A stretch of DNA of 64,000 nucleotides from Streptomyces sp. 1-11 (GTDB lineage: Bacteria > Actinomycetota > Actinomycetes > Streptomycetales > Streptomycetaceae): the NCBI RefSeq assembly GCF_007176755.1, contig NZ_BJTV01000003.1:310001-374000 (forward strand), in the 5' to 3' direction. Positions 1-64,000 of the stretch are shown piece by piece. The number at the start of each line of letters is the position of its first letter. Positions within the stretch are counted from its first letter, which is position 1. The notes beneath the pieces are model-generated. The model made no database searches. It was given only the letters and a program-made list of their open reading frames with translations, and was not told the DNA's origin. Made by a program: the position numbers and the translations under genes.

Positions 1-1
1 G

Positions 2-280
2 GGCGGCGGGCTGCTCGCCCTCGCCCTCGTCGTCGGCCGCGGCCTCACCCTCGACGGCCTGGCCGACGGCGTGTCCCGCCCGGCCGCGGGAGCGGTCTAC
101 GACGCCCTGACCGGCACCCTGCGCACGGCCTCCTGGCTGCTGATCGGCCTCGGCCTCGCGGTCGCCCTCGCCGCTCTGCTCACCCGCCGGCTGCGGTCGT
201 CCCGTCCCGCGCGACGCCGGCGAGGGTCCGCAGCGCCCACGCCAGCCGATGCTCCGGAGCCGAGCCGAGCCCGAGTCTGA
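2..280 (+). CDS. C-terminal part of a membrane protein (start lies upstream of the window)
   Basis: The frame is open from the first bases, so only the last 92 residues are visible. They hold a Leu/Ala/Val-rich stretch at the window edge and a clear membrane helix around visible residues 40-60 (SWLLIGLGLAVALAALL). An Arg-rich tail follows, which the positive-inside rule would place in the cytoplasm. No family can be named from this fragment. The last 101 bp overlap the 3' end of the convergent MocR-type gene, so one of the two may end or be expressed differently than drawn. An internal GTG at 71 could start a short protein, but the frame has no stop before it. Confidence 0.6.
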   Translation, partial: GGGLLALALVVGRGLTLDGLADGVSRPAAGAVYDALTGTLRTASWLLIGLGLAVALAALLTRRLRSSRPARRRRGSAAPTPADAPEPSRARV

Positions 281-1526
281 CCGCGTCCGGCGTACGGCTC
301 GGGTCCACCCGGAAGGCCGTGCCCGGGGTCACCGCGATCCCGTGCGCCCGGGCCGCCGCGGTGAAGGTGTCCGCCCGCCAGGGCGCGGGCAGCCGCCACC
401 AGGCGAAGTAGGCGGCCGGGTCGGACCGTACGGCGAAGCCGGCCAGCTCCTCGGCGACCAGCCGCTGCCTGCGGGCGGCGTCCCGCCGCTTGGCGTCGAC
501 CAGCCGCGCCACGGTCCCGTCGCCGATCCACCGTACGGCCGCCTCCAGCGCGAAGGAACCCGCGCTCCAGCCGCCGGACCTGATCGCGCGCGCCACCGCC
601 TCCGCCCGCCCGGCCGGCACCGCGGCGAACCCCGCCGTGAGCCCTGGCGCGACCCGCTTGGACAGCCCGTCGACCAGGTGCACGAGGTCCGGGGCCAGGG
701 CGGCCAGCGGCGGCGGTCCGGCCGGTCGCAGGAAGGACCAGATCCGGTCCTCCACGACCGGTATCCCCAGGCTGTGGACGACGTCGGCCAGCCGGGCCCG
801 GCGCTCGGCGTCCATGGTCAGCGAGGTCGGGTTGTGCAGGGTCGGCTGGAGGTAGAGGGCGGACAGCGGGGCGGTGCGGTGGGCCGCCGCGACCGACTCG
901 GCGAGCGGTCCGCCGTCGTCGGCCGCGAGCGGGACGAGGACGCAGCCGAGCCGGCCCGCGATCTCCTTGACCAGCGGATACGTCAGCGGCTCCACACCGA
1001 CCCGGCCGCCCGGCCGGACCAGGGAGGCGAGGGTGGCGGCGATGGCCTGGCGGGCGTTGCCGGTGAAGAGCAGCCCCGCCGGGTCGGGCCGCCAGCCGTC
1101 CGTGGCCAGCAGCGCGCCGACCGCCTCCCGGGCGGCCTCGGTGCCGGCGGCCGCGGCGGGCCGCAGCGCCCCGGTCAGCGCGTCCGGCCGCAGCAGCGAC
1201 GCGAGCGCGGGGGCCAGCAGCTCCGACTGGCCGGGCGCCGACGGGTAGTTCAGCTCCAGGTTCACGGGCGTGGCCGCGGACGCCTCGGTCAGCGACCGGC
1301 CCGGCTGCCCGTCCGGCTCGGCGGCCCGCACGAACGTGCCGCGCCCGACCTCGCCCACCACCAGCCCCCGGCGCACGAGTTCGGCGTACACCCGGCCCGC
1401 CGTCGAGGCGGCGATCCCGTGCCGCCTGGCGAACGCCCGCTGCGGCGGCAGCCGTTGTCCCGGCCGGAGCCGCCCGGAGCCGATGTCGGCGGTGATCCGG
1501 TCGGCGATGCGCCGGCAGTCCTCCAC
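180..1526 (-). CDS. MocR/PdxR-type transcriptional regulator (GntR HTH fused to aminotransferase-like domain)
   Basis: This 448-residue protein joins an N-terminal GntR winged helix (about residues 5-68, ending GRGTFV) to a fold-type I aminotransferase-like domain (about 90-445). PLP-site residues are recognisable: the NP pair in LHNPTS (N232), Asp in VVEDRIW (D260) and the Schiff-base lysine in DGLSKR (K290). MocR proteins sense PLP or a PLP adduct and usually bind direct repeats in a divergent promoter. The start is GTG at 1524-1526, preceded by an AGGGGG ribosome-binding site. It is divergent from the alpha/beta hydrolase, with an 11-bp direct repeat in the shared 88-bp gap, so it probably controls that gene and itself. 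The effector and target reaction are unknown. Confidence 0.88.
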   Translation of the reverse strand: MEDCRRIADRITADIGSGRLRPGQRLPPQRAFARRHGIAASTAGRVYAELVRRGLVVGEVGRGTFVRAAEPDGQPGRSLTEASAATPVNLELNYPSAPGQSELLAPALASLLRPDALTGALRPAAAAGTEAAREAVGALLATDGWRPDPAGLLFTGNARQAIAATLASLVRPGGRVGVEPLTYPLVKEIAGRLGCVLVPLAADDGGPLAESVAAAHRTAPLSALYLQPTLHNPTSLTMDAERRARLADVVHSLGIPVVEDRIWSFLRPAGPPPLAALAPDLVHLVDGLSKRVAPGLTAGFAAVPAGRAEAVARAIRSGGWSAGSFALEAAVRWIGDGTVARLVDAKRRDAARRQRLVAEELAGFAVRSDPAAYFAWWRLPAPWRADTFTAAARAHGIAVTPGTAFRVDPSRTPDAVRLGLGSAPEHRLAWALRTLAGVARDGTTAAGG

Positions 1527-1553
1527 AAGTCCCCCTGTCGGCAGTCGCCTTGG

Positions 1554-1587
1554 ATTGCACCGAGGGCAAAGATTTTATTGCACCGAG
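1554..1587. promoter_or_regulatory. Direct-repeat operator candidate for the MocR-type regulator
   Basis: The 11-mer ATTGCACCGAG occurs exactly at 1554-1564 and again at 1577-1587, 23 bp start to start (about two helical turns). It lies between the divergent regulator (start 1526) and hydrolase (start 1615). MocR-family dimers are known to bind head-to-tail repeats, so this is the natural operator. Binding itself is inferred. Confidence 0.6.
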
Positions 1588-1614
1588 AAGACGGGGAACC
1601 CTAGGGTCGATCAC

Positions 1615-2418
1615 ATGCCCCCCTTCCTCGCATACGATGACAAAAACCTCGGAACCTCCGCCCGCACCCCGCTCGTGCTCGTCCACGGCCACCCCTTCGA
1701 CCGCACGATGTGGGCTCCGCAACTGGCCTCGTTCGCAGACGGGCGCCGGGTGATCGCCCCCGACCTGCGCGGCTACGGCGCCTCCCCGGTGACCCCCGGC
1801 ACCGTCCCGCTCTCCCGCCACGCCCGAGACATCGAGGAACTGCTCGGCTTCCTGGAGGTGGACGCCTTCGTCCTGGCCGGGCTGTCGATGGGCGGCCAGA
1901 TCGCCATGGAGTGCTGCGCCCGCCTCGGCGACCGCGTACGGGGCCTGGTCCTCGCGGACACCTTCCCCGACCCCGAGACACCAGAGGGCAGGCGGGCCCG
2001 CACCGCCCTGGCCGGCCGGCTGCTCGCCGAGGGCATGCGCGGCTACGCCGACGAGGTCCTGGAGAAGATGGTCGCCCCCTACGCCGACCCCCAGGTCAAG
2101 GCCCATGTGCACGGCATGATGACGGCCACCTCCCCGGAGGGCGCCGCGGCCTCCCTGCGCGGCCGCGCCGAACGCCCCGACTACCGCCCGCTGCTGACCC
2201 GCGTCACCGTTCCGGCACTGGTCGTGGTGGGCGCCGACGACACCTTCACCCCGGTCGCCGACGCGCGGGCCATGCACGCGCTGCTGCCCGACTCCACCCT
2301 GCACGTGTCCGAGGGCGCTGCCCACATGCCGAACCTGGAGCGGCCCGAGGAGTTCAACGAGGTGCTGGGACGGTTCCTGGCCCGGCTGGACGCGGCGCCC
2401 ACAGGCCCCACCGGGTGA
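1615..2418 (+). CDS. Alpha/beta hydrolase (enol-lactonase/esterase-like)
   Basis: This 267-residue single-domain alpha/beta hydrolase has the full triad: nucleophile elbow GLSMGG (S91), acid in GADDTFTP (about D208) and histidine in EGAAHMPNLE (H237). The oxyanion segment is HGHPFDRTMW near residue 24. The layout resembles 3-oxoadipate enol-lactonases and general esterases, but the substrate cannot be assigned. There is no signal peptide, so it is cytoplasmic. ATG at 1615 is chosen because homology begins just after it. The long open frame upstream runs antisense through the regulator gene. It is probably controlled by the divergent MocR-type regulator. Confidence 0.85.
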   Translation: MPPFLAYDDKNLGTSARTPLVLVHGHPFDRTMWAPQLASFADGRRVIAPDLRGYGASPVTPGTVPLSRHARDIEELLGFLEVDAFVLAGLSMGGQIAMECCARLGDRVRGLVLADTFPDPETPEGRRARTALAGRLLAEGMRGYADEVLEKMVAPYADPQVKAHVHGMMTATSPEGAAASLRGRAERPDYRPLLTRVTVPALVVVGADDTFTPVADARAMHALLPDSTLHVSEGAAHMPNLERPEEFNEVLGRFLARLDAAPTGPTG

Positions 2419-2544
2419 CCGTCACCCCGGCCGACGCCGCCCCCGGCTGTCGCAGGGACCGAAAAGCAACCTCGGGCCGCTAACCTTACGTGTCCGTCCT
2501 GGCCAGGGATTAACGGGTACCAACTCACGCAAAGGGTTGCGCAC

Positions 2545-4494
2545 ATGGGCATTCTCACTCTCCTGCGGAACGCATTCGGCCGGGGGCGCAAGGCGCGCAC
2601 CGCCGAAGCAGAGGGTGCGGACCGACGTCCGTCGCAGGAACCGGAGCCGACGACCACCACCGACCCGGCCCCTACCGCCCAGGTCCCCGAGCCCCGCACC
2701 TCGTCCCCCGACGAGCACGAACTGGTCTCGGCCGCCTTCGACAACATCACGGTCCCCCACCAGGCCACCGACCGCGCCCCGGAACCCGAACTCGTCCTCG
2801 ACCTCACCCCGGAACCGGCCCCCGAGCCGGAGCCGACAGAGGCAGCAGCCGAGGCCACCGAGGCAGCGGCCCAGGCCGAGACGGCAGCGAAGGCGGAAGC
2901 GACGACCGAGCCGGAGCCGACACCTCAGCCGGCCACCGACCCCGCCCCGACCGAACCCAAGCCCAACCCGACAGCCGAGGCCGAGCCGAAGACCGAGGCC
3001 ACGCCGGAGGCAGAGGCCGAGGCAGAGGCAGAGGCCGAGGCAGAGGCAGAGGCCGAGCCTGAGGCGGAGGCCACGCCGGAGGCAGCAGCGGCAGAGACCG
3101 AGCCGGACGAAGCCAAGGCGGAACCGAAGGCCAAGGCCAAGGCCGAGCCTGAGGCGGAGGCCACGCCTGAGGCAGCAGAGGCAGAGCCGAGCGAAGCCGA
3201 GGCGGAGCCGAAGGCCGAGGCCGAGCCCGAGGCGGACGCGAGCGAGGCGAAGCCGAACGAGGCGACTGACGCAGACCCGGCGGCGGAAGCGAAGGCTGAG
3301 GCCGAGCCGGAGCCGGAGCCGGAGCCGGAGGTTAAGGCCGAGACCGAAGCCGAGGCGAAGCCCGAGCCCGAGCCCGAGGCTGAGCCGGAGCCCGAGCCCG
3401 AGGCGAAGCCCGAAGCCAAGCCGGAGCCCGAGGCAAAAGCTGAATCGAAGGCCGAGCCGGAGGTGAAGCCCGAGCCCGAGGCGAAGGCCGAGGCCAAGCC
3501 GGCCCCCGAGACGACGCCAGAGCCCGTGGCAGAGCCCGAGCCGACCCCGCAGTCCGTCTCGGAACCGGCCAAGGCGGCCACGGAGCCGGAGCTCCCCGCA
3601 TCGACGCCGACGCAGGCCGAGGCGGAGCCGAAGGCCTCCACCCCCGAGCCGCAAGCCGCCGACGGCGAGGACACCCCACAGGCGTCACCCGCACCCGACA
3701 ACGAGAGCCGCACGGGTGGTGCGGGTGGGAACGATCCCGCCGAAGGCGAAGCCGAGGCGACCGAGCCGCAGGCACCCTCCGCCGAAACAACTCCGGCACC
3801 CCCCGCCGAATCAACCCCGGCACCCGAACCCGCAACCCCCCTCACCAAAATCAACTCCCGCACCCCCTCCCTCACCACCGCCTACAACGCAGCCACCACC
3901 ACCCTCGAAAAGCACAACCTCACCGGCACCCGAGCGAAGCTCTACCTCGTCCTCGACCGCTCCGCGAGCATGCGCCCGTACTACAAGGACGGCTCCGCCC
4001 AGGCCCTCGCCGACCAGACCCTCGCCCTCGCCGCGCACCTCGACCCCGAGGCCACGGTCCACGTCGTCCTCTTCTCCACCGAGATCGACGGCACCACCGA
4101 CCTCACCCTCGCCGAGGGCCACGAGACGAAGATCGACGACATCCACGCGAGCCTCGGCCGCATGGGCCGTACCAGCTACCACGCCGCCGTGGAAGCCGTA
4201 CTCGCCCACCACGAGAAGAACAACGAAGCCGGTACCCCCGTCCTGGTGGTCTTCCAGACGGACGGCGCCCCCGACGCCAAGACCCCCGCGACCCAGTCCC
4301 TCACCGAGGCCGCGAAGAAGCACCCCGGCGTCTTCTTCTCCTTCGTCGCCTTCGGCGAGCACGACAACAAGGCCTTCGACTACCTGCGCAAACTGAAGAC
4401 CGACAACACGTCCTTCTTCCACGCCGGCCCCACCCCCCGCGAGCTCACGGACACCGAGCTCTACGAGGGCCTGCTGGCGGCCTGGCGCCCGTAA
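2545..4494 (+). CDS. von Willebrand factor A protein, TerF-like, with long acidic low-complexity arm
   Basis: The 649-residue protein starts [16 protein letters not shown], continues as about 330 residues of Ala/Glu/Pro/Lys low complexity, and ends in a VWA domain (about 440-649). The metal-ion-dependent adhesion site is intact: DRSAS (D471), a Thr/Ser in GRTSY and DGAPD (about 573). The segment around [19 protein letters not shown] resembles the VWA domain of TerF-type tellurium-resistance/stress proteins, which are cytoplasmic. No signal peptide is seen. The basic N-terminus followed by a negatively charged flexible arm suggests a tethered or scaffold role, which is inference. ATG 2545 opens the conserved N-terminal motif. 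No ter genes are adjacent. Confidence 0.8.
2800..3660 (+). repeat. Ala/Glu/Pro/Lys-coding simple-sequence region inside the VWA gene
   Basis: The coding strand is built from short in-frame units such as GAGGCAGAGGCC, GAGCCGGAG and AAGGCC. They give runs of alternating Ala-Glu and Pro-Glu, for example at 3007-3060 and 3298-3420. Such sequence changes length easily by slippage, so the arm length is likely to vary between strains. All units stay in frame in the copy seen here. Confidence 0.8.
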
Positions 4495-4530
4495 CACCCG
4501 GTAGCAAAGCACAACGCGCCGGCACGACGG

Positions 4531-4574
4531 ATGCCGCCCGCTTCTCACCCCGCAAAACGGGAGGCGGGCGGCAT
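4531..4574 (+). terminator. Strong stem-loop between the VWA gene and metG
   Basis: An 11-bp perfect arm (ATGCCGCCCGC at 4531-4541, complement at 4564-4574) extends inward by five more pairs including two G-U, around a 12-nt loop. There is no T-run, as is usual for streptomycete terminators. It ends 60 bp before metG and could also shape the metG leader. Confidence 0.65.
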
Positions 4575-4633
4575 ACACATGTCGGCTACGATTTCAAGGT
4601 TCGCAAAACAACCCGACCTGGGAGCAGCCCCCG

Positions 4634-6349
4634 ATGGCTCGACACCTCATCACCAGCGCCCTTCCGTATATCAACGGGATCAAGCACCTGGGCAACATGG
4701 TGGGGTCCATGCTCCCGGCGGACGTGTACTCCCGGTACCTTCGCCAGCGCGGCCACGACGTCCTGTACATCTGCGCCACGGACGAGCACGGCACCCCCGC
4801 CGAGCTGGCCGCGAAGGAGCAGGGCCTCGCGGTGGACGCGTTCTGCGCCCAGGCGCACGACGCGCAGAAGGCGGTGTACGACGGTTTCGCGCTGGCCTTC
4901 GACTACTTCGGCCGCAGCTCCTCCGCGGAGAACCGGGACATCACCCAGCACTTCGCACGCAAGCTCAACGAGAACGGCTTCATCGAAGAGCGCGCCATCC
5001 GCCAGGTGTACAGCCCCGCCGACGGCCGCTTCCTCCCGGACCGCTATGTCGAGGGCACCTGCCCTCACTGCGGCTACGACAAGGCCCGCGGCGACCAGTG
5101 CGAGAACTGCACGCGTGTCCTGGACCCGACCGACCTGATCAACCCGCGTTCGGCGATCTCCGGCTCCACCGACCTGGAGGTCCGCGAGACCAAGCACCTC
5201 TTCCTGCTGCAGTCGAAGCTGCAGCACGAGGTCGAGGAGTGGGTTGCGCGGCACGAGGACGACTGGCCGCAGCTCGCCTCCTCCATCGCCCGCAAGTGGC
5301 TGAACGAGGGCCTGCACGACCGCGCGATCACCCGTGACCTGGACTGGGGTGTCCCCGTGCCCGCCGACACCTGGCCGGAGCTGGCGGCCGAGGGCAAGGT
5401 CTTCTACGTCTGGTTCGACGCCCCGATCGAGTACATCGGCGCGACGAAGGAGTGGGCGGACCAGGACCCGGAGAACCGGGACTGGAAGTCGTGGTGGTAC
5501 GACGTGGACACCGAGGTCCGCTACACCGAGTTCATGGCCAAGGACAACGTCCCCTTCCACACCGTGATGTTCCCGGCCACCGAGCTGGGCGTGCGTGAGC
5601 CGTGGAAGAAGGTCGACTACGTCAAGGCCTTCAACTGGCTCACGTACTACGGCGGCAAGTTCTCCACCTCGCAGAAGCGGGGCGTCTTCACCGACCAGGC
5701 GCTGGACATCCTGCCCGCCGACTACTGGCGCTACTTCCTGATCGCCAACGCCCCCGAGTCGGACGACTCGTCCTTCACCTGGGAGCACTTCACCGCCACG
5801 GTCAACAAGGACCTCGCCGACACCCTCGGCAACTTCGTCAACCGGGTCCTGTCCTTCTCCCGCAAGCGCTTCGGCGACGACGTGCCCGCGGGCGGCGAGC
5901 CCGGCGAGGCCGAGGCGAAGCTCGGCGAGGAGATCGCACGCCTCCTGGCGGAGTACGAGGTGCAGATGGAGGCGCTCCAGTTCCGCAAGGCCGCGGCCGC
6001 CCTGCGCGCCCTGTGGTCGGCGGGCAACTCCTACCTCGAGGAGAAGGCCCCCTGGCTGGAGATCAAGACGAACAAGGACGGCGCGGCCCTCACCCTGCGC
6101 ACGGCGATGAACCTGATCCACCTGTACGCGGTGGTCTCCGAGCCCTTCATCCCGACGACGGTGAAGGCGATGCGCGAGGCGTTCTCCCTCGAGAACGACA
6201 CGGCGACGTGGGTGACGGCGGCCGAGGCGAAGTCCCTCCGCGCCGTCCCCGCCGGCACCCCCTTCACCGTCCCGCCGGTCCTCTTCGCCAAGCTCACGGA
6301 CGAGGACCTGGCGAACTACAAGGAGCGCTTCGGCGGCGAAGAGGGCTGA
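4634..6349 (+). CDS. metG: Methionyl-tRNA synthetase
   Basis: This 571-residue class I synthetase charges tRNA-Met with methionine in the cytoplasm and is essential. The N-terminus [14 protein letters not shown] carries the HIGH-type signature. A zinc knuckle CPHCGY...CENC lies around residues 143-160, and the KMSKS-type loop appears as FSTSQKRG near residue 343. The anticodon-binding helical domain fills the C-terminal part, and there is no appended EMAP-like tRNA-binding domain. Length and motif order fit a complete enzyme. ATG 4634 gives the canonical [12 protein letters not shown] start. It is flanked on both sides by strong stem-loops, indicating a single-gene transcript. Confidence 0.96.
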
Positions 6350-6361
6350 CCGTGACGGTCA
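6347..6361 (+). other. Palindrome overlapping the metG stop codon
   Basis: TGACCGT-G-ACGGTCA is a 15-bp palindrome whose first three bases are the metG stop codon. It could form a small stem ahead of the main terminator at 6415-6445. Its role is unknown. Confidence 0.4.
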
Positions 6362-6414
6362 CCGGGGAGGCACTCCTCTCCCGGCGGCCGGCGTAACCCA
6401 TCCGCACATCGGCA

Positions 6415-6445
6415 GAGGCCCGGAAACATCTCGTTTCCGGGCCTC
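6415..6445 (+). terminator. metG transcription terminator
   Basis: A perfect 13-bp stem (GAGGCCCGGAAAC at 6415-6427, complement at 6433-6445) closes a 5-nt loop 66 bp after the metG stop codon. Confidence 0.8.
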
Positions 6446-6546
6446 CGCGTGTTCCCGGACCCCGGACAAGGAGACGTGAACGTTCCTTCCTTACCCGAAC
6501 GGGTGAACCATCCTCATAGCGCAACATCGGGGCCCCTTGACCTGCC

Positions 6547-6559
6547 TACGTTGGCCGCA
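6547..6559 (+). promoter_or_regulatory. Possible leaderless promoter (-10 TACGTT) for the Rpn-like gene
   Basis: TACGTT at 6547-6552 ends 6 nt before the ATG at 6559, and no Shine-Dalgarno sequence is present. A transcript starting at or just before the ATG would be leaderless, a common arrangement in streptomycetes. No clear -35 element is seen. Confidence 0.4.
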
Positions 6560-7464
6560 TGGTCACATCCACCCACGAGGCGTCACACCGGATCTTCCAG
6601 GACAGACCGGAACTCCTCGCCCCCGTCTTCGACCTCCTCGGAGTCCCGATGTCCGCCAAGGCGTCGGTTTCGGTGCTCAGCGCCGACGTGACGGAGATCC
6701 AGCCTCTGGAGAGACGCGTGGACACCGTCCTGCGCGTCGAACCGTCCGACGGGGACGCCTTCCTCCTCGCCGTCGAGACGCAGGGCCGGCGCGACAACCG
6801 CAAGGCGACGAGCTGGTCGTACTACGTGGCATACCTCCAAGAGAAGTTTTGCCTTCCGGTATTGCTCCTCGTCACCTGCACCGACCGGAGCACGGCGGGG
6901 TGGGCGAGCGGCCCGTTCACCTGCGAGGTGCGGGGCTGGACCACTCACAGCACCCATCCGCTGGTTCTGAGCCCGGACAACGTACCGATGATCACCGACC
7001 GGCGCACGGCCGCCCGAAACCTGGCGATGGCGACGTTCTCCGCCATCACGCATAGCAAGAACCCGAAGGCCACAGCCATACTGGAGGCCCTGTTCGGCGC
7101 CCTACGGGAGACAGACCCGCTGACGGCTGTGTACTTCAGCGGCCTACTGGAGATCGGCCTTGGAGACACTCCGGCCCGACAGACATGGAGAAAGCTGATG
7201 GGTTTCACCAACTTCTTCCCCGGCCGGGGCACCCTGCTGGAGGAGACCTTCCTCGAGGGCGAAGCCAGGGGCGAAGCGAAAGCCATTCTTCGCTTCCTCG
7301 AAGCACGCGGCATCTCCGTACCCGAGGAGGCCCGGGACCGCATCGCCAGCTGCACCGACCTCGATCTTCTGAACCACTGGCTGGACCGAACGCCTCACGT
7401 GGAGAGCGTCGACGACCTCTTCGCCGAGGACCCGGAGGCCACCGTGGACCATGGCGGAGCCTGA
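6559..7464 (+). CDS. Rpn-like PD-(D/E)XK nuclease-fold protein
   Basis: This 301-residue protein carries the pattern of recombination-promoting-nuclease (Rpn/YhgA)-like proteins. An Asp lies in the VDTVLRVE strand, followed by the E-x-Q form of the active site in LLAVETQGRRD. A conserved YYVAYLQEKF/LPVLLLVTC core follows. The C-terminal tail (GEARGEAKAILRFLEARGI, then a short helix pair ending SVDDLF) is also typical of the group. Family members cut DNA and are often linked to mobile DNA, but the role in streptomycetes is unknown. Several codons with A or T in the third position (for example around 6840-6865) make the gene slightly less GC-biased than its neighbours. It may be leaderless. Confidence 0.7.
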   Translation: MVTSTHEASHRIFQDRPELLAPVFDLLGVPMSAKASVSVLSADVTEIQPLERRVDTVLRVEPSDGDAFLLAVETQGRRDNRKATSWSYYVAYLQEKFCLPVLLLVTCTDRSTAGWASGPFTCEVRGWTTHSTHPLVLSPDNVPMITDRRTAARNLAMATFSAITHSKNPKATAILEALFGALRETDPLTAVYFSGLLEIGLGDTPARQTWRKLMGFTNFFPGRGTLLEETFLEGEARGEAKAILRFLEARGISVPEEARDRIASCTDLDLLNHWLDRTPHVESVDDLFAEDPEATVDHGGA

Positions 7465-7533
7465 CCGCACGGCGCCGTCCTCCGGGCGGGGCGTCCACGC
7501 GTTCTGCCCGGCTTCTGGCAGAGTACGGATGCC

Positions 7534-8277
7534 GTGACCCCTTCCGAGCCCCAGCGGCGGCTTCTCGCGGACGTTCTCGGCGCAGGCAGCCCGTATGCGC
7601 TGGTGATCGCCGGCGGTTATGCCCTGCAGGCGCACGGGCTGGTGTGCCGTCCGCACGGCAACGTCGACTTCGCCACCGAGAGCCCCAAGGTTATGGAGCA
7701 CATCGTGGCCGCCGTCGATTCCGCCCTGGAGGCGCGTGGGCGCCGGGTGCGGGTCGGGGCCGTCACCGCGCGCACCGCACAGCTCACCGTCACCGACCCG
7801 CCGAGCGGGGAGCCCCTCGTGCTCGCGCTGCACAAGGAGGCCTTCTGGCAGCCGCCCGAGCTGACCGGGTACGGGCCCGCCCTGTCCCTGGAGGACGCCG
7901 TCGGCACGAAGATCCGCGCGCTGTACGACCGGGGTGCGGCCGTGGATCTCGTGGACGCGCGGGCCGCCGCCGCCCGGTTCTCCCTGCCCCGCCTGGAGGA
8001 ACTGGGCCGCCGCCACGCCCACGACCCCTTCGACCTGACCACCCTGCAGTCCCGGCTCACCGGCACGGACTTCTACGCCGACTCCGACTTCCGCCGTTAC
8101 GGCCTGGACGAGCCCCAGGTGCTCGCCCTGCGCGCCTGGGCCCAGCACTGGTCCGACGACATCGCCGAACGGCTGATGGAGGACGGCGCGTCCCCGGACA
8201 CCGAGCCCGATTCCGAGCCGGACCCGGACACGGACCCGGAGGCGGAGGCGGAACCCGGTCCGGACACCGGTGCCTGA
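7534..8277 (+). CDS. AbiEii/AbiGii-like nucleotidyltransferase, probably catalytically degenerate
   Basis: The 247-residue protein shows the DNA polymerase beta-like nucleotidyltransferase layout of AbiEii-type toxins: an AGGYALQAHGL glycine motif near residue 29, then a metal-site strand and a KIRALYDRGAAVDLVD helix. Where the family has D-x-D, this protein has NVD (GNVDFATES). The later carboxylate usually seen just before a K-E pair is replaced (LVLALHKEAFW). From memory of the family, two of three metal ligands are therefore missing, so activity is doubtful. The last 35 residues are Asp/Glu/Pro-rich. No AbiEi-like antitoxin lies next to it. Start GTG at 7534. Confidence 0.65.
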   Translation: MTPSEPQRRLLADVLGAGSPYALVIAGGYALQAHGLVCRPHGNVDFATESPKVMEHIVAAVDSALEARGRRVRVGAVTARTAQLTVTDPPSGEPLVLALHKEAFWQPPELTGYGPALSLEDAVGTKIRALYDRGAAVDLVDARAAAARFSLPRLEELGRRHAHDPFDLTTLQSRLTGTDFYADSDFRRYGLDEPQVLALRAWAQHWSDDIAERLMEDGASPDTEPDSEPDPDTDPEAEAEPGPDTGA

Positions 8278-8280
8278 CCA

Positions 8281-8316
8281 GGCGCCCTCGGTGCCTGGTC
8301 AGGCACCGAGGGCGCC
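8281..8316 (+). terminator. Terminator after the AbiEii-like gene
   Basis: A perfect 17-base arm (8281-8297) and its complement (8300-8316) form one of the strongest stem-loops in the window, starting 4 bp after the stop codon. Confidence 0.85.
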
Positions 8317-8363
8317 GGAAGAGCTCCCGGGAAAGCCCCTGCCGGAACAGTTCTTGACGGCTT

Positions 8364-8397
8364 CTTCATAGGTCCTTCATCACCCCCGATCTACATT
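8364..8397 (+). promoter_or_regulatory. Promoter of the export operon with an 11-bp-phased direct repeat
   Basis: CTTCATA (8364-8370) and CTTCATC (8375-8381) are repeated at exactly 11 bp. They overlap the position of a -35 box for the -10 candidate TACATT (8392-8397). OmpR/PhoB-family regulators bind such 11-bp direct repeats over the -35 region. The response regulator encoded at 14168-14890 is the obvious candidate. The link is inferred. Confidence 0.5.
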
Positions 8398-8400
8398 CGT

Positions 8401-8430
8401 CGCCGCCCGGCCGGAACAGGCCGGGCGGCG
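8401..8430 (+). other. Perfect 12-bp stem-loop in the leader of the export operon
   Basis: CGCCGCCCGGCC (8401-8412), a 6-nt loop and its exact complement (8419-8430) lie between the -10 candidate and the ribosome-binding site. It would be at or very near the 5' end of the transcript, so it could stabilise the mRNA or attenuate transcription. Confidence 0.55.
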
Positions 8431-8451
8431 ACGGCGTGAAGGGGGCACGGG

Positions 8452-9036
8452 GTGATGAGTGCGCGGCGGCGGTTCGGGGCGCGGACCTGGCTGGTCGGGG
8501 TGGCGGTGGCGGCCGTGGTGGGCGTCGCCGGCTGCGGCGGTGACGGCGACAGCGGCGGCGAGGTCGCCTCGGCCGGCGGCGGCAAGGCGGGCGAGGGCGC
8601 CTCCAAGAACGCGTCGAGCGAGCTGACCGGGTACGTCGACGCCCAGCGCAAGTGGGTCGAGTGCCTGCGCGGCGCCGGACTCGACGCGCCCGACCCCGAC
8701 GCCCAGGGCAAGGTGGACCTCGGCGACCAGTCCAAGTGGAAGCGCGACCCCAAGGCCCTCAAGGCGCAGGAGAAGTGCGCGGACCTCAGCGTGCCCGTCC
8801 CGGACAGCGTCGAGAAGGCCCAGCAGCCCGAGCTGTCCAAGGCGGAGATCCGCAAGAACCAGAAGTACGCCAAGTGCATGCAGGAGCACGGCGCCGCCGA
8901 CTTCCCTGACACCGACTCCGGCGGCCACTTCCGCGACGTCACCTGGGACTCCACGTCCGCGGGCGCCAAGCGGGCGGCGCGCCAGTGCGCCTCCGTCATC
9001 GGTGTGCCGACCGACGCGCCCTCGGCCCAGGGCTGA
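8452..9036 (+). CDS. Cys-rich lipoprotein of the ABC export module
   Basis: This 194-residue protein has a type II signal peptide with a lipobox (VGVAGC), so it is probably anchored to the outer face of the membrane. The mature part contains two similar cysteine motifs, VECLRGAG and AKCMQEHG, each followed by Asp/Pro, plus two further cysteines (EKCADL, RQCASV). Together these suggest an internal duplication with two disulphides. No enzymatic motif is present. It heads an operon with an adaptor, ATPase and permease, so it may be the ligand- or substrate-binding part. GTG 8452 or ATG 8455 can start it; both sit behind AAGGGGG. Confidence 0.75.
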   Translation: MMSARRRFGARTWLVGVAVAAVVGVAGCGGDGDSGGEVASAGGGKAGEGASKNASSELTGYVDAQRKWVECLRGAGLDAPDPDAQGKVDLGDQSKWKRDPKALKAQEKCADLSVPVPDSVEKAQQPELSKAEIRKNQKYAKCMQEHGAADFPDTDSGGHFRDVTWDSTSAGAKRAARQCASVIGVPTDAPSAQG

Positions 9037-9048
9037 CGGGCCGGTGCC

Positions 9049-10479
9049 GTGGACGTGATGAAGGACGGTCCCCGTGATCCGGTGGCGGGCGCGGCGGGTC
9101 CCGGGGACCCCGAGGACGCGGGCCGGGACCGGGCCGTCGCCCGCCGGCGCAACAGGCTCGCTCTCGTCGTGGCCGGCTTCCTCGTCGTGACCGGCGTCAG
9201 CGTGGCCGGCGCCCTCGGCCTCGGCGGCGGCGACGGCCCGGACCACGGTGGCGGGGCCCCGAACCGCAGCAGCGAGGTCGTCCACGTCACCCGGGCGACC
9301 CTCACCGACCAGACCGAGATCGACGGACAGCTCGGCCACGGCCCCCAGGTCCCCTTCCCGGTCAGGGCGAAGGGCACGGTGACCTGGCTGCCGTCCACCG
9401 GCACGACCCTGCGGCGCGGTCAGGCGGTGATGCGGGCCGACGACCGTCCCGTGGTGCTGCTGTACGGCAGCCTGCCGATGTACCGCGACCTGGGCGTCGT
9501 CGAGCCGGAGCGCTCCAGCGCCACGGGCACGGGTGCGGGCGCGGGCGCCGCCACGGACGCGGGCACCGGCACCGGCACCGGCGACGGCGGATCGGCGGGC
9601 GGCAAGTCCCCGGCCGGGAAAGCTCCGTCCGCCCCGGCCGCCTCGGTCACCCGCCCGGCCGCGGACGCCGCGGCGCCCCTGCACGGCATGGACGTCAAGC
9701 AGTTCGAGAGCAATCTCAGCGCCCTCGGCTACTCGGGCTTCACCGTCGACGAGTCGTACACCGAACTGACCGCGAACGCCGTCAAGCGCTGGCAGAAGGA
9801 CCTCGGGCTGCCGCAGACGGGCCGGGTCGGCGCCGGCGACGTCGTGTACGCGCCCGGTCCGGTCCGGGTCGCGGGCATCGGCGCCCGCGTCGGCGACGAG
9901 GCCGCCGTCGGCCAGGTCAGCTACACCAGCACCGCCCGCATGGTGACGGTCGCCGCTCCGGCCGCCGACACCGACTGGGCGCGGCGCGGCAGCGGGGTCA
10001 CCGTGGACCTGCCCGACGGCCGCTCGGTCAGGGGGACCGTCGCCAGCCTGGGCTCGGACGCCTCGTCGGCGTCCGGCGGGGGCGGTGACGGCACCGGCGC
10101 GGGCGACGGCGGCGCGGGCGACGGCGGCGGCACGGACGGCGGGTCCGGCGGTGGTGCGGGCGGCAGGTCCGCGACGGTCTCGGTCGTGATCACCTTCGAC
10201 GACCAGGACTCCCTGGGCCGGCTGCAGAGCGGACCGGTGACCGTCCGCTACACGCGCAAGCAGCGCAAGGACGTCCTCACCGTGCCGGTCGCCGCGCTGA
10301 CCGCGCTCGCCGAGGGCGGCTACGGCCTCGAACTCGCCGGTGACGGCCCCCGGGGCGGCGGGGACGCCGGCGGCCCGGGACGTTTCGTCCCGGTGCGGAC
10401 GGGGCTGTTCGCCGGGGGCAGGGTGGAGGTCAGCGGCCCCGGCGTGCGCGAGGGCATGAAGGTGAGGATCCCCAAGTGA
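9049..10479 (+). CDS. Membrane-fusion-type adaptor with peptidoglycan-binding domain
   Basis: The 476-residue protein has one N-terminal membrane helix (about 40-62) and an extracellular region. That region has a HlyD/RND-adaptor-like beta part and a PG_binding_1-like segment ([13 protein letters not shown]...[10 protein letters not shown], about 225-265). Further barrel strands end in [12 protein letters not shown]. Two Gly/Ala/Thr- and Gly/Asp-rich linkers (about 160-200 and 343-375) look like flexible spacers. Actinobacterial proteins of this build accompany MacB-like ABC pairs and connect the permease to the cell wall. The gene follows the lipoprotein by 12 bp and overlaps the ATPase start by 4 bp. 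Confidence 0.82.
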
Positions 10480-11222
10480 CCCAGCAGGACGTCGAGTACG
10501 CGGCTCCCGTCGCCCCCGTGGTCGAGTTCGCGGGCGTCTCCAAGACGTACGCCGGGGGCGTCCGGGCCGTGGCGGACGTCGACCTGAGCATCCGGTACGG
10601 CGAACTGGCCTGTGTGGTGGGCCCGTCCGGCTCGGGCAAGTCGACCGTGCTGCACCTGATGGGCACCCTCGACCGGCCGTCCGCCGGGCGCATCGTCATC
10701 GACGGCTACGAGGTCGCCGGCCTCTCCGACCGTGAGCTGTCCGCGCTGCGCGCACAGCGCGTCGGGTTCGTGTTCCAGCAGTTCCACCTCGCGGTCGGGG
10801 TGCCCGTGCTCGACACGGTCGCGGACGGCCTGCTCTACACCGGGGTGCCGCTGCGCGAGCGCAGACGCCGGGCCGCGCGGGCGCTGGCCCGCGTCGGGCT
10901 CGACCACCGGCTCGGCCACCTCCCGCACCAGCTCTCCGGCGGCGAGCGGCAGCGGGCCGCGGTGGCCCGCGCGGTGATCGGCGAACCGGCGCTGCTGCTG
11001 GCCGACGAGCCGACCGGCAACCTCGACTCGGCCTCCGGGGCGGCGGTGCTGGCTCTGCTGCGGGAGCTGCACGCGGCCGGCACCACGGTCGTCGTCATCA
11101 CGCACGACCGGGAGATGGCCGAGGTGTTCGACCGCAGGGTGGAGATGCGCGACGGCCGCGTCGTGGCCGACAGCGGCAGCGGCCCGCGCACGTCCCCGGC
11201 GGGCACGGGGGAGCGCCGGTGA
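10476..11222 (+). CDS. ABC transporter ATP-binding protein (MacB/LolD type)
   Basis: This 248-residue ATPase has Walker [10 protein letters not shown] (about residue 47), Q-loop FVFQQFHL, signature LSGGERQR, Walker [13 protein letters not shown] and the switch histidine in VVITHD. These features are typical of the LolD/FtsE/MacB group that powers mechanotransmission permeases rather than classical import. The GTG start overlaps the adaptor stop (GTGA), and the gene overlaps the permease by the same device, so the three are translationally coupled. Confidence 0.93.
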
Positions 11223-12433
11223 GGCCGGGCGTCGCGAGCGGGGGGACGCTCCGGCCGGCCCGGCTGCGGCCCGCCGACTTCCTGCGGCTCGGCGGCACCG
11301 GGCTGCGCACCCGGCCGCTGCGCGTCTTCCTCTCCGCGCTGGGGATCGCGATCGGGGTGGCCGCGATGGTCGCCGTGGTCGGCATCTCGTCCTCCAGCCG
11401 GGCGGAGGTGGACCGCCGGCTGGACGCGCTGGGCACCAACATGCTGCGGGTCGCTCCAGGGCGGACCCCGGACGGCACGGCGACCCGGCTGCCCCAGGAG
11501 GCGGTGCCGATGATCCGCCGGATCGGGCCGGTGGACAAGGTCGCGGCGACCGGTGAGGTCAGGGACGCGGCGGTCTACCGCAACGAGCACATACCGGTGG
11601 GGCGCACCGGCAGCGTGGAGGTGGCCGCGGCCGGGGCCGGGCTGCTGCCCGCGGTCGGCGGCGAGGTGCGCATCGGGCGCTGGCTGACCGAGGCGACCCA
11701 GGAGTACCCGGCGGTGGTGCTGGGCGCGCAGGCCGCCCGCCGGCTCGACGTCTACACCCCGGGCACCCGCCTGTGGCTCGGCGGCAAGTGGTTCTCCCTG
11801 GTGGGTGTGCTGGAGCCGGTGCCGCTCGCACCGGAGATCGACGGCTCGGCGCTGGTCGGCTGGCAGGCGGCCCGGACGTACCTGGGCTTCGACGGCCATC
11901 CGTCGACGGTGTACGTACGGGCCCGCGACGACCGGGTGGGCCAGGTGCGGGCGGTGCTCGCGGCCACCGCGAACCCGGAGAAGCCGAACGCCGTGCTGGT
12001 CTCCCGGCCGTCCGACGCGCTGGCCGCCCGGGAGGCCACCGAGTCGACGCTGACCGGGCTGCTGCTCGGCCTCGGTTCGGTGGCCCTGCTGGTGGGCGGC
12101 GTCGGGGTGGGCAACACCATGGTGATCTCGGTCCTGGAACGCCGCCCGGAGATCGGGCTGCGCCGCGCGCTGGGCGCCACCAGCGGGCAGATCAGGGGCC
12201 AGTTCGTCTCGGAGTCGCTGCTGCTGTCCGCGCTGGGCGGCCTGGGCGGCACGGTGCTGGGCACGGCGATCACCGCGGTCTTCGCGTCCGTACGGGGCTG
12301 GCCGACGCAGGTCCCGGTCTGGGCGACGGCGGCGGGGGTGGCCGTCACCCTCCTCATCGGAGCGCTGGCCGGCCTGTACCCGGCGGTCCGTGCGGGCCGC
12401 CTGACCCCGACGGAGGCCCTGGCGGCACCGTGA
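11219..12433 (+). CDS. ABC transporter permease (FtsX/MacB family)
   Basis: The 404-residue permease has the MacB layout: a first helix near residues 35-55 ([21 protein letters not shown]), a large extracellular periplasmic-core-like domain (about 60-270), then three C-terminal helices (about 278-400). The typical [17 protein letters not shown] motif follows the second helix. With the ATPase, adaptor and lipoprotein it should form a tripartite-like exporter of peptides, lipids or antibiotics at the cell envelope. The substrate is unknown. The gene faces the sensor kinase operon. Confidence 0.9.
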
Positions 12434-12442
12434 GCCCCACGA

Positions 12443-12475
12443 CCGGCGGCCGTCCGTACGACGCCCGGCCGCCGG
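12443..12475. terminator. Stem-loop between the convergent permease and kinase genes
   Basis: CCGGCGGCCG (12443-12452) and its complement (12466-12475) flank a 13-nt loop in the 121-bp convergent gap. It is probably a bidirectional terminator. Confidence 0.5.
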
Positions 12476-12554
12476 CCCTCCCCCTGAGCGGCCGCCCGGC
12501 CCCCTCGCCCTCGACACCCCCGGCGCCCCGCCTCCGTCGGCCGTGCCGCGCTCC

Positions 12555-14171
12555 TCACTCCACCGCGTCGAGCGTCACCGTGAACGTGGTGCCCGTGCCC
12601 GGTCGGCTCGTGGCCTCGATCGTGCCGTCGTGGTCCGTGACGATCTGGCGGGCGATGGCGAGGCCGAGGCCGCTGCCTCCCGTGGTCCGGCCGCGTGCGG
12701 CGTCCGCGCGCCAGAAGCGGTCGAAGAGGTGGGGCAGTTGCTCCGCGGGGATCCCCGTGCCCGTGTCCCTTACGCGGAGCACCGCCGTGCCGTCGAGGCG
12801 CTCGGCGCTCAGGGTCACCGTGCCGCCGGGCGCGGTGGCCCGCAGCGCGTTGCCGACCAGGTTGCCGACCACCTGCCGCAGCCGGTCGGCGTCGGCGTGC
12901 ACCCGTACCGGCCGGGGCGCCTCCGTCCGCAGCGTCACGCCCGCGGTCTCCGCCTGGGCGAGGTGAGCGGTGCGGCTGGTCTCCAGCAGCTCGCCGAGGT
13001 CCACGACGGCCCGGTGGTAGGTGAGCGCGCCCGCCTCGGCCAGCGCCAGGTCCTGGAGGTCGTCGACGATCCGCTGCTGGAGCATCGCCTCCTCGTGCAG
13101 GGAGTCCAGCAGTTCGGGCGTCGGTTCGACCACACCGTCGCGCAGCGCCTCCAGGTAGCCGCGCAGATTGGCGAGCGGGGTGCGCAGTTCATGGGCGATG
13201 TCGGCGGTGAGCCTGCGCTGGCGCTCCTCGGCGGCCTGCAGCGAGCGGGCCATGCGGTTGAACGCCCGGCCCAGTTCGGCCATCTCGTCCCGCCCCGAGA
13301 CCGGCACCCGCCTCTCCAGCTCGCCCTCGCCGAGGTCCCGGGCGGCCGAGGTCAGGGCCCGTACCGGGCGCAGCACCGCCCGGCTGAGCAGCAGCGCGCC
13401 GAGCACCGCGACCAGGGCGACGCCGGAGGCGACCGCCACGGTCGGCGCGGCGGCCAGGCCGGCCGGCGCCTCGCCGCGGAAGCCGAGTCCCACCTGGAGG
13501 CGCGGCGGGGCGAGGGCGGCCGTCCGTTCGTTGAAGACCCGCTGCAGGCAGGCGGTGAGGCGCTGTTCACCGGAGCACCGGGAGACGGCCGCGTGGTCCT
13601 CGCCCGCCCGGGTGTCGGCCCCGGGATCGGGCCGGACGCACTGGGCCCGGTCCCCGTCGGCGGTGATCCGCGGGATGCCGGTCCGGCCGGTCCGGGCGGT
13701 GATCCGCGCGCCGGCCCGGGTCAGACAGGCGGCGTAGGTGACGGCGGACCGGTAGTCGGCGATCGCGGTGACCGTCCGCTTGACCGAGGCGAGCGGCACG
13801 GAGGTCTCCGGCAGCCGCAGCCGGGGCCGGGGGTCGACGAGGACGGGCGGCTGGCCGCCGGCCGGGCGGGGGGTGCGGCCCGCCAGGGCGTCGGAGTCGG
13901 CGAGCAGGACGTCCGTCTCGGTGCTGACCCGGATCCGCTGGCCGGTGTCCGCCGCGAGTCTCCGCACGGTGGGGGCCACGCCGTCCCAGGTGCCGTGTTC
14001 GAGGCCGTACGTCTGGAGGGCACTGGTGATCCGCGCGACGTCCTGGCGCCCGGCGGTGACCGAGTCCCGGGCCTGGCTGGTCGCCTGACGCAGCGTCAGC
14101 CAGGCGGTGGCCCCGGTGGCGGTCAGGGCGATGAGCGCCAGCAGGGCCAGCACCCGCAGCCGGAAACTCAC
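12555..14171 (-). CDS. Sensor histidine kinase (HAMP, HisKA, HATPase_c)
   Basis: The 538-residue membrane kinase has helices at about 5-25 and 243-264, enclosing an extracellular sensor domain with four cysteines (149, 178, 199, 208). A HAMP linker (about 265-320) leads to the HisKA H-box DIAHELRTPL (phospho-acceptor H327). HATPase_c boxes follow (N box GNLVGNALRA, G box GGSGLGLAIA). Its AACLTRAG and TACLQRVF motifs recall the Cys-x3-4-Gly motifs of the lipoprotein in the facing export operon. The gene overlaps the upstream response regulator by 4 bp, so the two form one operon. It probably senses envelope stress or the exported substrate. Confidence 0.92.
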   Translation of the reverse strand: MSFRLRVLALLALIALTATGATAWLTLRQATSQARDSVTAGRQDVARITSALQTYGLEHGTWDGVAPTVRRLAADTGQRIRVSTETDVLLADSDALAGRTPRPAGGQPPVLVDPRPRLRLPETSVPLASVKRTVTAIADYRSAVTYAACLTRAGARITARTGRTGIPRITADGDRAQCVRPDPGADTRAGEDHAAVSRCSGEQRLTACLQRVFNERTAALAPPRLQVGLGFRGEAPAGLAAAPTVAVASGVALVAVLGALLLSRAVLRPVRALTSAARDLGEGELERRVPVSGRDEMAELGRAFNRMARSLQAAEERQRRLTADIAHELRTPLANLRGYLEALRDGVVEPTPELLDSLHEEAMLQQRIVDDLQDLALAEAGALTYHRAVVDLGELLETSRTAHLAQAETAGVTLRTEAPRPVRVHADADRLRQVVGNLVGNALRATAPGGTVTLSAERLDGTAVLRVRDTGTGIPAEQLPHLFDRFWRADAARGRTTGGSGLGLAIARQIVTDHDGTIEATSRPGTGTTFTVTLDAVE

Positions 14172-14890
14172 CGCGTCCCGCCGTCCGGCGCCGGCGCCCC
14201 GGGCGGCCGCGCCGCCAGGCGGTATCCCCGCCCGTACACGGTCTCCACGTACCGGCCGCCGTCGTGGCCGCGCTCCAGCTTCCGCCGCAGGTTCATCACG
14301 TGCGCGTCCACGGTGCGCTCCAGCACGTTCTGGTCGAACCCGAAGACCCGGTCGATGATCTGCGCGCGGGTGAAGACCCGTCCCGGCTCGGCCGCGAGCA
14401 CGGCCAGGATCGCGAACTCCTTGCCGGTGAGCGGCACCGGCTCACCGGCCACCCGCACCTCGAAGCGCGCGGTGTCGACCTCCAGGCCGCCGGCCCGGAG
14501 CAGGGGCGGCCGGCCGTCCTCGGCGGCCCGCGCCCGGCGCAGCAGCGCCCGTACCCGGGCGGTGAGTTCGCGGGGGCTGTACGGCTTGGTCAGGTAGTCG
14601 TCGGCCCCGAGGTCGAGGCCGAGCAGCAGGTCCTCCTCGGTGCTGCGGGCGGTCAGCAGCAGGATCGGCACCCGGGAGTCCACGCGCAGGATGCGGCAGA
14701 CGTCGAGCCCGTCGACGCCCGGCATCATCACGTCGAGGACGATCAGGTCCGGCCGGGAGGCGCGGGCGCGGTCGATCGCGGAGCGTCCGTCGGCCACGGT
14801 CTGGACCTCGTGGCCCTCCCGTTCCAGGTAGATACGGATGAGTTGCGCCTGTTTCACGTCGTCCTCGGCAACCAGTATGCGAGCGGGCAA
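14168..14890 (-). CDS. OmpR/PhoB-family response regulator
   Basis: This 240-residue regulator has a receiver domain with acidic pocket EDD (9-11) and phospho-Asp D53 in LIVLDVMMPG. Thr in LLTARS and Lys in LTKPYSP complete the pocket. A winged-helix output domain ends in VYGRGYRL. The TTG at 14888-14890 is chosen as start because AAGGAG lies 5 nt upstream and receiver homology begins at residue 3. The open frame upstream has no conserved sequence. It is the partner of the overlapping histidine kinase. The likely target is the export operon facing it, whose promoter carries an 11-bp-phased repeat. Confidence 0.92.
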   Translation of the reverse strand: MPARILVAEDDVKQAQLIRIYLEREGHEVQTVADGRSAIDRARASRPDLIVLDVMMPGVDGLDVCRILRVDSRVPILLLTARSTEEDLLLGLDLGADDYLTKPYSPRELTARVRALLRRARAAEDGRPPLLRAGGLEVDTARFEVRVAGEPVPLTGKEFAILAVLAAEPGRVFTRAQIIDRVFGFDQNVLERTVDAHVMNLRRKLERGHDGGRYVETVYGRGYRLAARPPGAPAPDGGTR

Positions 14891-15273
14891 CGCGACTCCT
14901 TCGCCTGGGATTCCACACGGTACCGGATTACGCCCGCACTGATCAGGGGCGGATTCGGAGCATTCTCGTCCGCCGCTTCCCGGATAACGGGAATTGCGGA
15001 ATCCGCGGATCCGCGGTCCGGCGGCCGAACATTTCGAGCCGAAAGGCGGCCCCGCCCAGGGTTGTACGAATGTCACACCACAGCGCAGGAATGGCCTATT
15101 CCCCCATCGTTCCTATTTCGGTCGCCCATCGAACAGAAATGGACATCCCTTGTCGGAAGCATTTCTTCAGCCTGTCCGGCACCGAATCGTACTAGTGCCA
15201 CTCGGGGCCCGGACGATCCCGGGTGACACGAAAGGGAAAGCAAGACGACAGGAACAACGACGATGGGGGATCA
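14891..15273. other. Divergent control region between the response regulator and the SH3-like gene
   Basis: No gene is supported in this 383-bp stretch. It contains two symmetrical sequences: TTCCCG-N5-CGGGAA at 14977-14993 and the perfect 14-bp palindrome CCGCGGATCCGCGG at 15003-15016. Both lie about 90-125 bp upstream of the regulator start. Nearer the SH3-like gene, TACTAG near 15189 is a plausible -10. Confidence 0.5.
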
Positions 15274-15630
15274 ATGAAGCGTCGATTCGCAGTCGTTCTG
15301 CCCACGCTGGTGGCGGTTGCCGCGAGCCTGCCGATCGCCCTGGCGACCACGCCCGCCTCGGCGGCCGCCTCCTGCGGCACGACCGTGGCGGACAAGGACG
15401 GCAGCGCCTGGAACAAGACGGCGAACGGGGCCAACGAGCGCAGCGGCTCCAGCACGGGCTGTGCGATCAACGGGGTGGCCTACTCGACCCAGCGGCTGGA
15501 CTACCACTGCTACACCGTCGCGGGCGACTACACCTGGACGTACGTCCGCAACGACAGCACGGGCGTGTACGGCTGGATCCGCGACGACCTGCTGAGCGAC
15601 TACGGCAGCGGGGTGTACTGCGGATTCTGA
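15274..15630 (+). CDS. Small secreted SH3-like protein
   Basis: The 118-residue protein begins with a Sec signal peptide (MKRRFAVVLPTLVAVAAS..., predicted cut after PASAAA). The mature part has four cysteines and ends in a bacterial-SH3-like segment (TWTYVRNDSTGVYGWIRDDL). Such proteins are secreted and may bind the cell wall. No catalytic residues are visible. ATG 15274 follows GGGGGA and directly precedes the signal peptide; the longer open frame upstream lacks a ribosome-binding site. Confidence 0.8.
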   Translation: MKRRFAVVLPTLVAVAASLPIALATTPASAAASCGTTVADKDGSAWNKTANGANERSGSSTGCAINGVAYSTQRLDYHCYTVAGDYTWTYVRNDSTGVYGWIRDDLLSDYGSGVYCGF

Positions 15631-15673
15631 TCCGCGAAACGGAATCCGGGCGGAAATCCGGAAAAGCGAAAAA

Positions 15674-15699
15674 GGGCGGCCCCCCGGTGGGGGCCGCCC
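15674..15699. terminator. Bidirectional terminator between the SH3-like gene and aspS
   Basis: An 11-bp G/C stem (15674-15684 with 15689-15699) around a 4-nt loop has A-rich sequence on its left. It therefore becomes a stem plus T-run for leftward (aspS) transcription. Confidence 0.8.
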
Positions 15700-15729
15700 C
15701 TGCGGGCCGCCGCGAGAACGGCGCCCGTA

Positions 15730-17493
15730 TTACTTCGGCTGCGGCTTCCGGATGGAAAGGTGCAGCTCGCGCAGGCGGGACTCGTCCAGTTCGGTCGGCG
15801 CGCCCATCATCAGGTCCTGGGCGTTGCCGTTGAGCGGGAAGGAGATCGTCTCGCGAATGTTGGGCTCGTCCGCGAGGAGCATGACGATCCGGTCCACGCC
15901 GGGCGCGATTCCGCCGTGCGGCGGGGCGCCGAAGCGGAAGGCGCGGAGCATGCCGGCGAACTTGTCCTCGACCGTCTCGCGGTCGTAACCGGCGATCTCG
16001 AACGCCTTGAGCATGATCTCCGGCTCGTGGTTCCGGATGGCGCCGGAGGACAGCTCGACACCGTTGCAGACGATGTCGTACTGCCAGCCGAGGATGTCCA
16101 GCGGGTCCTGGTTCTGCAGGGCCTCCAGGCCGCCCTGCGGCATCGAGAACGGGTTGTGCGAGAAGTCGATCGCGCCCGTGTCCTCGTCCTTCTCGTACAT
16201 CGGGAAGTCGACGATCCAGCAGAAGCGGAAGACGTTGTCCTCGAAGTGCCCGGCGCGCCGGGCGGCCTCGACCCGGACCGCGCCCATGACCTTCGAGACC
16301 TCGTCGAACTCGCCGGCCCCGAAGAAGACGGCGTGACCGGGCGCCAGCGACAGGCGCTTGGTCAGCTCGGCGACGTTCTCCTCGGTCAGGAACTTGGCGA
16401 TCGGGCCGGACAGCGCGCCGTCCTCGCCGACGCGCACCCACGCCAGGCCCTTCGCGCCCAGCGAGACGGCGAAGTCACCGAGCTGGTCGAAGAACTTGCG
16501 CGGCTGGTCCTGGACCGCCGGCACCGGCAGCGCGCGCACGTGCTTGCCGGCGAACGCCTTGAACTCCGAGCCCTCGAACACGTCGGTGATGTCGACGAGC
16601 TCCAGCTTGGCGCGCAGGTCCGGCTTGTCCGAGCCGTACTTCAGCATCGCCTCGCGGAACGGGATGCGCGGGAAGGGCGAGGTGACGTGGCGGCCGCCGC
16701 CGAACTCCTCGAACAGCTCCGTCATGAGCTTCTCGATCGGCTGGAAGACGTCCTCCTGCTCCACGAAGCTCATCTCGACGTCGAGCTGGTAGAACTCGCC
16801 CGGCGAGCGGTCGGCGCGGGCGTCCTCGTCGCGGAAGCAGGGCGCGATCTGGAAGTAGCGGTCGAAGCCGGAGATCATCAGCAGCTGCTTGAACTGCTGG
16901 GGGGCCTGCGGCAGCGCGTAGAACTTGCCGGCGTGGACCCGGGAGGGCACGACGTAGTCGCGGGCGCCCTCGGGGGAGGTGGCGGACAGGATCGGCGTCG
17001 CCATCTCGTTGAAGCCCATGGCCGCCATCTTGTGCCGGATCGCGGAGATCACGGCCGTGCGCAGCATGATGTTGCGGTGCATGCGCTCGCGGCGCAGGTC
17101 GAGGAAGCGGTACTCCAGGCGCCGCTCCTCGTTGACACCGTCCTCGGCGTTGATGGTGAACGGCAGCGGGGCGGCCGCGCCGAGCAGCTCGACCTCGGAG
17201 ACCTCGACCTCGATCTCGCCGGTGGGCAGGTCGGCGTTCACGTTCTCGGTGCCGCGGGAGACGACGCGTCCGTCGACGCGGACCGTGGACTCCTTGGAGA
17301 GCTTGTCCAGGGCCTCGTACGAGGGCGTGCCGGGACGGGCCACGAGCTGCGTGATGCCGTAGTGGTCGCGCAGATCGATGAAGAGGATGCCGCCCAGGTC
17401 GCGCCTGTTGTGCAGCCAGCCACTCAGCCGGACGTCGGTGCCGACGTCAGAGGCGCGGAGCTGGCCGCAGGTGTGGGACCTGTACCGATGCAT
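15730..17493 (-). CDS. aspS: Aspartyl-tRNA synthetase
   Basis: This 587-residue class IIb bacterial enzyme charges tRNA-Asp and is essential. An N-terminal OB-fold anticodon domain ([20 protein letters not shown]) is followed by the catalytic core. Motif 2 is [11 protein letters not shown] and motif 3 is [13 protein letters not shown]. The GAD insertion is present, as in other bacterial AspRS, and length matches the bacterial type. ATG 17493 gives [10 protein letters not shown], the usual start. It is a single gene with its own terminator, divergent from the SpoIIE-type phosphatase. Confidence 0.96.
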
Positions 17494-17658
17494 CGTCGTT
17501 CATCGTCCTTCGTGGTGGGGTGATGACTGCCGGGACTGCCGCCCCGGCGGGGGCCGGGCACGGGGCCCGGACCCATCAAGGGTACCGGGCACCCCAAGAT
17601 CGGCTCCCCACCTTTTCCCCGCGTCCGCCCAGGGTGGCAGTTATCGATCGCATCTTCC

Positions 17659-17671
17659 TAAAGTGGGTCAA
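17659..17671 (+). promoter_or_regulatory. Possible leaderless promoter (-10 TAAAGT) of the phosphatase gene
   Basis: TAAAGT at 17659-17664 ends 6 nt before ATG 17671. There is no convincing Shine-Dalgarno sequence, which favours a leaderless transcript. The -35 is not obvious. Confidence 0.35.
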
Positions 17672-19791
17672 TGCGTACAGGCGAGCCCCTGCCGTCCGTC
17701 GGTGACGTCCTCGCCGCCCTCGCGACCGGGCTGTGGCACTGGGACACGGCCGCCGGCCTGGTCACCGTCGACGCGGAGGCGGCGCGGCTGCTCGGGCTGC
17801 CCGCGCGGCCGGTCACCCTCACGGAGAACGAGACCCGGGCCCGGCTGCACCCGGAGGACTGGAACGAGATCACCGGAGTGGTGCCGCTGGCGGTCGACGA
17901 GGGCACGCTCGCCGAGGTGCGCATCCGGATCATCGACGAGGAGGGCCGGGTCGTACGGGTCGTGCGCAGCCGGTCGAAGCCGTCCTTCGACCCGGACCGG
18001 CGGGCCTACGAGCTGATCGGCACGCTCCAGGAGGTCACCGAGCCCACCCCCGGCACGGCGGCGGCCCGCAACGCGGTGACCGGCGACTGGCGGCGCTCAC
18101 GGGAGGCGTTCCTGCTGGACGCCGGCCGGGCCCTGGCGGAGGCGCGGTCCACGGCGGAGGTGCTGCGGGTCGCGGCCGGGCTGTCCATGCCCGGGTTCAC
18201 CCCGGACGGGCTCGCGGTGTTCGGCGTGGAGGGCGACCGGCTGACGGTGATCGGCCACCACGGGCAGCAGCCCGGCGAGGACCGCCCCTTCCTGCACATG
18301 CCGCTCACCGCGGACTACCCGGCGGCCGAGGTGGTCCGCACCGGCCGGGCCGTCTACCTCTCCTCCCCCGAGCAGTACCGGTCCCGCTACCCCGTCACCT
18401 GGCCGCTCGCCCGGCACTTCGAGCGCCGCTCCTGGGCGTTCCTGCCGCTGACCTCGGCCGGGCGCACCATGGGCGCATGGATGGCGGCCTTCACCTACCC
18501 GGTGGCCTTCACCCCCGACGAGCGCGCGGTCCTGACCACGGTCGCCCGGATGCTGGCCCAGGCCCTGAACCGGGCCGGCGCAGCCGACACCCAGCGGGAG
18601 CTGACCGAGGGCCTGCAGCGCTCCATGCTGCCGTCCCTCGGCCCGGAGATCCCCGGGATGACGGTGGCGGCCCGCTACATCCCGACCGGTGGCGGGCTCC
18701 AGGTCGGCGGCGACTGGTACGACATGATCCCGCTGCCCGCGGGGAGGTTCGCGCTGGCCATCGGCGACGTCCAGGGCCACGACGTCCGCGCGGCCGGCCT
18801 GATGGGGCAGCTGCGGATCGCGCTGCGCGCCTACGCCTCCGAGGGCCACCGCCCGGACGCCGTGCTCTCCCGCGCCGCCCGCTTCCTGCACGGCATCACG
18901 CACGACGAGCACATGACCGACCTGCGCTTCGCGACCTGCCTCTACGTCGAGGCCGACCCGGCCACCGGCGTGCTGGAGATCGCCCGCGCCGGGCACCCGG
19001 ACCCGGCGATCCGGATGGCCGACGGCACGGTGATGATGCGGCCGACGGCGGGCGGCGTGCCGCTGGGCGTCGACCCGGACGCCGACTACCCGACCACCCG
19101 GTTCCCGCTGGAGCCCGGCGAGACCCTGATGCTGTGCACCGACGGCCTGATCGAGACCGGCGGCCACGACATGGAGAGCGGCTGGCGGCGCATCCGCGCG
19201 ATCCTCGAGGACCACCGGGGCGATCTGGAGTCGATGGCCGACGCGCTGGTGCAGGGCGTGCACGGGCCGTCCTCGCACCACACCACCGGACCGCTCGCCG
19301 ACCGCCGCGAGGACGACATCGCGCTGCTGCTGCTGTGCCGTGGCGCGGGCGGCGGCCGCGACGGCGTCCCGGTTCCGCCGTCCCGGCTGCGGCGCACCCT
19401 GCTGCCGGTGGCCCAGGACGAGCCCGAGCGGATCGCCGAGGCCCGTCGGCACCTGCGGGAGCTGCTGCACGACTGGGCGTCGGCGGAGCAGGTGGACTCC
19501 GCGGTGCTGCTGGTCTCCGAGATGGTCACCAACGTCCTCGTGCACACCGACGCCGACGCGCTGCTGTCCGCCGAGGTCGCGGGCGAGCCGGGCGGGCGCC
19601 GGCTGCGGGTGGAGGTCACGGACTCCGGCGACGACCTCCCGCACCGGCGCCGGCCCGGGGAACTGGCCTCCTCCGGCCGCGGCCTGATGCTGATCGAACT
19701 GCTCGCGGACCTGTGGGGCGTGGACCCCCGGGGCAAGGGCAAGAGCATCTGGTTCGAGCTCTACGAGTCCGACGGCCCGGCCGCCGTGTGA
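17671..19791 (+). CDS. SpoIIE-type PP2C phosphatase with PAS, GAF and anti-sigma-like ATPase domains
   Basis: The 706-residue cytoplasmic regulator combines four modules. They are a PAS-like domain (about 10-115), a GAF domain (about 150-295), a PP2C/SpoIIE phosphatase (about 320-555, with GGDWYDMI and IGDVQGHD metal ligands) and an RsbW-like HATPase_c (about 575-700, N box SEMVTNVLVHTD). Such proteins are abundant in streptomycetes. They both dephosphorylate anti-anti-sigma factors and may phosphorylate or bind sigma regulators, linking a signal sensed by PAS/GAF to sigma-factor choice. No partner STAS protein is nearby. Its last 31 bp overlap the convergent exporter gene. Confidence 0.9.
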   Translation: MRTGEPLPSVGDVLAALATGLWHWDTAAGLVTVDAEAARLLGLPARPVTLTENETRARLHPEDWNEITGVVPLAVDEGTLAEVRIRIIDEEGRVVRVVRSRSKPSFDPDRRAYELIGTLQEVTEPTPGTAAARNAVTGDWRRSREAFLLDAGRALAEARSTAEVLRVAAGLSMPGFTPDGLAVFGVEGDRLTVIGHHGQQPGEDRPFLHMPLTADYPAAEVVRTGRAVYLSSPEQYRSRYPVTWPLARHFERRSWAFLPLTSAGRTMGAWMAAFTYPVAFTPDERAVLTTVARMLAQALNRAGAADTQRELTEGLQRSMLPSLGPEIPGMTVAARYIPTGGGLQVGGDWYDMIPLPAGRFALAIGDVQGHDVRAAGLMGQLRIALRAYASEGHRPDAVLSRAARFLHGITHDEHMTDLRFATCLYVEADPATGVLEIARAGHPDPAIRMADGTVMMRPTAGGVPLGVDPDADYPTTRFPLEPGETLMLCTDGLIETGGHDMESGWRRIRAILEDHRGDLESMADALVQGVHGPSSHHTTGPLADRREDDIALLLLCRGAGGGRDGVPVPPSRLRRTLLPVAQDEPERIAEARRHLRELLHDWASAEQVDSAVLLVSEMVTNVLVHTDADALLSAEVAGEPGGRRLRVEVTDSGDDLPHRRRPGELASSGRGLMLIELLADLWGVDPRGKGKSIWFELYESDGPAAV

Positions 19792-20807
19792 CGCTCGCGC
19801 AGCTCGCTGACGACCCCGACGGCGGCCGCGGTCAGCGGCACCGAGAGCAGGATGCCGACGATGCCCGCCACGGACGCCCCGGCGGTGATGGCCAGCAGCA
19901 CCACCGCGGGATGCATCTGCACGGTCCGGCTCTGGATGACCGGCTGGAGCACGTGCCCCTCCAGCACCTGCACAGCGAGCACCACGCCGAGCGCCCAGAG
20001 TGCGATCACGAAACCGCGGTCGGCGAGCGCGACCAGCACGGCCACCGTCCCGGAGATGAAGGCGCCCAGGTAGGGGATGTAGGCGCCGACGAAGACGAGC
20101 GCGCCGAGCCCGATCGCGCCGGGCACCCGCAGGATCAGCAGGCCGACGGTGATGCAGACGGCGTCGATGAGGGCGATCACCGTGGTGCCCCGCATGAACC
20201 CCTGCACCGCCCCGAAGGCGCGCCGGGCCATCGCCTCCAGCGCCTCGCCGCGGGCGCCCGGCGCCACGGACCGCAGGGCGGCCACCGCGCGGTGCGAGTC
20301 GCGCAGGAAGAAGAAGACGAGCAGCAGCGCGAGCAGCGCCATCGCCAGGTACTCGCCCACGACGCCGACCCCGCTGAGGACGTTGGAGGCCGCGGTCCCG
20401 CCGTACTTGCCCAGCAGCTTCCTGGCGTTGCCGATCAGGTCGTCGAGACCGGTGCCGGCGGCCCCGAAGTGCTTCGTCAGGGCCCTGACGGCCTGCCGTA
20501 CGGAGGCGATGATCTGGTCACCGGTGTCGACGAGCGCGGCGACCACGATGTACACGGCGCCGCCGACGACGGCCAGCACGGCGACGCAGGTCAGCCCGGC
20601 GGCGAGCGAGCGCTGCACCCTGGCCCGCAGCAGCCGCCGGTACAGCGGCCCGAGCAGCGCCGTGCCGAGCAGCGCGAGCAGGACCGGCACGACGGCGGTG
20701 CGCAGCACCTCGCACAGCCGGATCACGATCCACCCGACCCCGGCGACCAGCAGCAAGACGGCACACCAGGCGGCGAGACGGCGCACGGACTCGGGCAACA
20801 GCGGCAC
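19761..20807 (-). CDS. AI-2E family (PerM/TqsA-like) membrane transporter
   Basis: The 348-residue protein has about eight membrane helices and the family pattern: two N-terminal helices, a large soluble segment (about 95-145), then a C-terminal bundle. That bundle contains GAYIPYLGAF and LEGHVLQPVIQSRTVQMHPA, the signature region of AI-2E/PerM proteins. These export or exchange small molecules or ions, and the substrate here is unknown. The TAG stop at 19761 lies inside the convergent phosphatase gene, a 31-bp overlap. Confidence 0.88.
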   Translation of the reverse strand: MPLLPESVRRLAAWCAVLLLVAGVGWIVIRLCEVLRTAVVPVLLALLGTALLGPLYRRLLRARVQRSLAAGLTCVAVLAVVGGAVYIVVAALVDTGDQIIASVRQAVRALTKHFGAAGTGLDDLIGNARKLLGKYGGTAASNVLSGVGVVGEYLAMALLALLLVFFFLRDSHRAVAALRSVAPGARGEALEAMARRAFGAVQGFMRGTTVIALIDAVCITVGLLILRVPGAIGLGALVFVGAYIPYLGAFISGTVAVLVALADRGFVIALWALGVVLAVQVLEGHVLQPVIQSRTVQMHPAVVLLAITAGASVAGIVGILLSVPLTAAAVGVVSELRERHTAAGPSDS

Positions 20808-20942
20808 AGCCCCAGCCGACCACGCCCCGGGCCCGTCTGTCCTGCCGCACGGGCCCGGCCGGGTGAGGGGCGCGGCATCCGGCGCCCGGACGGCCGCCGC
20901 CCGGGCCGCTGGGTGCGCGGTCCGGGCGACGGGACGGGCGGA

Positions 20943-21033
20943 TCAGGCCGTCGGGGCCTTCGGGGTCAGGCCTGGGGGCCTTCGGGGTCAGGCCTGGGGG
21001 CCGTTCAGGGTCAGGCCTGGGGGCCGTTCGGGG
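20943..21033 (-). repeat. Four tandem 22-23-bp copies of the end of the pirin gene
   Basis: Units begin at 20943, 20966, 20988 and 21011, with periods of 23, 22 and 23 bp. The right-most unit is the coding end of the pirin gene with its TGA (21011-21013). The other three lie just downstream and each carries a copy of that TGA. The array looks like a slippage expansion of the gene tail. Confidence 0.8.
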
Positions 21034-21988
21034 TCATGCCGTGGACGGCCGGGACCGTGCCGAGGCGGCCCTTCTGGAAGTCCTCGAACGCCTGCATCAG
21101 CTCGTCCTTGGTGTTCATGACGAACGGGCCGTAGTGGGCCATGGGCTCACGGATCGGCTGCCCGCCGAGCAGGACGACCTCCAGGTCCGGGGTGTTGGAG
21201 TCCTGCTTCTCGTCCGCCCGGACGGTGAGGGAGCCGCCCGCGCCGAAGACGGCGGTCTGGCCGAGGCGGATCGGCCGGCGCTCGGCGCCGACGCTGCCGC
21301 GGCCGGCCATGACGTAGGCGAGGCCGTTGAAGTCCTCGCGCCAGGGCAGGGTGATCTCGGCGCCCGGGGCGAGGGTCGCGTGGATCATCGTGATCGGCGT
21401 GTGGGTGATGCCGGGGCCCGCGTGGCCGTCGAGCTCGCCCGCGATCACGCGCAGCAGCGCGCCGCCGTCCGGGCTCGTCAGGAGCTGGACGCTGCCGCCG
21501 CGGATGTCCTGGTAGCGCGGGGCCATCATCTTGTCCTTGGCCGGGAGGTTCACCCAGAGCTGCAGCCCGTGGAAGAGGCCGCCGGACATGACGAGCTGCT
21601 CCGGCGGGGCCTCGATGTGCAGCAGGCCCGAGCCCGCGGTCATCCACTGGGTGTCGCCGTTGGTGATGGTGCCGCCACCGCCGTTGGAGTCCTGGTGGTC
21701 GAAGATCCCGTCGATGATGTAGGTGACGGTCTCGAAGCCGCGGTGCGGGTGCCAGGGGGTGCCCTTGGGCTCGCCCGGCGCGTACTCCACCTCACCCATC
21801 TGGTCCATCATGATGAACGGGTCGAGGTGCCGGTAGTTGATCCCGGCGAACGCCCGGCGCACCGGGAAGCCCTCGCCCTCGAAACCGCCCGGGGCGGTCG
21901 TGACGGTGAGCACGGGCCGTGCCACCGCGTCGGCGGGAGCGGTCACGCGGGGCAGGGTCAGCGGGTTCTCGACGGTCACTGCAGGCAT
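21011..21988 (-). CDS. Pirin family protein
   Basis: This 325-residue bicupin has the pirin signature and metal ligands in the N-terminal cupin (TPWHPHRGFETVTYII, then HIEAPPE). The C-terminal cupin retains GRGSVG-type turns. Pirins are iron-binding proteins acting as quercetinases or as modulators of metabolic enzymes such as pyruvate dehydrogenase; the role here is not known. ATG 21988 is chosen because AAGGAGGT lies just upstream. The last bases belong to a tandem repeat. Confidence 0.9.
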   Translation of the reverse strand: MPAVTVENPLTLPRVTAPADAVARPVLTVTTAPGGFEGEGFPVRRAFAGINYRHLDPFIMMDQMGEVEYAPGEPKGTPWHPHRGFETVTYIIDGIFDHQDSNGGGGTITNGDTQWMTAGSGLLHIEAPPEQLVMSGGLFHGLQLWVNLPAKDKMMAPRYQDIRGGSVQLLTSPDGGALLRVIAGELDGHAGPGITHTPITMIHATLAPGAEITLPWREDFNGLAYVMAGRGSVGAERRPIRLGQTAVFGAGGSLTVRADEKQDSNTPDLEVVLLGGQPIREPMAHYGPFVMNTKDELMQAFEDFQKGRLGTVPAVHGMTPNGPQA

Positions 21989-22011
21989 GGTCGGTACCTC
22001 CTTGTGCGCCC

Positions 22012-22034
22012 AGTTTAGTTGAGCGTTGAACTTT
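22012..22034 (-). promoter_or_regulatory. Imperfect palindrome upstream of the pirin gene
   Basis: AGTTGAGCGTTGAACT (22017-22032) has outer AGTT/AACT symmetry and an embedded TTGA-GCG-TTGA repeat. It lies 24-46 bp upstream of the pirin start in an otherwise GC-rich gap. An operator is possible, and its regulator is unknown. Confidence 0.35.
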
Positions 22035-22053
22035 CTGCCACCCCACAACAGAA

Positions 22054-22083
22054 CGAGCCCGGAGGGCATTCCCTCCGGGCTCG
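22054..22083 (-). terminator. Terminator of the SseB-domain gene
   Basis: A perfect 13-bp stem (CGAGCCCGGAGGG at 22054-22066 and its complement at 22071-22083) has a CATT loop. It lies 53 bp past the stop codon on the minus strand. Confidence 0.8.
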
Positions 22084-22135
22084 CGACGGTGTGCGGGCGC
22101 GGCCGCCGGCCGCGCCGCAACGGCGGAGCCGGCGT

Positions 22136-22609
22136 CTAGCCGTACATGCGGCGCATGGCGAAGTCGACCATCTGCTCGACCGCCTTGGCGTCGAACACCA
22201 TCCGGTGCTCGCCCTCCATGTCCAGGACGAAGCCGTAGCCGCTCGGCAGCAGGTCGATCACCTCGGCGCCGGTGATCACGAAGTACTTGGACTCCTTGCC
22301 CGCGTACCGGCGCAGCTCCTTGAGCGAGGTGAACATCGGGATCACCGGCTGCTGGGTGTTGTGCAGGGCCAGGAAGCCCGGGGTGTCGCCGCGCGGGCAG
22401 TAGACCTTCGAGGTGGCGAAGATCTGCTGGAAGTCCTCGGCGGGCATCTGGCCGGTGGTGAAGGCGCGCACCGCGTCCGCGAGTGAGGGTGGGGACGGCT
22501 CCGGATAGAGCGGCGGCTGCTGTCCGTACCCGCCGGCACCGCCCTGCTGCGGAGGGACGTAACTCTGCTGAGCGGCGCCACCGTCCATGGGCTGGCCGTA
22601 TCCGTACAT
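22136..22609 (-). CDS. SseB-domain protein
   Basis: The 157-residue protein has a Gln/Gly/Tyr/Pro-rich N-terminus (about 1-40) and an SseB-like domain. That domain is recognised by VYCPRGDTPGFLAL, PVIPMFTSLKEL and the GYGFVLDMEGEHRM strand. The domain was named from enhanced serine-sensitivity protein B. In actinobacteria it occurs in many small proteins of unknown function. There is no signal peptide or membrane helix. It is divergent from the acyl-CoA dehydrogenase. Confidence 0.78.
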   Translation of the reverse strand: MYGYGQPMDGGAAQQSYVPPQQGGAGGYGQQPPLYPEPSPPSLADAVRAFTTGQMPAEDFQQIFATSKVYCPRGDTPGFLALHNTQQPVIPMFTSLKELRRYAGKESKYFVITGAEVIDLLPSGYGFVLDMEGEHRMVFDAKAVEQMVDFAMRRMYG

Positions 22610-22659
22610 GCGCAGAAGAGTACTCAGTCACAGATGACCGGATCGGGCTTGCGTCTTAT

Positions 22660-22675
22660 TACCGACGGGTAGCAT
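22660..22675 (+). promoter_or_regulatory. Operator-like inverted repeat over a -10 box upstream of the acyl-CoA dehydrogenase
   Basis: TACCGACGGGTA (22660-22671) is an inverted repeat (TACC-N4-GGTA) that runs into the -10 candidate TAGCAT (22670-22675). A repressor bound here would block the fadE-like promoter. Fatty-acid regulators are likely candidates, but the identity is unknown. Confidence 0.4.
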
Positions 22676-22752
22676 CATCGGAACTACTTGTTGGTACGTG
22701 AACCAGATGCGAGGAGACAGTGCCTCGCCGAGTCCGATACGGAGCCGTCACC

Positions 22753-24579
22753 ATGGGGCACTACAAGTCGAACCTCCGCGACATCGAGTTCAACCTGTTC
22801 GAAGTACTCGGACGCGACAAGCTGTACGGCACCGGCCCGTTCGGCGAGATGGACGCGGACACCGCCAGGAGCGTCCTCGAGGAGCTGACGCGCCTGGCGG
22901 AGAACGAGCTGGCCGAGTCCTTCGCGGACGCCGACCGCAACCCGCCCGTCTTCGACCCGGAGACGAACACCGCGCCGGTCCCGGCGTCCTTCAAGAAGAG
23001 CTACAAGGCCTTCATGGAGTCCGAGTACTGGCGCCTGGGCCTGCCCGAGGAGATCGGCGGCACCACTGCCCCGCCGTCCCTGATCTGGGCCTACGCCGAG
23101 CTGGTCCTCGGCGCGAACCCGGCCGTGTGGATGTACTCCTCCGGCCCGGCGTTCGCCGGCATCCTCTTCGACGAGGGCAACGACGTCCAGAAGAAGATCG
23201 CGCAGATCGCCGTCGAGCGCACCTGGGGCTCCACGATGGTGCTCACCGAGCCCGACGCGGGCTCCGACGTGGGCGCCGGCCGCACCAAGGCCGTGCAGCA
23301 GGAGGACGGCTCCTGGCACATCGAGGGCGTGAAGCGCTTCATCACCTCCGGTGAGCACGACATGGAGGAGAACATCCTCCACTACGTGCTCGCCCGCCCC
23401 GAGGGCGCCGGCCCCGGCACCAAGGGCCTGTCCCTCTTCCTCGTCCCGAAGTACCTCTTCGACTTCGAGACCGGCGAGCTGGGCGAGCGCAACGGCGTCT
23501 ACGCCACCAACGTCGAGCACAAGATGGGCCTGAAGGCCTCCAACACCTGCGAGATGACCTTCGGCGACCGGCACCCCGCCAAGGGATGGCTGATCGGTGA
23601 CAAGCACGACGGCATCCGCCAGATGTTCCGCATCATCGAGTTCGCCCGCATGATGGTCGGCACGAAGGCGATCTCCACCCTCTCCACGGGCTACCTCAAC
23701 GCCCTGGAGTACGCCAAGGAGCGCGTCCAGGGCCCGGACCTGGCGAACTTCATGGACAAGACCGCGCCCAAGGTCACCATCACGCACCACCCCGACGTCC
23801 GCCGCTCGCTGATGACGCAGAAGGCGTACGCCGAAGGCATGCGCGCCCTCGTCCTCTACACGGCCTCGGTCCAGGACGCCATCGCCGTCAAGGAGGCGAA
23901 CGGCGAGGACGCCAAGACCGAGCACGCGCTCAACGACCTGCTCCTGCCGATCGTCAAGGGCTACGGCTCCGAGAAGGGCTACGAGCAGCTCGCCCAGTCG
24001 CTGCAGACCTTCGGCGGCTCCGGCTTCCTGCAGGAGTACCCGATCGAGCAGTACATCCGCGACGCCAAGATCGACACCCTGTACGAGGGCACGACCGCGA
24101 TCCAGGGCCAGGACTTCTTCTTCCGGAAGATCGTCCGCAACCAGGGCGCCGCGCTGAACTCGCTCGCCGAGGACATCAAGAAGTTCCTGGCGCTCGGCAC
24201 CGGCGGCGAGGAGCTGGCGGGCGCCCGCGAGCACCTCGCGAAGGCGGCCGTCGAGCTGGAGGCCATCGTCGGCCTGATGCTGACCGACCTCGCGGCCACC
24301 GAGCAGGACGTCAAGAACATCTACAAGGTGGGCCTGAACACCAGCCGCCTGCTGCTCGCCTCCGGTGACGTCGTGGTCGGCTACCTGCTGCTGAAGGGCG
24401 CCGCCGTCGCCGCCGAGAAGCTGCAGACGGCCTCGGCGAAGGACCAGGCGTTCTACACCGGCAAGATCGCGGCGGCGAAGTTCTTCGCGGCCAACGTGCT
24501 GCCGGGCGTCACCCTGGCCCGCAAGATCGCGGAGGGCGTCGAGCTCGACCTGATGGAGCTGGACGAGGCCGCCTTCTAG
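22753..24579 (+). CDS. Acyl-CoA dehydrogenase, long (DmdC/FadE-like) form
   Basis: This 608-residue flavoenzyme catalyses the first oxidation of acyl-CoA beta-oxidation. It shows the acyl-CoA dehydrogenase fold with an extra C-terminal helical domain, the layout of the approximately 600-residue DmdC-like group. Signatures are [13 protein letters not shown], the FAD-binding QTFGGSGF and the active-site region [18 protein letters not shown] 22753 (GGAG 8 nt upstream) starts the conserved [18 protein letters not shown] at 22720 behind GAGGAG is a possible earlier start. It is monocistronic, with a terminator at 24637. Confidence 0.92.
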
Positions 24580-24636
24580 GACGGACCCGGGCCGGCCGCG
24601 CGCCGGACGGCCCGTTCCGCGTCCACCGACCGCGGT

Positions 24637-24671
24637 CGTGGGCCCGCTCCCGTTCCGGGGGCGGGCCCACG
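24637..24671 (+). terminator. Terminator after the acyl-CoA dehydrogenase
   Basis: A 15-bp stem (24637-24651 with 24657-24671, one G-U pair) closes a 5-nt loop. Confidence 0.78.
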
Positions 24672-24691
24672 CACGTCGTTAAGGTAAGCCC

Positions 24692-25990
24692 ATGAGCGCA
24701 GCAGCCCGCTTCGACCGCGGCCACACCGACGACCTGATGTCCTTCCTGGCGGCGAGCCCGTCGCCGTACCACGCCGTGGCGAACACCGCCGAGCGGCTGG
24801 AGAAGGCCGGCTTCAGGCAGGTCGCCGAGACGGACGCCTGGGACGGTACGAGCGGCGGCAAGTACGTGCTGCGCGGCGGCGCGATCGTCGCCTGGTACGT
24901 CCCCGAGGGCGCCGCGCCGCACACCCCCTTCCGCATCATCGGCGCCCACACCGACTCGCCGAACCTGCGGGTCAAGCCGCTGCCCGACACCGGCGCCCAC
25001 GGCTGGCGGCAGGTCGCGGTGGAGATCTACGGCGGTCCCCTGCTGAACTCCTGGCTCGACCGGGACCTGGGCCTGGCCGGCCGGCTGACCCTGCGCGACG
25101 GCAGCGCCGTCCTCGTCGACGTGAACCGCCCGCTGCTGCGGGTGCCGCAGCTCGCCATCCACTTGGACCGCGCGGTCAACAGCGACGGCCTCAAGCTCGA
25201 CAAGCAGCGCCACCTGCAGCCCGTCTGGGGACTCGGCGACGACCTGCGCGACGGCGGCCTGATCGCCTTCCTGGAGGAGGAGGCCGGGCTGGCCGCCGGC
25301 TCGGTGGCCGGCTGGGACCTCATGGTGCACCCGGTGGAGGCGCCGGCCTACCTCGGCCGGGACCGTGAACTGGTCGCCGGCCCCCGGATGGACAACCTGC
25401 TGTCCGTGCACGCCGGCACGGCCGCCCTGGCCGCCGCCGCGTCATCGGGCGCCGCGCTCGGCCACATCCCCGTGCTGGCCGCCTTCGACCACGAGGAGAA
25501 CGGCTCGCAGTCGGACACCGGCGCGGACGGCCCGCTGCTCGGCTCGGTCCTGGAGCGCTCGGTGTTCGCACGCGGCGGCTCCTACGAGGACCGGGCGCGC
25601 GCCTTCGCCGGCACCGTCTGCCTGTCCTCCGACACCGGCCACGCCGTCCACCCCAACTACGCCGAGCGGCACGACCCGACGCACCACCCGCGGGTCAACG
25701 GCGGGCCGATTCTGAAGGTCAACGTCAACAACCGCTACGCCACGGACGGTTCGGGCCGCGCGGTGTTCACCGCCGCCTGCGAGCGGGCGGGCGTCCCGTT
25801 CCAGAGCTTCGTGTCCAACAACTCCATGCCGTGCGGCACCACCATCGGCCCGATCACCGCGGCCCGGCACGGCATCCGCACCGTCGACATCGGCGTGGCG
25901 ATCCTGTCGATGCACAGCGCGCGTGAACTGTGCGGCGCCGACGACCCGTTCCTGCTGGCGAACGCCCTGGTGGCGTTCCTGGAGGACTGA
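24692..25990 (+). CDS. M18 family aminopeptidase
   Basis: The 432-residue cytoplasmic metallopeptidase removes N-terminal, often acidic, residues from peptides. Dinuclear zinc ligands are visible in IIGAHTDSPNLR, DHEENGSQS and the C-terminal SMHSARELCG histidine. The SPYHAV start and RMDNLLSVHAG are typical of M18 (aspartyl aminopeptidase/ApeB) enzymes. Length is normal. No ribosome-binding site of note is seen; ATG 24692 agrees with the family N-terminus. Confidence 0.93.
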   Translation: MSAAARFDRGHTDDLMSFLAASPSPYHAVANTAERLEKAGFRQVAETDAWDGTSGGKYVLRGGAIVAWYVPEGAAPHTPFRIIGAHTDSPNLRVKPLPDTGAHGWRQVAVEIYGGPLLNSWLDRDLGLAGRLTLRDGSAVLVDVNRPLLRVPQLAIHLDRAVNSDGLKLDKQRHLQPVWGLGDDLRDGGLIAFLEEEAGLAAGSVAGWDLMVHPVEAPAYLGRDRELVAGPRMDNLLSVHAGTAALAAAASSGAALGHIPVLAAFDHEENGSQSDTGADGPLLGSVLERSVFARGGSYEDRARAFAGTVCLSSDTGHAVHPNYAERHDPTHHPRVNGGPILKVNVNNRYATDGSGRAVFTAACERAGVPFQSFVSNNSMPCGTTIGPITAARHGIRTVDIGVAILSMHSARELCGADDPFLLANALVAFLED

Positions 25991-26121
25991 GCCGCGCCGT
26001 CCGGGCCGCCCCGGCCCGGCCCCTGAGCGACCGTCACGAGCCGCCCCCACACATGTTCGGGGCGGCTCCGGGTACCCGGAGCGCACCGGAGATTCCGGAA
26101 CCGGAAGGGGAGGCGACGACA

Positions 26122-26376
26122 ATGGGCCTCGGCGGTTGCATCATCCTCATCGCCCTGGGTGCCATCCTGACGTTCGCGACGGACTGGCACATGCAGGGAG
26201 TCAACCTCGACCTCGTCGGGATCATCTTCATGGCCGTCGGTCTCATCGGCATCGCCACGTTCAGCGGCATCGCACGGCGCCGCCGGGTCGTGGTGCCGTC
26301 GACGCCGGTGGTCGAGGAGGAACCGCACCACCACCACCACGCCCGCGACGGCTACACCGACGGCTACGGCGTGTGA
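26122..26376 (+). CDS. Small two-helix membrane protein (DUF6458-like)
   Basis: The 84-residue protein consists of two membrane helices (MGLGGCIILIALGAILTF and IIFMAVGLIGIATF) with a charged linker, followed by a cytoplasmic tail containing six successive His and a Gly/Tyr end. The arrangement matches the actinobacterial DUF6458 group, whose function is unknown. AAGGGGAGG precedes ATG 26122. Confidence 0.72.
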   Translation: MGLGGCIILIALGAILTFATDWHMQGVNLDLVGIIFMAVGLIGIATFSGIARRRRVVVPSTPVVEEEPHHHHHARDGYTDGYGV

Positions 26377-26437
26377 GGGTCCCCCGGCCCGGCGACGGCT
26401 TTGTGACGACCGCCCGGCGCCGGGGAACGGTGACCGT

Positions 26438-26929
26438 ATGAGATTCCTCGTACGCGACCGGCTCCTCGGCATCGGTGACGACTACTGGATCGAGGACGAA
26501 CACGGCCAGAAGGTGTTCCTCGTCGACGGCAAGGCCATGCGGCTGCGGGACACCTTCGAGCTGAAGGACGCCCAGGGGCGCGTCCTCATCGACATCCACC
26601 AGAAGATGTTCGCCCTGCGCGACACCATGGTGATCGAACGGGACGGCGAGGGCCTGGCCACGATCCGGCGCAAACGCCTGTCCCTGCTGCGCAACCACTA
26701 CCGGGTGTCCCTGGCCGACGGCACCGACCTGGACGTCAGCGGCAAGATCCTCGACCGTGAGTTCGCCGTCGAGTACGACGGCGAACTCCTCGCCGTCATC
26801 TCACGGCGCTGGCTGCACCTCCGGGAGACGTACGGCGTCGACGTCGTCCGGGACGACGCGGACCCCGCGTTGCTGATCGCGGTGGCGGTGTGCGTGATCC
26901 ACCTTGCGGAGAAGGAGCGCGAGGACTGA
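26438..26929 (+). CDS. LURP-one-related (tubby-like) protein
   Basis: The 163-residue protein is made of repeated beta-strand units (VRDRLLGIGDDYWIEDEHG, KVFLVDGKA, FALRDTMVIERDG) that give the LURP-one/tubby-C-like barrel. A final hydrophobic helix (LLIAVAVCVIHLAEKE) fills such barrels. Bacterial members have no established function; a lipid-binding or membrane-associated role is assumed by analogy. It stands alone, 61 bp after the DUF6458-like gene and in the same direction. Confidence 0.75.
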   Translation: MRFLVRDRLLGIGDDYWIEDEHGQKVFLVDGKAMRLRDTFELKDAQGRVLIDIHQKMFALRDTMVIERDGEGLATIRRKRLSLLRNHYRVSLADGTDLDVSGKILDREFAVEYDGELLAVISRRWLHLRETYGVDVVRDDADPALLIAVAVCVIHLAEKERED

Positions 26930-26982
26930 GCACCGGGGCCGCGGCCGGGTGGGACCCCGGCGGCGGCCCCGGCCCCGTGACG

Positions 26983-27115
26983 GCCGAGCGGCGCGGCGGT
27001 TCAGCGGCGGCCGAGCGGCGTTGCGGTTCAGCGGCGGCCGAGCGGCGTTGCGGTTCAGCGGCGTTGCGGTTCAGCGGCGTTGCGGTTCAGCGGCAGCGGC
27101 GGTCAGCGGCGCGGC
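26983..27115. repeat. Tandem repeats after the nitrilase-type gene
   Basis: About three copies of a 27-bp unit (GCCGAGCGGCGTTGCGGTTC plus 7 bp) are followed by 16-bp units (GCGTTGCGGTTCAGCG) at 27061-27092 and degenerate copies to about 27115. The array runs into the last codons and TGA of the minus-strand nitrilase-type gene (stop at 27103). In reverse, many units contain the TGA of that end. Confidence 0.75.
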
Positions 27116-27921
27116 GGTTCCAGGCCCAGCACGCGGTCCTTCAGGGCCGGGAACTGCTCACGGGTGACCGCCACCTTCGCGGGGTCGAACTCCACCGTGA
27201 GGACCTCCTCGCCGGCGCCCGCCTCGGCGAGCACCTCGCCCCACGGATCGACCACGATCGAGTGGCCCGCCTGCGGGACCCCGGCGTGCGTCCCGGCCGT
27301 GCCGCAGGCGAGCACGAACGCCTGGTTCTCCACCGCCCGCGCCCTGGCCAGCAGCGTCCAGTGCGCCCGCCGCCGCTCGGGCCAGCCGGCCGGGATCACC
27401 AGCGTCTCGGCGCCCGCGTCGACCAGGGTGCGGAACAGTTCGGGGAAGCGGAGGTCGTAACAGGTGGCGACGCCGAGGGTGGTGCCGGGCAGAGGCACCG
27501 TCACCGCGTCCCGTCCGGCGCTCATCAGCACGGCCTCGCCCTTGTCGAAGCCGAAGCGGTGGATCTTGCGGTAGGCCGCGACGAGGTCACCGGAAGGCGA
27601 GAAGACCAGAGACGTGTTGTAGAGGGCGCCGTCCGCCGCGGCGGAGCCGCCGCCGGACGCGGCCCGCTCCGGGATCGAACCGGCGTGCAGCCACACGCCG
27701 GCGTCGCTCGCCGCCTTGGCCATCACCTCGAACGTCGGTCCTTCGAGCGGTTCGGCCTCCGTGCCGAACTCCGCGTAGGCGAATGCGCCGGTGGTCCACA
27801 GCTCGGGCAGGACCACGAGGTCGGAGCCGGCCTGCTCCCGGACCAGAGCGGCCGCCCGCCGCCTTCGGGAGGCCACCGATTCGCCCTCGTCCACGGCGAT
27901 CTGGATCAGCGAGGCGCGCAC
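27103..27921 (-). CDS. Carbon-nitrogen hydrolase (nitrilase superfamily)
   Basis: This 272-residue enzyme hydrolyses or transfers an amide carbon-nitrogen bond. The catalytic triad is E40 (VVLPELW), K119 (YRKIHRFGF) and C154 (VATCYDLRFPEL). The pattern fits the omega-amidase/carbamoylase-like branch, but the substrate is not clear. GTG 27919-27921 is chosen because homology starts directly after it; the open frame further upstream crosses a GC-rich stem-loop and the neighbouring promoter. It is divergent from the mycothiol-dependent enzyme. Confidence 0.87.
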   Translation of the reverse strand: MRASLIQIAVDEGESVASRRRRAAALVREQAGSDLVVLPELWTTGAFAYAEFGTEAEPLEGPTFEVMAKAASDAGVWLHAGSIPERAASGGGSAAADGALYNTSLVFSPSGDLVAAYRKIHRFGFDKGEAVLMSAGRDAVTVPLPGTTLGVATCYDLRFPELFRTLVDAGAETLVIPAGWPERRRAHWTLLARARAVENQAFVLACGTAGTHAGVPQAGHSIVVDPWGEVLAEAGAGEEVLTVEFDPAKVAVTREQFPALKDRVLGLEPPRR

Positions 27922-28016
27922 ACTACCACCGTCCTGGCATTCGAGTCGTCCATACAGGCCTACGATCGTCACACGAAAGCACTGCCGGGGTGCCTCGCAG
28001 CAGCGTAACTTGGGGT

Positions 28017-28049
28017 TCCCCCGCTCGAGCGCAGTCGAGAGCCGGGGGA
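28017..28049. repeat. Imperfect stem-loop element between divergent genes
   Basis: TCCCCCGCTCGA (28017-28028) pairs with TCGAG...GGGGGA (28035-28049) with a 3-base bulge. The sequence resembles a GC-rich palindromic element I associate with intergenic regions of Streptomyces, but copy number cannot be judged from this window. Confidence 0.4.
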
Positions 28050-28138
28050 GCGCCACGACACCCGCCGAGTGCAGCCACCGTCCGCCGGCAACGCCGCCAC
28101 AACCTGCCCGTGTACCGACCGCCGAGGGGTCCCGTTCC

Positions 28139-28963
28139 GTGAGTCTGCATCCCACCCTCCAGCCCTACGCCGACGCCTGGACCCACTCCATCGAAGCGAT
28201 ATCCGAGCTGGTGCAGCCGCTCCCGGAGGCCGAGTGGAACCGGCGGACCCCGTGCCCGGGCTGGTCCGTGCGCGACGTGGTCTCGCACGTCATCGGCCTG
28301 GACTGCGAGATGCTCGGGGACCCGCGGCCCATCCACACCCTGCCCCGCGACCTGTTCCACGTCACCAACGAGCACCAGCGCTACATGGAGATGCAGGTCG
28401 ACGTCCGCCGCCACCACACGGCGCCGGAGATGACGGCGGAGCTGGAGTACACCGTCATCCGCAGGAACCGCCAGCTGCGCAACGAGTCCCGCGACCCCGG
28501 CACCACGGTGCGCGGCCCGATGGGCCGCGAGATCACCCTCGAACAGGCGATGCGCAACAGGGCCTTCGACGTGTGGGTGCACGAGCAGGACCTGCGCGCG
28601 GCCCTCGCCCGCCCCGGCAACCTCGACTCGCCGGGCGCGCACGTCGCCCGCGACGTGCTGCTGGAGGCGCTGCCCAAAATCGTCGCGAAGGACGCGAACG
28701 CGCCGCGCAGCTCCGCGATCGTCTTCGACGTGCACGGGCCCGTCGAGTTCCTGCGCACGATCCGGGTCGACATCCAGGGCCGCGGCACCCTGGAGACCGC
28801 GCCCGCCCTCGGTCCGGCGGCCACCCTCACCCTCGACTGGGAGACCTACGTCCGGCTCTCCTGCGGCCGGGTGACCCCGGAGGCGGTGGCGGACCGGGTG
28901 AAGACGGAGGGCGAGCCCGAACTGACGTCGGCGATCCTGCGAAACCTCAAGGTGACGCCGTAA
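28139..28963 (+). CDS. Maleylpyruvate isomerase-like mycothiol-dependent enzyme
   Basis: The 274-residue protein has the DinB-like metal-binding bundle of mycothiol-dependent enzymes. The N-terminal RTPCPGWSVRDVVSHVIGLD carries the first metal histidine, and a second site is in AFDVWVHEQDLRAA. A C-terminal SCP2-like domain (about 175-270) contains TLTLDWETYVRLSCGR. Such proteins use mycothiol, the actinobacterial thiol, for isomerisation, conjugation or detoxification. The substrate is unknown. GTG 28139 follows GAGGGG by 9 nt. Confidence 0.85.
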   Translation: MSLHPTLQPYADAWTHSIEAISELVQPLPEAEWNRRTPCPGWSVRDVVSHVIGLDCEMLGDPRPIHTLPRDLFHVTNEHQRYMEMQVDVRRHHTAPEMTAELEYTVIRRNRQLRNESRDPGTTVRGPMGREITLEQAMRNRAFDVWVHEQDLRAALARPGNLDSPGAHVARDVLLEALPKIVAKDANAPRSSAIVFDVHGPVEFLRTIRVDIQGRGTLETAPALGPAATLTLDWETYVRLSCGRVTPEAVADRVKTEGEPELTSAILRNLKVTP

Positions 28964-29065
28964 CGGAACGGCCCGGGCACGACGCCTTCGGGGGCACGGG
29001 GCGGCTTCGGCGGCTCGGCGCGTGGGGTGGACGGATATTCCGGTGACCGGCGCCGTCCGGCTCAC

Positions 29066-29078
29066 TAGCGTGCTCGTA
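29066..29078 (+). promoter_or_regulatory. Possible leaderless promoter of the methyltransferase gene
   Basis: TAGCGT at 29066-29071 ends 6 nt before ATG 29078, and no ribosome-binding site is present. TGACCG at 29044-29049 is a weak -35 at 16 bp spacing. Confidence 0.4.
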
Positions 29079-29833
29079 TGACCGACGATGGCCCTCCGCG
29101 GCTCACCCGCCTCTCCTTCCACGGCCCCCTCTCCGACGCCCGGGCGACGGCGCTGGTCCGGCGGCTGGCCGCGGCGCGGCCCCGGACCGTCCTGGACATT
29201 GGCTGCGGCTGGGGGGAACTGCTGCTCCGGGTGCTGGAGGCGGTGCCCGGGGCCCGCGGGACCGGCGTCGACGTCAACGGCGAGGGCCTGGCCCGCGGGC
29301 GGCGCGCCGCCGGGCCGCGCGGCCTGGCGGACCGCGTGGAGTTCGCCGAGGAGTCCGCGCTGGGCACCCGGCGCGGACCCGCCGACCTGGTGCTGTGCCT
29401 GGGCGCGAGCCAGGCGCTGAGCACGGCCGCGTCGCCGACCGCCGAGGCGCTGCACGAGCTGCGGCGGCTGGTGGCCGACGACGGGCGGGTGCTGCTCGGC
29501 GAGGGCTTCTGGGAGCGCCCCCCGGCCCCGCACGAGCTGGCCCGGATGTGGCCGGAGGCGTCCGCCGCGGACCACTGCGACCTGGGCGCCCTGCTCGACC
29601 TCGCCGTCGCGGCCGGCTTCCGGCCCGAGTGGACGGAGACCGCGAGCCGGGACGAGTGGGAGGCGTTCGAGTCCGGGTACCAGGCGGACGCCGAGGTGTG
29701 GCTCGCCGCCCACCCGCGTCATCCCTCGGCCGCGGCGGTACGCGACCGCCTGGACCGGCACCGGGCCCAGTGGATGGCCTACCGGGGCGTCCTCGGCCTC
29801 GCCTACCTCACACTGGTGCCGGTCGCCCGCTGA
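29078..29833 (+). CDS. SAM-dependent methyltransferase (class I)
   Basis: The 251-residue protein shows the Rossmann-like SAM fold: motif I VLDIGCGWGELL (about residue 40), the acidic end of beta-2 in TGVDVNGEGL, and motif IV DLVLCLGAS. The active-site part (GEGFWERPP, HELARMWPEA) resembles the small-molecule methyltransferases common in actinobacteria. The substrate is unknown. The end of the gene (LVPVAR, stop) is part of a direct duplication. Confidence 0.85.
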   Translation: MTDDGPPRLTRLSFHGPLSDARATALVRRLAAARPRTVLDIGCGWGELLLRVLEAVPGARGTGVDVNGEGLARGRRAAGPRGLADRVEFAEESALGTRRGPADLVLCLGASQALSTAASPTAEALHELRRLVADDGRVLLGEGFWERPPAPHELARMWPEASAADHCDLGALLDLAVAAGFRPEWTETASRDEWEAFESGYQADAEVWLAAHPRHPSAAAVRDRLDRHRAQWMAYRGVLGLAYLTLVPVAR

Positions 29834-29897
29834 CGCGCTCCCGGGCACGCCGGGCGTCACGCTGGTGCCGGTCGCCCCCTGACGCGCTCCCGGGCAC
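29813..29897 (+). repeat. Duplicated tail of the methyltransferase gene
   Basis: A 36-bp sequence at 29813-29848, covering the last codons and the stop codon, recurs with one mismatch at 29862-29897. The period is 49 bp. The second copy is non-coding. Confidence 0.85.
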
Positions 29898-29979
29898 ACG
29901 GGCCCGCGCGGGACGCGTCCGCCGGCCCCGCACGCCGGGGCGGACGGCGACGGCCGCCCCGTACACCCGGGCGCGCGGT

Positions 29980-31275
29980 TCACGCGGGTACGTGGACCGT
30001 TTCCACCCGGCTCGCCACCAGGCGTTCCCGCTCCCGGCGGGCGGCCCGGCCGCGCAGGCGGAGGATCTGGCTGACCCCGAGTGCCTGCAGGACGAACACC
30101 GCGCAGAAGGCCACGGTGTAGTCGTCGCCGGTCGCGTCGAGCAGCACACCGATCGCGAACAGCGTCGTCATGGAGGCGATGAAACCGCCCATGTTGGTGA
30201 TGCCGGAGGCGGTGCCCTGTCGCTCGGGCGGGTTGGCCGGGCGGGCGAAGTCGAAGCCGAGCATCGAGGCGGGGCCGCAGGCGCCGAGCACCGCGCACAG
30301 CACCACCAGCAGCCACATCGGCGCGTGCTCGGCCGGGTAGGCGAGCGTCACCGCCCACATCAGCGCCGTCGCGGCCACCGTGCCGAGCGCCAGCGGCAGC
30401 CGGGCCGCGTGGTGCCGGGCCACGACCTGGCCGTAGACCAGGCCGATCACCATGTTGGACAGCACGACCAGGGTGAGCAGCTCACCGGCCGTGGCGCGGC
30501 TCAGGCCCTGCGCCTGGACCAGGAACGGCAGGCCCCACAGCAGCAGGAAGACCATCGCCGGGAACTGGGTGGTGAAGTGCACCCACAGACCCAGCCGGGT
30601 ACCGGGCTCCCGCCAGGCCGCCGCGATCTGCCGGCGGACGTAGACCGCGCCCTGGTGCGGGGACGGCGCGGGCTCGTGCCCCTCGGGGTGGTCCTTCAGG
30701 AACAGCAGCGTCAGGACGAGCACGACCGCGCCGGCCAGCGCGCTGCCGGCGAACGCGGCGGTCCAGCCGATGCCGTGCAGCAGCCGGGCGATGACCAGGG
30801 TCGAGACCAGGTTCCCGGCCATGCCCACCAGGCCCGCGAGCTGGGCGACCAGCGGCCCGCGCCGGGCGGGGAACCAGCGGGTGCCCAGGCGCAGCACGCT
30901 GATGAAGGTCAGCGCGTCGCCGCAGCCGAGCAGCGCGCGCGAGGCCAGCGCCGTGCCGTAGGAGGGCGAGAAGGCGAAACCGAGCTGGCCCAGCGTGAAC
31001 AGCACGGCGCCGAGGCTCAGCACCTTCTTGGTGCCGAGCCGGTCGACGAGCAGGCCGACTGGTATCTGCATGCCCGCGTAGACCAGGAGCTGGAGGATCG
31101 AGAAGGTCGACAGCGCCGAGGCGCCCACGTGGAAGCGCTCGACCGCGTCCAGGCCGGCCACGCCCAGGGAGGTGCGGAAGATGACGGCGACGAAGTAGAC
31201 CGAGACGCCGATCGACCACACCCCGACGGCGCGGCGGCCGCCCGGGGGGTCACCCGGCAGGGTGGCGCCGCTCAT
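29980..31275 (-). CDS. Major facilitator superfamily transporter
   Basis: This 431-residue transporter has 12 predicted membrane helices. The A-motif-like VDRLGTKKVL lies between helices 2 and 3, and FARPANPPERQGTASG is near helix 10. The layout fits the anion/cation or sugar-acid symporter groups, and the substrate is unknown. Its start overlaps the end of the GntR regulator by 4 bp, so both belong to one operon and the regulator probably responds to the transported compound. Confidence 0.88.
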   Translation of the reverse strand: MSGATLPGDPPGGRRAVGVWSIGVSVYFVAVIFRTSLGVAGLDAVERFHVGASALSTFSILQLLVYAGMQIPVGLLVDRLGTKKVLSLGAVLFTLGQLGFAFSPSYGTALASRALLGCGDALTFISVLRLGTRWFPARRGPLVAQLAGLVGMAGNLVSTLVIARLLHGIGWTAAFAGSALAGAVVLVLTLLFLKDHPEGHEPAPSPHQGAVYVRRQIAAAWREPGTRLGLWVHFTTQFPAMVFLLLWGLPFLVQAQGLSRATAGELLTLVVLSNMVIGLVYGQVVARHHAARLPLALGTVAATALMWAVTLAYPAEHAPMWLLVVLCAVLGACGPASMLGFDFARPANPPERQGTASGITNMGGFIASMTTLFAIGVLLDATGDDYTVAFCAVFVLQALGVSQILRLRGRAARRERERLVASRVETVHVPA

Positions 31276-31922
31276 CGCACCTCACCCCGCGCGAGGTGGG
31301 AGAACCAGCTCACGTGCCGGTGCACGACCCCGACGGCCGCCTCCGCGTCACCGGAGCGCAGGGCCTCAAGGATCTCCTCGTGCTCGGCGAGCGTCTTGGC
31401 GATCCGGTCCGGGTGCGACTGCATGACGGCGACGCCCATCCGGAGCTGGCGGTCGCGCAGCTGGTCGTAGAGCCGCGACAGGATCTCGTTGCCGCCGCTG
31501 CGCACGATCTCGGCGTGGAAGCAGCGGTCGGTCACCGCGGCGGCGGCGAAGTCGCCGGCGGCGGCCTGCTCCTTCTGCCGCTCCAGCAGCTCCGCGAGCC
31601 GCTCCACCAGGCCCGGCGGGGCGGGCACGGCCTTGCGCGCCGCGTGCTCCTCCACCAGCAGCCGGGTCTCGACCACGTCGGCGATCTCCTGCGCCGACAC
31701 CGGCAGCACCAGCGCGCCCTTCTTCGGGTAGAGCCTGATCAGGCCCTCCATCTCCAGCCGGAGCAGCGCCTCCCGGACGGGTGTGCGCGAGACGCCGACG
31801 GCATCGGCCAGCTCGCCCTCGGTGAGCAGCGTCCCGCCCTCGTAACGGCGGTCGAGCACTCCTTGTTTGACGTGGGTGTAGACGCGGTCGGCGGCGGGTG
31901 GTTGCTTCACGGGCGTGGCCAT
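31272..31922 (-). CDS. GntR-family regulator (FadR/FCD type)
   Basis: The 216-residue regulator has a winged helix (about 10-75, ELADAVGVSRTPVREALLRLE) and an FCD effector domain (about 85-210). The domain has the expected metal-site residues in DRCFHAEIV and HEEILEAL. FCD regulators respond to organic acids or sugar acids. ATG 31922 gives MATPVKQPP; an ATG at 31952 would add 10 residues lacking homology. It is probably an autoregulated repressor of the downstream MFS gene. Confidence 0.86.
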   Translation of the reverse strand: MATPVKQPPAADRVYTHVKQGVLDRRYEGGTLLTEGELADAVGVSRTPVREALLRLEMEGLIRLYPKKGALVLPVSAQEIADVVETRLLVEEHAARKAVPAPPGLVERLAELLERQKEQAAAGDFAAAAVTDRCFHAEIVRSGGNEILSRLYDQLRDRQLRMGVAVMQSHPDRIAKTLAEHEEILEALRSGDAEAAVGVVHRHVSWFSHLARGEVR

Positions 31923-32110
31923 GTCCACAGGATAGATACAACACGTACGCATGAGGGTCCGCGTCCATCATGCGGACGTGACGCACATCGCCCCCAGCGC
32001 CCGCACAACCATCTGTGCTACTTACGTGTCACACTCGTGCGGCCCCACTCGCTCGCCACCTCAACTCGGCCGCATACCAGGGGCATTCCAGACAATCGGG
32101 GTACTTCACT

Positions 32111-33016
32111 TTGATTACCGGCATCAAGGGCACCCGCCGTTTCCGCCGAGCAACCGCCGTCGCCGTGACGTCCGGCGCGCTGCTCGCGACCGGGGCTCTC
32201 ACCGCGGCACCCGCGCAGGCCGTCACCACGCCCTCGATCGTGGCCAAGGGCGGCTACGTGATGAACAACGCCAACGCCAAGACGCTGTACACCAAGGCAG
32301 CGGACACCAAGCGTTCCACCGGCTCCACCACCAAGATCATGACCGCCAAGGTCGTGCTCGCCCAGTCGAACCTCAATCTGGACGCCAAGGTGACGATCCA
32401 GAAGGCGTACAGCGACTACGTCGTGGCGAACAACGCCTCCCAGGCGCACCTGATCGTCGGCGACAAGGTCACCGTCCGCCAGCTGCTGTACGGACTGATG
32501 CTGCCGTCCGGCTGCGACGCCGCCTACGCGCTCGCGGACAAGTTCGGCACCGGCACGACGCGGGCCAAGCGCGTGGCGTCGTTCATCTCCAAGATGAACT
32601 CCACCGCCCGGAGCCTCGGCATGACGAACACGCACTTCGACTCGTTCGACGGCATCGGCAACGGCTCCAACTACTCGACGCCGCGGGACCTGACCAAGCT
32701 GGCCAGCAACGCGCTGAAGAGCTCCACGTTCCGCACGGTCGTCAAGACCAAGCACTACACGGCCAAGACGATCACCAAGACCGGCAGCACCCGCACGATG
32801 AAGACGTGGGACAACACCAACGGTCTGCTCAGCAGCTACAGCGGCACCATCGGTGTGAAGACCGGCTCCGGCCCGGAGGCCAAGTACTGCCTGGTCTTCG
32901 CCGCGACCCGGAACGGCAAGACGGTCGTCGGCACCGTCCTCGCCTCCACCTCCATCACCCAGCGCGAGTCGGACGCGAAGAAGCTGCTCAACTACGGCTT
33001 CGCCAAGCTCGGCTGA
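32111..33016 (+). CDS. dacA: Secreted D-alanyl-D-alanine carboxypeptidase
   Basis: This 301-residue low-molecular-weight penicillin-binding protein trims D-Ala from peptidoglycan stem peptides outside the membrane. A signal peptide (1-37, cut after APAQA) precedes the S11 domain. SxxK is S72TTK75, the second motif is SGC (133-135, in place of SGN) and the third is KTG (250-252). There is no C-terminal membrane anchor. TTG 32111 is proposed as start because CGGGG lies 9 nt upstream and the signal peptide follows at once; a GTG at 32015 gives an implausible extension. A strong terminator follows. Confidence 0.9.
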   Translation: MITGIKGTRRFRRATAVAVTSGALLATGALTAAPAQAVTTPSIVAKGGYVMNNANAKTLYTKAADTKRSTGSTTKIMTAKVVLAQSNLNLDAKVTIQKAYSDYVVANNASQAHLIVGDKVTVRQLLYGLMLPSGCDAAYALADKFGTGTTRAKRVASFISKMNSTARSLGMTNTHFDSFDGIGNGSNYSTPRDLTKLASNALKSSTFRTVVKTKHYTAKTITKTGSTRTMKTWDNTNGLLSSYSGTIGVKTGSGPEAKYCLVFAATRNGKTVVGTVLASTSITQRESDAKKLLNYGFAKLG

Positions 33017-33034
33017 CGGCCGCACCGGCCACCG

Positions 33035-33066
33035 GGGCCCGTCGCACCCAGTGCGGCGGGCCCTTT
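33035..33066 (+). terminator. dacA terminator with T-run
   Basis: A 13-bp stem (33035-33047 with 33051-33063, one G-U) is followed by TTT. It separates dacA transcription from the tRNA-like locus downstream. Confidence 0.82.
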
Positions 33067-33160
33067 CACGTCCGGTACCGGGCCCGGCGAACGCGTCCCC
33101 GACGGCATGTCAGGGAGTGTGACCCTCACCGGGTGTGCCCGGCGGGGCACCGAAAACCCT

Positions 33161-33190
33161 TTGTGGCGGCGGCTCTAGGTCGCCTACTTT
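33161..33190 (+). promoter_or_regulatory. Promoter of the tandem tRNA-like locus
   Basis: TTGTGG (33161-33166) and TACTTT (33185-33190) are 18 bp apart. A start about 7 nt further on would fall at 33197-33198, directly at the 5' end of the first tRNA-like element. The dacA terminator lies upstream, so the locus appears to be its own transcription unit. Confidence 0.55.
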
Positions 33191-33198
33191 CGCCTCAT

Positions 33199-33273
33199 CG
33201 ACGTGTAGCTCAGCAGGAGAGCACCGGGCTTTTCACCCGGAGGGCGCGGGGGCGGAACCCGCCACGTCGGCCA
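33199..33273 (+). ncRNA. tRNA-like RNA element 1 (anticodon-like UUU, encoded CCA)
   Basis: A full cloverleaf can be drawn. The acceptor stem CGACGTG/CACGTCG is 7 bp, followed by T8 A9 and the D stem GCTC/GAGC. Its 7-nt loop AGCAGGA contains A14, G15, G18G19 and A21. The anticodon stem CCGGG/CCCGG has loop CTTTTCA (T33, triplet TTT), and the 5-nt variable loop ends in C48. The T stem is GCGGG/CCCGC, and the end is G73 plus an encoded CCA. The T-loop is GGCGGAA rather than TTCGANT, so T54, T55 and A58 are missing. It is thus not a standard elongator tRNA. Base 37 is C, also unusual. It is followed after one T by a second copy. Confidence 0.75.
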
Positions 33274-33274
33274 T

Positions 33275-33347
33275 CGACGTGTAGCTCAGCGAGCAGAGCA
33301 CCGGGCTCGGGACCCGGAGGGCGCGGGGGCGGAACCCGCCACGTCGG
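33275..33347 (+). ncRNA. tRNA-like RNA element 2 (anticodon-like CGG), abutting the next start codon
   Basis: It has the same acceptor, D, anticodon and T stems as element 1, with identical variable loop and T-loop (GGCGGAA). The anticodon loop is CTCGGGA, which matches the loop of tRNA-Pro(CGG) including G37. With C1-G72 it shows several known proline identity features, although base 73 is G. The D-loop is AGCGAGCA and lacks G18G19. The end reads G-CTA instead of GCCA, and that final A is the first base of the ATG at 33350. The differences between copies are concentrated in the D-loop, anticodon loop and 3' end. Confidence 0.72.
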
Positions 33348-33349
33348 CT

Positions 33350-35692
33350 ATGAACGACGACGCTGAGCAGCAGCACCCCACTGAGGCGAACCCCGGATAC
33401 GCGGCCGGCCAGCTGGCCGCCGCCCTCCGTACGGCCGCCCTCCACCCGGACCCCGCGACCCGCCGGCGCGGCGCGGAACGCGGCCGCAGGTGGCGCGCCG
33501 TGCTGGACGGCATGGCGAACGGCCTGCTGGCGATCGGTTCCCGCACACCCGTGGCCGGCCTGCCCGCCTGGGTCACGCCCGAGGTGGTCCGGGGCGGCTT
33601 CGCCACCGGCGAGCCGAGCGCGGGCGGCCCGCTGCTCGACCACGAGACCGCCGCCGCGCGCCGCGCCGGCGTGCCCGCGACCCGGCGGGCGCTGTTCGCG
33701 CACCACCTGTCCGACGACGGGCTGGCACGGCTGCAGGCCCTGCTCGACAGCGGCCGCTACGAGGTGACCGTCCCCGAGGAGGCCGCGCTGCTCACCGTCG
33801 CCTGGCTGGTCCGGGCCGGGGAGCCGGCGGCGGCGCTCGACCTGGTGGAGGAGCTCGCGCCGTTCGCCGACCGGCTCCGGTTCGCCCCGCGGCCGTCGGA
33901 CCGGCCGGCGCCCCGGCCCGACGCCGTGCACCGCTCCACCGTCGCCGACGCCCGCGCGGCGCTCGCCGCCCGCCGTCCCAGCACGGCCGTCGAGACGCAG
34001 CGCGAGGCACTGGCGGTCTGGCAGCCGTTCGGCGACGAACTGCTGGCGCACTGGCTCGAGACGACGGACGAGCAGGGGCACATACACGTCCCCGGCCCCG
34101 CCGACCCGTGGCACGGCCGCTCCGCCGCGCTGCTGCGCCGCTACCGCGACCTCGCCCGGCGCCACACGTACTGCACCGGGCATCTGAGGGCCAAGGAGAA
34201 CCTGGGCGTGCTGCGCGGCGCGCTGGAGGAGACCGTCGCCGCACGGGAGCTCGCGCCGCGGCGGCTCGGGCTGCTGCGCCACGCCGTCGCCTCGATGGTC
34301 CGCAAGCGCGGGCTGCCCGGCTCCGCCGAGCACACCGCCCTGCGCCGACGGCAGGCCGCCCACGCCGCGCTGCCCTCCCACCACGCGCTGGCCGGCGTCG
34401 TCCTGGACCGCCTGTCCGGCCTGCCGCGGGACGGCGGGATCGACGAGGTGGAGACCGTCCTGGCGCCGGTGAGCGAGCCGGAGGCGGACCGGACCGGTGT
34501 GCCCGCGGGCGCCGTCGTCCCCGCGGCCGTGCGCCGGCCCGTGGAGGCGGCGCTCAGCGCACCCGTCGGCACCCTCGTGGAGCGCGGCGTCGTGCCGTCG
34601 GCGGAGGTGCTGGCCGAGCTGGTCCCCCGGATCGTCGCCGCCACCACCGCCGGGGCCCACCGCGACCCGGCCCTGCGGTCGCTGGCCGCCGCCAACTACC
34701 GCGCCTTCCGCAACCGCCGCTCCCTGCTGCTGCTCGACCTCCAGCGGCAGGTCCGGGTGGAGGAGCTGCCCTGGGTGCGGGCCGTGGCCGGCCGGCGGGA
34801 CGGATCCGGGGCGGACGAGGCGGCGGCCGGGGCGCTGCGGCGGCTCGGCGGGCTCGCGGTGCGCGCCTTCCCCGGCACGGTGCTGCCGAACCCGCTCGTC
34901 CGCGAGCTGGCGGTGCTGGGCCGCCAGGCCGAGCTGGGCGCGCCCTTCGTGGAGGAACTCGCGGCCGACATCTTCATGGGCGCCTTCACCCCGAAGTTCC
35001 TCACCGCCGCCCGGATCGCGGCCGAACTCCTCGGCGAGGGCTCGCTGTACGAGCGGTACTACGCCATCGACTACGCGGCGGTGCGCGACCTCGCCGTCGT
35101 CGAGGCGGCCGAGTCCCTCCGCGGGTCCCGGGGGGCCCGTACGTCCGCCGGGTTCGCCGCGCTGTGCCGGCGGCGGGCCGCGGAGTCGGCGCCGGGCACG
35201 GGGCGGTCCGGCTCCTCGGTCGCGAGGAACGGCACGGTGATCGAGCAGGCGCAGATCCTCACCACCCACAACCTGGCCACCCTGGTCCACCGGGTCGGCA
35301 TCGACCCCGGCGCCGGCTGGGACGACCTGGCCCTGCGCTGCTTCGGCACCGTGTGTCGGCGGACCCGGCGCGTCCACCGCGACCCGCGGCCGCTCGGCGC
35401 CGTCAAGGACGCCGCCTACGCCTGGCGGCAGATGGTGTTCCACCTGTCCCTGTGCCCGCCGGACCGGCAGCGGCGCACCCTGGACCGTGTCGCCGAGGAG
35501 TGCGCGCGGCAGCCCTGGCACGTCGCCGGACGGCTCGCCCCCGCCCTCACCGGGCTGCGTCAGGTCCTGTCCGGCGGGCAGGCGGACGACGGCGCCGGCC
35601 GCCGTCTGCTGGGCTGGAGCACCGGCGGCCACTGGCTCCTGGAGGAGCCGGCGCCCGGCCCGCACGAGCGCCGGGCGGCACGGCGGCCGTGA
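33350..35692 (+). CDS. Large Arg-rich protein of unknown function linked to tandem tRNA-like RNAs
   Basis: This 780-residue protein matches no family I recognise. It is rich in Ala, Arg and Leu, appears almost wholly helical, and has no signal peptide, membrane helix, nucleotide-binding loop or obvious catalytic motif. Distinct segments are WVTPEVVRGGFATG (about 65), HTYCTGHLRAKENLG (about 270), FPGTVLPNPLVREL (about 508), ADIFMGAFTPKFL (about 540) and NGTVIEQAQILTTHNLATL (about 627). ATG 33350 is the only start in frame after a TAG at 33206-33208. It directly follows tRNA-like element 2, leaving no Shine-Dalgarno sequence. Base composition equals that of its neighbours. The high Arg content would suit RNA binding, which is inference. 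Confidence 0.75.
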   Translation: MNDDAEQQHPTEANPGYAAGQLAAALRTAALHPDPATRRRGAERGRRWRAVLDGMANGLLAIGSRTPVAGLPAWVTPEVVRGGFATGEPSAGGPLLDHETAAARRAGVPATRRALFAHHLSDDGLARLQALLDSGRYEVTVPEEAALLTVAWLVRAGEPAAALDLVEELAPFADRLRFAPRPSDRPAPRPDAVHRSTVADARAALAARRPSTAVETQREALAVWQPFGDELLAHWLETTDEQGHIHVPGPADPWHGRSAALLRRYRDLARRHTYCTGHLRAKENLGVLRGALEETVAARELAPRRLGLLRHAVASMVRKRGLPGSAEHTALRRRQAAHAALPSHHALAGVVLDRLSGLPRDGGIDEVETVLAPVSEPEADRTGVPAGAVVPAAVRRPVEAALSAPVGTLVERGVVPSAEVLAELVPRIVAATTAGAHRDPALRSLAAANYRAFRNRRSLLLLDLQRQVRVEELPWVRAVAGRRDGSGADEAAAGALRRLGGLAVRAFPGTVLPNPLVRELAVLGRQAELGAPFVEELAADIFMGAFTPKFLTAARIAAELLGEGSLYERYYAIDYAAVRDLAVVEAAESLRGSRGARTSAGFAALCRRRAAESAPGTGRSGSSVARNGTVIEQAQILTTHNLATLVHRVGIDPGAGWDDLALRCFGTVCRRTRRVHRDPRPLGAVKDAAYAWRQMVFHLSLCPPDRQRRTLDRVAEECARQPWHVAGRLAPALTGLRQVLSGGQADDGAGRRLLGWSTGGHWLLEEPAPGPHERRAARRP

Positions 35693-35768
35693 CCCGCGGG
35701 CACTCGGCGACCGGGGCCGCGGAGCCGACAGGAGAGGCGGCGGCCGGGGCCGCGAGGCCGACAGAAGA

Positions 35769-35803
35769 GGGGGTGGCCGCGATCCGGGATCGCGGCCACC
35801 CCC
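35769..35803. terminator. Bidirectional terminator between the unknown gene and bkdC2
   Basis: A 16-bp perfect stem (35769-35784 with 35788-35803) sits in the 144-bp convergent gap, 34 bp from the bkdC2 stop codon. Confidence 0.8.
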
Positions 35804-35836
35804 CTCATGACCCGGAGGGACTCCGGGCCAACGCCG

Positions 35837-37252
35837 TCAGGCCCAGGTCATCAGCCGCTTGGGCTGCTCCAGGATCGCCGCCACGTCCGCCAGCACCTTG
35901 GAGCCCAGCTCGCCGTCGACCAGGCGGTGGTCGAAGCTCAGCGCGAGCGTCGTCACCTGGCGCGGCTTCACCTTGCCCTTGTGCACCCACGGCTGGAGCT
36001 TGATCGCGCCGACCGCGAGGATCGCGGACTCGCCGGGGTTGAGGATCGGCGTGCCGGTGTCGACGCCGAAGACGCCGACGTTGGTGATGGTGACCGTGCC
36101 GCCCTGCATCGCGGCCGGCGAGGTCCTGCCCTCGCGCGCCGTGGACACCAGCTCGCCCAGCGACTGCGCCAGTTGCGGCAGCGTCTTGGCGTCGGCGTCC
36201 TTGATGTTCGGCACGATCAGGCCGCGCGGGGTGGCGGCCGCGATGCCCAGGTTGACGTAGTGCTTGACCACGATCTCCTGGTTCGCCTCGTCCCAGGACG
36301 CGTTGATGTCCGGGTTGCGCCGGATGGCGACCAGCAGCGCCTTGGCGATCAGGAGCAGCGGGTTCACCCGCAGGCCCTGGAACTCCTTGTCCTGCTTGAG
36401 TTCCTCGACCAGCTTCATCGTGCGGGTCACGTCCACCGTCACGAACTCCGTGACGTGGGGCGCGGTGAAGGCGGAGCCGACCATCGCGGCCGCCGTCGCC
36501 TTGCGGACGCCCTTGACCGGGATCCGGGTCTCGCGCGCGCCGTCCTGGGCCGCGACGGCGGGCGCGGCGGCCGGAGCCGGGGCGGCGGGCGCCTCCACGG
36601 CCGGCGCGGCGGTCTCGGCGGCTGCCTTCGGCGCGGCGGCCGCGTGCACGTCCTCGCGGGTGATGACGCCGTCCGCGCCGGACGGGGTGATCGTGGCGAG
36701 GTCGACGCCGAGGTCCTTGGCCAGCTTACGCACCGGCGGCTTGGCCAGCGGACGGGACTCCGCCGGGGCCGCCGGGGCGCTGTGGCCGTTCAGCTCCGCC
36801 TGGACCGCCTGGGCGGCGGCCGGGACGCTGACCTCGGGGCCCTTGCGCGGACGGCGCTTGGTGGAGGTGGTGGCCACGCCGTAGCCGACCAGGACCGGCT
36901 GGCGGCCCGTCGGCTCGGGCTCCGGCGCCTCGGGCTCCGGCGCGGCGGCGGCCGCCTCCGGCTGCCCGGCGGGTGCCTGCGGCGCAGCACCGCCCGAGAC
37001 GTCCACCGCGATGATGGCCGTGCCCACGTCGACCGTGGTGCCCTCGGGGAAGCGGAGCTCGCGCACCACGCCGTCGTAGGGGATGGGGAGTTCGACGGCC
37101 GCCTTGGCGGTCTCGACCTCGCACACCACCTGGCCGTCGGTCACCGTGTCACCCGGCTGGACGTACCACTTGAGGATCTCGGCCTCGGTGAGTCCCTCGC
37201 CCACGTCGGGCATCTTGAACTCGCGTACGGATGCTTCCGTCATCGTCGTCAC
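35837..37252 (-). CDS. bkdC2: Branched-chain 2-oxoacid dehydrogenase E2 (dihydrolipoamide acyltransferase), cluster 2
   Basis: The 471-residue E2 core protein transfers the acyl group from lipoamide to CoA. It has a lipoyl domain (lysine in VETAKAAVELP, about residue 45), a Pro/Ala-rich linker and an E3/E1-binding domain (about 170-205, RKLAKDLGVDLATI). The catalytic domain ends with SFDHRLVDGELG (His and Asp of HxxxDG). GTG 37252, 7 nt after AGGAG, is preferred; ATG 37243 (MTEASVREFKMPDVGEG) is the alternative. It is the last gene of the bkdA2-B2-C2 operon, 11 bp after bkdB2. Confidence 0.9.
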   Translation of the reverse strand: MTTMTEASVREFKMPDVGEGLTEAEILKWYVQPGDTVTDGQVVCEVETAKAAVELPIPYDGVVRELRFPEGTTVDVGTAIIAVDVSGGAAPQAPAGQPEAAAAAPEPEAPEPEPTGRQPVLVGYGVATTSTKRRPRKGPEVSVPAAAQAVQAELNGHSAPAAPAESRPLAKPPVRKLAKDLGVDLATITPSGADGVITREDVHAAAAPKAAAETAAPAVEAPAAPAPAAAPAVAAQDGARETRIPVKGVRKATAAAMVGSAFTAPHVTEFVTVDVTRTMKLVEELKQDKEFQGLRVNPLLLIAKALLVAIRRNPDINASWDEANQEIVVKHYVNLGIAAATPRGLIVPNIKDADAKTLPQLAQSLGELVSTAREGRTSPAAMQGGTVTITNVGVFGVDTGTPILNPGESAILAVGAIKLQPWVHKGKVKPRQVTTLALSFDHRLVDGELGSKVLADVAAILEQPKRLMTWA

Positions 37253-37263
37253 GAACCCTCTCC

Positions 37264-38241
<978 letters not shown>

Positions 38242-38242
38242 C

Positions 38243-39430
38243 TCAGTGACCCCCCTCTGCGTCCGCGAACGACGCCTGGTAGGCGGCGAACTGGGCTCGC
38301 TCCTCGTCGACGAGCGCGTGCCCGTCCGCGTACACGTTCTCGAAGATGGCGAAGTGGTCCGGGTCCGGCATGGCGCGGACCGCTTCACGCACCCGCCTGC
38401 CCAACGCCTCGGACTCGGTCTCGAGTTCCGCGAAGAATCCCTCGTCCGCGTGATTCGAGGCCTCCAGGAACCGGCGCAGGCGCAGGATCGGGTCCTTCGC
38501 CTCCCAGGCCAGCCGCTCCTCGTCGCCCCGGTACCGGCTGGGGTCGTCGGAGGTGGTGTGGGCGCCCATGCGGTAGGTGTACGCCTCGACCAGGGTGGGG
38601 CCCTCGCCGTTGCGGGCGCGCTCCAGGGCCCACTTGGTGACCGCGAGGCAGGCCAGCACGTCGTTGCCGTCCACCCGCACGCCCGGGAAGCCGAAGCCCT
38701 GGGCGCGCTGGTAGAGCGGCACCCGGCTCTGCTTCTCGGTGGGCTCGGAGATCGCCCACTGGTTGTTCTGGCAGAAGAACACCACCGGCGCGTTGTAGAC
38801 CGCGGAGAAGGTGAACGATTCGGCCACGTCGCCCTGGCTGGAGGCGCCGTCGCCGAAGTAGGCGATGACGGCCGAGTCGGCGCCGTCCTTGGCCACGCCC
38901 ATCGCGTATCCCGTGGCGTGCAGCGTCTGGGAGCCGATGACGATCGTGTACAGGTGGAAGTTGTTGCCGTTCGGGTCCCAGCCGCCGTTGTTCACGCCGC
39001 GGAACATCCCGAGCAGGTTGGTGGGGTCGACCCCGCGGCACCAGGCGACGCCGTGCTCGCGGTAGGTCGGGAAGACGTAGTCGTCGTCGCGCAGGGCCCG
39101 GCCGGAGCCGATCTGCGCGGCCTCCTGGCCGAGCAGCGAGGCCCACAGGCCCAGCTCGCCCTGGCGCTGCAGCGCGGTGGCCTCGGCGTCGAAGCGCCGG
39201 GTGAGCACCATGTCGCGGTACAGGCCGCGCAGCTCGTCGGGGGTGATCCCGTCGACGTAGCCGTCGTACTCGGCGTTCTTGACCCGCTCGCCCTCGGGCG
39301 TCAGCAGCTGCACCAGCTCCGGCTCCGTGCTCTTCCGGGTGGTGCGAGTGGTGCGCTTGGTGCCGGTGGTGCCGGCCTTGCCTGCGGCGCTGCGTCGCGG
39401 CTTGCGCGCGGCACTGCTGTCCACGGTCAC
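38243..39430 (-). CDS. bkdA2: Branched-chain 2-oxoacid dehydrogenase E1 alpha, cluster 2
   Basis: The 395-residue alpha subunit binds thiamine diphosphate through YFGDGASSQGDVAES...QNNQWAIS. It has the conserved LLGQEAAQIGSGRAL and the phosphorylation-loop-like YRMGAHTTSDDPSRYRG. The first 45 residues are a basic, Thr/Arg-rich extension (RKPRRSAAGKAGTTGTKRT) not present in cluster 1. GTG 39430 follows GGAGGA by 6 nt. It heads the operon behind a 503-bp control region. Confidence 0.93.
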   Translation of the reverse strand: MTVDSSAARKPRRSAAGKAGTTGTKRTTRTTRKSTEPELVQLLTPEGERVKNAEYDGYVDGITPDELRGLYRDMVLTRRFDAEATALQRQGELGLWASLLGQEAAQIGSGRALRDDDYVFPTYREHGVAWCRGVDPTNLLGMFRGVNNGGWDPNGNNFHLYTIVIGSQTLHATGYAMGVAKDGADSAVIAYFGDGASSQGDVAESFTFSAVYNAPVVFFCQNNQWAISEPTEKQSRVPLYQRAQGFGFPGVRVDGNDVLACLAVTKWALERARNGEGPTLVEAYTYRMGAHTTSDDPSRYRGDEERLAWEAKDPILRLRRFLEASNHADEGFFAELETESEALGRRVREAVRAMPDPDHFAIFENVYADGHALVDEERAQFAAYQASFADAEGGH

Positions 39431-39933
39431 GTGTGCTCCTCCGTCGTTCCGGCCCCCGGGGTTGCCGGTAGGCCAGTGCGGCTCACCTGTTCTCGACCAC
39501 CGGGCACGGGGTGGGTGCCACTCGGCCGGGAACAGGCGTGACAGGTGCCCCGGCGAGCGCCCTGCGACGTTTACGTTACCCAGTGCTCCACATATCTGTG
39601 AAACCCCTCCTGACCTGCGTTTTTGCTTGGATTTCCAAGTAAATCCGCAGGGGGCGGAAGGTCGCTGGTCACAGCCTTGCAGGAGGCCGGAGCAACGGCA
39701 CGTTATCCCGGCGACCCCGGACACGGGAAGAGTCGACTTGTGACTCGCGCCTCGCGGGCGAAAGTAGATAATTCCGGACATGACCGTTGCACCGTCTCAC
39801 AATACGGGACGGAATCCTGGACAGCCGGAGGTGCGGTTCACGCGTGCGCAACCTGTGACCAAAAGCGATCACCGATGACAGAGTGTGACAAGCCGCAGCT
39901 CACAGCGTCTTTTGGTGCCCTAGCATCTGGGGC
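39431..39933. promoter_or_regulatory. Control region between bkdA2 and the phosphotransferase-like gene
   Basis: No gene is supported in this 503-bp divergent gap. It is clearly less GC-rich than its surroundings between about 39595 and 39800. It contains nested palindromes (39626-39646), a TAGATAAT -10-like sequence at 39765-39772 and TAGCAT at 39921-39926. It should hold the bkdA2 promoter on the minus strand. Confidence 0.6.
39626..39646. promoter_or_regulatory. Nested palindromes upstream of bkdA2
   Basis: CTTGGATTTCCAAG (39626-39639) is a perfect 14-bp palindrome. It overlaps a second one, GGATTT-N6-AAATCC (39629-39646). The AT-rich core in a GC-rich genome, about 200 bp upstream of bkdA2, suggests an operator. 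BkdR (Lrp family) is a reasonable candidate, but no matching sequence was noticed by eye at the bkdA1 promoter. Confidence 0.45.
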
Positions 39934-39934
39934 G
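39921..39934 (+). promoter_or_regulatory. Possible leaderless promoter of the phosphotransferase-like gene
   Basis: TAGCAT at 39921-39926 ends 7 nt before GTG 39934. No ribosome-binding site precedes the GTG, which suggests a leaderless mRNA. Confidence 0.4.
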
Positions 39935-40977
39935 TGCCGCGCTCTTGTGTACCACCCTCTGTACCCCACGCGCCCCCTCTGGGCGCTCTGCTGCGCCTCT
40001 ACGCCGCCGGTACCGCCCTCGCCTGCGAACCCGTCGATCAGGGCCTGCTGAACCGCGGCTACCGGGTCCGCACCACCCGCGGACGCTACTTCCTCAAGCA
40101 CCACTTCGATCCGGACACCGCCGACCCGGCCGCCATCGAGCGCCGGCACCGGGCCACCCAGCGCCTGGCCGACCTCGGCGTCCCCGTCGCCCAGCCGCTC
40201 GCCCACCGCGACGGCCGCACGGTCGCCGTCGTGCGCGGCCACGCCTACGCCCTGCACCCCTGGATCGACGGCCGGCACCGCCACGGCGGCCAGCTCACCC
40301 GCTCCGAGAGCGCCCGCCTGGGGGCCCTCCTGGGCGCCGTGCACGCCTGTCTTGAGCGGGTGATGCCGCCCAAGGGGCGCACCCGCCCGGCGAGCGGCCC
40401 GCATCCCGTCGAGAGCGCCGACCCGGCCGACACCTTCGCCCTGATCGACGAGCTGCTCGGCCGCGTCCGCCGCCACCGCCCCGCCGACGCCTTCGACGAG
40501 CTCGCCCGCCACCGGCTCCTGGAACGCCGCGACCTGCTGGAGCAGCACGCCGCGCGGCGCCCGCCGCGCGGCGGCCCGGTCGGCTGGGTGCACGGCGACT
40601 TCCACCCCTTCAACCTGCTCTACAAGGACGACGCGCCCGCCGCCATCGTCGACTGGGACCGGCTGGGCGTGCAGCCCCGCGCCGAGGAGGCCGTGCGCGC
40701 CGCCGCGATCTTCTTCGTACGGCCCGCGGGCGCGCTGGACCTGCCGAAGGTGCGGGCCTACGCGCGCGCGTACCGGCGCGCGGCCCACGCCACGGCGTCC
40801 GAGCTGGCGGCGGCCGTGCACCGGGTGTGGTGGGAGCGGCTCAACGACTTCTGGATGCTGCGCTGGCACTACGAGCGCGGCGACACCCGGGCCGACTGCC
40901 AGTTCCCGGCCGCCTCGGCGCTCGCGGTCTGGTGGACGCGCGAGTACGAGGCGGTGTGCGACGCCTTCGCCGGGTGA
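39934..40977 (+). CDS. Aminoglycoside phosphotransferase-fold (APH/choline kinase-like) protein
   Basis: The 347-residue kinase-like protein has the APH signatures: N-lobe YFLKHHF lysine (about residue 48), Brenner motif VHGDFHPFNLLY and metal motif AIVDWDRLG. Members phosphorylate small molecules such as choline, homoserine, fructosamine or aminoglycosides, so the substrate cannot be assigned from sequence. It stands alone, with a very strong terminator after it. GTG 39934 is the start; homology begins around residue 25. Confidence 0.82.
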   Translation: MPRSCVPPSVPHAPPLGALLRLYAAGTALACEPVDQGLLNRGYRVRTTRGRYFLKHHFDPDTADPAAIERRHRATQRLADLGVPVAQPLAHRDGRTVAVVRGHAYALHPWIDGRHRHGGQLTRSESARLGALLGAVHACLERVMPPKGRTRPASGPHPVESADPADTFALIDELLGRVRRHRPADAFDELARHRLLERRDLLEQHAARRPPRGGPVGWVHGDFHPFNLLYKDDAPAAIVDWDRLGVQPRAEEAVRAAAIFFVRPAGALDLPKVRAYARAYRRAAHATASELAAAVHRVWWERLNDFWMLRWHYERGDTRADCQFPAASALAVWWTREYEAVCDAFAG

Positions 40978-40997
40978 GGGCGCGGGGCGCGGAACGC

Positions 40998-41035
40998 CGC
41001 GCGCGCGGATGAGCCGTGGCTCATCCGCGCGCGCG
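40998..41035. terminator. Bidirectional terminator, 18-bp stem
   Basis: Positions 40998-41015 pair perfectly with 41018-41035. The stem lies between the convergent phosphotransferase-like gene and Ser/Thr kinase gene. Confidence 0.85.
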
Positions 41036-41057
41036 GGAGTGGTTCAGCCGGGCCGGC

Positions 41058-42638
41058 TCAGGGCGACACCGGGGCCGACGGTGTGACGCCCCCGTCCGAG
41101 CCCTCCGTGGCGCCGCCGTCGGTGCCGTCCGTGGCCCCGCCGTCGGTGCCGCCGTCCGTCGGGTCCGTCGGCTGCGACTGCGTGGGCCCCGGGTCCGACG
41201 GCTCGTTGCTCGGCTCCGTGGTGGCCGTCTGGGACGGGGTGTACGAGGGGGTGTAGGACGGCGTTCCCCAGTTGGAGCCGCTGCCGTTGTCCGTCCCCTT
41301 GTCGGTGGCCGGGTCCGTGGCCCTGCCGGTGTTGTCGTCGGACGGCGACTCGGAGGCCGTCTCGTCCTTCGTGGCCTTGGAGTGGGTCGGCGTCGGCGTG
41401 GTCCCGCCGCCGCTGTCGCCGTTGTTGTGGTTGAGCGCCAGCGCGACACCGGCCGCGATCGCGATCACGGCGAGCACGGCGAGGATCCACAGCTTGCCGC
41501 GGCCGCTGCCCCGGTTGCCGTGCCCCTCGAAGCCGCCGTCGTCGCCCCCGTACCCGGAGGGAAGGATCGGCTGCGGGATCTGCGCGGTGCCGGCGCCGAA
41601 GTCGCCGGGCTGCTGCATCACCGCCGTCCCCGCGAAGCCGGCCGCCGCGGCGTGCCGGCCGTCGTGCGCGTCCACCGGCCCGGTGTTCCAGGTGCCGGTG
41701 TGGCCGCCCTGCTCGTACAGCATCTGCAGGCCGTACTGGATCAGGCCGCGCATCTCCTCGGCGGTCTGGAACCGGTCGTCGGGCTCCTTGGCGAGCGAGC
41801 GCATCACCAGGCCGTCCAGCTCCGGCGGACAGGCGTCGGAGGCCTCGGAGGGCGGGGTGGGGATGTCCTGGACGTGCTGGTAGACCACCGAGAGCGGGGT
41901 CTCACCGGTGAAGGGCGGCCGCAGGGCGAGGAGCTCGTACAGCAGGCAGCCGGTCGCGTACAGGTCGGAGCGGTGGTCGACGGCCTTGCCGAGCGCCTGC
42001 TCGGGGGAGAGGTACTGCGGGGTGCCCATCACCATGCCGGTCTGCGTCATGGTCGTCGACGCGCCGTGCAGCGCGCGGGCGATGCCGAAGTCCATCACCT
42101 TCACGGCGCCGTTGTCGGTGATGATGACGTTGGCGGGCTTGATGTCGCGGTGCACGATGCCGTGCTGGTGCGAGTAGGCGAGCGCCTCCAGCACCCCGGA
42201 GACGATGATCAGGGCCTGCTCGGGGCCCGGCGCCTCGGCGTTGAGCAGCAGGTCGCGGATGGTGCGGCCCTCGACCAGCTCCATCACGATGTACGGCACC
42301 GACTGACCGCCCACGACGTCCTCGCCGGAGTCGTACACGGCGACGATCGCGTGGTGGTTGAGCCCGGCCACCGACTGGGCCTCACGCGTGAAGCGGGCCT
42401 TGGAGACCGGGTCCTCGGCCAGGTCGGCGCGGAGCAGCTTCACCGCGACCGTGCGGCCCAGTCGGACGTCCTCGGCCGCGAAGACCTCGGCCATGCCGCC
42501 CCGGCCCAGCCGGTGGGTCAGCCGGTACCGGCCGTCGCCGACGAGCCCGCCGTTGCCCCACATCTCCGGCGTCTCTGACATGCCGCCGCCAGTCGCCTCG
42601 GGGTCGGACGGGCCCTGGGCGCTGTGCGTCTGTGCCAT
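41058..42638 (-). CDS. Membrane Ser/Thr protein kinase
   Basis: The 526-residue protein has an N-terminal Hanks-type kinase domain (about 35-300) with glycine loop LGRGGMAEVF, catalytic VHRDIKPANV and DFGIA. A Gly/Pro-containing linker and one membrane helix (about 385-405, ILAVLAVIAIAAGVALAL) follow. The extracellular tail is Ser/Thr/Asp/Pro-rich and has no PASTA repeat, so it may be a low-complexity sensor or wall-contact segment. It is divergent from a second, related kinase across a 343-bp gap. Targets are unknown. Confidence 0.92.
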   Translation of the reverse strand: MAQTHSAQGPSDPEATGGGMSETPEMWGNGGLVGDGRYRLTHRLGRGGMAEVFAAEDVRLGRTVAVKLLRADLAEDPVSKARFTREAQSVAGLNHHAIVAVYDSGEDVVGGQSVPYIVMELVEGRTIRDLLLNAEAPGPEQALIIVSGVLEALAYSHQHGIVHRDIKPANVIITDNGAVKVMDFGIARALHGASTTMTQTGMVMGTPQYLSPEQALGKAVDHRSDLYATGCLLYELLALRPPFTGETPLSVVYQHVQDIPTPPSEASDACPPELDGLVMRSLAKEPDDRFQTAEEMRGLIQYGLQMLYEQGGHTGTWNTGPVDAHDGRHAAAAGFAGTAVMQQPGDFGAGTAQIPQPILPSGYGGDDGGFEGHGNRGSGRGKLWILAVLAVIAIAAGVALALNHNNGDSGGGTTPTPTHSKATKDETASESPSDDNTGRATDPATDKGTDNGSGSNWGTPSYTPSYTPSQTATTEPSNEPSDPGPTQSQPTDPTDGGTDGGATDGTDGGATEGSDGGVTPSAPVSP

Positions 42639-42981
42639 CGGTCCTCGCCGTCGTTTCTGCCCGCGGTGCGCGCGGTGTTGTCACGGTCTCCGTCGGCCAC
42701 GCTACAGCCTCCGCGTCCGCCTCCGGTCCGGAACCGGAACCGGAAGCGGCCCGAGACGGACCGGTCATGAAACCCCCAGCACGCGCTCTCGTGCAAATTC
42801 TGTGCACCGCTCGTACGTCCGCTGTAACGCTTACGCGACGCTTCTTTCGCGTACGGTCACGGAACGGGCACCGAGCTTGACGTGTCGGTGCCCTCGGGCA
42901 GACTTGGCCGGGAATGAGACATTCGATCAAGGCATGTTCGCCCAGCGAAGGCGCCGGACGGCCAGTGGGGGACGCGGAGAG
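42639..42981. promoter_or_regulatory. Divergent promoter region of the two Ser/Thr kinase genes
   Basis: No gene is supported here. It contains the inverted repeat GTGCA-N7-TGCAC (42791-42807) and a promoter candidate for the rightward kinase, TTGACG (42877-42882) with AGACTT (42900-42905) at 17 bp. It also holds the 9-bp inverted repeat listed separately. Confidence 0.5.
42866..42893. promoter_or_regulatory. Perfect 9-bp inverted repeat spanning a -35 box
   Basis: GGGCACCGA (42866-42874) and TCGGTGCCC (42885-42893) enclose 10 bp that contain TTGACG. A dimeric regulator bound here would cover the -35 of the rightward kinase promoter. Confidence 0.55.
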
Positions 42982-44586
42982 ATGAGCCAGGACGGCGCAC
43001 AGGAGCGGTACGCGGGGCGGACGCTGGCCGGCGGCCGCTACCAGCTGCGCGACCTGCTCGGTCAGGGCGGCATGGCCTCGGTCCACCTGGCCTACGACAC
43101 CGTGCTCGACCGCCAGGTCGCGATCAAGACCCTCCACTCCGAGCTGGGCCGGGAACAGGCCTTCCGCGAGCGGTTCCGGCGCGAGGCCCAGGCCGTGGCC
43201 AAGCTCACGCACACCAACATCGTCTCCGTCTTCGACACCGGCGAGGACGCGCTGGACGGCTCGACCATGCCGTACATCGTCATGGAGTACGTCGAGGGCC
43301 GTCCGCTGGGCTCGGTCCTGGAGGAGGACGTCCGGCAGTTCGGCGCGATGCCCGCCGACAAGGCGCTGAAGATCACCGCGGACGTGCTGGCGGCGCTGGA
43401 GATCAGCCACGAGATGGGCCTGGTCCACCGCGACATCAAGCCGGGCAACGTGATGATGACCAAGCGCGGCGTGGTCAAGGTCATGGACTTCGGCATCGCG
43501 CGCGCCATGCAGTCCGGCGTCACCTCGATGACGCAGACCGGCATGGTCGTCGGCACCCCGCAGTACCTCTCGCCCGAGCAGGCCCTCGGCCGGGGCGTGG
43601 ACGCCCGCTCCGACCTGTACTCGGTCGGCATCATGCTGTTCCAGCTCGTCACCGGGCGGCTGCCGTTCGACGCGGACTCACCGCTGGCGATCGCCTACGC
43701 GCACGTGCAGGAGGAGCCGGTCACGCCCTCCTCGATCAACCGCTCGCTGCCGCCCGCGGTGGACGCGCTGGTCTCCCGCGCCCTGAAGAAGAACCCGAAC
43801 GAGCGCTTCCCGACCGCCGAGTCCATGCGCGACGAGTGCCTGCGGGTCGCCGCCTCCCTGCACACGGCCCCGCCCAGCATCGTGCCGGGCGCCGGGCCGG
43901 CGCAGAGCGGCGCGGGCGTGGGCGCCACGGTGTTCCCGCCCGTCGACCAGGCGGCCCCGGCCCCCACCGGCCCGGTGCAGACGCCGTACCAGCCGAACCC
44001 GTACGGCGCCCCGGCGCCCACCCCGGCGTACGGCTACCCCCAGCAGGGCGGCTACCAGACGCCGACCGCGTACGGGCAGTCCCCCTCGACCCCGCCGCCG
44101 TACAACATCACGCCGCAGACGGCCGTGCAGTCCCCGGGCGGGGGCGGCGGCAGGAGCAACAAGCCGGTGATCGTCGGCTCGATCGTGGTGTCCCTCGTCG
44201 CGGTCGTCGGCCTGGTCGTCGCACTGGCCCTGAACAGCGGCGGCAAGGACGACAAGGCCGGCGGCGACCCCAGCACCTCGGCCCCGGCCCACGCGGCGGG
44301 CTACCGGGGACCGGACACCTCCAAGACGGTCAAGGAGACCGACTGCACGGAGCCGGAGGAGTCCTACAACGACGAGAAGAAGATCCAGCTCCCGGACTTC
44401 CGCTTCAAGTACATCAAGTCCGTCAAGGAGTGCGCGGCGGCCGCGGGCTGGCGCGTGACCACCAAGGACGTCGACGAGAACACCTACGGCCAGGGCGCGG
44501 TCATCGACCAGTTCCCCAAGCCCGGCACGGACGTCGACCCGAAGGACGTGGAGATCCAGCTCAACGTCTCGACGGGCAACCCCTGA
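42982..44586 (+). CDS. Membrane Ser/Thr protein kinase with PASTA-like extracellular end
   Basis: The 534-residue kinase has a Hanks domain (about 15-280) with LGQGGMASVH, VHRDIKPGNV and DFGIA. A Pro/Tyr/Gln-rich linker (about 300-390) and a membrane helix (about 393-415, VIVGSIVVSLVAVVGLVVALAL) follow. The C-terminal domain (about 435-534) ends AVIDQFPKPGTDVDPKDVEIQL, as PASTA modules do. The extracellular part may sense wall fragments. ATG 42982 behind GGAGAG opens the conserved region. It is divergent from the other kinase and followed by a terminator. Confidence 0.92.
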   Translation: MSQDGAQERYAGRTLAGGRYQLRDLLGQGGMASVHLAYDTVLDRQVAIKTLHSELGREQAFRERFRREAQAVAKLTHTNIVSVFDTGEDALDGSTMPYIVMEYVEGRPLGSVLEEDVRQFGAMPADKALKITADVLAALEISHEMGLVHRDIKPGNVMMTKRGVVKVMDFGIARAMQSGVTSMTQTGMVVGTPQYLSPEQALGRGVDARSDLYSVGIMLFQLVTGRLPFDADSPLAIAYAHVQEEPVTPSSINRSLPPAVDALVSRALKKNPNERFPTAESMRDECLRVAASLHTAPPSIVPGAGPAQSGAGVGATVFPPVDQAAPAPTGPVQTPYQPNPYGAPAPTPAYGYPQQGGYQTPTAYGQSPSTPPPYNITPQTAVQSPGGGGGRSNKPVIVGSIVVSLVAVVGLVVALALNSGGKDDKAGGDPSTSAPAHAAGYRGPDTSKTVKETDCTEPEESYNDEKKIQLPDFRFKYIKSVKECAAAAGWRVTTKDVDENTYGQGAVIDQFPKPGTDVDPKDVEIQLNVSTGNP

Positions 44587-44617
44587 CGCGGCCCGGCCGC
44601 GCCCCGCGGCCATGAGG

Positions 44618-44647
44618 GAGGGCCCGGCGGAACACCGCCGGGCCCTC
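44618..44647. terminator. Bidirectional terminator between the kinase and bpa
   Basis: A 13-bp perfect stem (44618-44630 with 44635-44647) has an AACA loop. Confidence 0.82.
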
Positions 44648-44693
44648 GTCGTTCGCCGCCGGGCGGACCGGCCCGCCCGGCCCGAGGCAGGGA

Positions 44694-45230
44694 CTACAGG
44701 TACGGGCCGCCCGAACGGCCGCCCGTGCGCGGGTCGTCGCCGCCCTCGTGGCCCACGCCCGGCGGCAGCGCGCGGCGCATCTGCTCCAGCTGGGCGCGCG
44801 CGGCCATCTGCTGGGCGAACAGCGTCGTCTGGATGCCGTGGAACAGGCCCTCCAGCCAGCCCACCAACTGGGCCTGCGCGATGCGCAGTTCCGCGTCGCT
44901 CGGCGTGGTGTCGTCGGTGAACGGCAGCGACAGCCGCTCCAGCTCCTCGACCAGCTCCGGCGCCAGACCGTCCTCCAGCTCCTTGACCGAGCTGCGGTGG
45001 ATGTCCTTGAGCCGGGCCCGGCTGGCCTCGTCCAGAGGAGCCACCCGGACCTCTTCGAGCAGCTGCTTGATCATGCTGCCGATCCGCATCACCTTCGCCG
45101 GCTGCTCGACCTGATCCGTCACCGGCGTCTCACGGGAGTCCTCGTCCCCGCCGCCGATCGCCATGCCGTCCTGGCCCACGACCAGGATCTGGGGATTCTC
45201 CGGCGACCGTTCGTTCCTCGGCATCTCCAT
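44694..45230 (-). CDS. bpa: Bacterial proteasome activator (Bpa/PafE, formerly DUF2587)
   Basis: The 178-residue protein forms ATP-independent rings that open the 20S proteasome gate for unfolded substrates. It shows the family's PAKVMRIGSMIKQLLEEVR, the helical bundle (LKDIHRSSVKELEDGLAPEL, AQLVGWLEGLFHGIQ) and a disordered C-terminus. The last residues are GPYL, where the mycobacterial protein has GQYL, the tail inserted into the proteasome. Tyr-Leu is kept while Gln is replaced by Pro. ATG 45230 gives MEMPRNERSPENPQ. The proteasome genes are not in this window. Confidence 0.9.
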   Translation of the reverse strand: MEMPRNERSPENPQILVVGQDGMAIGGGDEDSRETPVTDQVEQPAKVMRIGSMIKQLLEEVRVAPLDEASRARLKDIHRSSVKELEDGLAPELVEELERLSLPFTDDTTPSDAELRIAQAQLVGWLEGLFHGIQTTLFAQQMAARAQLEQMRRALPPGVGHEGGDDPRTGGRSGGPYL

Positions 45231-45394
45231 GCCGCCATTGTCTCGCACGCCCTCACCTCATCACCGTGCTGCCCCCTCATGGGGCAGATCCACCCTTTAG
45301 CTCCGACGGAGCAATCCGGAATGCCCGGTCTGCCCCACGATGTGAGGCTGGCTGGCGTCGATGTTCGACGACTGGGCTCCGGGAGGTCACCGAC

Positions 45395-46015
45395 GTGACT
45401 CCATGGCTGCGACTCACGCTCCGCCTCATACCACTGCTGCTCGCCCTCGCGACGGCGCCGGTGTACGGCACGGCCCCCGCGTACGGCGCGCGGGCCGACC
45501 CACCGGAACCGCCCATACCCGCGGCCCGGCCCGCCACGCCGGTCGACCCGGCCGCTCCGGCCGCTCCGGCCTCAGCCTCCCCGGCCGCTTCGCACCCCGC
45601 GTCCCACCCCCACGGCCACTCCCACGACCACTCCCGTCCGGCCGACGAGCCGTCCCGGGCCGGAAGCAGGGCCGGTGAGGGCCGGATGCGTCCCGGCCGC
45701 CCGGACGGGCCGGTCGCCGAGGTGGAGGGCGACGACGGCTCCGGGACGATGACCGGTGTCCCCGACCCCGCGGGTCCGCAGGAGCCGGAGACCGCCGACC
45801 TCCCCGCGGTCTCGGCGACCGCCTCCCTCCCGCCGGAGGAGGCCGGCCTGGACCCCGCCCGGCCCCCGCGGCCGACCGCGACGCGGAACGACGCGAGCCA
45901 GGACGCCTCCCCGGCCGGGCCGACGCTGAAGATCCTGCCGCTGGGGACCGGGCTGGTCCTCATCGGTCTCGGACTGGGCCTGGCGTTCCTGGGCCTGCGG
46001 ATCCGCCGGAGCTGA
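45395..46015 (+). CDS. Secreted, C-terminally anchored Pro/Ala-rich protein
   Basis: The 206-residue protein has a signal peptide (about 1-30, LTLRLIPLLLALATAPVYG) and a long Pro/Ala/His-rich extracellular segment, including PHGHSHDHS (a possible metal-binding patch). It ends in a C-terminal membrane helix and an Arg pair. LPLGTG just before the helix resembles, but is not, an LPXTG sorting signal. The function is unknown. GTG 45395 follows GGGAGGT by 7 nt. Confidence 0.68.
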   Translation: MTPWLRLTLRLIPLLLALATAPVYGTAPAYGARADPPEPPIPAARPATPVDPAAPAAPASASPAASHPASHPHGHSHDHSRPADEPSRAGSRAGEGRMRPGRPDGPVAEVEGDDGSGTMTGVPDPAGPQEPETADLPAVSATASLPPEEAGLDPARPPRPTATRNDASQDASPAGPTLKILPLGTGLVLIGLGLGLAFLGLRIRRS

Positions 46016-46078
46016 CCGGACGGGAGCGGCACGCCCAAGTGCGGCACCGTCACCCGCGCACGGTCGCGTACGCCGAGG

Positions 46079-47059
46079 TCACGGGGCGATCAGCAGCACC
46101 TTGCCGATGTGGCCGCTGGCCTCGACCACCCGGTGCGCCTCGGCCGCCTCCGGCATCGGCAGCTCACGGTCCACGACCGGCCGGACGTGCCCCCCGGCCA
46201 GCAGCGGCCACACGTGCTCGGCCACGGCGGCCACGATCGCGGCCTTCTCGCTCAGCGGGCGGGCCCGCAGCGAGGTCGCGCTGATCGCGGCCCGCTTGCT
46301 CAGCAAGGTGCCGATGTTCAGCTCGCCCTTGACCCCGCCCTGCATGCCGATGATCGCGAGCCGGCCGTTGACGGCGAGGGCCTGGACGTTGCGGTTCAGG
46401 TACTTGGCGCCCATGTTGTCGAGGATGACATCGGCGCCCGCGCCGCCCGTGGCCTGCTTGATCTCGGCGACGAAGTCCTGGTCGCGGTAGTTGATCAGGA
46501 TGTCCGCGCCGAGCTGGGCGCAGTAGTCCAGCTTCTCCTTGGTCCCGGCGGTCACCGCGACCCTGGCTCCGACGGCCTTGGCGAGCTGGACGGCCATGGT
46601 GCCGATGCCGCTGGAGCCGCCGTGCACCAGCAGGGTCTCGGCCGGGCGCAGATGGGCGACCATGAAGACGTTGGACCAGACGGTGCAGACCACCTCGGGC
46701 AGCGCGGCCGCCTGCCTCAGGTCGACGCCCTCCGGCACCGGCAGCAACTGCCCGGCCGGCACCACGACCTTCTGGGCGTAGCCGCCGCCCGCGAGCAGCG
46801 CGCACACCTCGTCGCCCACGGCCCAGCCGGAGACCCCGGGGCCGAGCGCGGCGATCTTTCCGGAGCACTCCAGGCCGGGGTACGGGGACGCGCCCGGCGG
46901 CGGGTCGTAGAAGCCCTGCCGCTGCATGATGTCGGCGCGGTTGACGGCACTGGCCACCACCTCGACCAGTACTTCGCCTTCGCCGGGCACCGGATCGGGG
47001 ACCTCGTCCCACACCAGCGCCTCGGGCCCACCAGGTTCGGGAATCGTGATCGCATGCAT
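46079..47059 (-). CDS. Zinc-independent quinone oxidoreductase (PIG3/QOR-like)
   Basis: The 326-residue medium-chain dehydrogenase/reductase lacks the zinc cysteines of alcohol dehydrogenases. It keeps NRADIMQRQGFYDPPPG, PGLECSG and the nucleotide-binding HGGSSGIGTMAVQLA. These features place it with NADPH:quinone reductases of the PIG3/QOR type. ATG 47059 (MHAITIPEPGGP) is the natural start. It follows the channel gene by 47 bp in the same direction and may be the end of that operon. Confidence 0.9.
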   Translation of the reverse strand: MHAITIPEPGGPEALVWDEVPDPVPGEGEVLVEVVASAVNRADIMQRQGFYDPPPGASPYPGLECSGKIAALGPGVSGWAVGDEVCALLAGGGYAQKVVVPAGQLLPVPEGVDLRQAAALPEVVCTVWSNVFMVAHLRPAETLLVHGGSSGIGTMAVQLAKAVGARVAVTAGTKEKLDYCAQLGADILINYRDQDFVAEIKQATGGAGADVILDNMGAKYLNRNVQALAVNGRLAIIGMQGGVKGELNIGTLLSKRAAISATSLRARPLSEKAAIVAAVAEHVWPLLAGGHVRPVVDRELPMPEAAEAHRVVEASGHIGKVLLIAP

Positions 47060-47106
47060 GCCCGTGACGCTACTCCTCACCGGCGCCCTCCCCGGGGCAG
47101 GCCCGC

Positions 47107-48204
47107 TCAGTCGCTCGGCAGCGGACGGTGATGCGGGGTGACCCGGGCGCCCGGGCTCACCCGGACGATGGTGATCAGACGGTCCGTCAGCTCCAGCGAT
47201 CCGATGGACGGGTCGTCATAGCCGAGCACCCGGTGCCCGCGGACCACGCTGACCACGAGGTCGTCCGTCTCGCGCGGGCCCTTGCCCACCTCGGCGCGCA
47301 CGACTGGCCGTTCCATGATGTCGAGACCGCTGCCCTGCTGGATCAGGTCCTCCATCACCATGCCGGCGGCCGGACTGAGCACGGACAGGCCGAGCAGCCG
47401 GCCGGCCGCGCCCGAGCTGGTGATGACCGCGTCGGCGCCCGACTGCTTGAGCAGCGGGGCGTTCTCCTCCTCACGGACCGCGGCCACGATCTTCGCGCTC
47501 CGGTTGAGCTGCCTGGCGGTGAGGGTGACCAGCACGGCGGTGTCGTCGCGCTGCGGGGCGACGATGATCTGCCGCGCCTTGTGCACCTCGGCCCGCCGGA
47601 GCACGTCACTGCGGGTGGCGTCACCTATGACACCCGCGAAGCCCTCGGCCGTCGCGGCGTCGACCGCCTTGGAGCTGGGGTCGACCACGACCACCTGCTC
47701 CGCCTTCAGGCCGGTGACGCAGACGGTCTGGATGGCCGACCGCCCCTTGGTGCCGTAGCCGATGACGACGGTGTGGTCGCGCAAGGTGGACCTCCAGCGG
47801 TTCAGGCGCCACTCCTCCCGGGTGCGTTCGGTGAGGACCTCCAGCGTGGTGCCGACCAGGATGATCAGGAACAGCACCCGCAGGGGCGTGATGACGAAGA
47901 TGTTGGTGAGCCGGGCGCTGTCGCTGACGGGTGTGATGTCGCCGTACCCGGTGGTGGAGAGCGTGACGGTCGCGTAGTAGAACGCGTCCAGCAGGTCCAC
48001 GGAGTTGTCGGAGCTGTCGCGGTAGCCGTCCCGGTCGGCGTAGACGACCAACGCGGTGACGACCAGCACCAACAGGGCCATGAGCAGCCGTTTGCCGACC
48101 TGGCGGATCGGGCGCTCCACGACCTTCCTGGGGAGCTGCACCCGCTGGGCCACCAGATGCTCGTCCGCTCGGCGGGCGATGGCGTCATGACCCGGAAGTT
48201 TCAC
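47107..48204 (-). CDS. Potassium channel with TrkA-N (RCK) domain
   Basis: This 365-residue protein has two membrane helices (about 38-55 and 100-122) flanking a pore loop with the potassium selectivity filter TTGYGD. A cytoplasmic RCK domain follows (nucleotide-binding VVIGYGTKGRSA and a conserved VDPSSKAVD), plus a TrkA-C-like end. It is a ligand-gated, MthK-like channel. GTG 48204 overlaps the moeA stop (GTGA), indicating translational coupling. The overlap lies inside a parS-like palindrome. The longer start upstream would lie fully within moeA. Confidence 0.88.
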   Translation of the reverse strand: MKLPGHDAIARRADEHLVAQRVQLPRKVVERPIRQVGKRLLMALLVLVVTALVVYADRDGYRDSSDNSVDLLDAFYYATVTLSTTGYGDITPVSDSARLTNIFVITPLRVLFLIILVGTTLEVLTERTREEWRLNRWRSTLRDHTVVIGYGTKGRSAIQTVCVTGLKAEQVVVVDPSSKAVDAATAEGFAGVIGDATRSDVLRRAEVHKARQIIVAPQRDDTAVLVTLTARQLNRSAKIVAAVREEENAPLLKQSGADAVITSSGAAGRLLGLSVLSPAAGMVMEDLIQQGSGLDIMERPVVRAEVGKGPRETDDLVVSVVRGHRVLGYDDPSIGSLELTDRLITIVRVSPGARVTPHHRPLPSD

Positions 48205-48212
48205 GTGAAACA
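48197..48212. promoter_or_regulatory. parS: parS: ParB-binding chromosome segregation site
   Basis: AGTTTCACGTGAAACA matches the bacterial parS consensus TGTTTCACGTGAAACA at 15 of 16 positions, and the 14-bp core GTTTCACGTGAAAC (48198-48211) is perfect. Streptomyces chromosomes carry many parS sites, mostly around the origin. ParB would load here and help condense and segregate the origin region. The site also encodes the end of moeA and the start of the channel gene. Confidence 0.88.
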
Positions 48213-49550
48213 CACCCCGATTCCCGCTGCGGCCCACGGCAGGTCCAGCAGCTCCGTCTCCTCCCCCTGCTGTGCCCCGCCCGGCGGCACGACGGCCATC
48301 GCGTCGGCGACCGCGATCCCGCGCAGCATGGCCGGACCGTTGTAGTGCAGCGGCACGGCACGGTCACCGCGCAGCACCACGGGCACGAGCCTGGTGTCGT
48401 AGGGATGTCCGTGCACCGCCTCGTCCAGCGTCAGCGTGTACGGCTCCGGGGCCGGGCGGGCGGCGAGGGTGCGCAGCAGCGGCTCGGCGAGCGTGAGCAG
48501 GCCGGAGACGGCCGCGAGGGGGTTGCCGGGCAGGCCGACGAGGTGCTGGTTCTCCTTGGTGCGGGCCAGCAGCATGGGGTGGCCCGGGCGCACCTTGACC
48601 CCGTCGACGAGGAGTTCGGCGCCGATGCGCTCCAACGTGGGGTGGACGTGGTCGACCGGTCCGGCGGCGGTTCCGCCGGTGGTCACCACGAGATCGGCCC
48701 GGGAGCCGGTGAGCGCCTTGCGCAGGGCCCCGGCGTCGTCCCCCAGCCGTCGTACGCCGATGACGTCGGCGCCCATCGCCCCCAGCCAGGGCGGCAGCAT
48801 GGGGCCGAGCGCGTCCCGGATCAGTCCGTCGTGCGGACGTCCCTCGCTGAGCAACTCGTCGCCCAGGATCAGGACTTCCACACGGGGCCGCGGGACGGCG
48901 GTGACGGTGTCGTACCCGGCGGCCGCGGCCAGGCCCAGGACGGCGGGGGTGACGAGGGTGCCGACCGGGAGGAGCTGATCGCCACTGCGGCACTCCTGGC
49001 CGCGGGGACGGATGTCCTGACCGTGGTTCATGTCGCGGGTGGCGTGCAGCCTGCCCTGGGGGTCCGTGCGGCCGTGTTCGCTGCGCAGCACGGCGGTGGT
49101 GTCGGCCGGCACGCGTGCGCCGGTGGCGATGCCCACCGCCTCGCCGTCGGTGAGCGGTTCGGGCTGCGCGTGCCCGGCGAGCGCGCCCTGCTCCCGCACC
49201 GCCCAGGGGCCGGGTCCGGCGACCGCCCAGCCGTCCATGGCTGAGGTGTCGAAGGAGGGCAGGTCGGTGAGGGCGTCGAGCGGGGTGGCCAGGACCAGGC
49301 CGAGGGCGTCGGCGAGGGGGACGGAGACAGGGGTCCGGCGGCTGCCCGAGCGGGCTGCGCGGGCGGCGATCTCGCGGGCCCGGGGCCAGGCGGTGGCGCG
49401 GTGCCGTTCGTGCCGCCGGTCCTCGCCGGTGGCGGCGGGCACGGCCGCGCCGCCGTCGTCCTTGGGTTCCCTCACGAGGGCCAGGGCCTCCTCGACGTCG
49501 AGGTCGTCGCTGTCCTCGGCGGGCGCTCCGGCCCGGGTGCCGGGACTCAT
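48201..49550 (-). CDS. moeA: Molybdopterin molybdenumtransferase (MoeA-like)
   Basis: The 449-residue protein inserts molybdenum into adenylylated molybdopterin. MoeA signatures are SFDTSAMDGWAV, GIATGARVPADTT, the TTGGTAAGPVDHV loop (variant of GGxSxGxxD) and the C-terminal VGLPGNPLAAV. The first 70 residues are an acidic and basic extension with no clear homology. ATG 49550 overlaps the mobA stop by 4 bp. The loop variant leaves some doubt whether it is the main MoeA or a paralogue. Confidence 0.87.
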   Translation of the reverse strand: MSPGTRAGAPAEDSDDLDVEEALALVREPKDDGGAAVPAATGEDRRHERHRATAWPRAREIAARAARSGSRRTPVSVPLADALGLVLATPLDALTDLPSFDTSAMDGWAVAGPGPWAVREQGALAGHAQPEPLTDGEAVGIATGARVPADTTAVLRSEHGRTDPQGRLHATRDMNHGQDIRPRGQECRSGDQLLPVGTLVTPAVLGLAAAAGYDTVTAVPRPRVEVLILGDELLSEGRPHDGLIRDALGPMLPPWLGAMGADVIGVRRLGDDAGALRKALTGSRADLVVTTGGTAAGPVDHVHPTLERIGAELLVDGVKVRPGHPMLLARTKENQHLVGLPGNPLAAVSGLLTLAEPLLRTLAARPAPEPYTLTLDEAVHGHPYDTRLVPVVLRGDRAVPLHYNGPAMLRGIAVADAMAVVPPGGAQQGEETELLDLPWAAAGIGVCFT

Positions 49551-50455
49551 CGCGGTTCCGGAGCGGGCGCGCCCCCGGCGCTTTGCTGATCGCCGCCGCT
49601 CTCTTCCTCCCAGCGCAGCGCCAGCGCGGCGGCCTTGCGGGCGGCCTCGGCGACGGCTTCGGGGCCGCCTTCGGCCTGGGCGGCGGCGTAGCCGACGAGG
49701 AAGGTGGTCAGCGGCGCGGCCGGCCGGGCGACGCCGTGCGCGGCGTCGCGGGCCAGGTCGAGCAGAAGACCGGTGTCGACGTCCAGGTCGATGCCCAGTT
49801 CGTCCTTGACTGCGGAGATCCATTCATCCAACACGTGCCCATGCTCCCTGATGCGTGCCCTGGCGTCGGCGATGTCGTCCCAGGTGTCGCAGTCGAAGGA
49901 CGCGAGCGGGTCCGGGACGCGGGTGAGCTGGAGGGCGCCGGTCAGCCTGCGCAGGGGCAGCCCGGTGAGACCGCCGTGCCCGGCGGCCAGAGCGGCCAGT
50001 TCGCGGCGCAGCGCGGCGGTACGGTAGGCGGCCACGAGCGGCTGGTCCCGGCCCTCGGCGTCGGTGAGCAGCGCGCCGTCGGCGCCGGTGTCCCGCAGGG
50101 CCGTCAACAGCCGCCGCACCGTGGCCGCTTCGAGGAACGGCAGGTCGGCGGAGAGGACGGCGGTGTACTCGGCGGTGGTCAGCCGCAGCCCGGCCTCCAG
50201 CGCGGCGACCGGCCCGCCCCCGGCGGGTTCCTCGCGGGCCCAGCACACCGGCCGGGCGGTGGGGCGGGCGCCGGCGACGACGACGGTCGTGGCCGCGCCG
50301 GCGCAGGCCGTGAGCACCCGGTCGAGCAGTGCCCGGCCGCCCACCCGTACCGCGGGCTTGTCGGCGCCGCCGAGCCGCCGGGCGGCACCGCCGGCCAGCA
50401 CGACGGCGTCGTACGGCGCGGCGGTCCCGGGCGCGGCGGGGGCGTTCTCGGTCAC
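49547..50455 (-). CDS. mobA: Molybdenum cofactor guanylyltransferase fused to a DUF6457-like domain
   Basis: The 302-residue protein begins with a MobA-type nucleotidyltransferase (about 12-200: VVLAGGAARRLGGADKPAV, VLSADLPFLEA) that attaches GMP to molybdopterin. It continues with a C-terminal helical domain (about 210-290, LDEWISAVKDELGIDLDVDTG...) matching the actinobacterial DUF6457. GTG 50455 follows AGGA at some distance. It is translationally coupled to moeA and follows bkdC1 by 46 bp. Confidence 0.85.
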   Translation of the reverse strand: MTENAPAAPGTAAPYDAVVLAGGAARRLGGADKPAVRVGGRALLDRVLTACAGAATTVVVAGARPTARPVCWAREEPAGGGPVAALEAGLRLTTAEYTAVLSADLPFLEAATVRRLLTALRDTGADGALLTDAEGRDQPLVAAYRTAALRRELAALAAGHGGLTGLPLRRLTGALQLTRVPDPLASFDCDTWDDIADARARIREHGHVLDEWISAVKDELGIDLDVDTGLLLDLARDAAHGVARPAAPLTTFLVGYAAAQAEGGPEAVAEAARKAAALALRWEEESGGDQQSAGGAPAPEPR

Positions 50456-50501
50456 CCCCCGAGTATGTCCTCTCAGGTTCTCGTCATGGACCGGGTGGGG
50501 G

Positions 50502-51872
50502 TCACAGGGTGCGCAGCAGCACCGCCGGCTGTTCCACGCAGTCCGCCACGTAGCGCAGGAAGCCGCCCGCCGTGCCGCCGTCGCACACCCGGTGGTCGAA
50601 GGTGAGGGAGAGCTGCACGACCTGCCGTACGGCCAGTTCACCGTCGTGCACCCACGGCTTGGGGACGATCCGCCCCACGCCGAGCATGGCTGCCTCGGGG
50701 TGGTTGATGATCGGGGTGGAGCCGTCGACGCCGAAGACGCCGTAGTTGTTCAGCGTGAAGGTGCCGCCGGTGAGGTCGCCGGGGGTCAGCGTGCCGGTCC
50801 GGGCGGCCTCGGTGAGCCGGGCGAACTCCGCGGTGAGCGACTCGGCGTCGCGCGCGTGCGCGTCGCGCACGACCGGGACGACCAGTCCGCGTTCGGTCTG
50901 CGCGGCGAACCCGACGTGCACCTGCGGGAGTTGGACTATCTCCCGGGCCTCGGTGTCGACGTAGGAGTTCAGCTCGGGGTAACGGGCGAGGGCGGCGGTG
51001 CAGATGCGGGCGAGGAGCGCCAGCAGGGAGATCTTCGGTCCCCCGGCGGCGTTCATCGCGGCTCGCGCGCGCATCAGATCCGTGGCGTCGGCGTCGACCC
51101 AGCAGGTGGCGTCGGGGATCTCCCGGCGGCTGCGGGAGAGCTTGTCGGCGACGGCGCCGCGGACGCCCTTGAGCGTGGTGCGGAGACCGTCGCGGGTCGG
51201 CGCGGCCGGGGAGACCCCGGTGGCGGGTGCCGCGGTGCCGGGGGCGGGAGCCGTCCCGGCGCGCAGGGCGTTCTCGACGTCGGCGCGCAGGATCAGCCCC
51301 TCGGGCCCCGAACCGGCGAGCTGCCGCAGGTCGAGGCCGCCCTCCCGGGCCAGCCGGCGCACCAGCGGGGAGATCACGGGCACCGGGCCTCCGGCTGGCG
51401 CGGAAGCGGGGGTGGGCGCGGACGCGGACGACGGGGTGGACGCGGACGACGGGGCGGGCGCGGGGCCGGAGGCCGGCGCGGACGGTTGCGCGGGCCGTGT
51501 ACCGGCGGCCTGCTTCACCTTCCCGTTGGCGCCGGCCGCGCGCACCCTGCGCCTGCGGGCCGGGGCCTCGGAGGTTCCGTAGCCGACGAGGACGTTGCCC
51601 GAGCCGGCGTCCTCACCGGCCGCAGCGGGGCCCACCGCCACCGTCAGCAGCGGGGCGCCGACGGGCAGTTCGGTGCCCTCCTCGCCGTAGCGGGCGGTGA
51701 CCACACCGCCGTAGGGACAGGGGACCTCGACCATCGCCTTGGCGGTCTCGACCTCCACGACCGGCTGGTCGACGGCGACGACGTCGCCGACCCGCACCAG
51801 CCAGCGGACGATCTCCGCCTCGGTCAGGCCCTCGCCGAGGTCGGGCAGCTTGAACTCCAGCACCTGTGCCAT
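50502..51872 (-). CDS. bkdC1: Branched-chain 2-oxoacid dehydrogenase E2, cluster 1
   Basis: The 456-residue acyltransferase has a lipoyl domain (lysine in VEVETAKAMVEVP) and an unusually Ala/Ser/Pro-rich linker (about 125-165). A peripheral-subunit-binding segment (about 170-205, SPLVRRLAREGGLDL) leads to a catalytic domain ending in TFDHRVCDGGTAGGF (HxxxDG). Its ATG shares one base with the bkdB1 stop (TGATG). It is the third gene of the bkdA1-B1-C1 operon. Confidence 0.9.
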   Translation of the reverse strand: MAQVLEFKLPDLGEGLTEAEIVRWLVRVGDVVAVDQPVVEVETAKAMVEVPCPYGGVVTARYGEEGTELPVGAPLLTVAVGPAAAGEDAGSGNVLVGYGTSEAPARRRRVRAAGANGKVKQAAGTRPAQPSAPASGPAPAPSSASTPSSASAPTPASAPAGGPVPVISPLVRRLAREGGLDLRQLAGSGPEGLILRADVENALRAGTAPAPGTAAPATGVSPAAPTRDGLRTTLKGVRGAVADKLSRSRREIPDATCWVDADATDLMRARAAMNAAGGPKISLLALLARICTAALARYPELNSYVDTEAREIVQLPQVHVGFAAQTERGLVVPVVRDAHARDAESLTAEFARLTEAARTGTLTPGDLTGGTFTLNNYGVFGVDGSTPIINHPEAAMLGVGRIVPKPWVHDGELAVRQVVQLSLTFDHRVCDGGTAGGFLRYVADCVEQPAVLLRTL

Positions 51873-52876
51873 CAGCCCTCGGCCTCCCACTGCAGGCGGG
51901 CCACGGCGTCCAGGATGCGGTCGACGCCGGGCAGGTGGTGCCGCTCCAGCATGGGCGGCGGATACGGGATGTCGAAGCCGGCCACCCGCAGCACCGGGGC
52001 CTCCAGGTGGTGGAAGCAGCGCTCGGTGACCCGGGCCGCGATCTCGCCGCCCGGACCGCCGAACCCGGTGGACTCGTGCACCACGACGGCGCGCCCGGTG
52101 CGCCGCACGGCCGCGCAGACGGTCTCCTCGTCGAACGGCACCAGGGAGCGCAGGTCGAGGACCTCGAGGTCCCAGCCCTCCGCCCGGGCGGCCTCGGCGG
52201 CCTCCAGGCAGACCGGCACGGACGGGCCGTAGGTGATCAGCGTCGCGCTGGTGCCGGGCCGCCGCACGACCGCGCGCCCGATGGGCTCGACGTCGGTGGG
52301 CTGCTCGGGGTTCCAGGAGTCCTTGGACCAGTACAGCCGCTTGGGCTCCAGGAACACGACCGGGTCGTCGGATGCGATGGCCTGGCGCAGCAGCCCGTAG
52401 GCGTCGGCGACCGTCGCCGGGGTGACGACGTGCAGACCCGGGGTGGCCATGTAGTAGGCCTCGGAGGAGTCGCTGTGGTGCTCGACGCCGCCGATGCCGC
52501 CGCCGTAGGGCACCCGGACGGTGATCGGCAGCGGCATCCGGCCGCGCGTGCGGTTGCGCATCCGCGAGACATGGCTGACGAGCTGCTCGAACGCCGGGTA
52601 GGCGAAGGCGTCGAACTGCATCTCCACCACCGGGCGCAGGCCGTACATGGCCATGCCGACGGCGGTGCCGAGGATGCCCGCCTCGGCGAGCGGGGTGTCG
52701 GTGCAGCGGTCCTCGCCGAACTCCTTGGCGAGTCCGTCGGTGACCCTGAAGACCCCGCCGAGGGTGCCGACGTCCTCGCCCAGGACGTGCACGCCCGGGT
52801 CGGCCGCCATCGCGTCGCGCATAGCGCGCGTGAGGGCCTGCGCCATGGTGGCGGGCTTGACGGCGACGGTGGTCAT
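51872..52876 (-). CDS. bkdB1: Branched-chain 2-oxoacid dehydrogenase E1 beta, cluster 1
   Basis: The 334-residue beta subunit carries LGEDVGTLGGVFRVTDGL, PLAEAGILGTAVGMAM and VPYGGGIGGVEHHSDS. It is closely similar to the cluster 2 subunit, and the two probably arose by duplication. It overlaps bkdA1 by 4 bp and bkdC1 by 1 bp. Confidence 0.93.
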   Translation of the reverse strand: MTTVAVKPATMAQALTRAMRDAMAADPGVHVLGEDVGTLGGVFRVTDGLAKEFGEDRCTDTPLAEAGILGTAVGMAMYGLRPVVEMQFDAFAYPAFEQLVSHVSRMRNRTRGRMPLPITVRVPYGGGIGGVEHHSDSSEAYYMATPGLHVVTPATVADAYGLLRQAIASDDPVVFLEPKRLYWSKDSWNPEQPTDVEPIGRAVVRRPGTSATLITYGPSVPVCLEAAEAARAEGWDLEVLDLRSLVPFDEETVCAAVRRTGRAVVVHESTGFGGPGGEIAARVTERCFHHLEAPVLRVAGFDIPYPPPMLERHHLPGVDRILDAVARLQWEAEG

Positions 52877-54018
52877 CGAAGGTCGCCTTCCTGGCCGTCC
52901 TGCTCGGCCTCGAGTTCGGCGCGCAGCTGGGCGCGCTGTTCACGCAGTTGCGAGGTGGTCTCGGCGTAGACGTGGTCGAAGATGTCCATGGGGTTGAGCT
53001 CGGGGTCCTGGTTCATGCGTTCCCGCAGATCGGCGGCCATCGCCTCGGCGTCCTGACGGGCGGCCTCGCGGCCGGCGTCGTCGAGCAGGCCCCGTGTGGT
53101 GAGCTCCCGCTCCAGCAGCTCGACCGGGTCGTGCGCCCGCCAGGCCTCGACCTCGGCGTCGCCGCGGTAACGGGTGGCGTCGTCGGCGTTGGTGTGCGCG
53201 TCGATGCGGTAGGTCACCGCCTCGACCAGCGTCGGTCCGCCGCCCGCGCGGGCCTGCCGTACGGCGTCGCTGAGGACCTCGTGCACGGCGGCCGCGTCGT
53301 TGCCGTCGACCAGCCGGCCCGGCATGCCGTAGCCGACGGCCTTGTGGGCCAGCGAGGGCGCCGCGGTCTGCTTGGCGAGCGGGACGGAGATGGCGAAGCC
53401 GTTGTTCTGCACCAGGAAGACCACCGGCGCCTGCCAGACGGCGGCGAAGTTCAGGGCCTCGTGGAAGTCGCCCTCGCTGGTGCCGCCGTCTCCGATCATG
53501 GCCAGCGCGACCACGTCGTCGCCCTTGAGGCGGGCGGCGTGCGCGAGTCCGACGGCGTGCGGGAGCTGGGTGGCCAGCGGGGTGCTGAGCGGGGCCACCC
53601 GGTGGGCCTGGGGGTCGTAGCCGTTGTGCCAGTCGCCGCGCAGCAGCGTGAGCACCTCGACCGGGTCCACGCCCCGGGCGACGACGGCGAGGGTGTCGCG
53701 GTAGCTGGGGAACAGCCAGTCGCGCTCCTCCAGGGCCAGGGCGGCGGCGACCTCGCAGGCCTCCTGGCCGGTGCTGGAGGGGTAGACCGCGAGACGGCCC
53801 TGCTTGGTCAGCGCGGTGGCCTGGGTGTTGTAGCGGCGGCCGCGCACGAGCTGTGCGTACAGCCGGCGCAGCAGTTCCGGATCGGCCTTCGCGGCGGTCT
53901 CGGTGCCGAGGACGCGATAGGGCTCGGCGTCGGGCAGCAGCGGCGCGGGGTCCATACGGGGCTGCCAGGCGGGCGGCGGCGATGGCCGGTACGCGCCCCG
54001 CTGCTCCATGACCGTCAT
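52873..54018 (-). CDS. bkdA1: Branched-chain 2-oxoacid dehydrogenase E1 alpha, cluster 1
   Basis: The 381-residue alpha subunit has the thiamine-diphosphate motif MIGDGGTSEGDFHEALN...QNNGFAIS and the loop YRIDAHTNADDATRYRG. Compared with cluster 2 it lacks the basic Thr/Arg extension but has a Pro-rich start. ATG 54018 is preceded by AGGAGGT, close to the ideal ribosome-binding site. It is divergent from bkdR. Confidence 0.93.
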   Translation of the reverse strand: MTVMEQRGAYRPSPPPAWQPRMDPAPLLPDAEPYRVLGTETAAKADPELLRRLYAQLVRGRRYNTQATALTKQGRLAVYPSSTGQEACEVAAALALEERDWLFPSYRDTLAVVARGVDPVEVLTLLRGDWHNGYDPQAHRVAPLSTPLATQLPHAVGLAHAARLKGDDVVALAMIGDGGTSEGDFHEALNFAAVWQAPVVFLVQNNGFAISVPLAKQTAAPSLAHKAVGYGMPGRLVDGNDAAAVHEVLSDAVRQARAGGGPTLVEAVTYRIDAHTNADDATRYRGDAEVEAWRAHDPVELLERELTTRGLLDDAGREAARQDAEAMAADLRERMNQDPELNPMDIFDHVYAETTSQLREQRAQLRAELEAEQDGQEGDLR

Positions 54019-54078
54019 GACGGCACCTCCTCGTGGGAGTGGCTACGGGAGGCGTGTCAGCTGTGACCCGCCTCACCT

Positions 54079-54092
54079 ACCGATTGTTCGGT
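54079..54092. promoter_or_regulatory. TetR-type operator, copy A (bkdA1-bkdR gap)
   Basis: ACCGATTGTTCGGT is a near-perfect palindrome 61 bp upstream of bkdA1 and 102 bp upstream of bkdR. It differs at one base from the copy at 56888 and, read on the other strand, from the copy at 62251. Confidence 0.65.
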
Positions 54093-54126
54093 CGCCGGCA
54101 CATTTTGGCTACAGGCCCGGGCAGGC

Positions 54127-54148
54127 TGTGGACAAACGGTTCTCCACA
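54127..54148. promoter_or_regulatory. Inverted pair of DnaA-box-like sequences
   Basis: TGTGGACAA (54127-54135, the complement of the DnaA box TTGTCCACA) and TTCTCCACA (54140-54148) face each other across 4 bp, upstream of bkdR. They could bind DnaA or another regulator. Confidence 0.45.
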
Positions 54149-54193
54149 TCCTGCAATGAACGCAGGACGTCCACGACGGCGAAGCGGGGGGAC

Positions 54194-54691
54194 ATGACAG
54201 CTGAACAAATGGCCGACGGGCCGCAGGACGGCACGGCCCCGCCCCCGCGCCCGCTGGACGCGATCGACCAGGACATCCTGAAAATCCTGCAGGCGGACGG
54301 CCGTGCCTCCATACGGTCCGTCGCCGAGCGCGTCCACGTCTCCCGCGCCAACGCCTACGCACGCATCAACCGGCTGATCGACGACGGGGTGATCAGGGGG
54401 TTCAGCGCGCGGGTGGACCACGAGCGGGCCGGGCACGGCACCTCGGCCTACATCACGCTGAAGATCGTCCAGAACACCTGGCGCACGGTCCGCGAGCAGC
54501 TCAGGCAGTTGCCCGGCGCCTCGCACATCGCCCTGGTGGGCGGCGACTTCGACGTGCTGCTGCTGGTGCACACGCCCGACAACAGGGCGCTGCGCGAGCT
54601 GGTGCTCACCCGGCTCCAGGCGATCCCCGAGGTGCTCAGCACCCGCACGCTGCTGGTGTTCGAGGAGGAGGACCTGGAGCCGGAGACCTGA
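54194..54691 (+). CDS. bkdR: Lrp/AsnC-family regulator of branched-chain acid degradation
   Basis: The 165-residue protein has an N-terminal winged helix (about 23-65, DQDILKILQADGRASIRSVA, SRANAYARINRL) and a C-terminal RAM/AsnC effector domain (about 80-160). Its position divergent from bkdA1-B1-C1 matches BkdR of streptomycetes, an Lrp-type regulator of bkd genes and amino-acid response. ATG 54194 follows GCGGGGGGAC. It may also act on the second bkd cluster in this window, which is inference. Confidence 0.9.
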   Translation: MTAEQMADGPQDGTAPPPRPLDAIDQDILKILQADGRASIRSVAERVHVSRANAYARINRLIDDGVIRGFSARVDHERAGHGTSAYITLKIVQNTWRTVREQLRQLPGASHIALVGGDFDVLLLVHTPDNRALRELVLTRLQAIPEVLSTRTLLVFEEEDLEPET

Positions 54692-54732
54692 TTCCGCCCG
54701 TGCCCGAGGGCTGAGCCGCGGTGGACGGGGCC

Positions 54733-55320
54733 TCAGACCTGCCGCAGGCCCGAGAAGGCGACCCGGACCACCGCGTCGGCCACCTCGCGGCCGCTGACGC
54801 CCCGGCCGTCCGGCCGGTACCACTCCGCGATGGAGTTGATCATCCCGAAGACCAGCCGGGTGGCCAGGCGCACCTCCACGTCTCCGCGCACGTCCCCGTC
54901 GGCGGCCGCCGCCTTCAGCAGTCCGGCGACCCGGTGGTCGAAGTCGCGGCGCCGCTCCAGCGCCCAGCGCTCGGTCTCGGTGTTGCCGCGCACCCGCAGC
55001 AGCAGCGTCACGTACGGCAGCTCGGATATGAGCACCTCGACCATGCGCCGCACGACGTGCTCGAGCCGGTCGACGGACCGCCCCGCGCGCGCGGGCTCCT
55101 CCTCGAGGATCGCGAACAGCCCGTCCAGCGCCCGGCTGACGGCCCGCCGCAGCAGTTCCTCCTTGCCGCTGACGTGGTGGTAGATCGAGGACTTGGAGAT
55201 GCCGGCGGCGCGGGACAGGTGCTCCATGGAGGTGCCGTCGTAACCGCGCTCGATGAAGACCTGCACGGCGACCGAGAGCAGCGTCTCGGGGGTGTACGTG
55301 TCGCGCTTGGCGGTGGTCAT
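54733..55320 (-). CDS. TetR-family regulator, probable PaaR-type
   Basis: The 195-residue regulator has an N-terminal HTH (about 10-55, VFIERGYDGTSMEHLSRAAG, SKSSIYHHVSGKEELL) and a ligand-binding helical domain. It overlaps the paaH-type gene by 4 bp and is embedded among phenylacetate genes. It is therefore the likely reader of the 14-bp palindromes at 54079, 56888 and 62251. PaaR-like repressors respond to phenylacetyl-CoA; that this one does is inferred. Confidence 0.85.
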   Translation of the reverse strand: MTTAKRDTYTPETLLSVAVQVFIERGYDGTSMEHLSRAAGISKSSIYHHVSGKEELLRRAVSRALDGLFAILEEEPARAGRSVDRLEHVVRRMVEVLISELPYVTLLLRVRGNTETERWALERRRDFDHRVAGLLKAAAADGDVRGDVEVRLATRLVFGMINSIAEWYRPDGRGVSGREVADAVVRVAFSGLRQV

Positions 55321-56831
55321 GGGGTGCCCTCCCGCTTGTCGGTGGCGTACGCGTGACGGTAGAGCGCGAGGGACGGCGCGTACCGGCCGGAGGGGTCGCG
55401 CAGGTGCAGGTCGTCCAGGAGGTCGTAGGCCCAGCCGTGGCCCAGCCGGCGGCTCCACTCGAAGGGGCCGAGCGGGTAGTTGACGCCCAGCCGCATCGCG
55501 GTGTCGATGTCCTCCTCGGTGGCCACGCCCTTGGCGACGGCGTCGTGGGCGAGGTCCACGATCCGGGCGACCGTGCGGGCGACGATCATGCCGGGGACGT
55601 CGCCGATGACGCTGACGTCCTTGCCGAGCGCCTGGAAGAGGCCGGTGGCCTCGGCGAGAGTGGCCGGCGAGGTGTCCTTCGAGGCGGACAGGGCGACGCG
55701 GGTGGCCCGGCGGTAGTCGAGGGCGAGGTCGAAGTAGACGACGTCGCGGAACTCCACGGAGGTCTGGCCGTCGGCGAGCACCAGCTGGCCGCCGCTCGGC
55801 AGCACCAGGCGGGTGCCGTGGTCCTCGTCCTCCTCGCGCACCTGGATGCCCGCCTCGCGGATCATCGCGAGCAGTTCGGCGGCGGGGCCGAGTCCGCCCT
55901 CTGCGGTGACGTGGGCGGGCGGCTGCCGCTTCTCGGCGGTGTGCGGCTCGGGGCGCTCGGCGCCCTCGGCGTAGTCGTACCAGCCGTGCCCCGCCTTGCG
56001 GCCGAGGCGGCCGGACTCCACGAGGCGGCGCTGGGCGAGGGAGGGTGTGAAGCGGACGTCCTGGAAGAAGGACCGCCACACGGAGTGGGTGACGGACTCG
56101 TTGACGTCCTGCCCGATCAGGTCGGTCAGCTCGAACGCGCCCATCCGGAAGCCGCCGCACTCGCGCAGGACCGCGTCGATGGTGGCGGGGTCGGCGGCCT
56201 GGGCCTCGTACACCGCGAACGCCTCGGCGTAGAACGGCCGGGCGATGCGGTTGACGATGAAGCCGGGGGTGTCCGCGCAGGCCACCGGGGTCTTCCCCCA
56301 GGCACGCGCGGTCTCGTACGCGCGCGTGGCGGACGTGACGTCGGTGGCGAACCCGGAGACGACCTCGACCAGCGGCAGCAGCGGGGCCGGGTTGAAGAAG
56401 TGCAGGCCCAGGAAGCGGCCGGGGTTTCGCAGGGCGCCGCCGATCGCCGTCACCGACAGGGAGGAGGTGTTGGTGGCGAGCAGGCAGTCCTCGGAGACGA
56501 CGTCCTCCAGCTCGCCGAAGAGCTGCTGCTTGACCTCCAGCCGTTCCAGGACGGCCTCGACGACCAGCGCGCAGTCGGCCAGTTCGGCCATGCTCGCCGC
56601 GGGGGTGAGCCGGGCGCGGGCCGCGTCCCGCTCGGCGGCGCTGAGCCGGTCCTTCTCCACGAGCCGGTCGAGGCGGGCGCCGATCGCGTCGGCCGCCTCC
56701 CGGGCCCGCCCGGGCAGGGCGTCGTAGAGCCGCACGGGGTGGCCGGCCACCAGCGCGACCTGGGCGATGCCCTGGCCCATGGTGCCGGTGCCGACGACGG
56801 CCACGGGGCTGCTGAGGTCGAGTGCTGTCAT
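55317..56831 (-). CDS. paaH: 3-hydroxyacyl-CoA dehydrogenase, PaaH type
   Basis: The 504-residue NAD-dependent dehydrogenase oxidises 3-hydroxyacyl-CoA (3-hydroxyadipyl-CoA in the phenylacetate pathway). It has a Rossmann start VVGTGTMGQGIAQVAL, HFFNPAPLLPLVEV and a catalytic region around ADTPGFIVNRIARPF. The C-terminal helical domain is duplicated, giving the roughly 500-residue length typical of PaaH/PaaC proteins rather than the short form. It is divergent from paaN, with a TetR-type operator between them, and is coupled to the TetR gene. Confidence 0.87.
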   Translation of the reverse strand: MTALDLSSPVAVVGTGTMGQGIAQVALVAGHPVRLYDALPGRAREAADAIGARLDRLVEKDRLSAAERDAARARLTPAASMAELADCALVVEAVLERLEVKQQLFGELEDVVSEDCLLATNTSSLSVTAIGGALRNPGRFLGLHFFNPAPLLPLVEVVSGFATDVTSATRAYETARAWGKTPVACADTPGFIVNRIARPFYAEAFAVYEAQAADPATIDAVLRECGGFRMGAFELTDLIGQDVNESVTHSVWRSFFQDVRFTPSLAQRRLVESGRLGRKAGHGWYDYAEGAERPEPHTAEKRQPPAHVTAEGGLGPAAELLAMIREAGIQVREEDEDHGTRLVLPSGGQLVLADGQTSVEFRDVVYFDLALDYRRATRVALSASKDTSPATLAEATGLFQALGKDVSVIGDVPGMIVARTVARIVDLAHDAVAKGVATEEDIDTAMRLGVNYPLGPFEWSRRLGHGWAYDLLDDLHLRDPSGRYAPSLALYRHAYATDKREGTP

Positions 56832-56854
56832 GTGCGCGATCCTCCCGCACGGGG

Positions 56855-56863
56855 TTGTCCACA
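56855..56863 (+). promoter_or_regulatory. DnaA-box sequence in the paaH-paaN gap
   Basis: TTGTCCACA is an exact match to the consensus DnaA box of streptomycetes, 24 bp from the TetR-type operator copy B. Confidence 0.4.
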
Positions 56864-56887
56864 GATGCGGCAGGCCCCCTTGTCCCG

Positions 56888-56901
56888 ACCGATCGTTCGG
56901 T
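56888..56901. promoter_or_regulatory. TetR-type operator, copy B (paaH-paaN gap)
   Basis: ACCGATCGTTCGGT is the exact reverse complement of the copy upstream of paaA (62251-62264). It lies 56 bp from the paaH start and 90 bp from the paaN start, suitable for repressing both. Confidence 0.75.
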
Positions 56902-56991
56902 TACTCTAGCCCTGTCCGCCCGTTCCTGCCTCTGTTTCCGCCCAGGTCATGAACTCGACGAAGAGTTCCTGAGACGAGGAGTTGGTCCCGC

Positions 56992-58698
56992 ATGGCCGCC
57001 GAACTGACCGCGCACGACCTGATCGCCAGGCACCGGCCCACTCTCGACCAGGCCCTGGAAGCGATCCGCACGCGCGCGTACTGGTCCCCGCACCCCGAGC
57101 ACCCCAAGGCGTACGGCGAACTGGGCAGCCTGGACGCGGCAGCCGGCAAGGCCGCCTTCGACGCCGTCCTCGGCACCCGTCTCGACCTCGGCCAGCCCGG
57201 CACGGACGACTGGGTGGGCGGCGAGGTCTCCCCGTACGGCATCGAGCTCGGCGTAACCTACCCGCACGCGGACCTCGACGTGCTGCTGCCGGCGATGCGG
57301 GCCGGACAGCGCGCCTGGCGGGACGCGGGCGCGGAGACGCGGGCGGTGGTCTGCCTGGAGATCCTCAAGCGGATCAGCGACCGGACGCACGAGTTCGCGC
57401 ACGCGGTCATGCACACCAGCGGGCAGGCCTTCCTGATGGCGTTCCAGGCCGGCGGCCCGCACGCCCAGGACCGCGGCCTGGAAGCCGTGGCGTACGCGTA
57501 CGTGGAGCAGGTCCGCACGCCCGACACCGCCGAGTGGACCAAGCCGCAGGGCAAGCGCGACCCGCTGGCGCTGACCAAGCGCTTCACGCCGGTTCCGCGC
57601 GGCATCGGCCTGGTCATCGGCTGCAACACCTTCCCGACCTGGAACGGCTTCCCGGGCCTGTTCGCCTCGCTGGCGACCGGCAACGCGGTCCTGGTCAAGC
57701 CCCACCCGCGCGCGGTGCTGCCGCTCGCGCTGACCGTGCGCATCGCGCGGGAGGTGCTCACGCAGGCCGGCTTCGACCCCAACCTCGTGGCACTGGCCGC
57801 CGAGCGTCCCGGCGAGGGCATCGCCAAGACCCTCGCCACCCGCCCAGAGATCCGCATCATCGACTACACCGGGTCGACGTCGTTCGGCGACTGGCTGGAG
57901 GCCAACGCCCGCCAGGCGCAGGTCTACACGGAGAAGGCCGGCGTCAACACGGTCGTCGTGGAGTCCACCGACGACTACAAGGGGATGCTGTCCAACCTGG
58001 CCTTCTCGCTGTCCCTGTACAGCGGCCAGATGTGCACGACACCGCAGAACCTGCTGATCCCGCGCGAGGGCATCCGCACCGACGAGGGCCACCGGACCTT
58101 CGACGAGGTGACCGCCGACCTCGCCCGCGCCGTCGACGCCCTGCTCGGCGACGACGCGCGCGCGAACGCCCTGCTGGGCGCGATCGTCAACCCCGACGTC
58201 AAGGCCCGACTGGAGGCGGCCGCCGGTCTGGGCGAGGTCGCCCTCGCCTCCCGGGAGGTCACCAACCCGGACTTCCCGGGCGCGGTGGTCCGCACGCCGG
58301 TGATCGTCAAGCTGGACGGCGCCCGCAAGTACTGGGAGAGGACGGACGACGAGGCCGCCTACATGAGCGAGTGCTTCGGCCCCGTCTCCTTCGCCGTCGC
58401 GGTCGACTCGGTGGCCGACGCGGTGGAGCTGCTGCGCCGCACGGTCCGCGAGAAGGGCGCCATGACGGTCGGCGCGTACACCACCGACCCGGAGGCCGAG
58501 CGGGCCATCGAGGAGGTCTGCCTGGAGGAGGCCGCCCAGCTCTCGCTCAACCTGACCGGCGGGGTGTACGTGAACCAGACGGCCGCCTTCTCCGACTTCC
58601 ACGGCTCGGGCGGCAACCCGGCGGCGAACGCGGCCCTCACCGACGGCGCGTTCGTGGCCAGCCGCTTCCGGGTGGTCGAGGTCCGCCGCGAGGCCTAG
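56992..58698 (+). CDS. paaN: Phenylacetic acid degradation protein PaaN (aldehyde dehydrogenase family)
   Basis: The 568-residue protein is the PaaN form found in actinobacteria: an aldehyde dehydrogenase fold with the nucleophilic Cys in SGQMCTTPQNLLIP. The nucleotide site is GLVIGCNTFPTWNGFPG, and the protein has an N-terminal extension. It is thought to open or oxidise the ring-derived aldehyde of the phenylacetate pathway. It lacks the fused hydratase domain of PaaZ. GGAG lies 10 nt before ATG 56992. It overlaps the convergent RNA methyltransferase gene by 4 bp. Confidence 0.9.
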   Translation: MAAELTAHDLIARHRPTLDQALEAIRTRAYWSPHPEHPKAYGELGSLDAAAGKAAFDAVLGTRLDLGQPGTDDWVGGEVSPYGIELGVTYPHADLDVLLPAMRAGQRAWRDAGAETRAVVCLEILKRISDRTHEFAHAVMHTSGQAFLMAFQAGGPHAQDRGLEAVAYAYVEQVRTPDTAEWTKPQGKRDPLALTKRFTPVPRGIGLVIGCNTFPTWNGFPGLFASLATGNAVLVKPHPRAVLPLALTVRIAREVLTQAGFDPNLVALAAERPGEGIAKTLATRPEIRIIDYTGSTSFGDWLEANARQAQVYTEKAGVNTVVVESTDDYKGMLSNLAFSLSLYSGQMCTTPQNLLIPREGIRTDEGHRTFDEVTADLARAVDALLGDDARANALLGAIVNPDVKARLEAAAGLGEVALASREVTNPDFPGAVVRTPVIVKLDGARKYWERTDDEAAYMSECFGPVSFAVAVDSVADAVELLRRTVREKGAMTVGAYTTDPEAERAIEEVCLEEAAQLSLNLTGGVYVNQTAAFSDFHGSGGNPAANAALTDGAFVASRFRVVEVRREA

Positions 58699-59468
58699 GA
58701 GTCCGTGACCGCCGGGGGCGCCTTGGCCGCGCCCCCGGTGGCGCTCCAGTGGTAGAGCGTCATGGCCACGCTGGTGGCCAGGTTGTAGCTGGAGACCTGG
58801 GGGCGCATCGGCAGCGCCAGCAGGTGGTCGGCCCGCCCGCGCACCTCGGCGGACAGCCCGCTGCGCTCCGAGCCGAAGGCCAGCACGGCGTCGTCGGGCA
58901 GCGTGACGCCCCGGATGTCCTCGCCCTCCGGGTCGAGGGCGAACAGCGGTCCCGCGGGCAGTTCGCCGGCGCCGAGCCGCTCCACGGCCGTCGCGAAGTG
59001 CAGCCCCGCACCGCCGCGCACCACGGTGGGGTGCCAGGGGTCGAGGGTGCCCGTGGTGACGACTCCGGTCGCCCCGAAACCGGCGGCCAGCCGGATCACG
59101 GCGCCGGCGTTGCCCAGGTTGCGCGGGTTGTCGAGGACCACGACGGGCGCCTCGCGGGGCATGCGGGCGAGTGCGCGCAGGTTCGCCTCACGGGACGGCC
59201 GCACGGCCAGCGCCGCCACCCCGGTCGGGTGGGGCCGTGGCACGAGCGAGGCGTACGTCGCCTCGGGCACCTCGGTCAGCAGTTCGTCCAGGGCGTCCCT
59301 GACGTCCCCGGCCAGCTCCTCGGCGAGCGCGAGCGCCGCCCCGCGGTCGGTGGTGACCGCCACCGGGACCGGAGCGCCGAAGCGCAGCGCGTGCTTGAGG
59401 GCGTGGAAGCCGTCCAGCAGCACGGCGGTGCCGGCGCTCGCACGCCAGCGGGCCAGGGGATCGGTCAT
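58695..59468 (-). CDS. SpoU/TrmH-family RNA methyltransferase
   Basis: The 257-residue SPOUT enzyme 2'-O-methylates rRNA or tRNA. The trefoil-knot motifs are clear: motif 1 LDNPRNLGNAGAVIRLA, motif 2 VLAFGSERSGLS and motif 3 LPMRPQVSSYNLATSVA. The N-terminal substrate-binding segment (about 1-95) is short, and the exact RNA target is not predictable. Its start overlaps the HTTM gene end by 4 bp, so it is expressed from that operon. Confidence 0.88.
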   Translation of the reverse strand: MTDPLARWRASAGTAVLLDGFHALKHALRFGAPVPVAVTTDRGAALALAEELAGDVRDALDELLTEVPEATYASLVPRPHPTGVAALAVRPSREANLRALARMPREAPVVVLDNPRNLGNAGAVIRLAAGFGATGVVTTGTLDPWHPTVVRGGAGLHFATAVERLGAGELPAGPLFALDPEGEDIRGVTLPDDAVLAFGSERSGLSAEVRGRADHLLALPMRPQVSSYNLATSVAMTLYHWSATGGAAKAPPAVTDS

Positions 59469-60736
59469 GCGCCGAACCCTACGCGTCCCGGCGCACGCTC
59501 CCCGGACGAGCCCGGCGCGCTCTGCCCGGACGGGCCCGGTTCGCCCTCCGCGGAGGCGCGCGGCGCCGGCAGCACGGGGTTCGCGTCCCGGCCGCGCCGC
59601 ACCAGCCGCCCACGCGCGCGTGCCGCCCAGCCGCCGAGCAGCAGCAGGACGGACGTGGGCAGGAAGACGGCGTCCGCCGTGATCATCGCCAGCGAGAAGA
59701 ACGGCAGCCCCAGGACGACCGCGATCACCGCGTGCTCGAGCATCATCAGGACCAGCAGGACGTTCTTCACCCGCCGGTTGAACAGCGTGAACGGGAAGGC
59801 GACCTGCACGATGACCGTGCCGTAGGTGACGGCCATCATGATCGTGCCGCTGGAGGACATCAGGTCGGCCAGGGCCGGCCAGGGCGAGAAGTAGTCCAGG
59901 TGGAGCGGGTAGTAGACGGCGGTGCCGTCCTGCCAGCGCGAGCCCTGGATCTTGTACCAGCCGGCCGTCGCGTAGATCAGGCAGGCCTCCGCCATGATTA
60001 CGAACAGGGCGCCGTTGTGCAGGACGTTGGCGATCACGTCCAGCAGGATGCGGGGCTCCTCGGACCGGGCGCCGCGCCGCACGAGCGCCCACAGGCCGAG
60101 CGCGGCCCACACCGTCCACAGCAGCGAGGGCACCAGCCACCCGTTGTCGTACAGCCGGCCCGCCAGCGTCACCCCGGCGAGCATCAGGCCCAGCACCGCC
60201 CACAGCACGGGACCCAGCCGGTCGGGACGCGCCCGCTCCCCGCGCGCGCGTGCGGCCGCCTCGCGGGCCGCCCGCCGCGCGTCCAGCGACCACACCTGCC
60301 CGCAGCGGGTGAACACCAGGTAGAAGGACATCAGGTGCAGGACGTTGTCGCCGCCGTCGCCCATGAAGACGCTGCGGTTCTGCAGCGAGAGCACTCCCAC
60401 CATGAAGAGCACGGAGGCGGTCCGGGTGCGCCAGCCGAGCAGCAGCGCCACGCTGGCGAGGATCGCCAGCAGGTAGAAGATCTCGAACCAGGCTCCCGCG
60501 CCGGACCACCTCAGGGCCGTGAAGGCGTGGTTCTCGTCGGTGAGCTGCCGGCCGAGGTCCCAGCTCCAGGGGCCGTCGGGGCCGTACATCTCCCGGCGGT
60601 GCGGGAACTCGCGCAGCAGGAACAGCAGCCAGGTGCCGGAGAAGCCGATGCGGATCACGGCGCTTTGGTACGGGCCGAGCGCCGACTCGGTGACGCGGGC
60701 GATGCCCCGCGACAGTGTCAGGGACGGGGCGTTCAC
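59465..60736 (-). CDS. HTTM-domain (vitamin K-dependent gamma-carboxylase-like) membrane protein
   Basis: The 423-residue protein has about nine hydrophobic helices and the HTTM pattern. RIGFSGTWLLFLLREFPHR is near the start, FMGDGGDNVLHLMSFYLVFTR follows the third helix, and YATAGWYKIQGSRWQDGTAV is near residue 240. The family is related to gamma-glutamyl carboxylase, but bacterial members have unknown substrates. It overlaps the DUF5819 gene upstream and the RNA methyltransferase downstream by 4 bp each. Bacterial HTTM proteins are often paired with such partners. Confidence 0.82.
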   Translation of the reverse strand: MNAPSLTLSRGIARVTESALGPYQSAVIRIGFSGTWLLFLLREFPHRREMYGPDGPWSWDLGRQLTDENHAFTALRWSGAGAWFEIFYLLAILASVALLLGWRTRTASVLFMVGVLSLQNRSVFMGDGGDNVLHLMSFYLVFTRCGQVWSLDARRAAREAAARARGERARPDRLGPVLWAVLGLMLAGVTLAGRLYDNGWLVPSLLWTVWAALGLWALVRRGARSEEPRILLDVIANVLHNGALFVIMAEACLIYATAGWYKIQGSRWQDGTAVYYPLHLDYFSPWPALADLMSSSGTIMMAVTYGTVIVQVAFPFTLFNRRVKNVLLVLMMLEHAVIAVVLGLPFFSLAMITADAVFLPTSVLLLLGGWAARARGRLVRRGRDANPVLPAPRASAEGEPGPSGQSAPGSSGERAPGRVGFGA

Positions 60737-61872
60737 GCCACACCTCCGGAGGCCTCGTCGGCGGTCACCGTCCACCAGGGCAGCACACGGTAGGCGGGCT
60801 TGTCGGAGAACTGTTCACGGCTCCACACGGGCGGCTGCACACCGGTGGTCCGGGAGCGGACCTGCACACGCTGGACGACGCCCTCCCGGCCGATCCCGTC
60901 CTCCCGGTGCAGGCGCATCACCACGATCCGGCGCATGTAGGTCTCGGACAGTGCGCCGCGCAGGCCCACCGGCCGGTTGTCGGTGCCGTGCGTGGCGGCG
61001 AGGAAGTCCCAGGCGCGGCGCAGCTCGTTCTGCTGGGTGTGGCTCGGCAGCAGGTTCCCGTCGATCGCTGCGCCGTCGCGCGCCGAGAGGTCCCGCCAGC
61101 CGGTGGTGCGCAGATCACCGTCCTTCGTCCGCACCTCGGCGCGGACCTGCACGGCTATGTTCTGCTGCAGCGGATTGGGGGCGAAGAGCTTCCAGTTCTG
61201 TTCGAACTCCGGGTAGACCCAGTCCTCGATCGCCTTGCCGTGCTGCTTGGTCACCGTGTTCGCGGGCGCGAGGCTCAGGAACACCATGCCCAGATGCACA
61301 CAGGCGGCGACGGCGACGGCCGCCAGCGCCACCGCCGCTCCGACCTGGTAGCGGGGGGAGAGGGCGGCGACACCGGTACGGGGCGGGGCGGGCGGGCCCA
61401 CCGCCACCCCGGCACCACCGGCCGCACGGTCCGCGCCCGAGGCGCCGGCCACGTCAGCACGGACGTTCGCCGACTCGCCCGCGTCTGTGCCCTCAGCCGC
61501 TGACTCACCAGCGTCCGTCCCCACGGCCGACGACTCCTCGGCAGCCGCTCCCGCAGCCGACGACTCATTCGCATTCGCGCCCGCGGCCCGCCGCTCACCC
61601 GCGTCCCCGCCTGCGGCCGGAGAACCCTCCCCGTCCGGGACCACGGCCGAGGATTCGCTCCCCTTCGCGACCACGGCCGAGGATTCGGTCCCCTCCGATC
61701 CGCCGGCCGGCGGTTCCTGGCCGTCCGCCCCGCCGGCCGCCGACGGCCCGCCGCTCCCCGCCGCGCCGGTTTCAGGAGGCCCCTGCCCGTCCGTGCCGCT
61801 CTCCGGGAGACGCGCCCCCCTCGACCCGTCCGGCCCCCGCCGGTTGTGCGAGTCCTCGTCGTACGCGTCCAT
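60733..61872 (-). CDS. DUF5819 membrane protein with Ala/Glu/Ser-rich N-terminal arm
   Basis: The 379-residue protein has a long disordered N-terminus (about 1-165) built from repeats like AGESANVRADV and SSAVV, one membrane helix (about 178-200, AVALAAVAVAACVHLGMVFL) and an extracellular DUF5819-like domain. That domain contains FEQNWKLFAPNPLQQNIAV and GALSETYMRRIVVMRL. Its function is unknown; coupling to the HTTM gene suggests a shared membrane complex. ATG 61872 follows GGGGCGGA. Confidence 0.75.
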   Translation of the reverse strand: MDAYDEDSHNRRGPDGSRGARLPESGTDGQGPPETGAAGSGGPSAAGGADGQEPPAGGSEGTESSAVVAKGSESSAVVPDGEGSPAAGGDAGERRAAGANANESSAAGAAAEESSAVGTDAGESAAEGTDAGESANVRADVAGASGADRAAGGAGVAVGPPAPPRTGVAALSPRYQVGAAVALAAVAVAACVHLGMVFLSLAPANTVTKQHGKAIEDWVYPEFEQNWKLFAPNPLQQNIAVQVRAEVRTKDGDLRTTGWRDLSARDGAAIDGNLLPSHTQQNELRRAWDFLAATHGTDNRPVGLRGALSETYMRRIVVMRLHREDGIGREGVVQRVQVRSRTTGVQPPVWSREQFSDKPAYRVLPWWTVTADEASGGVA

Positions 61873-62306
61873 TCCGCCCCGATCCCCGATTTCCGCCGAC
61901 GTCGTACGGCCGCCCGCCACAGGCGCCGCGTGGTTCACGGGCGCCACTGCTCGGCGCCCGCACGGAACGGTACTCAGCCGCGCCCACCGGGCGCAGCCCC
62001 GGGGAAGCCACCGGCGCCCCGGCCGGTGCCACCTCGTCTCCCGGACGGGCGTCCGTCCGCCCTCCGCCCGTGCGGTGCGACCGGCCGTCCGCCACCGCAC
62101 GGACCGTCGCGGGTGGGCCCTGCCCGGCCGGACGGACCTCGCCCGGAGGGTCCGGCCGTCACCGACCGACAGGTGGCCGGCGAGCCGCTCGCGGGGTTTT
62201 CCACAGCGGTTGACAGCGGCAGCGGCCCGGCACACCATTGACTCGCACGGACCGAACGATCGGTCGGGACAGTGTCCGCAGCAGAGCCCGAGGTCAGGGG
62301 GACCGC
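61873..62306. promoter_or_regulatory. Control region between the DUF5819 gene and paaA
   Basis: No gene is supported in this 434-bp gap. It contains TTTTCCACA (62197-62205), two candidate -35 boxes (TTGACA near 62210, TTGACT at 62238-62243) and the TetR-type operator at 62251-62264. The paaA ribosome-binding site AGGGGG follows. Confidence 0.6.
62251..62264. promoter_or_regulatory. TetR-type operator, copy C (paaA promoter)
   Basis: ACCGAACGATCGGT starts 7 bp after TTGACT and would cover the -10 region of the paa operon promoter. It is the exact reverse complement of copy B. Confidence 0.75.
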
Positions 62307-63335
62307 ATGGCCACAGCAGCCGCGCAGCGCACGGCACGCACGAACGCCGACGGCACACCGGAAACCGCCGGAGACCCGGCGGCGTACCAGCACGCCTTCG
62401 ACGCGGCCGTGGCCGCCGACGAACGCATCGAGCCCCGCGACTGGATGCCCGACGCGTACCGCGCGACGCTCGTCCGGCAGATCGCCCAGCACGCGCACTC
62501 CGAGATCATCGGCATGCAGCCGGAGGCCAACTGGATCACCCGGGCGCCCTCGCTGCGCCGCAAGGCGATCCTGATGGCCAAGGTCCAGGACGAGGCCGGG
62601 CACGGGCTGTACCTCTACAGCGCGGCCGAGACCCTCGGCACCAGCCGCGACGAACTTCTCGACAAGCTGCACAGCGGCCGCCAGAAGTACTCCTCGATCT
62701 TCAACTACCCCACCCTGACCTGGGCCGACGTCGGCGCCATCGGGTGGCTGGTGGACGGCGCCGCCATCACGAACCAGGTCCCGCTGTGCCGCTGCTCCTA
62801 CGGGCCCTACGCCCGCGCGATGGTGCGCATCTGCAAGGAGGAGTCCTTCCACCAGCGGCAGGGCTACGAACTGCTGATGGCCCTCAGCAACGGCACCCCC
62901 GAACAGCACGCCATGGCGCAGGACGCGGTGGACCGCTGGTGGTGGCCCTCGCTGATGATGTTCGGCCCGCCCGACGACGCGTCCCAGCACTCGGCCCAGT
63001 CCATGGAGTGGAAGATCAAGCGCCACTCCAACGACGAACTGCGCCAGCGCTTCGTCGACATCTGCGTGCCCCAGGCCGAATCCCTCGGCCTCACCCTCCC
63101 GGACCCGGACCTGCGCTGGAACGAGGAGCGGGGACAGCACGACTTCGGCGCCATCGACTGGACGGAGTTCTGGGCGGTCCTCAAGGGCGACGGACCCTGC
63201 AACGAACAGCGCATCACCCAGCGCAGGCGCGCCCACGACGAGGGCGCATGGGTGCGCGAGGCGGCCGCGGCGTACGCGGCCAAGCACACCGGCAGCACCG
63301 GCAGCACCGGCGGGACGGGAGAGACACGAGGATGA
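62307..63335 (+). CDS. paaA: Phenylacetyl-CoA 1,2-epoxidase subunit PaaA (catalytic)
   Basis: The 342-residue diiron oxygenase subunit epoxidises the aromatic ring of phenylacetyl-CoA. The ferritin-like metal ligands are visible in [25 protein letters not shown] (ExxH) and [11 protein letters not shown] (ExxH). A Gly/Ser/Thr-rich tail ends the protein. ATG 62307 follows AGGGGG. It is the first gene of the paaABC operon and overlaps paaB by 4 bp. Confidence 0.95.
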
Positions 63336-63619
63336 CCGACACCGACTGGCCCCTGTGGGAGGTCTTCGTGCGCTCCCGCCGCGGCCTCTCCCACACCCAC
63401 GCCGGCAGCCTGCACGCGCCCGACGCCGAACTGGCCCTGCGCAACGCGCGCGACCTGTACACCCGGCGCGGCGAGGGCGTCTCGATCTGGGTCGTGCCGG
63501 CCGCCGCGGTCACCGCGTCCTCCCCCGACGAGAAGGACCCGTTCTTCGAGCCGGCCGCCGACAAGCCCTACCGGCACCCGACCTTCTACGAGATCCCGGA
63601 AGGGGTGAAGCACCTGTGA
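63332..63619 (+). CDS. paaB: Phenylacetyl-CoA 1,2-epoxidase subunit PaaB
   Basis: The 95-residue structural subunit connects the PaaAC heterodimers. It shows [20 protein letters not shown] and the typical [19 protein letters not shown] and [17 protein letters not shown] 63332 overlaps paaA (ATGA), and its end overlaps paaC (GTGA). Confidence 0.95.
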
Positions 63620-64000
63620 CCGCCACCGTCCCCGTGACCGCCGCGCTCGCCCTCGGCGACGACGCGCTGGTGCTCTCCCACCGCCTGGGGGAGTGGGCCG
63701 GGCACGCCCCCGTCCTGGAGGAGGAGGTCGCCCTCGCCAACATCGCGCTCGACCTGCTCGGCCAGGCCCGCGTGCTGCTGTCGATGGCCGGCGACGAGGA
63801 CGAACTCGCCTACCTGCGCGAGGAGCGGGCCTTCCGCAACCTCCAGCTCGTCGAGCAGCCGAACGGCGACTTCGCCCACACCATCGCCCGCCAGCTCTAC
63901 TTCTCCACCTACCAGCACCTGCTCTACGGCGAACTGGCCGCCTCCGACGGACCGTTCGCGCCGCTGGCGGCGAAAGCCGTCAAGGAGGTCGCCTACCACC
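63616..64000 (+). CDS. paaC: Phenylacetyl-CoA 1,2-epoxidase subunit PaaC (3' end outside the window)
   Basis: The first 128 residues of the second ferritin-like subunit are visible, with LGDDALVLSHRLGEWAGHAP, EEVALANIALDLLGQARVLL and the FRNLQLVEQPNGDFAHTIARQ region. PaaC lacks the catalytic iron site and stabilises PaaA. GTG 63616 overlaps the paaB stop. The gene continues past the window, with the rest of the paa operon presumably following. Confidence 0.93.
   Translation, partial: MTATVPVTAALALGDDALVLSHRLGEWAGHAPVLEEEVALANIALDLLGQARVLLSMAGDEDELAYLREERAFRNLQLVEQPNGDFAHTIARQLYFSTYQHLLYGELAASDGPFAPLAAKAVKEVAYH

What the first reader, a model, noticed from the sequence alone, without database searches (positions are those of the whole stretch)
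33199..33347. Tandem pair of cloverleaf-forming tRNA-like RNAs in front of an unknown protein gene
Two 73-75-nt elements, 76 bp apart, fold into complete cloverleaves with identical stems and correct T8, A14, G15-C48, A21 and T33. Element 1 even has G18G19 and an encoded CCA. Both have the T-loop GGCGGAA, so the T54, T55 and A58 of normal tRNAs are absent. Such RNAs should mimic tRNA without being normal translation substrates. They sit behind their own promoter, downstream of the dacA terminator, and run into a 780-residue orphan gene. I do not recognise this arrangement as a described system. A two-component RNA-protein system is the simplest reading.
Basis: partly seen in the sequence, partly recalled or inferred. 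Interest (0 to 1): 0.93.

Follow-up and report, generated by a model that had tools for sequence, protein, structure and literature searches.

The report
tRNA-shaped RNA and its protein partner
In many soil actinobacteria a short RNA that is predicted to fold like a tRNA, but whose anticodon is not conserved, is encoded in front of the gene for an unknown protein in every intact copy examined, so the two likely form an undescribed RNA-protein pair that would stand outside ordinary protein synthesis.

Summary
Two cloverleaf elements lie at 33199-33270 and 33275-33347 (Rfam tRNA, 52.2 and 49.3 bits). The 780-aa protein is no orphan: over 1,100 relatives, all-helical by prediction, no usable Pfam, NCBIfam, PHROG, PADLOC or PDB match. 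The element stands before the gene in 80 of 80 related loci, 50 of 50 near-full-length gene copies in 392 genomes of the genus, 7 of 7 shortened paralogues, 27 of 27 gene-bearing genomes of 394 in the class (some genes broken), 5 of 5 plasmid loci and one genome of another class. Stems covary (99.5% of cells paired; 11 of 21 pairs with double changes). Most scaffold positions show 0-1 changes on the protein tree; anticodon-loop positions 34-38 change 12-22 times, about the rate of four-fold degenerate codon sites (15.0). A promoter is predicted to start transcription at the RNA's first base; the start codon lies 1-3 nt behind the acceptor stem in 75 of 78 loci. Best reading: an RNA-protein module in which tRNA-processing enzymes likely release a non-decoding tRNA mimic and a leaderless mRNA, and the protein likely binds the mimic's scaffold. 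The cellular role is not shown. Three genomes keep the RNA beside a broken or missing gene.

The parts
33161..33166 (+). -35 hexamer TTGTGG
   Evidence: TTG-N16..18-TANNNT with the -10 ending 8-13 nt before the first element in 75 of 81 loci; 3 of 4000 random places
33185..33190 (+). -10 hexamer TACTTT; puts the predicted transcription start at about the first base of copy 1
   Evidence: start inferred, not measured
33199..33270 (+). tRNA-shaped RNA, copy 1 (anticodon loop CTTTTCA, T-loop GGCGGAA, G73)
   Evidence: Rfam RF00005 52.2 bits; own model R1 96.5 bits against 63.6 for the best host tRNA (the window copies are among the rows R1 was built from)
33271..33273 (+). encoded CCA behind copy 1
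   Evidence: sequence; not general among relatives
33275..33347 (+). tRNA-shaped RNA, copy 2, gene-proximal (anticodon loop CTCGGGA, T-loop GGCGGAA, G73)
   Evidence: Rfam 49.3 bits; ARAGORN tRNA-Pro(CGG); R1 90.7 bits
33348..33349 (+). junction CT between G73 and the start codon; the base after position 73 is C in 79 of 79 loci counted
   Evidence: cleavage here is predicted, not measured
33350..35692 (+). 780-aa protein of unknown function, predicted all-helical, the presumed partner of the RNA
   Evidence: no usable family match

Best explanation
A single promoter is predicted to drive a tRNA-shaped RNA and, directly behind it, a predicted all-helical protein that likely binds this RNA by its scaffold and not by its anticodon, so that the pair would work as one ribonucleoprotein module. 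Steps: (1) Sequence shows: a sigma-70-type promoter motif ends 8-13 nt before the first element in 75 of 81 loci, then one to four elements (usually one), then the start codon. (2) Inferred: RNase P and tRNase Z type enzymes trim the RNA; a cut just behind position 73 or 74 leaves an RNA of about 73 nt ready for CCA addition and, at the same moment, a leaderless mRNA with AUG 0-3 nt from its 5' end, a form common in Streptomyces. (3) Shown: every intact gene copy examined has the element in front of it; the reverse is nearly but not strictly true. (4) Inferred: the frozen scaffold is read by the protein; the anticodon is not read by any fixed partner. (5) Inferred, the weakest step: the RNP works like the Ro60/Rsr-Y RNA particle, the tRNA shape serving as handle or decoy that brings the protein to tRNA-handling enzymes, or holds it inactive until the RNA is removed.
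For: Co-occurrence: 80 of 80 loci kept; 48 of 50 near-full-length gene copies have the pattern element 29-90 nt before the protein match and the other two have model hits of 95.3 and 91.9 bits; 7 of 7 shortened paralogues, 73-81 bits; 27 of 27 gene-bearing genomes of 394 in the class, own genome and some broken genes included; 5 of 5 plasmid loci read, of 6 plasmid records hit; one genome of another class, with two elements. Reverse: of 50 genomes with the pattern, 47 hold the full-length gene. Covariation. Constraint by site: D-stem 0 changes, C32 and U33 0 changes, sites 34-38 15, 22, 19, 14, 12 changes. Promoter placement. Start codon 1-3 nt behind position 73 in 75 of 78 loci measured; C after it in 79 of 79. 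PMC4681348 (passages): 264 leaderless mRNAs in S. coelicolor, and most of its 12 CCA-encoding tRNAs are cut between the Cs. No neighbour family is shared by more than 14 of 85 loci, which makes the RNA-gene pair the unit.
Against: No binding, processing or expression data. The RNA is not shown to vanish with the gene: elements still score 86.9 bits beside a pseudogene (L094), 87.0 where the gene is missing (L098, genome G205 without a protein match) and 75.3 in G265, also without a match, and several broken genes keep theirs; these may be young relics, or the RNA may have a job of its own. The RNA may act only in cis. In Curtobacterium and in the forms with ordinary T-loops the start codon is roughly 11-31 nt away, mostly behind a Shine-Dalgarno-like stretch, so the leaderless step is not universal. 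The model's fold matches nothing informative, so no RNA-binding site can be pointed to. The Ro60-like role rests on analogy alone.
Confidence: 0.52

Rival explanations
1. The element acts only in cis: a tRNA-shaped 5' leader by which the protein, or a tRNA-binding enzyme, controls its own mRNA, in the manner of the thrS operator.
For: The gene-proximal element abuts the start codon (75 of 78), so a bound or folded leader would block 30S entry; 66 of 81 loci show a single copy by my pattern; codons at the ORF start are conserved as nucleotides (Ala GCT in 59 of 60 motif-bearing loci against 2.1% elsewhere in the genes).
Against: Loci with two to four copies, whose distal copies keep the scaffold; in Curtobacterium and the ordinary-T-loop forms the element is further from the start codon; the frozen sequence exceeds what pairing alone demands; elements survive beside missing or broken genes; a pairing test between ORF start and D-arm was inconclusive.
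Confidence: 0.2
2. RNA antitoxin and protein toxin, as in type III toxin-antitoxin pairs: the RNA holds the protein inactive and its loss frees it.
For: RNA units upstream of the protein gene under one promoter, sometimes tandem; patchy distribution, 63 of 392 genomes of the genus with a protein match of any length; broken gene copies exist beside kept RNAs while no intact gene without the RNA was seen.
Against: No toxin-like domain; 780 aa is far from known type III toxins (recalled); no room for a terminator between RNA and gene in most loci; no PADLOC match for the three members tried; neighbour families shown are mostly ordinary.
Confidence: 0.16
3. Genuine tRNAs: decoding, suppressor, or amino-acid donor tRNAs of ordinary kind that happen to sit there.
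For: Cloverleaf, T8, A14, U33; Rfam and often ARAGORN calls; base 37 matches the host tRNA of the same anticodon more often than shuffled loops do (23 of 37 distinct loops, null 14.3, P 0.0007).
Against: That signal is lost when the neighbouring base 36 is held fixed (P 0.14); anticodons of many amino acids, and of a stop codon, on one scaffold; pyrimidine 37 and six-base loops occur; G54 G55 in 99 of 102 rows; host tRNAs for all amino acids; found with one protein gene.
Confidence: 0.04
4. Only a processing signal: the tRNA shape recruits tRNA 3'-end cleavage to make a leaderless mRNA; the cut-off RNA has no further job.
For: Spacing and the C after position 73; leaderless mRNAs in S. coelicolor (PMC4681348 passages).
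Against: Sequence frozen well beyond what pairing needs; distal copies; forms with a longer spacer and a Shine-Dalgarno-like stretch keep the element.
Confidence: 0.06

Closest known systems
Bacterial Y RNA (YrlA) with Rsr/Ro60
   Same: A non-coding RNA with a tRNA-like part encoded beside the gene of its protein partner; Ro60 is largely helical (recalled). PMC8394870 passages: YrlA's stem holds Rsr and its tRNA-like domain binds PNPase.
   Different: YrlA is 90-150 nt with a large stem plus a tRNA-like module that is a TruB substrate; here it is a whole cloverleaf of about 73 nt without U55 in most. The protein has no TROVE or vWA match. An RtcB operon nearby was not looked for.
Type III toxin-antitoxin (ToxIN, CptIN, TenpIN; recalled)
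   Same: RNA units upstream of the protein gene, one promoter, sometimes tandem.
   Different: tRNA cloverleaf, not a pseudoknot repeat; no room for a terminator between; large helical protein without a toxin match.
thrS translational operator and T-box leaders (named in PMC8394870, passage)
   Same: tRNA-related structure in front of a start codon.
   Different: A complete cloverleaf whose anticodon is not kept; more than one copy in some loci; no synthetase-like match downstream.
Non-proteinogenic tRNA-Gly for cell-wall synthesis in staphylococci (recalled; no paper read)
   Same: T54-T55 and G18-G19 replaced, so kept from ordinary translation.
   Different: Those keep glycine identity and anticodon; here the anticodon varies and a dedicated protein gene follows.
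tRNA family RF00005
   Same: Fold and many tertiary-contact bases.
   Different: See Membership tests.

Membership tests
tRNA (RF00005), functional decoding tRNA | four-arm cloverleaf kept by compensatory change | tested here: met
   99.5% of cells paired, 11 of 21 pairs with double changes
tRNA (RF00005), functional decoding tRNA | T-loop T54 T55 C56 R57 A58 | tested here: not met
   99 of 102 rows parsed without a T-loop filter begin GGC; the others are L060 (TGC), L064 (short) and one ordinary tRNA-Ala in L077. The script did filter out T-loops that begin with T, L060 excepted. Forms in g221, g286 and G610 do carry TTCGA
tRNA (RF00005), functional decoding tRNA | anticodon conserved among orthologues | tested here: not met
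   15, 22, 19 changes at 34-36 among 79 loci; 36 distinct loops among 126 rows, some loci counted twice
tRNA (RF00005), functional decoding tRNA | aminoacylation and EF-Tu delivery | not testable with these tools
   needs acid-urea northern or in vitro charging
YrlA / Rsr (Ro60) RNP | protein with TROVE/vWA domains | tested here: not met
   no such Pfam match for P0001 (E<=1), 58 members (E<=1) or 41 members (E<=0.1)
YrlA / Rsr (Ro60) RNP | helical-repeat ring fold | tested here: inconclusive
YrlA / Rsr (Ro60) RNP | RNA bound by the neighbouring protein | not testable with these tools
   co-occurrence only
Type III toxin-antitoxin | toxin of the ToxN/CptN/TenpN families | tested here: not met
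   no such match
Type III toxin-antitoxin | terminator between RNA repeats and toxin gene | tested here: not met
   gap of 1-3 nt in 75 of 78 loci
Type III toxin-antitoxin | tandem RNA repeats | tested here: inconclusive
   66 of 81 loci have one copy by my pattern, 15 have two to four; the pattern missed at least one copy, in L005
Known anti-phage defence systems (PADLOC 2.0.0) | match of the protein to a system model | tested here: not met
   0 families for the 3 members tried

The most novel reading that the evidence does not exclude
A tRNA-shaped specificity RNA: the frozen cloverleaf is the handle for the protein, and the variable U-turn loop (C32 U33, then 34-38 nearly free) is a four- to five-base read-out, a bait or address that differs between strains and between tandem copies, so that one protein family can be aimed at, or armed against, different RNA partners such as codons, tRNAs or anticodon-cutting enzymes.
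Probability: 0.12. Interest if true: 0.97.

Novelty: categorically new. Interest (0 to 1): 0.86.

Why it matters
If the pair is real, an RNA family has been hiding inside automatic tRNA annotation (ARAGORN names copies Pro, Gln, Ser, Arg, His, SeC and more), and a large protein family without any assigned function gains its first handle. It would add a class of tRNA mimic in which shape is conserved and anticodon is not, a natural test of which parts of a tRNA are needed for processing, CCA addition and charging, and possibly a new regulation or conflict system in actinobacteria.

Tried and rejected
RNA lost together with the gene: I first read it so and withdrew it. Elements beside a pseudogene or a missing gene still score 75-87 bits with R1. 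The confidence of the best explanation was lowered by 0.03 for this.

Positive diversification of the loop: unproven. Loops change at about the four-fold-site rate, not faster. Sixteen of 18 tandem neighbours differ in loop and loop sites differ more than variable scaffold sites (54 of 90 against 32 of 90, P 0.0017), but shuffling partners among loci gives as much difference (P 0.84, or 0.28 without L002).

Loops copied from host tRNAs: the match at base 37 (P 0.0007) is lost within classes of base 36 (P 0.14).

Start-codon region pairing with the D-arm: mean longest complement 5.8, other gene regions 4.5-6.1, elements and starts of different loci 5.8: inconclusive.

Conserved neighbourhood or defence island: no family in more than 14 of 85 loci. 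Of 100 nearest neighbour ORFs, chosen by codon composition from 51 loci, the 25 most frequent of 84 Pfam families are varied and mostly ordinary, 2-oxoacid dehydrogenase leading with 7; of 29 PADLOC families 25 are shown, nearly all with one member and mostly helicase-like models that may be one protein; I did not trace it. Phages: none by tblastn; viral contigs: none, with the distant query only. Fold search: nothing at E<=0.001 for the whole protein (PDB and viral models) or for residues 480-748 (PDB); absence there proves nothing.

Papers: searches; their listings show no title or abstract start that describes this arrangement. Only passages of PMC9262613, PMC4681348, PMC7790460 and PMC8394870 were read. 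The library lacks most subscription papers and all bioRxiv preprints.

Full report
What is there. The window holds two near-identical tRNA-shaped elements, 33199-33270 and 33275-33347, four bases apart, then CT and the ATG of a 780-codon gene. Rfam scores them as tRNA with 52.2 and 49.3 bits, in the lower part of the 72 tRNA matches of this genome. ARAGORN accepts only copy 2. In the stretches I fetched, ARAGORN finds 68 host tRNAs for all 20 amino acids, among them Pro (CGG, GGG, TGG) and Lys (TTT, CTT); the closest shares 52 of 72 bases with copy 1. A model built from 57 elements, the window's included (R1), gives the window copies 96.5 and 90.7 bits and the best host tRNA 63.6.

The pair is constant. 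All 80 loci kept from 155 confirmed relatives carry the element; in L080 it lies 545 nt before the reading frame, apparently after an insertion. In 392 genomes of the window's genus (Streptomyces, by the names of its relatives), 50 hold the element by a strict pattern and 63 hold a match to the protein. There are 50 near-full-length gene copies in 49 genomes, one of them split by a frame change (G206): 48 have a pattern element 29-90 nt before the match and the other two have R1 hits of 95.3 and 91.9 bits. Seven shortened, divergent paralogues in seven genomes, whose matches begin at profile position 89-183, all have the element, 73-81 bits; some of them may be decaying. The other eight protein-positive genomes hold fragments: G166 (pseudogene, element kept), G308 (element, contig end), G064 and G377 (fragment, no element), and G057, G080, G104, G207, whose surroundings I did not read. 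In the other direction, 47 of 50 pattern-positive genomes have the full-length gene. The other three keep an element that still scores well with R1: G166 86.9 bits beside a pseudogene, G205 87.0 and G265 75.3 without any protein match. So the RNA is not shown to vanish with the gene. In 394 genomes of the class, 27 have a gene match, in 7 genera of 137, own genome and five or more broken genes included, and 27 of 27 have an element; 24 were seen by Rfam or pattern, and G906, G734 and G922 only by R1 and by eye (R1 was built from some of these rows). Of 246 genomes across the phylum, 3 have the gene, one of them in another class, again with two elements; in that class it is 1 of 66 genomes. On plasmids, 6 records match; the five whose loci I read all carry the element, among them Curtobacterium, whose proteins are 39-40% identical to this one while the RNA is 83-89% identical to the window copies. 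No phage record matches.

Two forms of the RNA. Most have C1-G72, G73 and the T-loop GGCRGNA. Genomes of groups g221 and g286 and the genome in the other class carry elements with an ordinary TTCGANN T-loop, mostly U73, mostly a CATGGAG-like acceptor stem, and a start codon some 19-31 nt away behind a Shine-Dalgarno-like stretch (read by eye). L060 has TGCGAAT, in between. An ordinary tRNA ancestry followed by loss of the T-loop signature is the simple inference.

What is constrained. Over 57 elements, 99.5% of 1,196 pair cells are standard pairs and 11 of 21 pairs show double changes; no shuffle of 500 reaches either figure (3 of 500 reach the count of pair types), and partners slid by 1-3 columns pair in 34-46%. 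On a protein tree of 79 loci, most scaffold sites change 0-1 times, C32 and U33 never, and loop sites 34-38 change 15, 22, 19, 14 and 12 times; 124 four-fold codon sites change 15.0 times on average (sd 6.0) (for L005 the distal copy stands in). Some other sites (3-70, 26, 51-63, 57, 59, one in the D-loop) also change 12-14 times, mostly as transitions or paired changes. The anticodon is therefore close to free, with a lean towards pyrimidine 34 and purines 36 and 37, and no G at 38 in 77 loops. Six-base loops occur. I found no sign of selection for difference beyond that.

How it is expressed. A TTG-N16..18-TANNNT motif ends 8-13 nt before the first element in 75 of 81 loci; the same test hits 3 of 4,000 random places. 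The transcript should thus begin at, or a few bases before, the RNA (inferred). In these 81 loci 18 tandem neighbours are 3-10 nt apart, as in processed tRNA arrays; wider spacing occurs in others, such as L114, L139 and L144. The start codon lies 1-3 nt behind position 73 in 75 of 78 loci measured; the exceptions are L005 (a nearer copy missed by that script, 2 nt by eye, found by R1), L079 (10 nt) and L080 (545 nt); L064 and L066 were not measured. The base after position 73 is C in 79 of 79. In S. [quoted passage not shown] A cut there would give an RNA ready for CCA completion and an mRNA with AUG at or near its 5' end. This step is inferred. It does not fit the forms with a longer spacer: in Curtobacterium the first ATG is 11-13 nt and the one behind an AGGGGA stretch 29-31 nt away.

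What it does. The RNA cannot be a fixed decoder. No intact gene was seen without it. The scaffold is frozen although paired sites tolerate compensatory change. The simplest account is a protein that binds the scaffold. The nearest working analogue is YrlA with Rsr, where a tRNA-like module binds PNPase (PMC8394870 and PMC7790460, passages; the latter also suggests that the module could inhibit an anticodon nuclease). It is not a member of that family (no TROVE/vWA match). Cis-control, an RNA antitoxin, and a mere processing signal remain open, with the odds given. The locus moves as a unit: no neighbour family in more than 14 of 85 loci, varied neighbours, two copies of equal score near both ends of one chromosome.

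Limits. All is sequence evidence. The counts come from 85 named loci (80 genome contigs, 5 plasmid stretches), the 392 genomes of the genus, the 394 of the class and single others; these sets overlap in part. The literature was searched by word in an open-licence library only.

Noticed in passing
window 33362-33373 and the start of the gene in related loci: Codons 5-8 of the ORF (A-E/D-Q/H-Q) are conserved as nucleotides: Ala is GCT in 59 of 60 motif-bearing loci of 79 (19 lack the motif), against 2.1% of Ala codons from codon 21 on. Purpose unknown; a translation signal of the mRNA or an RNA switch are possible.
   Followed up: partly
own genome G000:C1:676482-676551 and C30:21783-21852 (outside the window): Two odd tRNA-Gly(TCC) genes with T-loop TGCAAGG and no GG in the D-loop (40.5 and 37.3 bits), reminiscent of the cell-wall type tRNA-Gly recalled from staphylococci.
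   Followed up: no
L131 and several of L198-L204, upstream of the element: Boxes like CTAATGCGCTTTA, often twice, lie upstream of the promoter, mainly in front of the shortened paralogues (seen by eye): a possible operator.
   Followed up: no
L002:4688-4999: Four tandem copies; the last three share loop and scaffold and the linker before the last one reads ATGAACGA, so a recent duplication seems to have included the start codon.
   Followed up: no
window 44214-44299 (-): ARAGORN calls a tRNA-Pro(GGG) here that Rfam does not support; probably a false call.
   Followed up: no
G254:C1 (11.5 Mb), 587309 and 10951227: Two copies of equal score in opposite orientation towards both chromosome ends, as terminal inverted repeats would give.
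   Followed up: no
G166, G723, G922, G1030, G839, G205, G265: Gene copies that match the family only in pieces, or not at all, while the element is still recognisable: the gene is lost repeatedly, the RNA perhaps later.
   Followed up: partly
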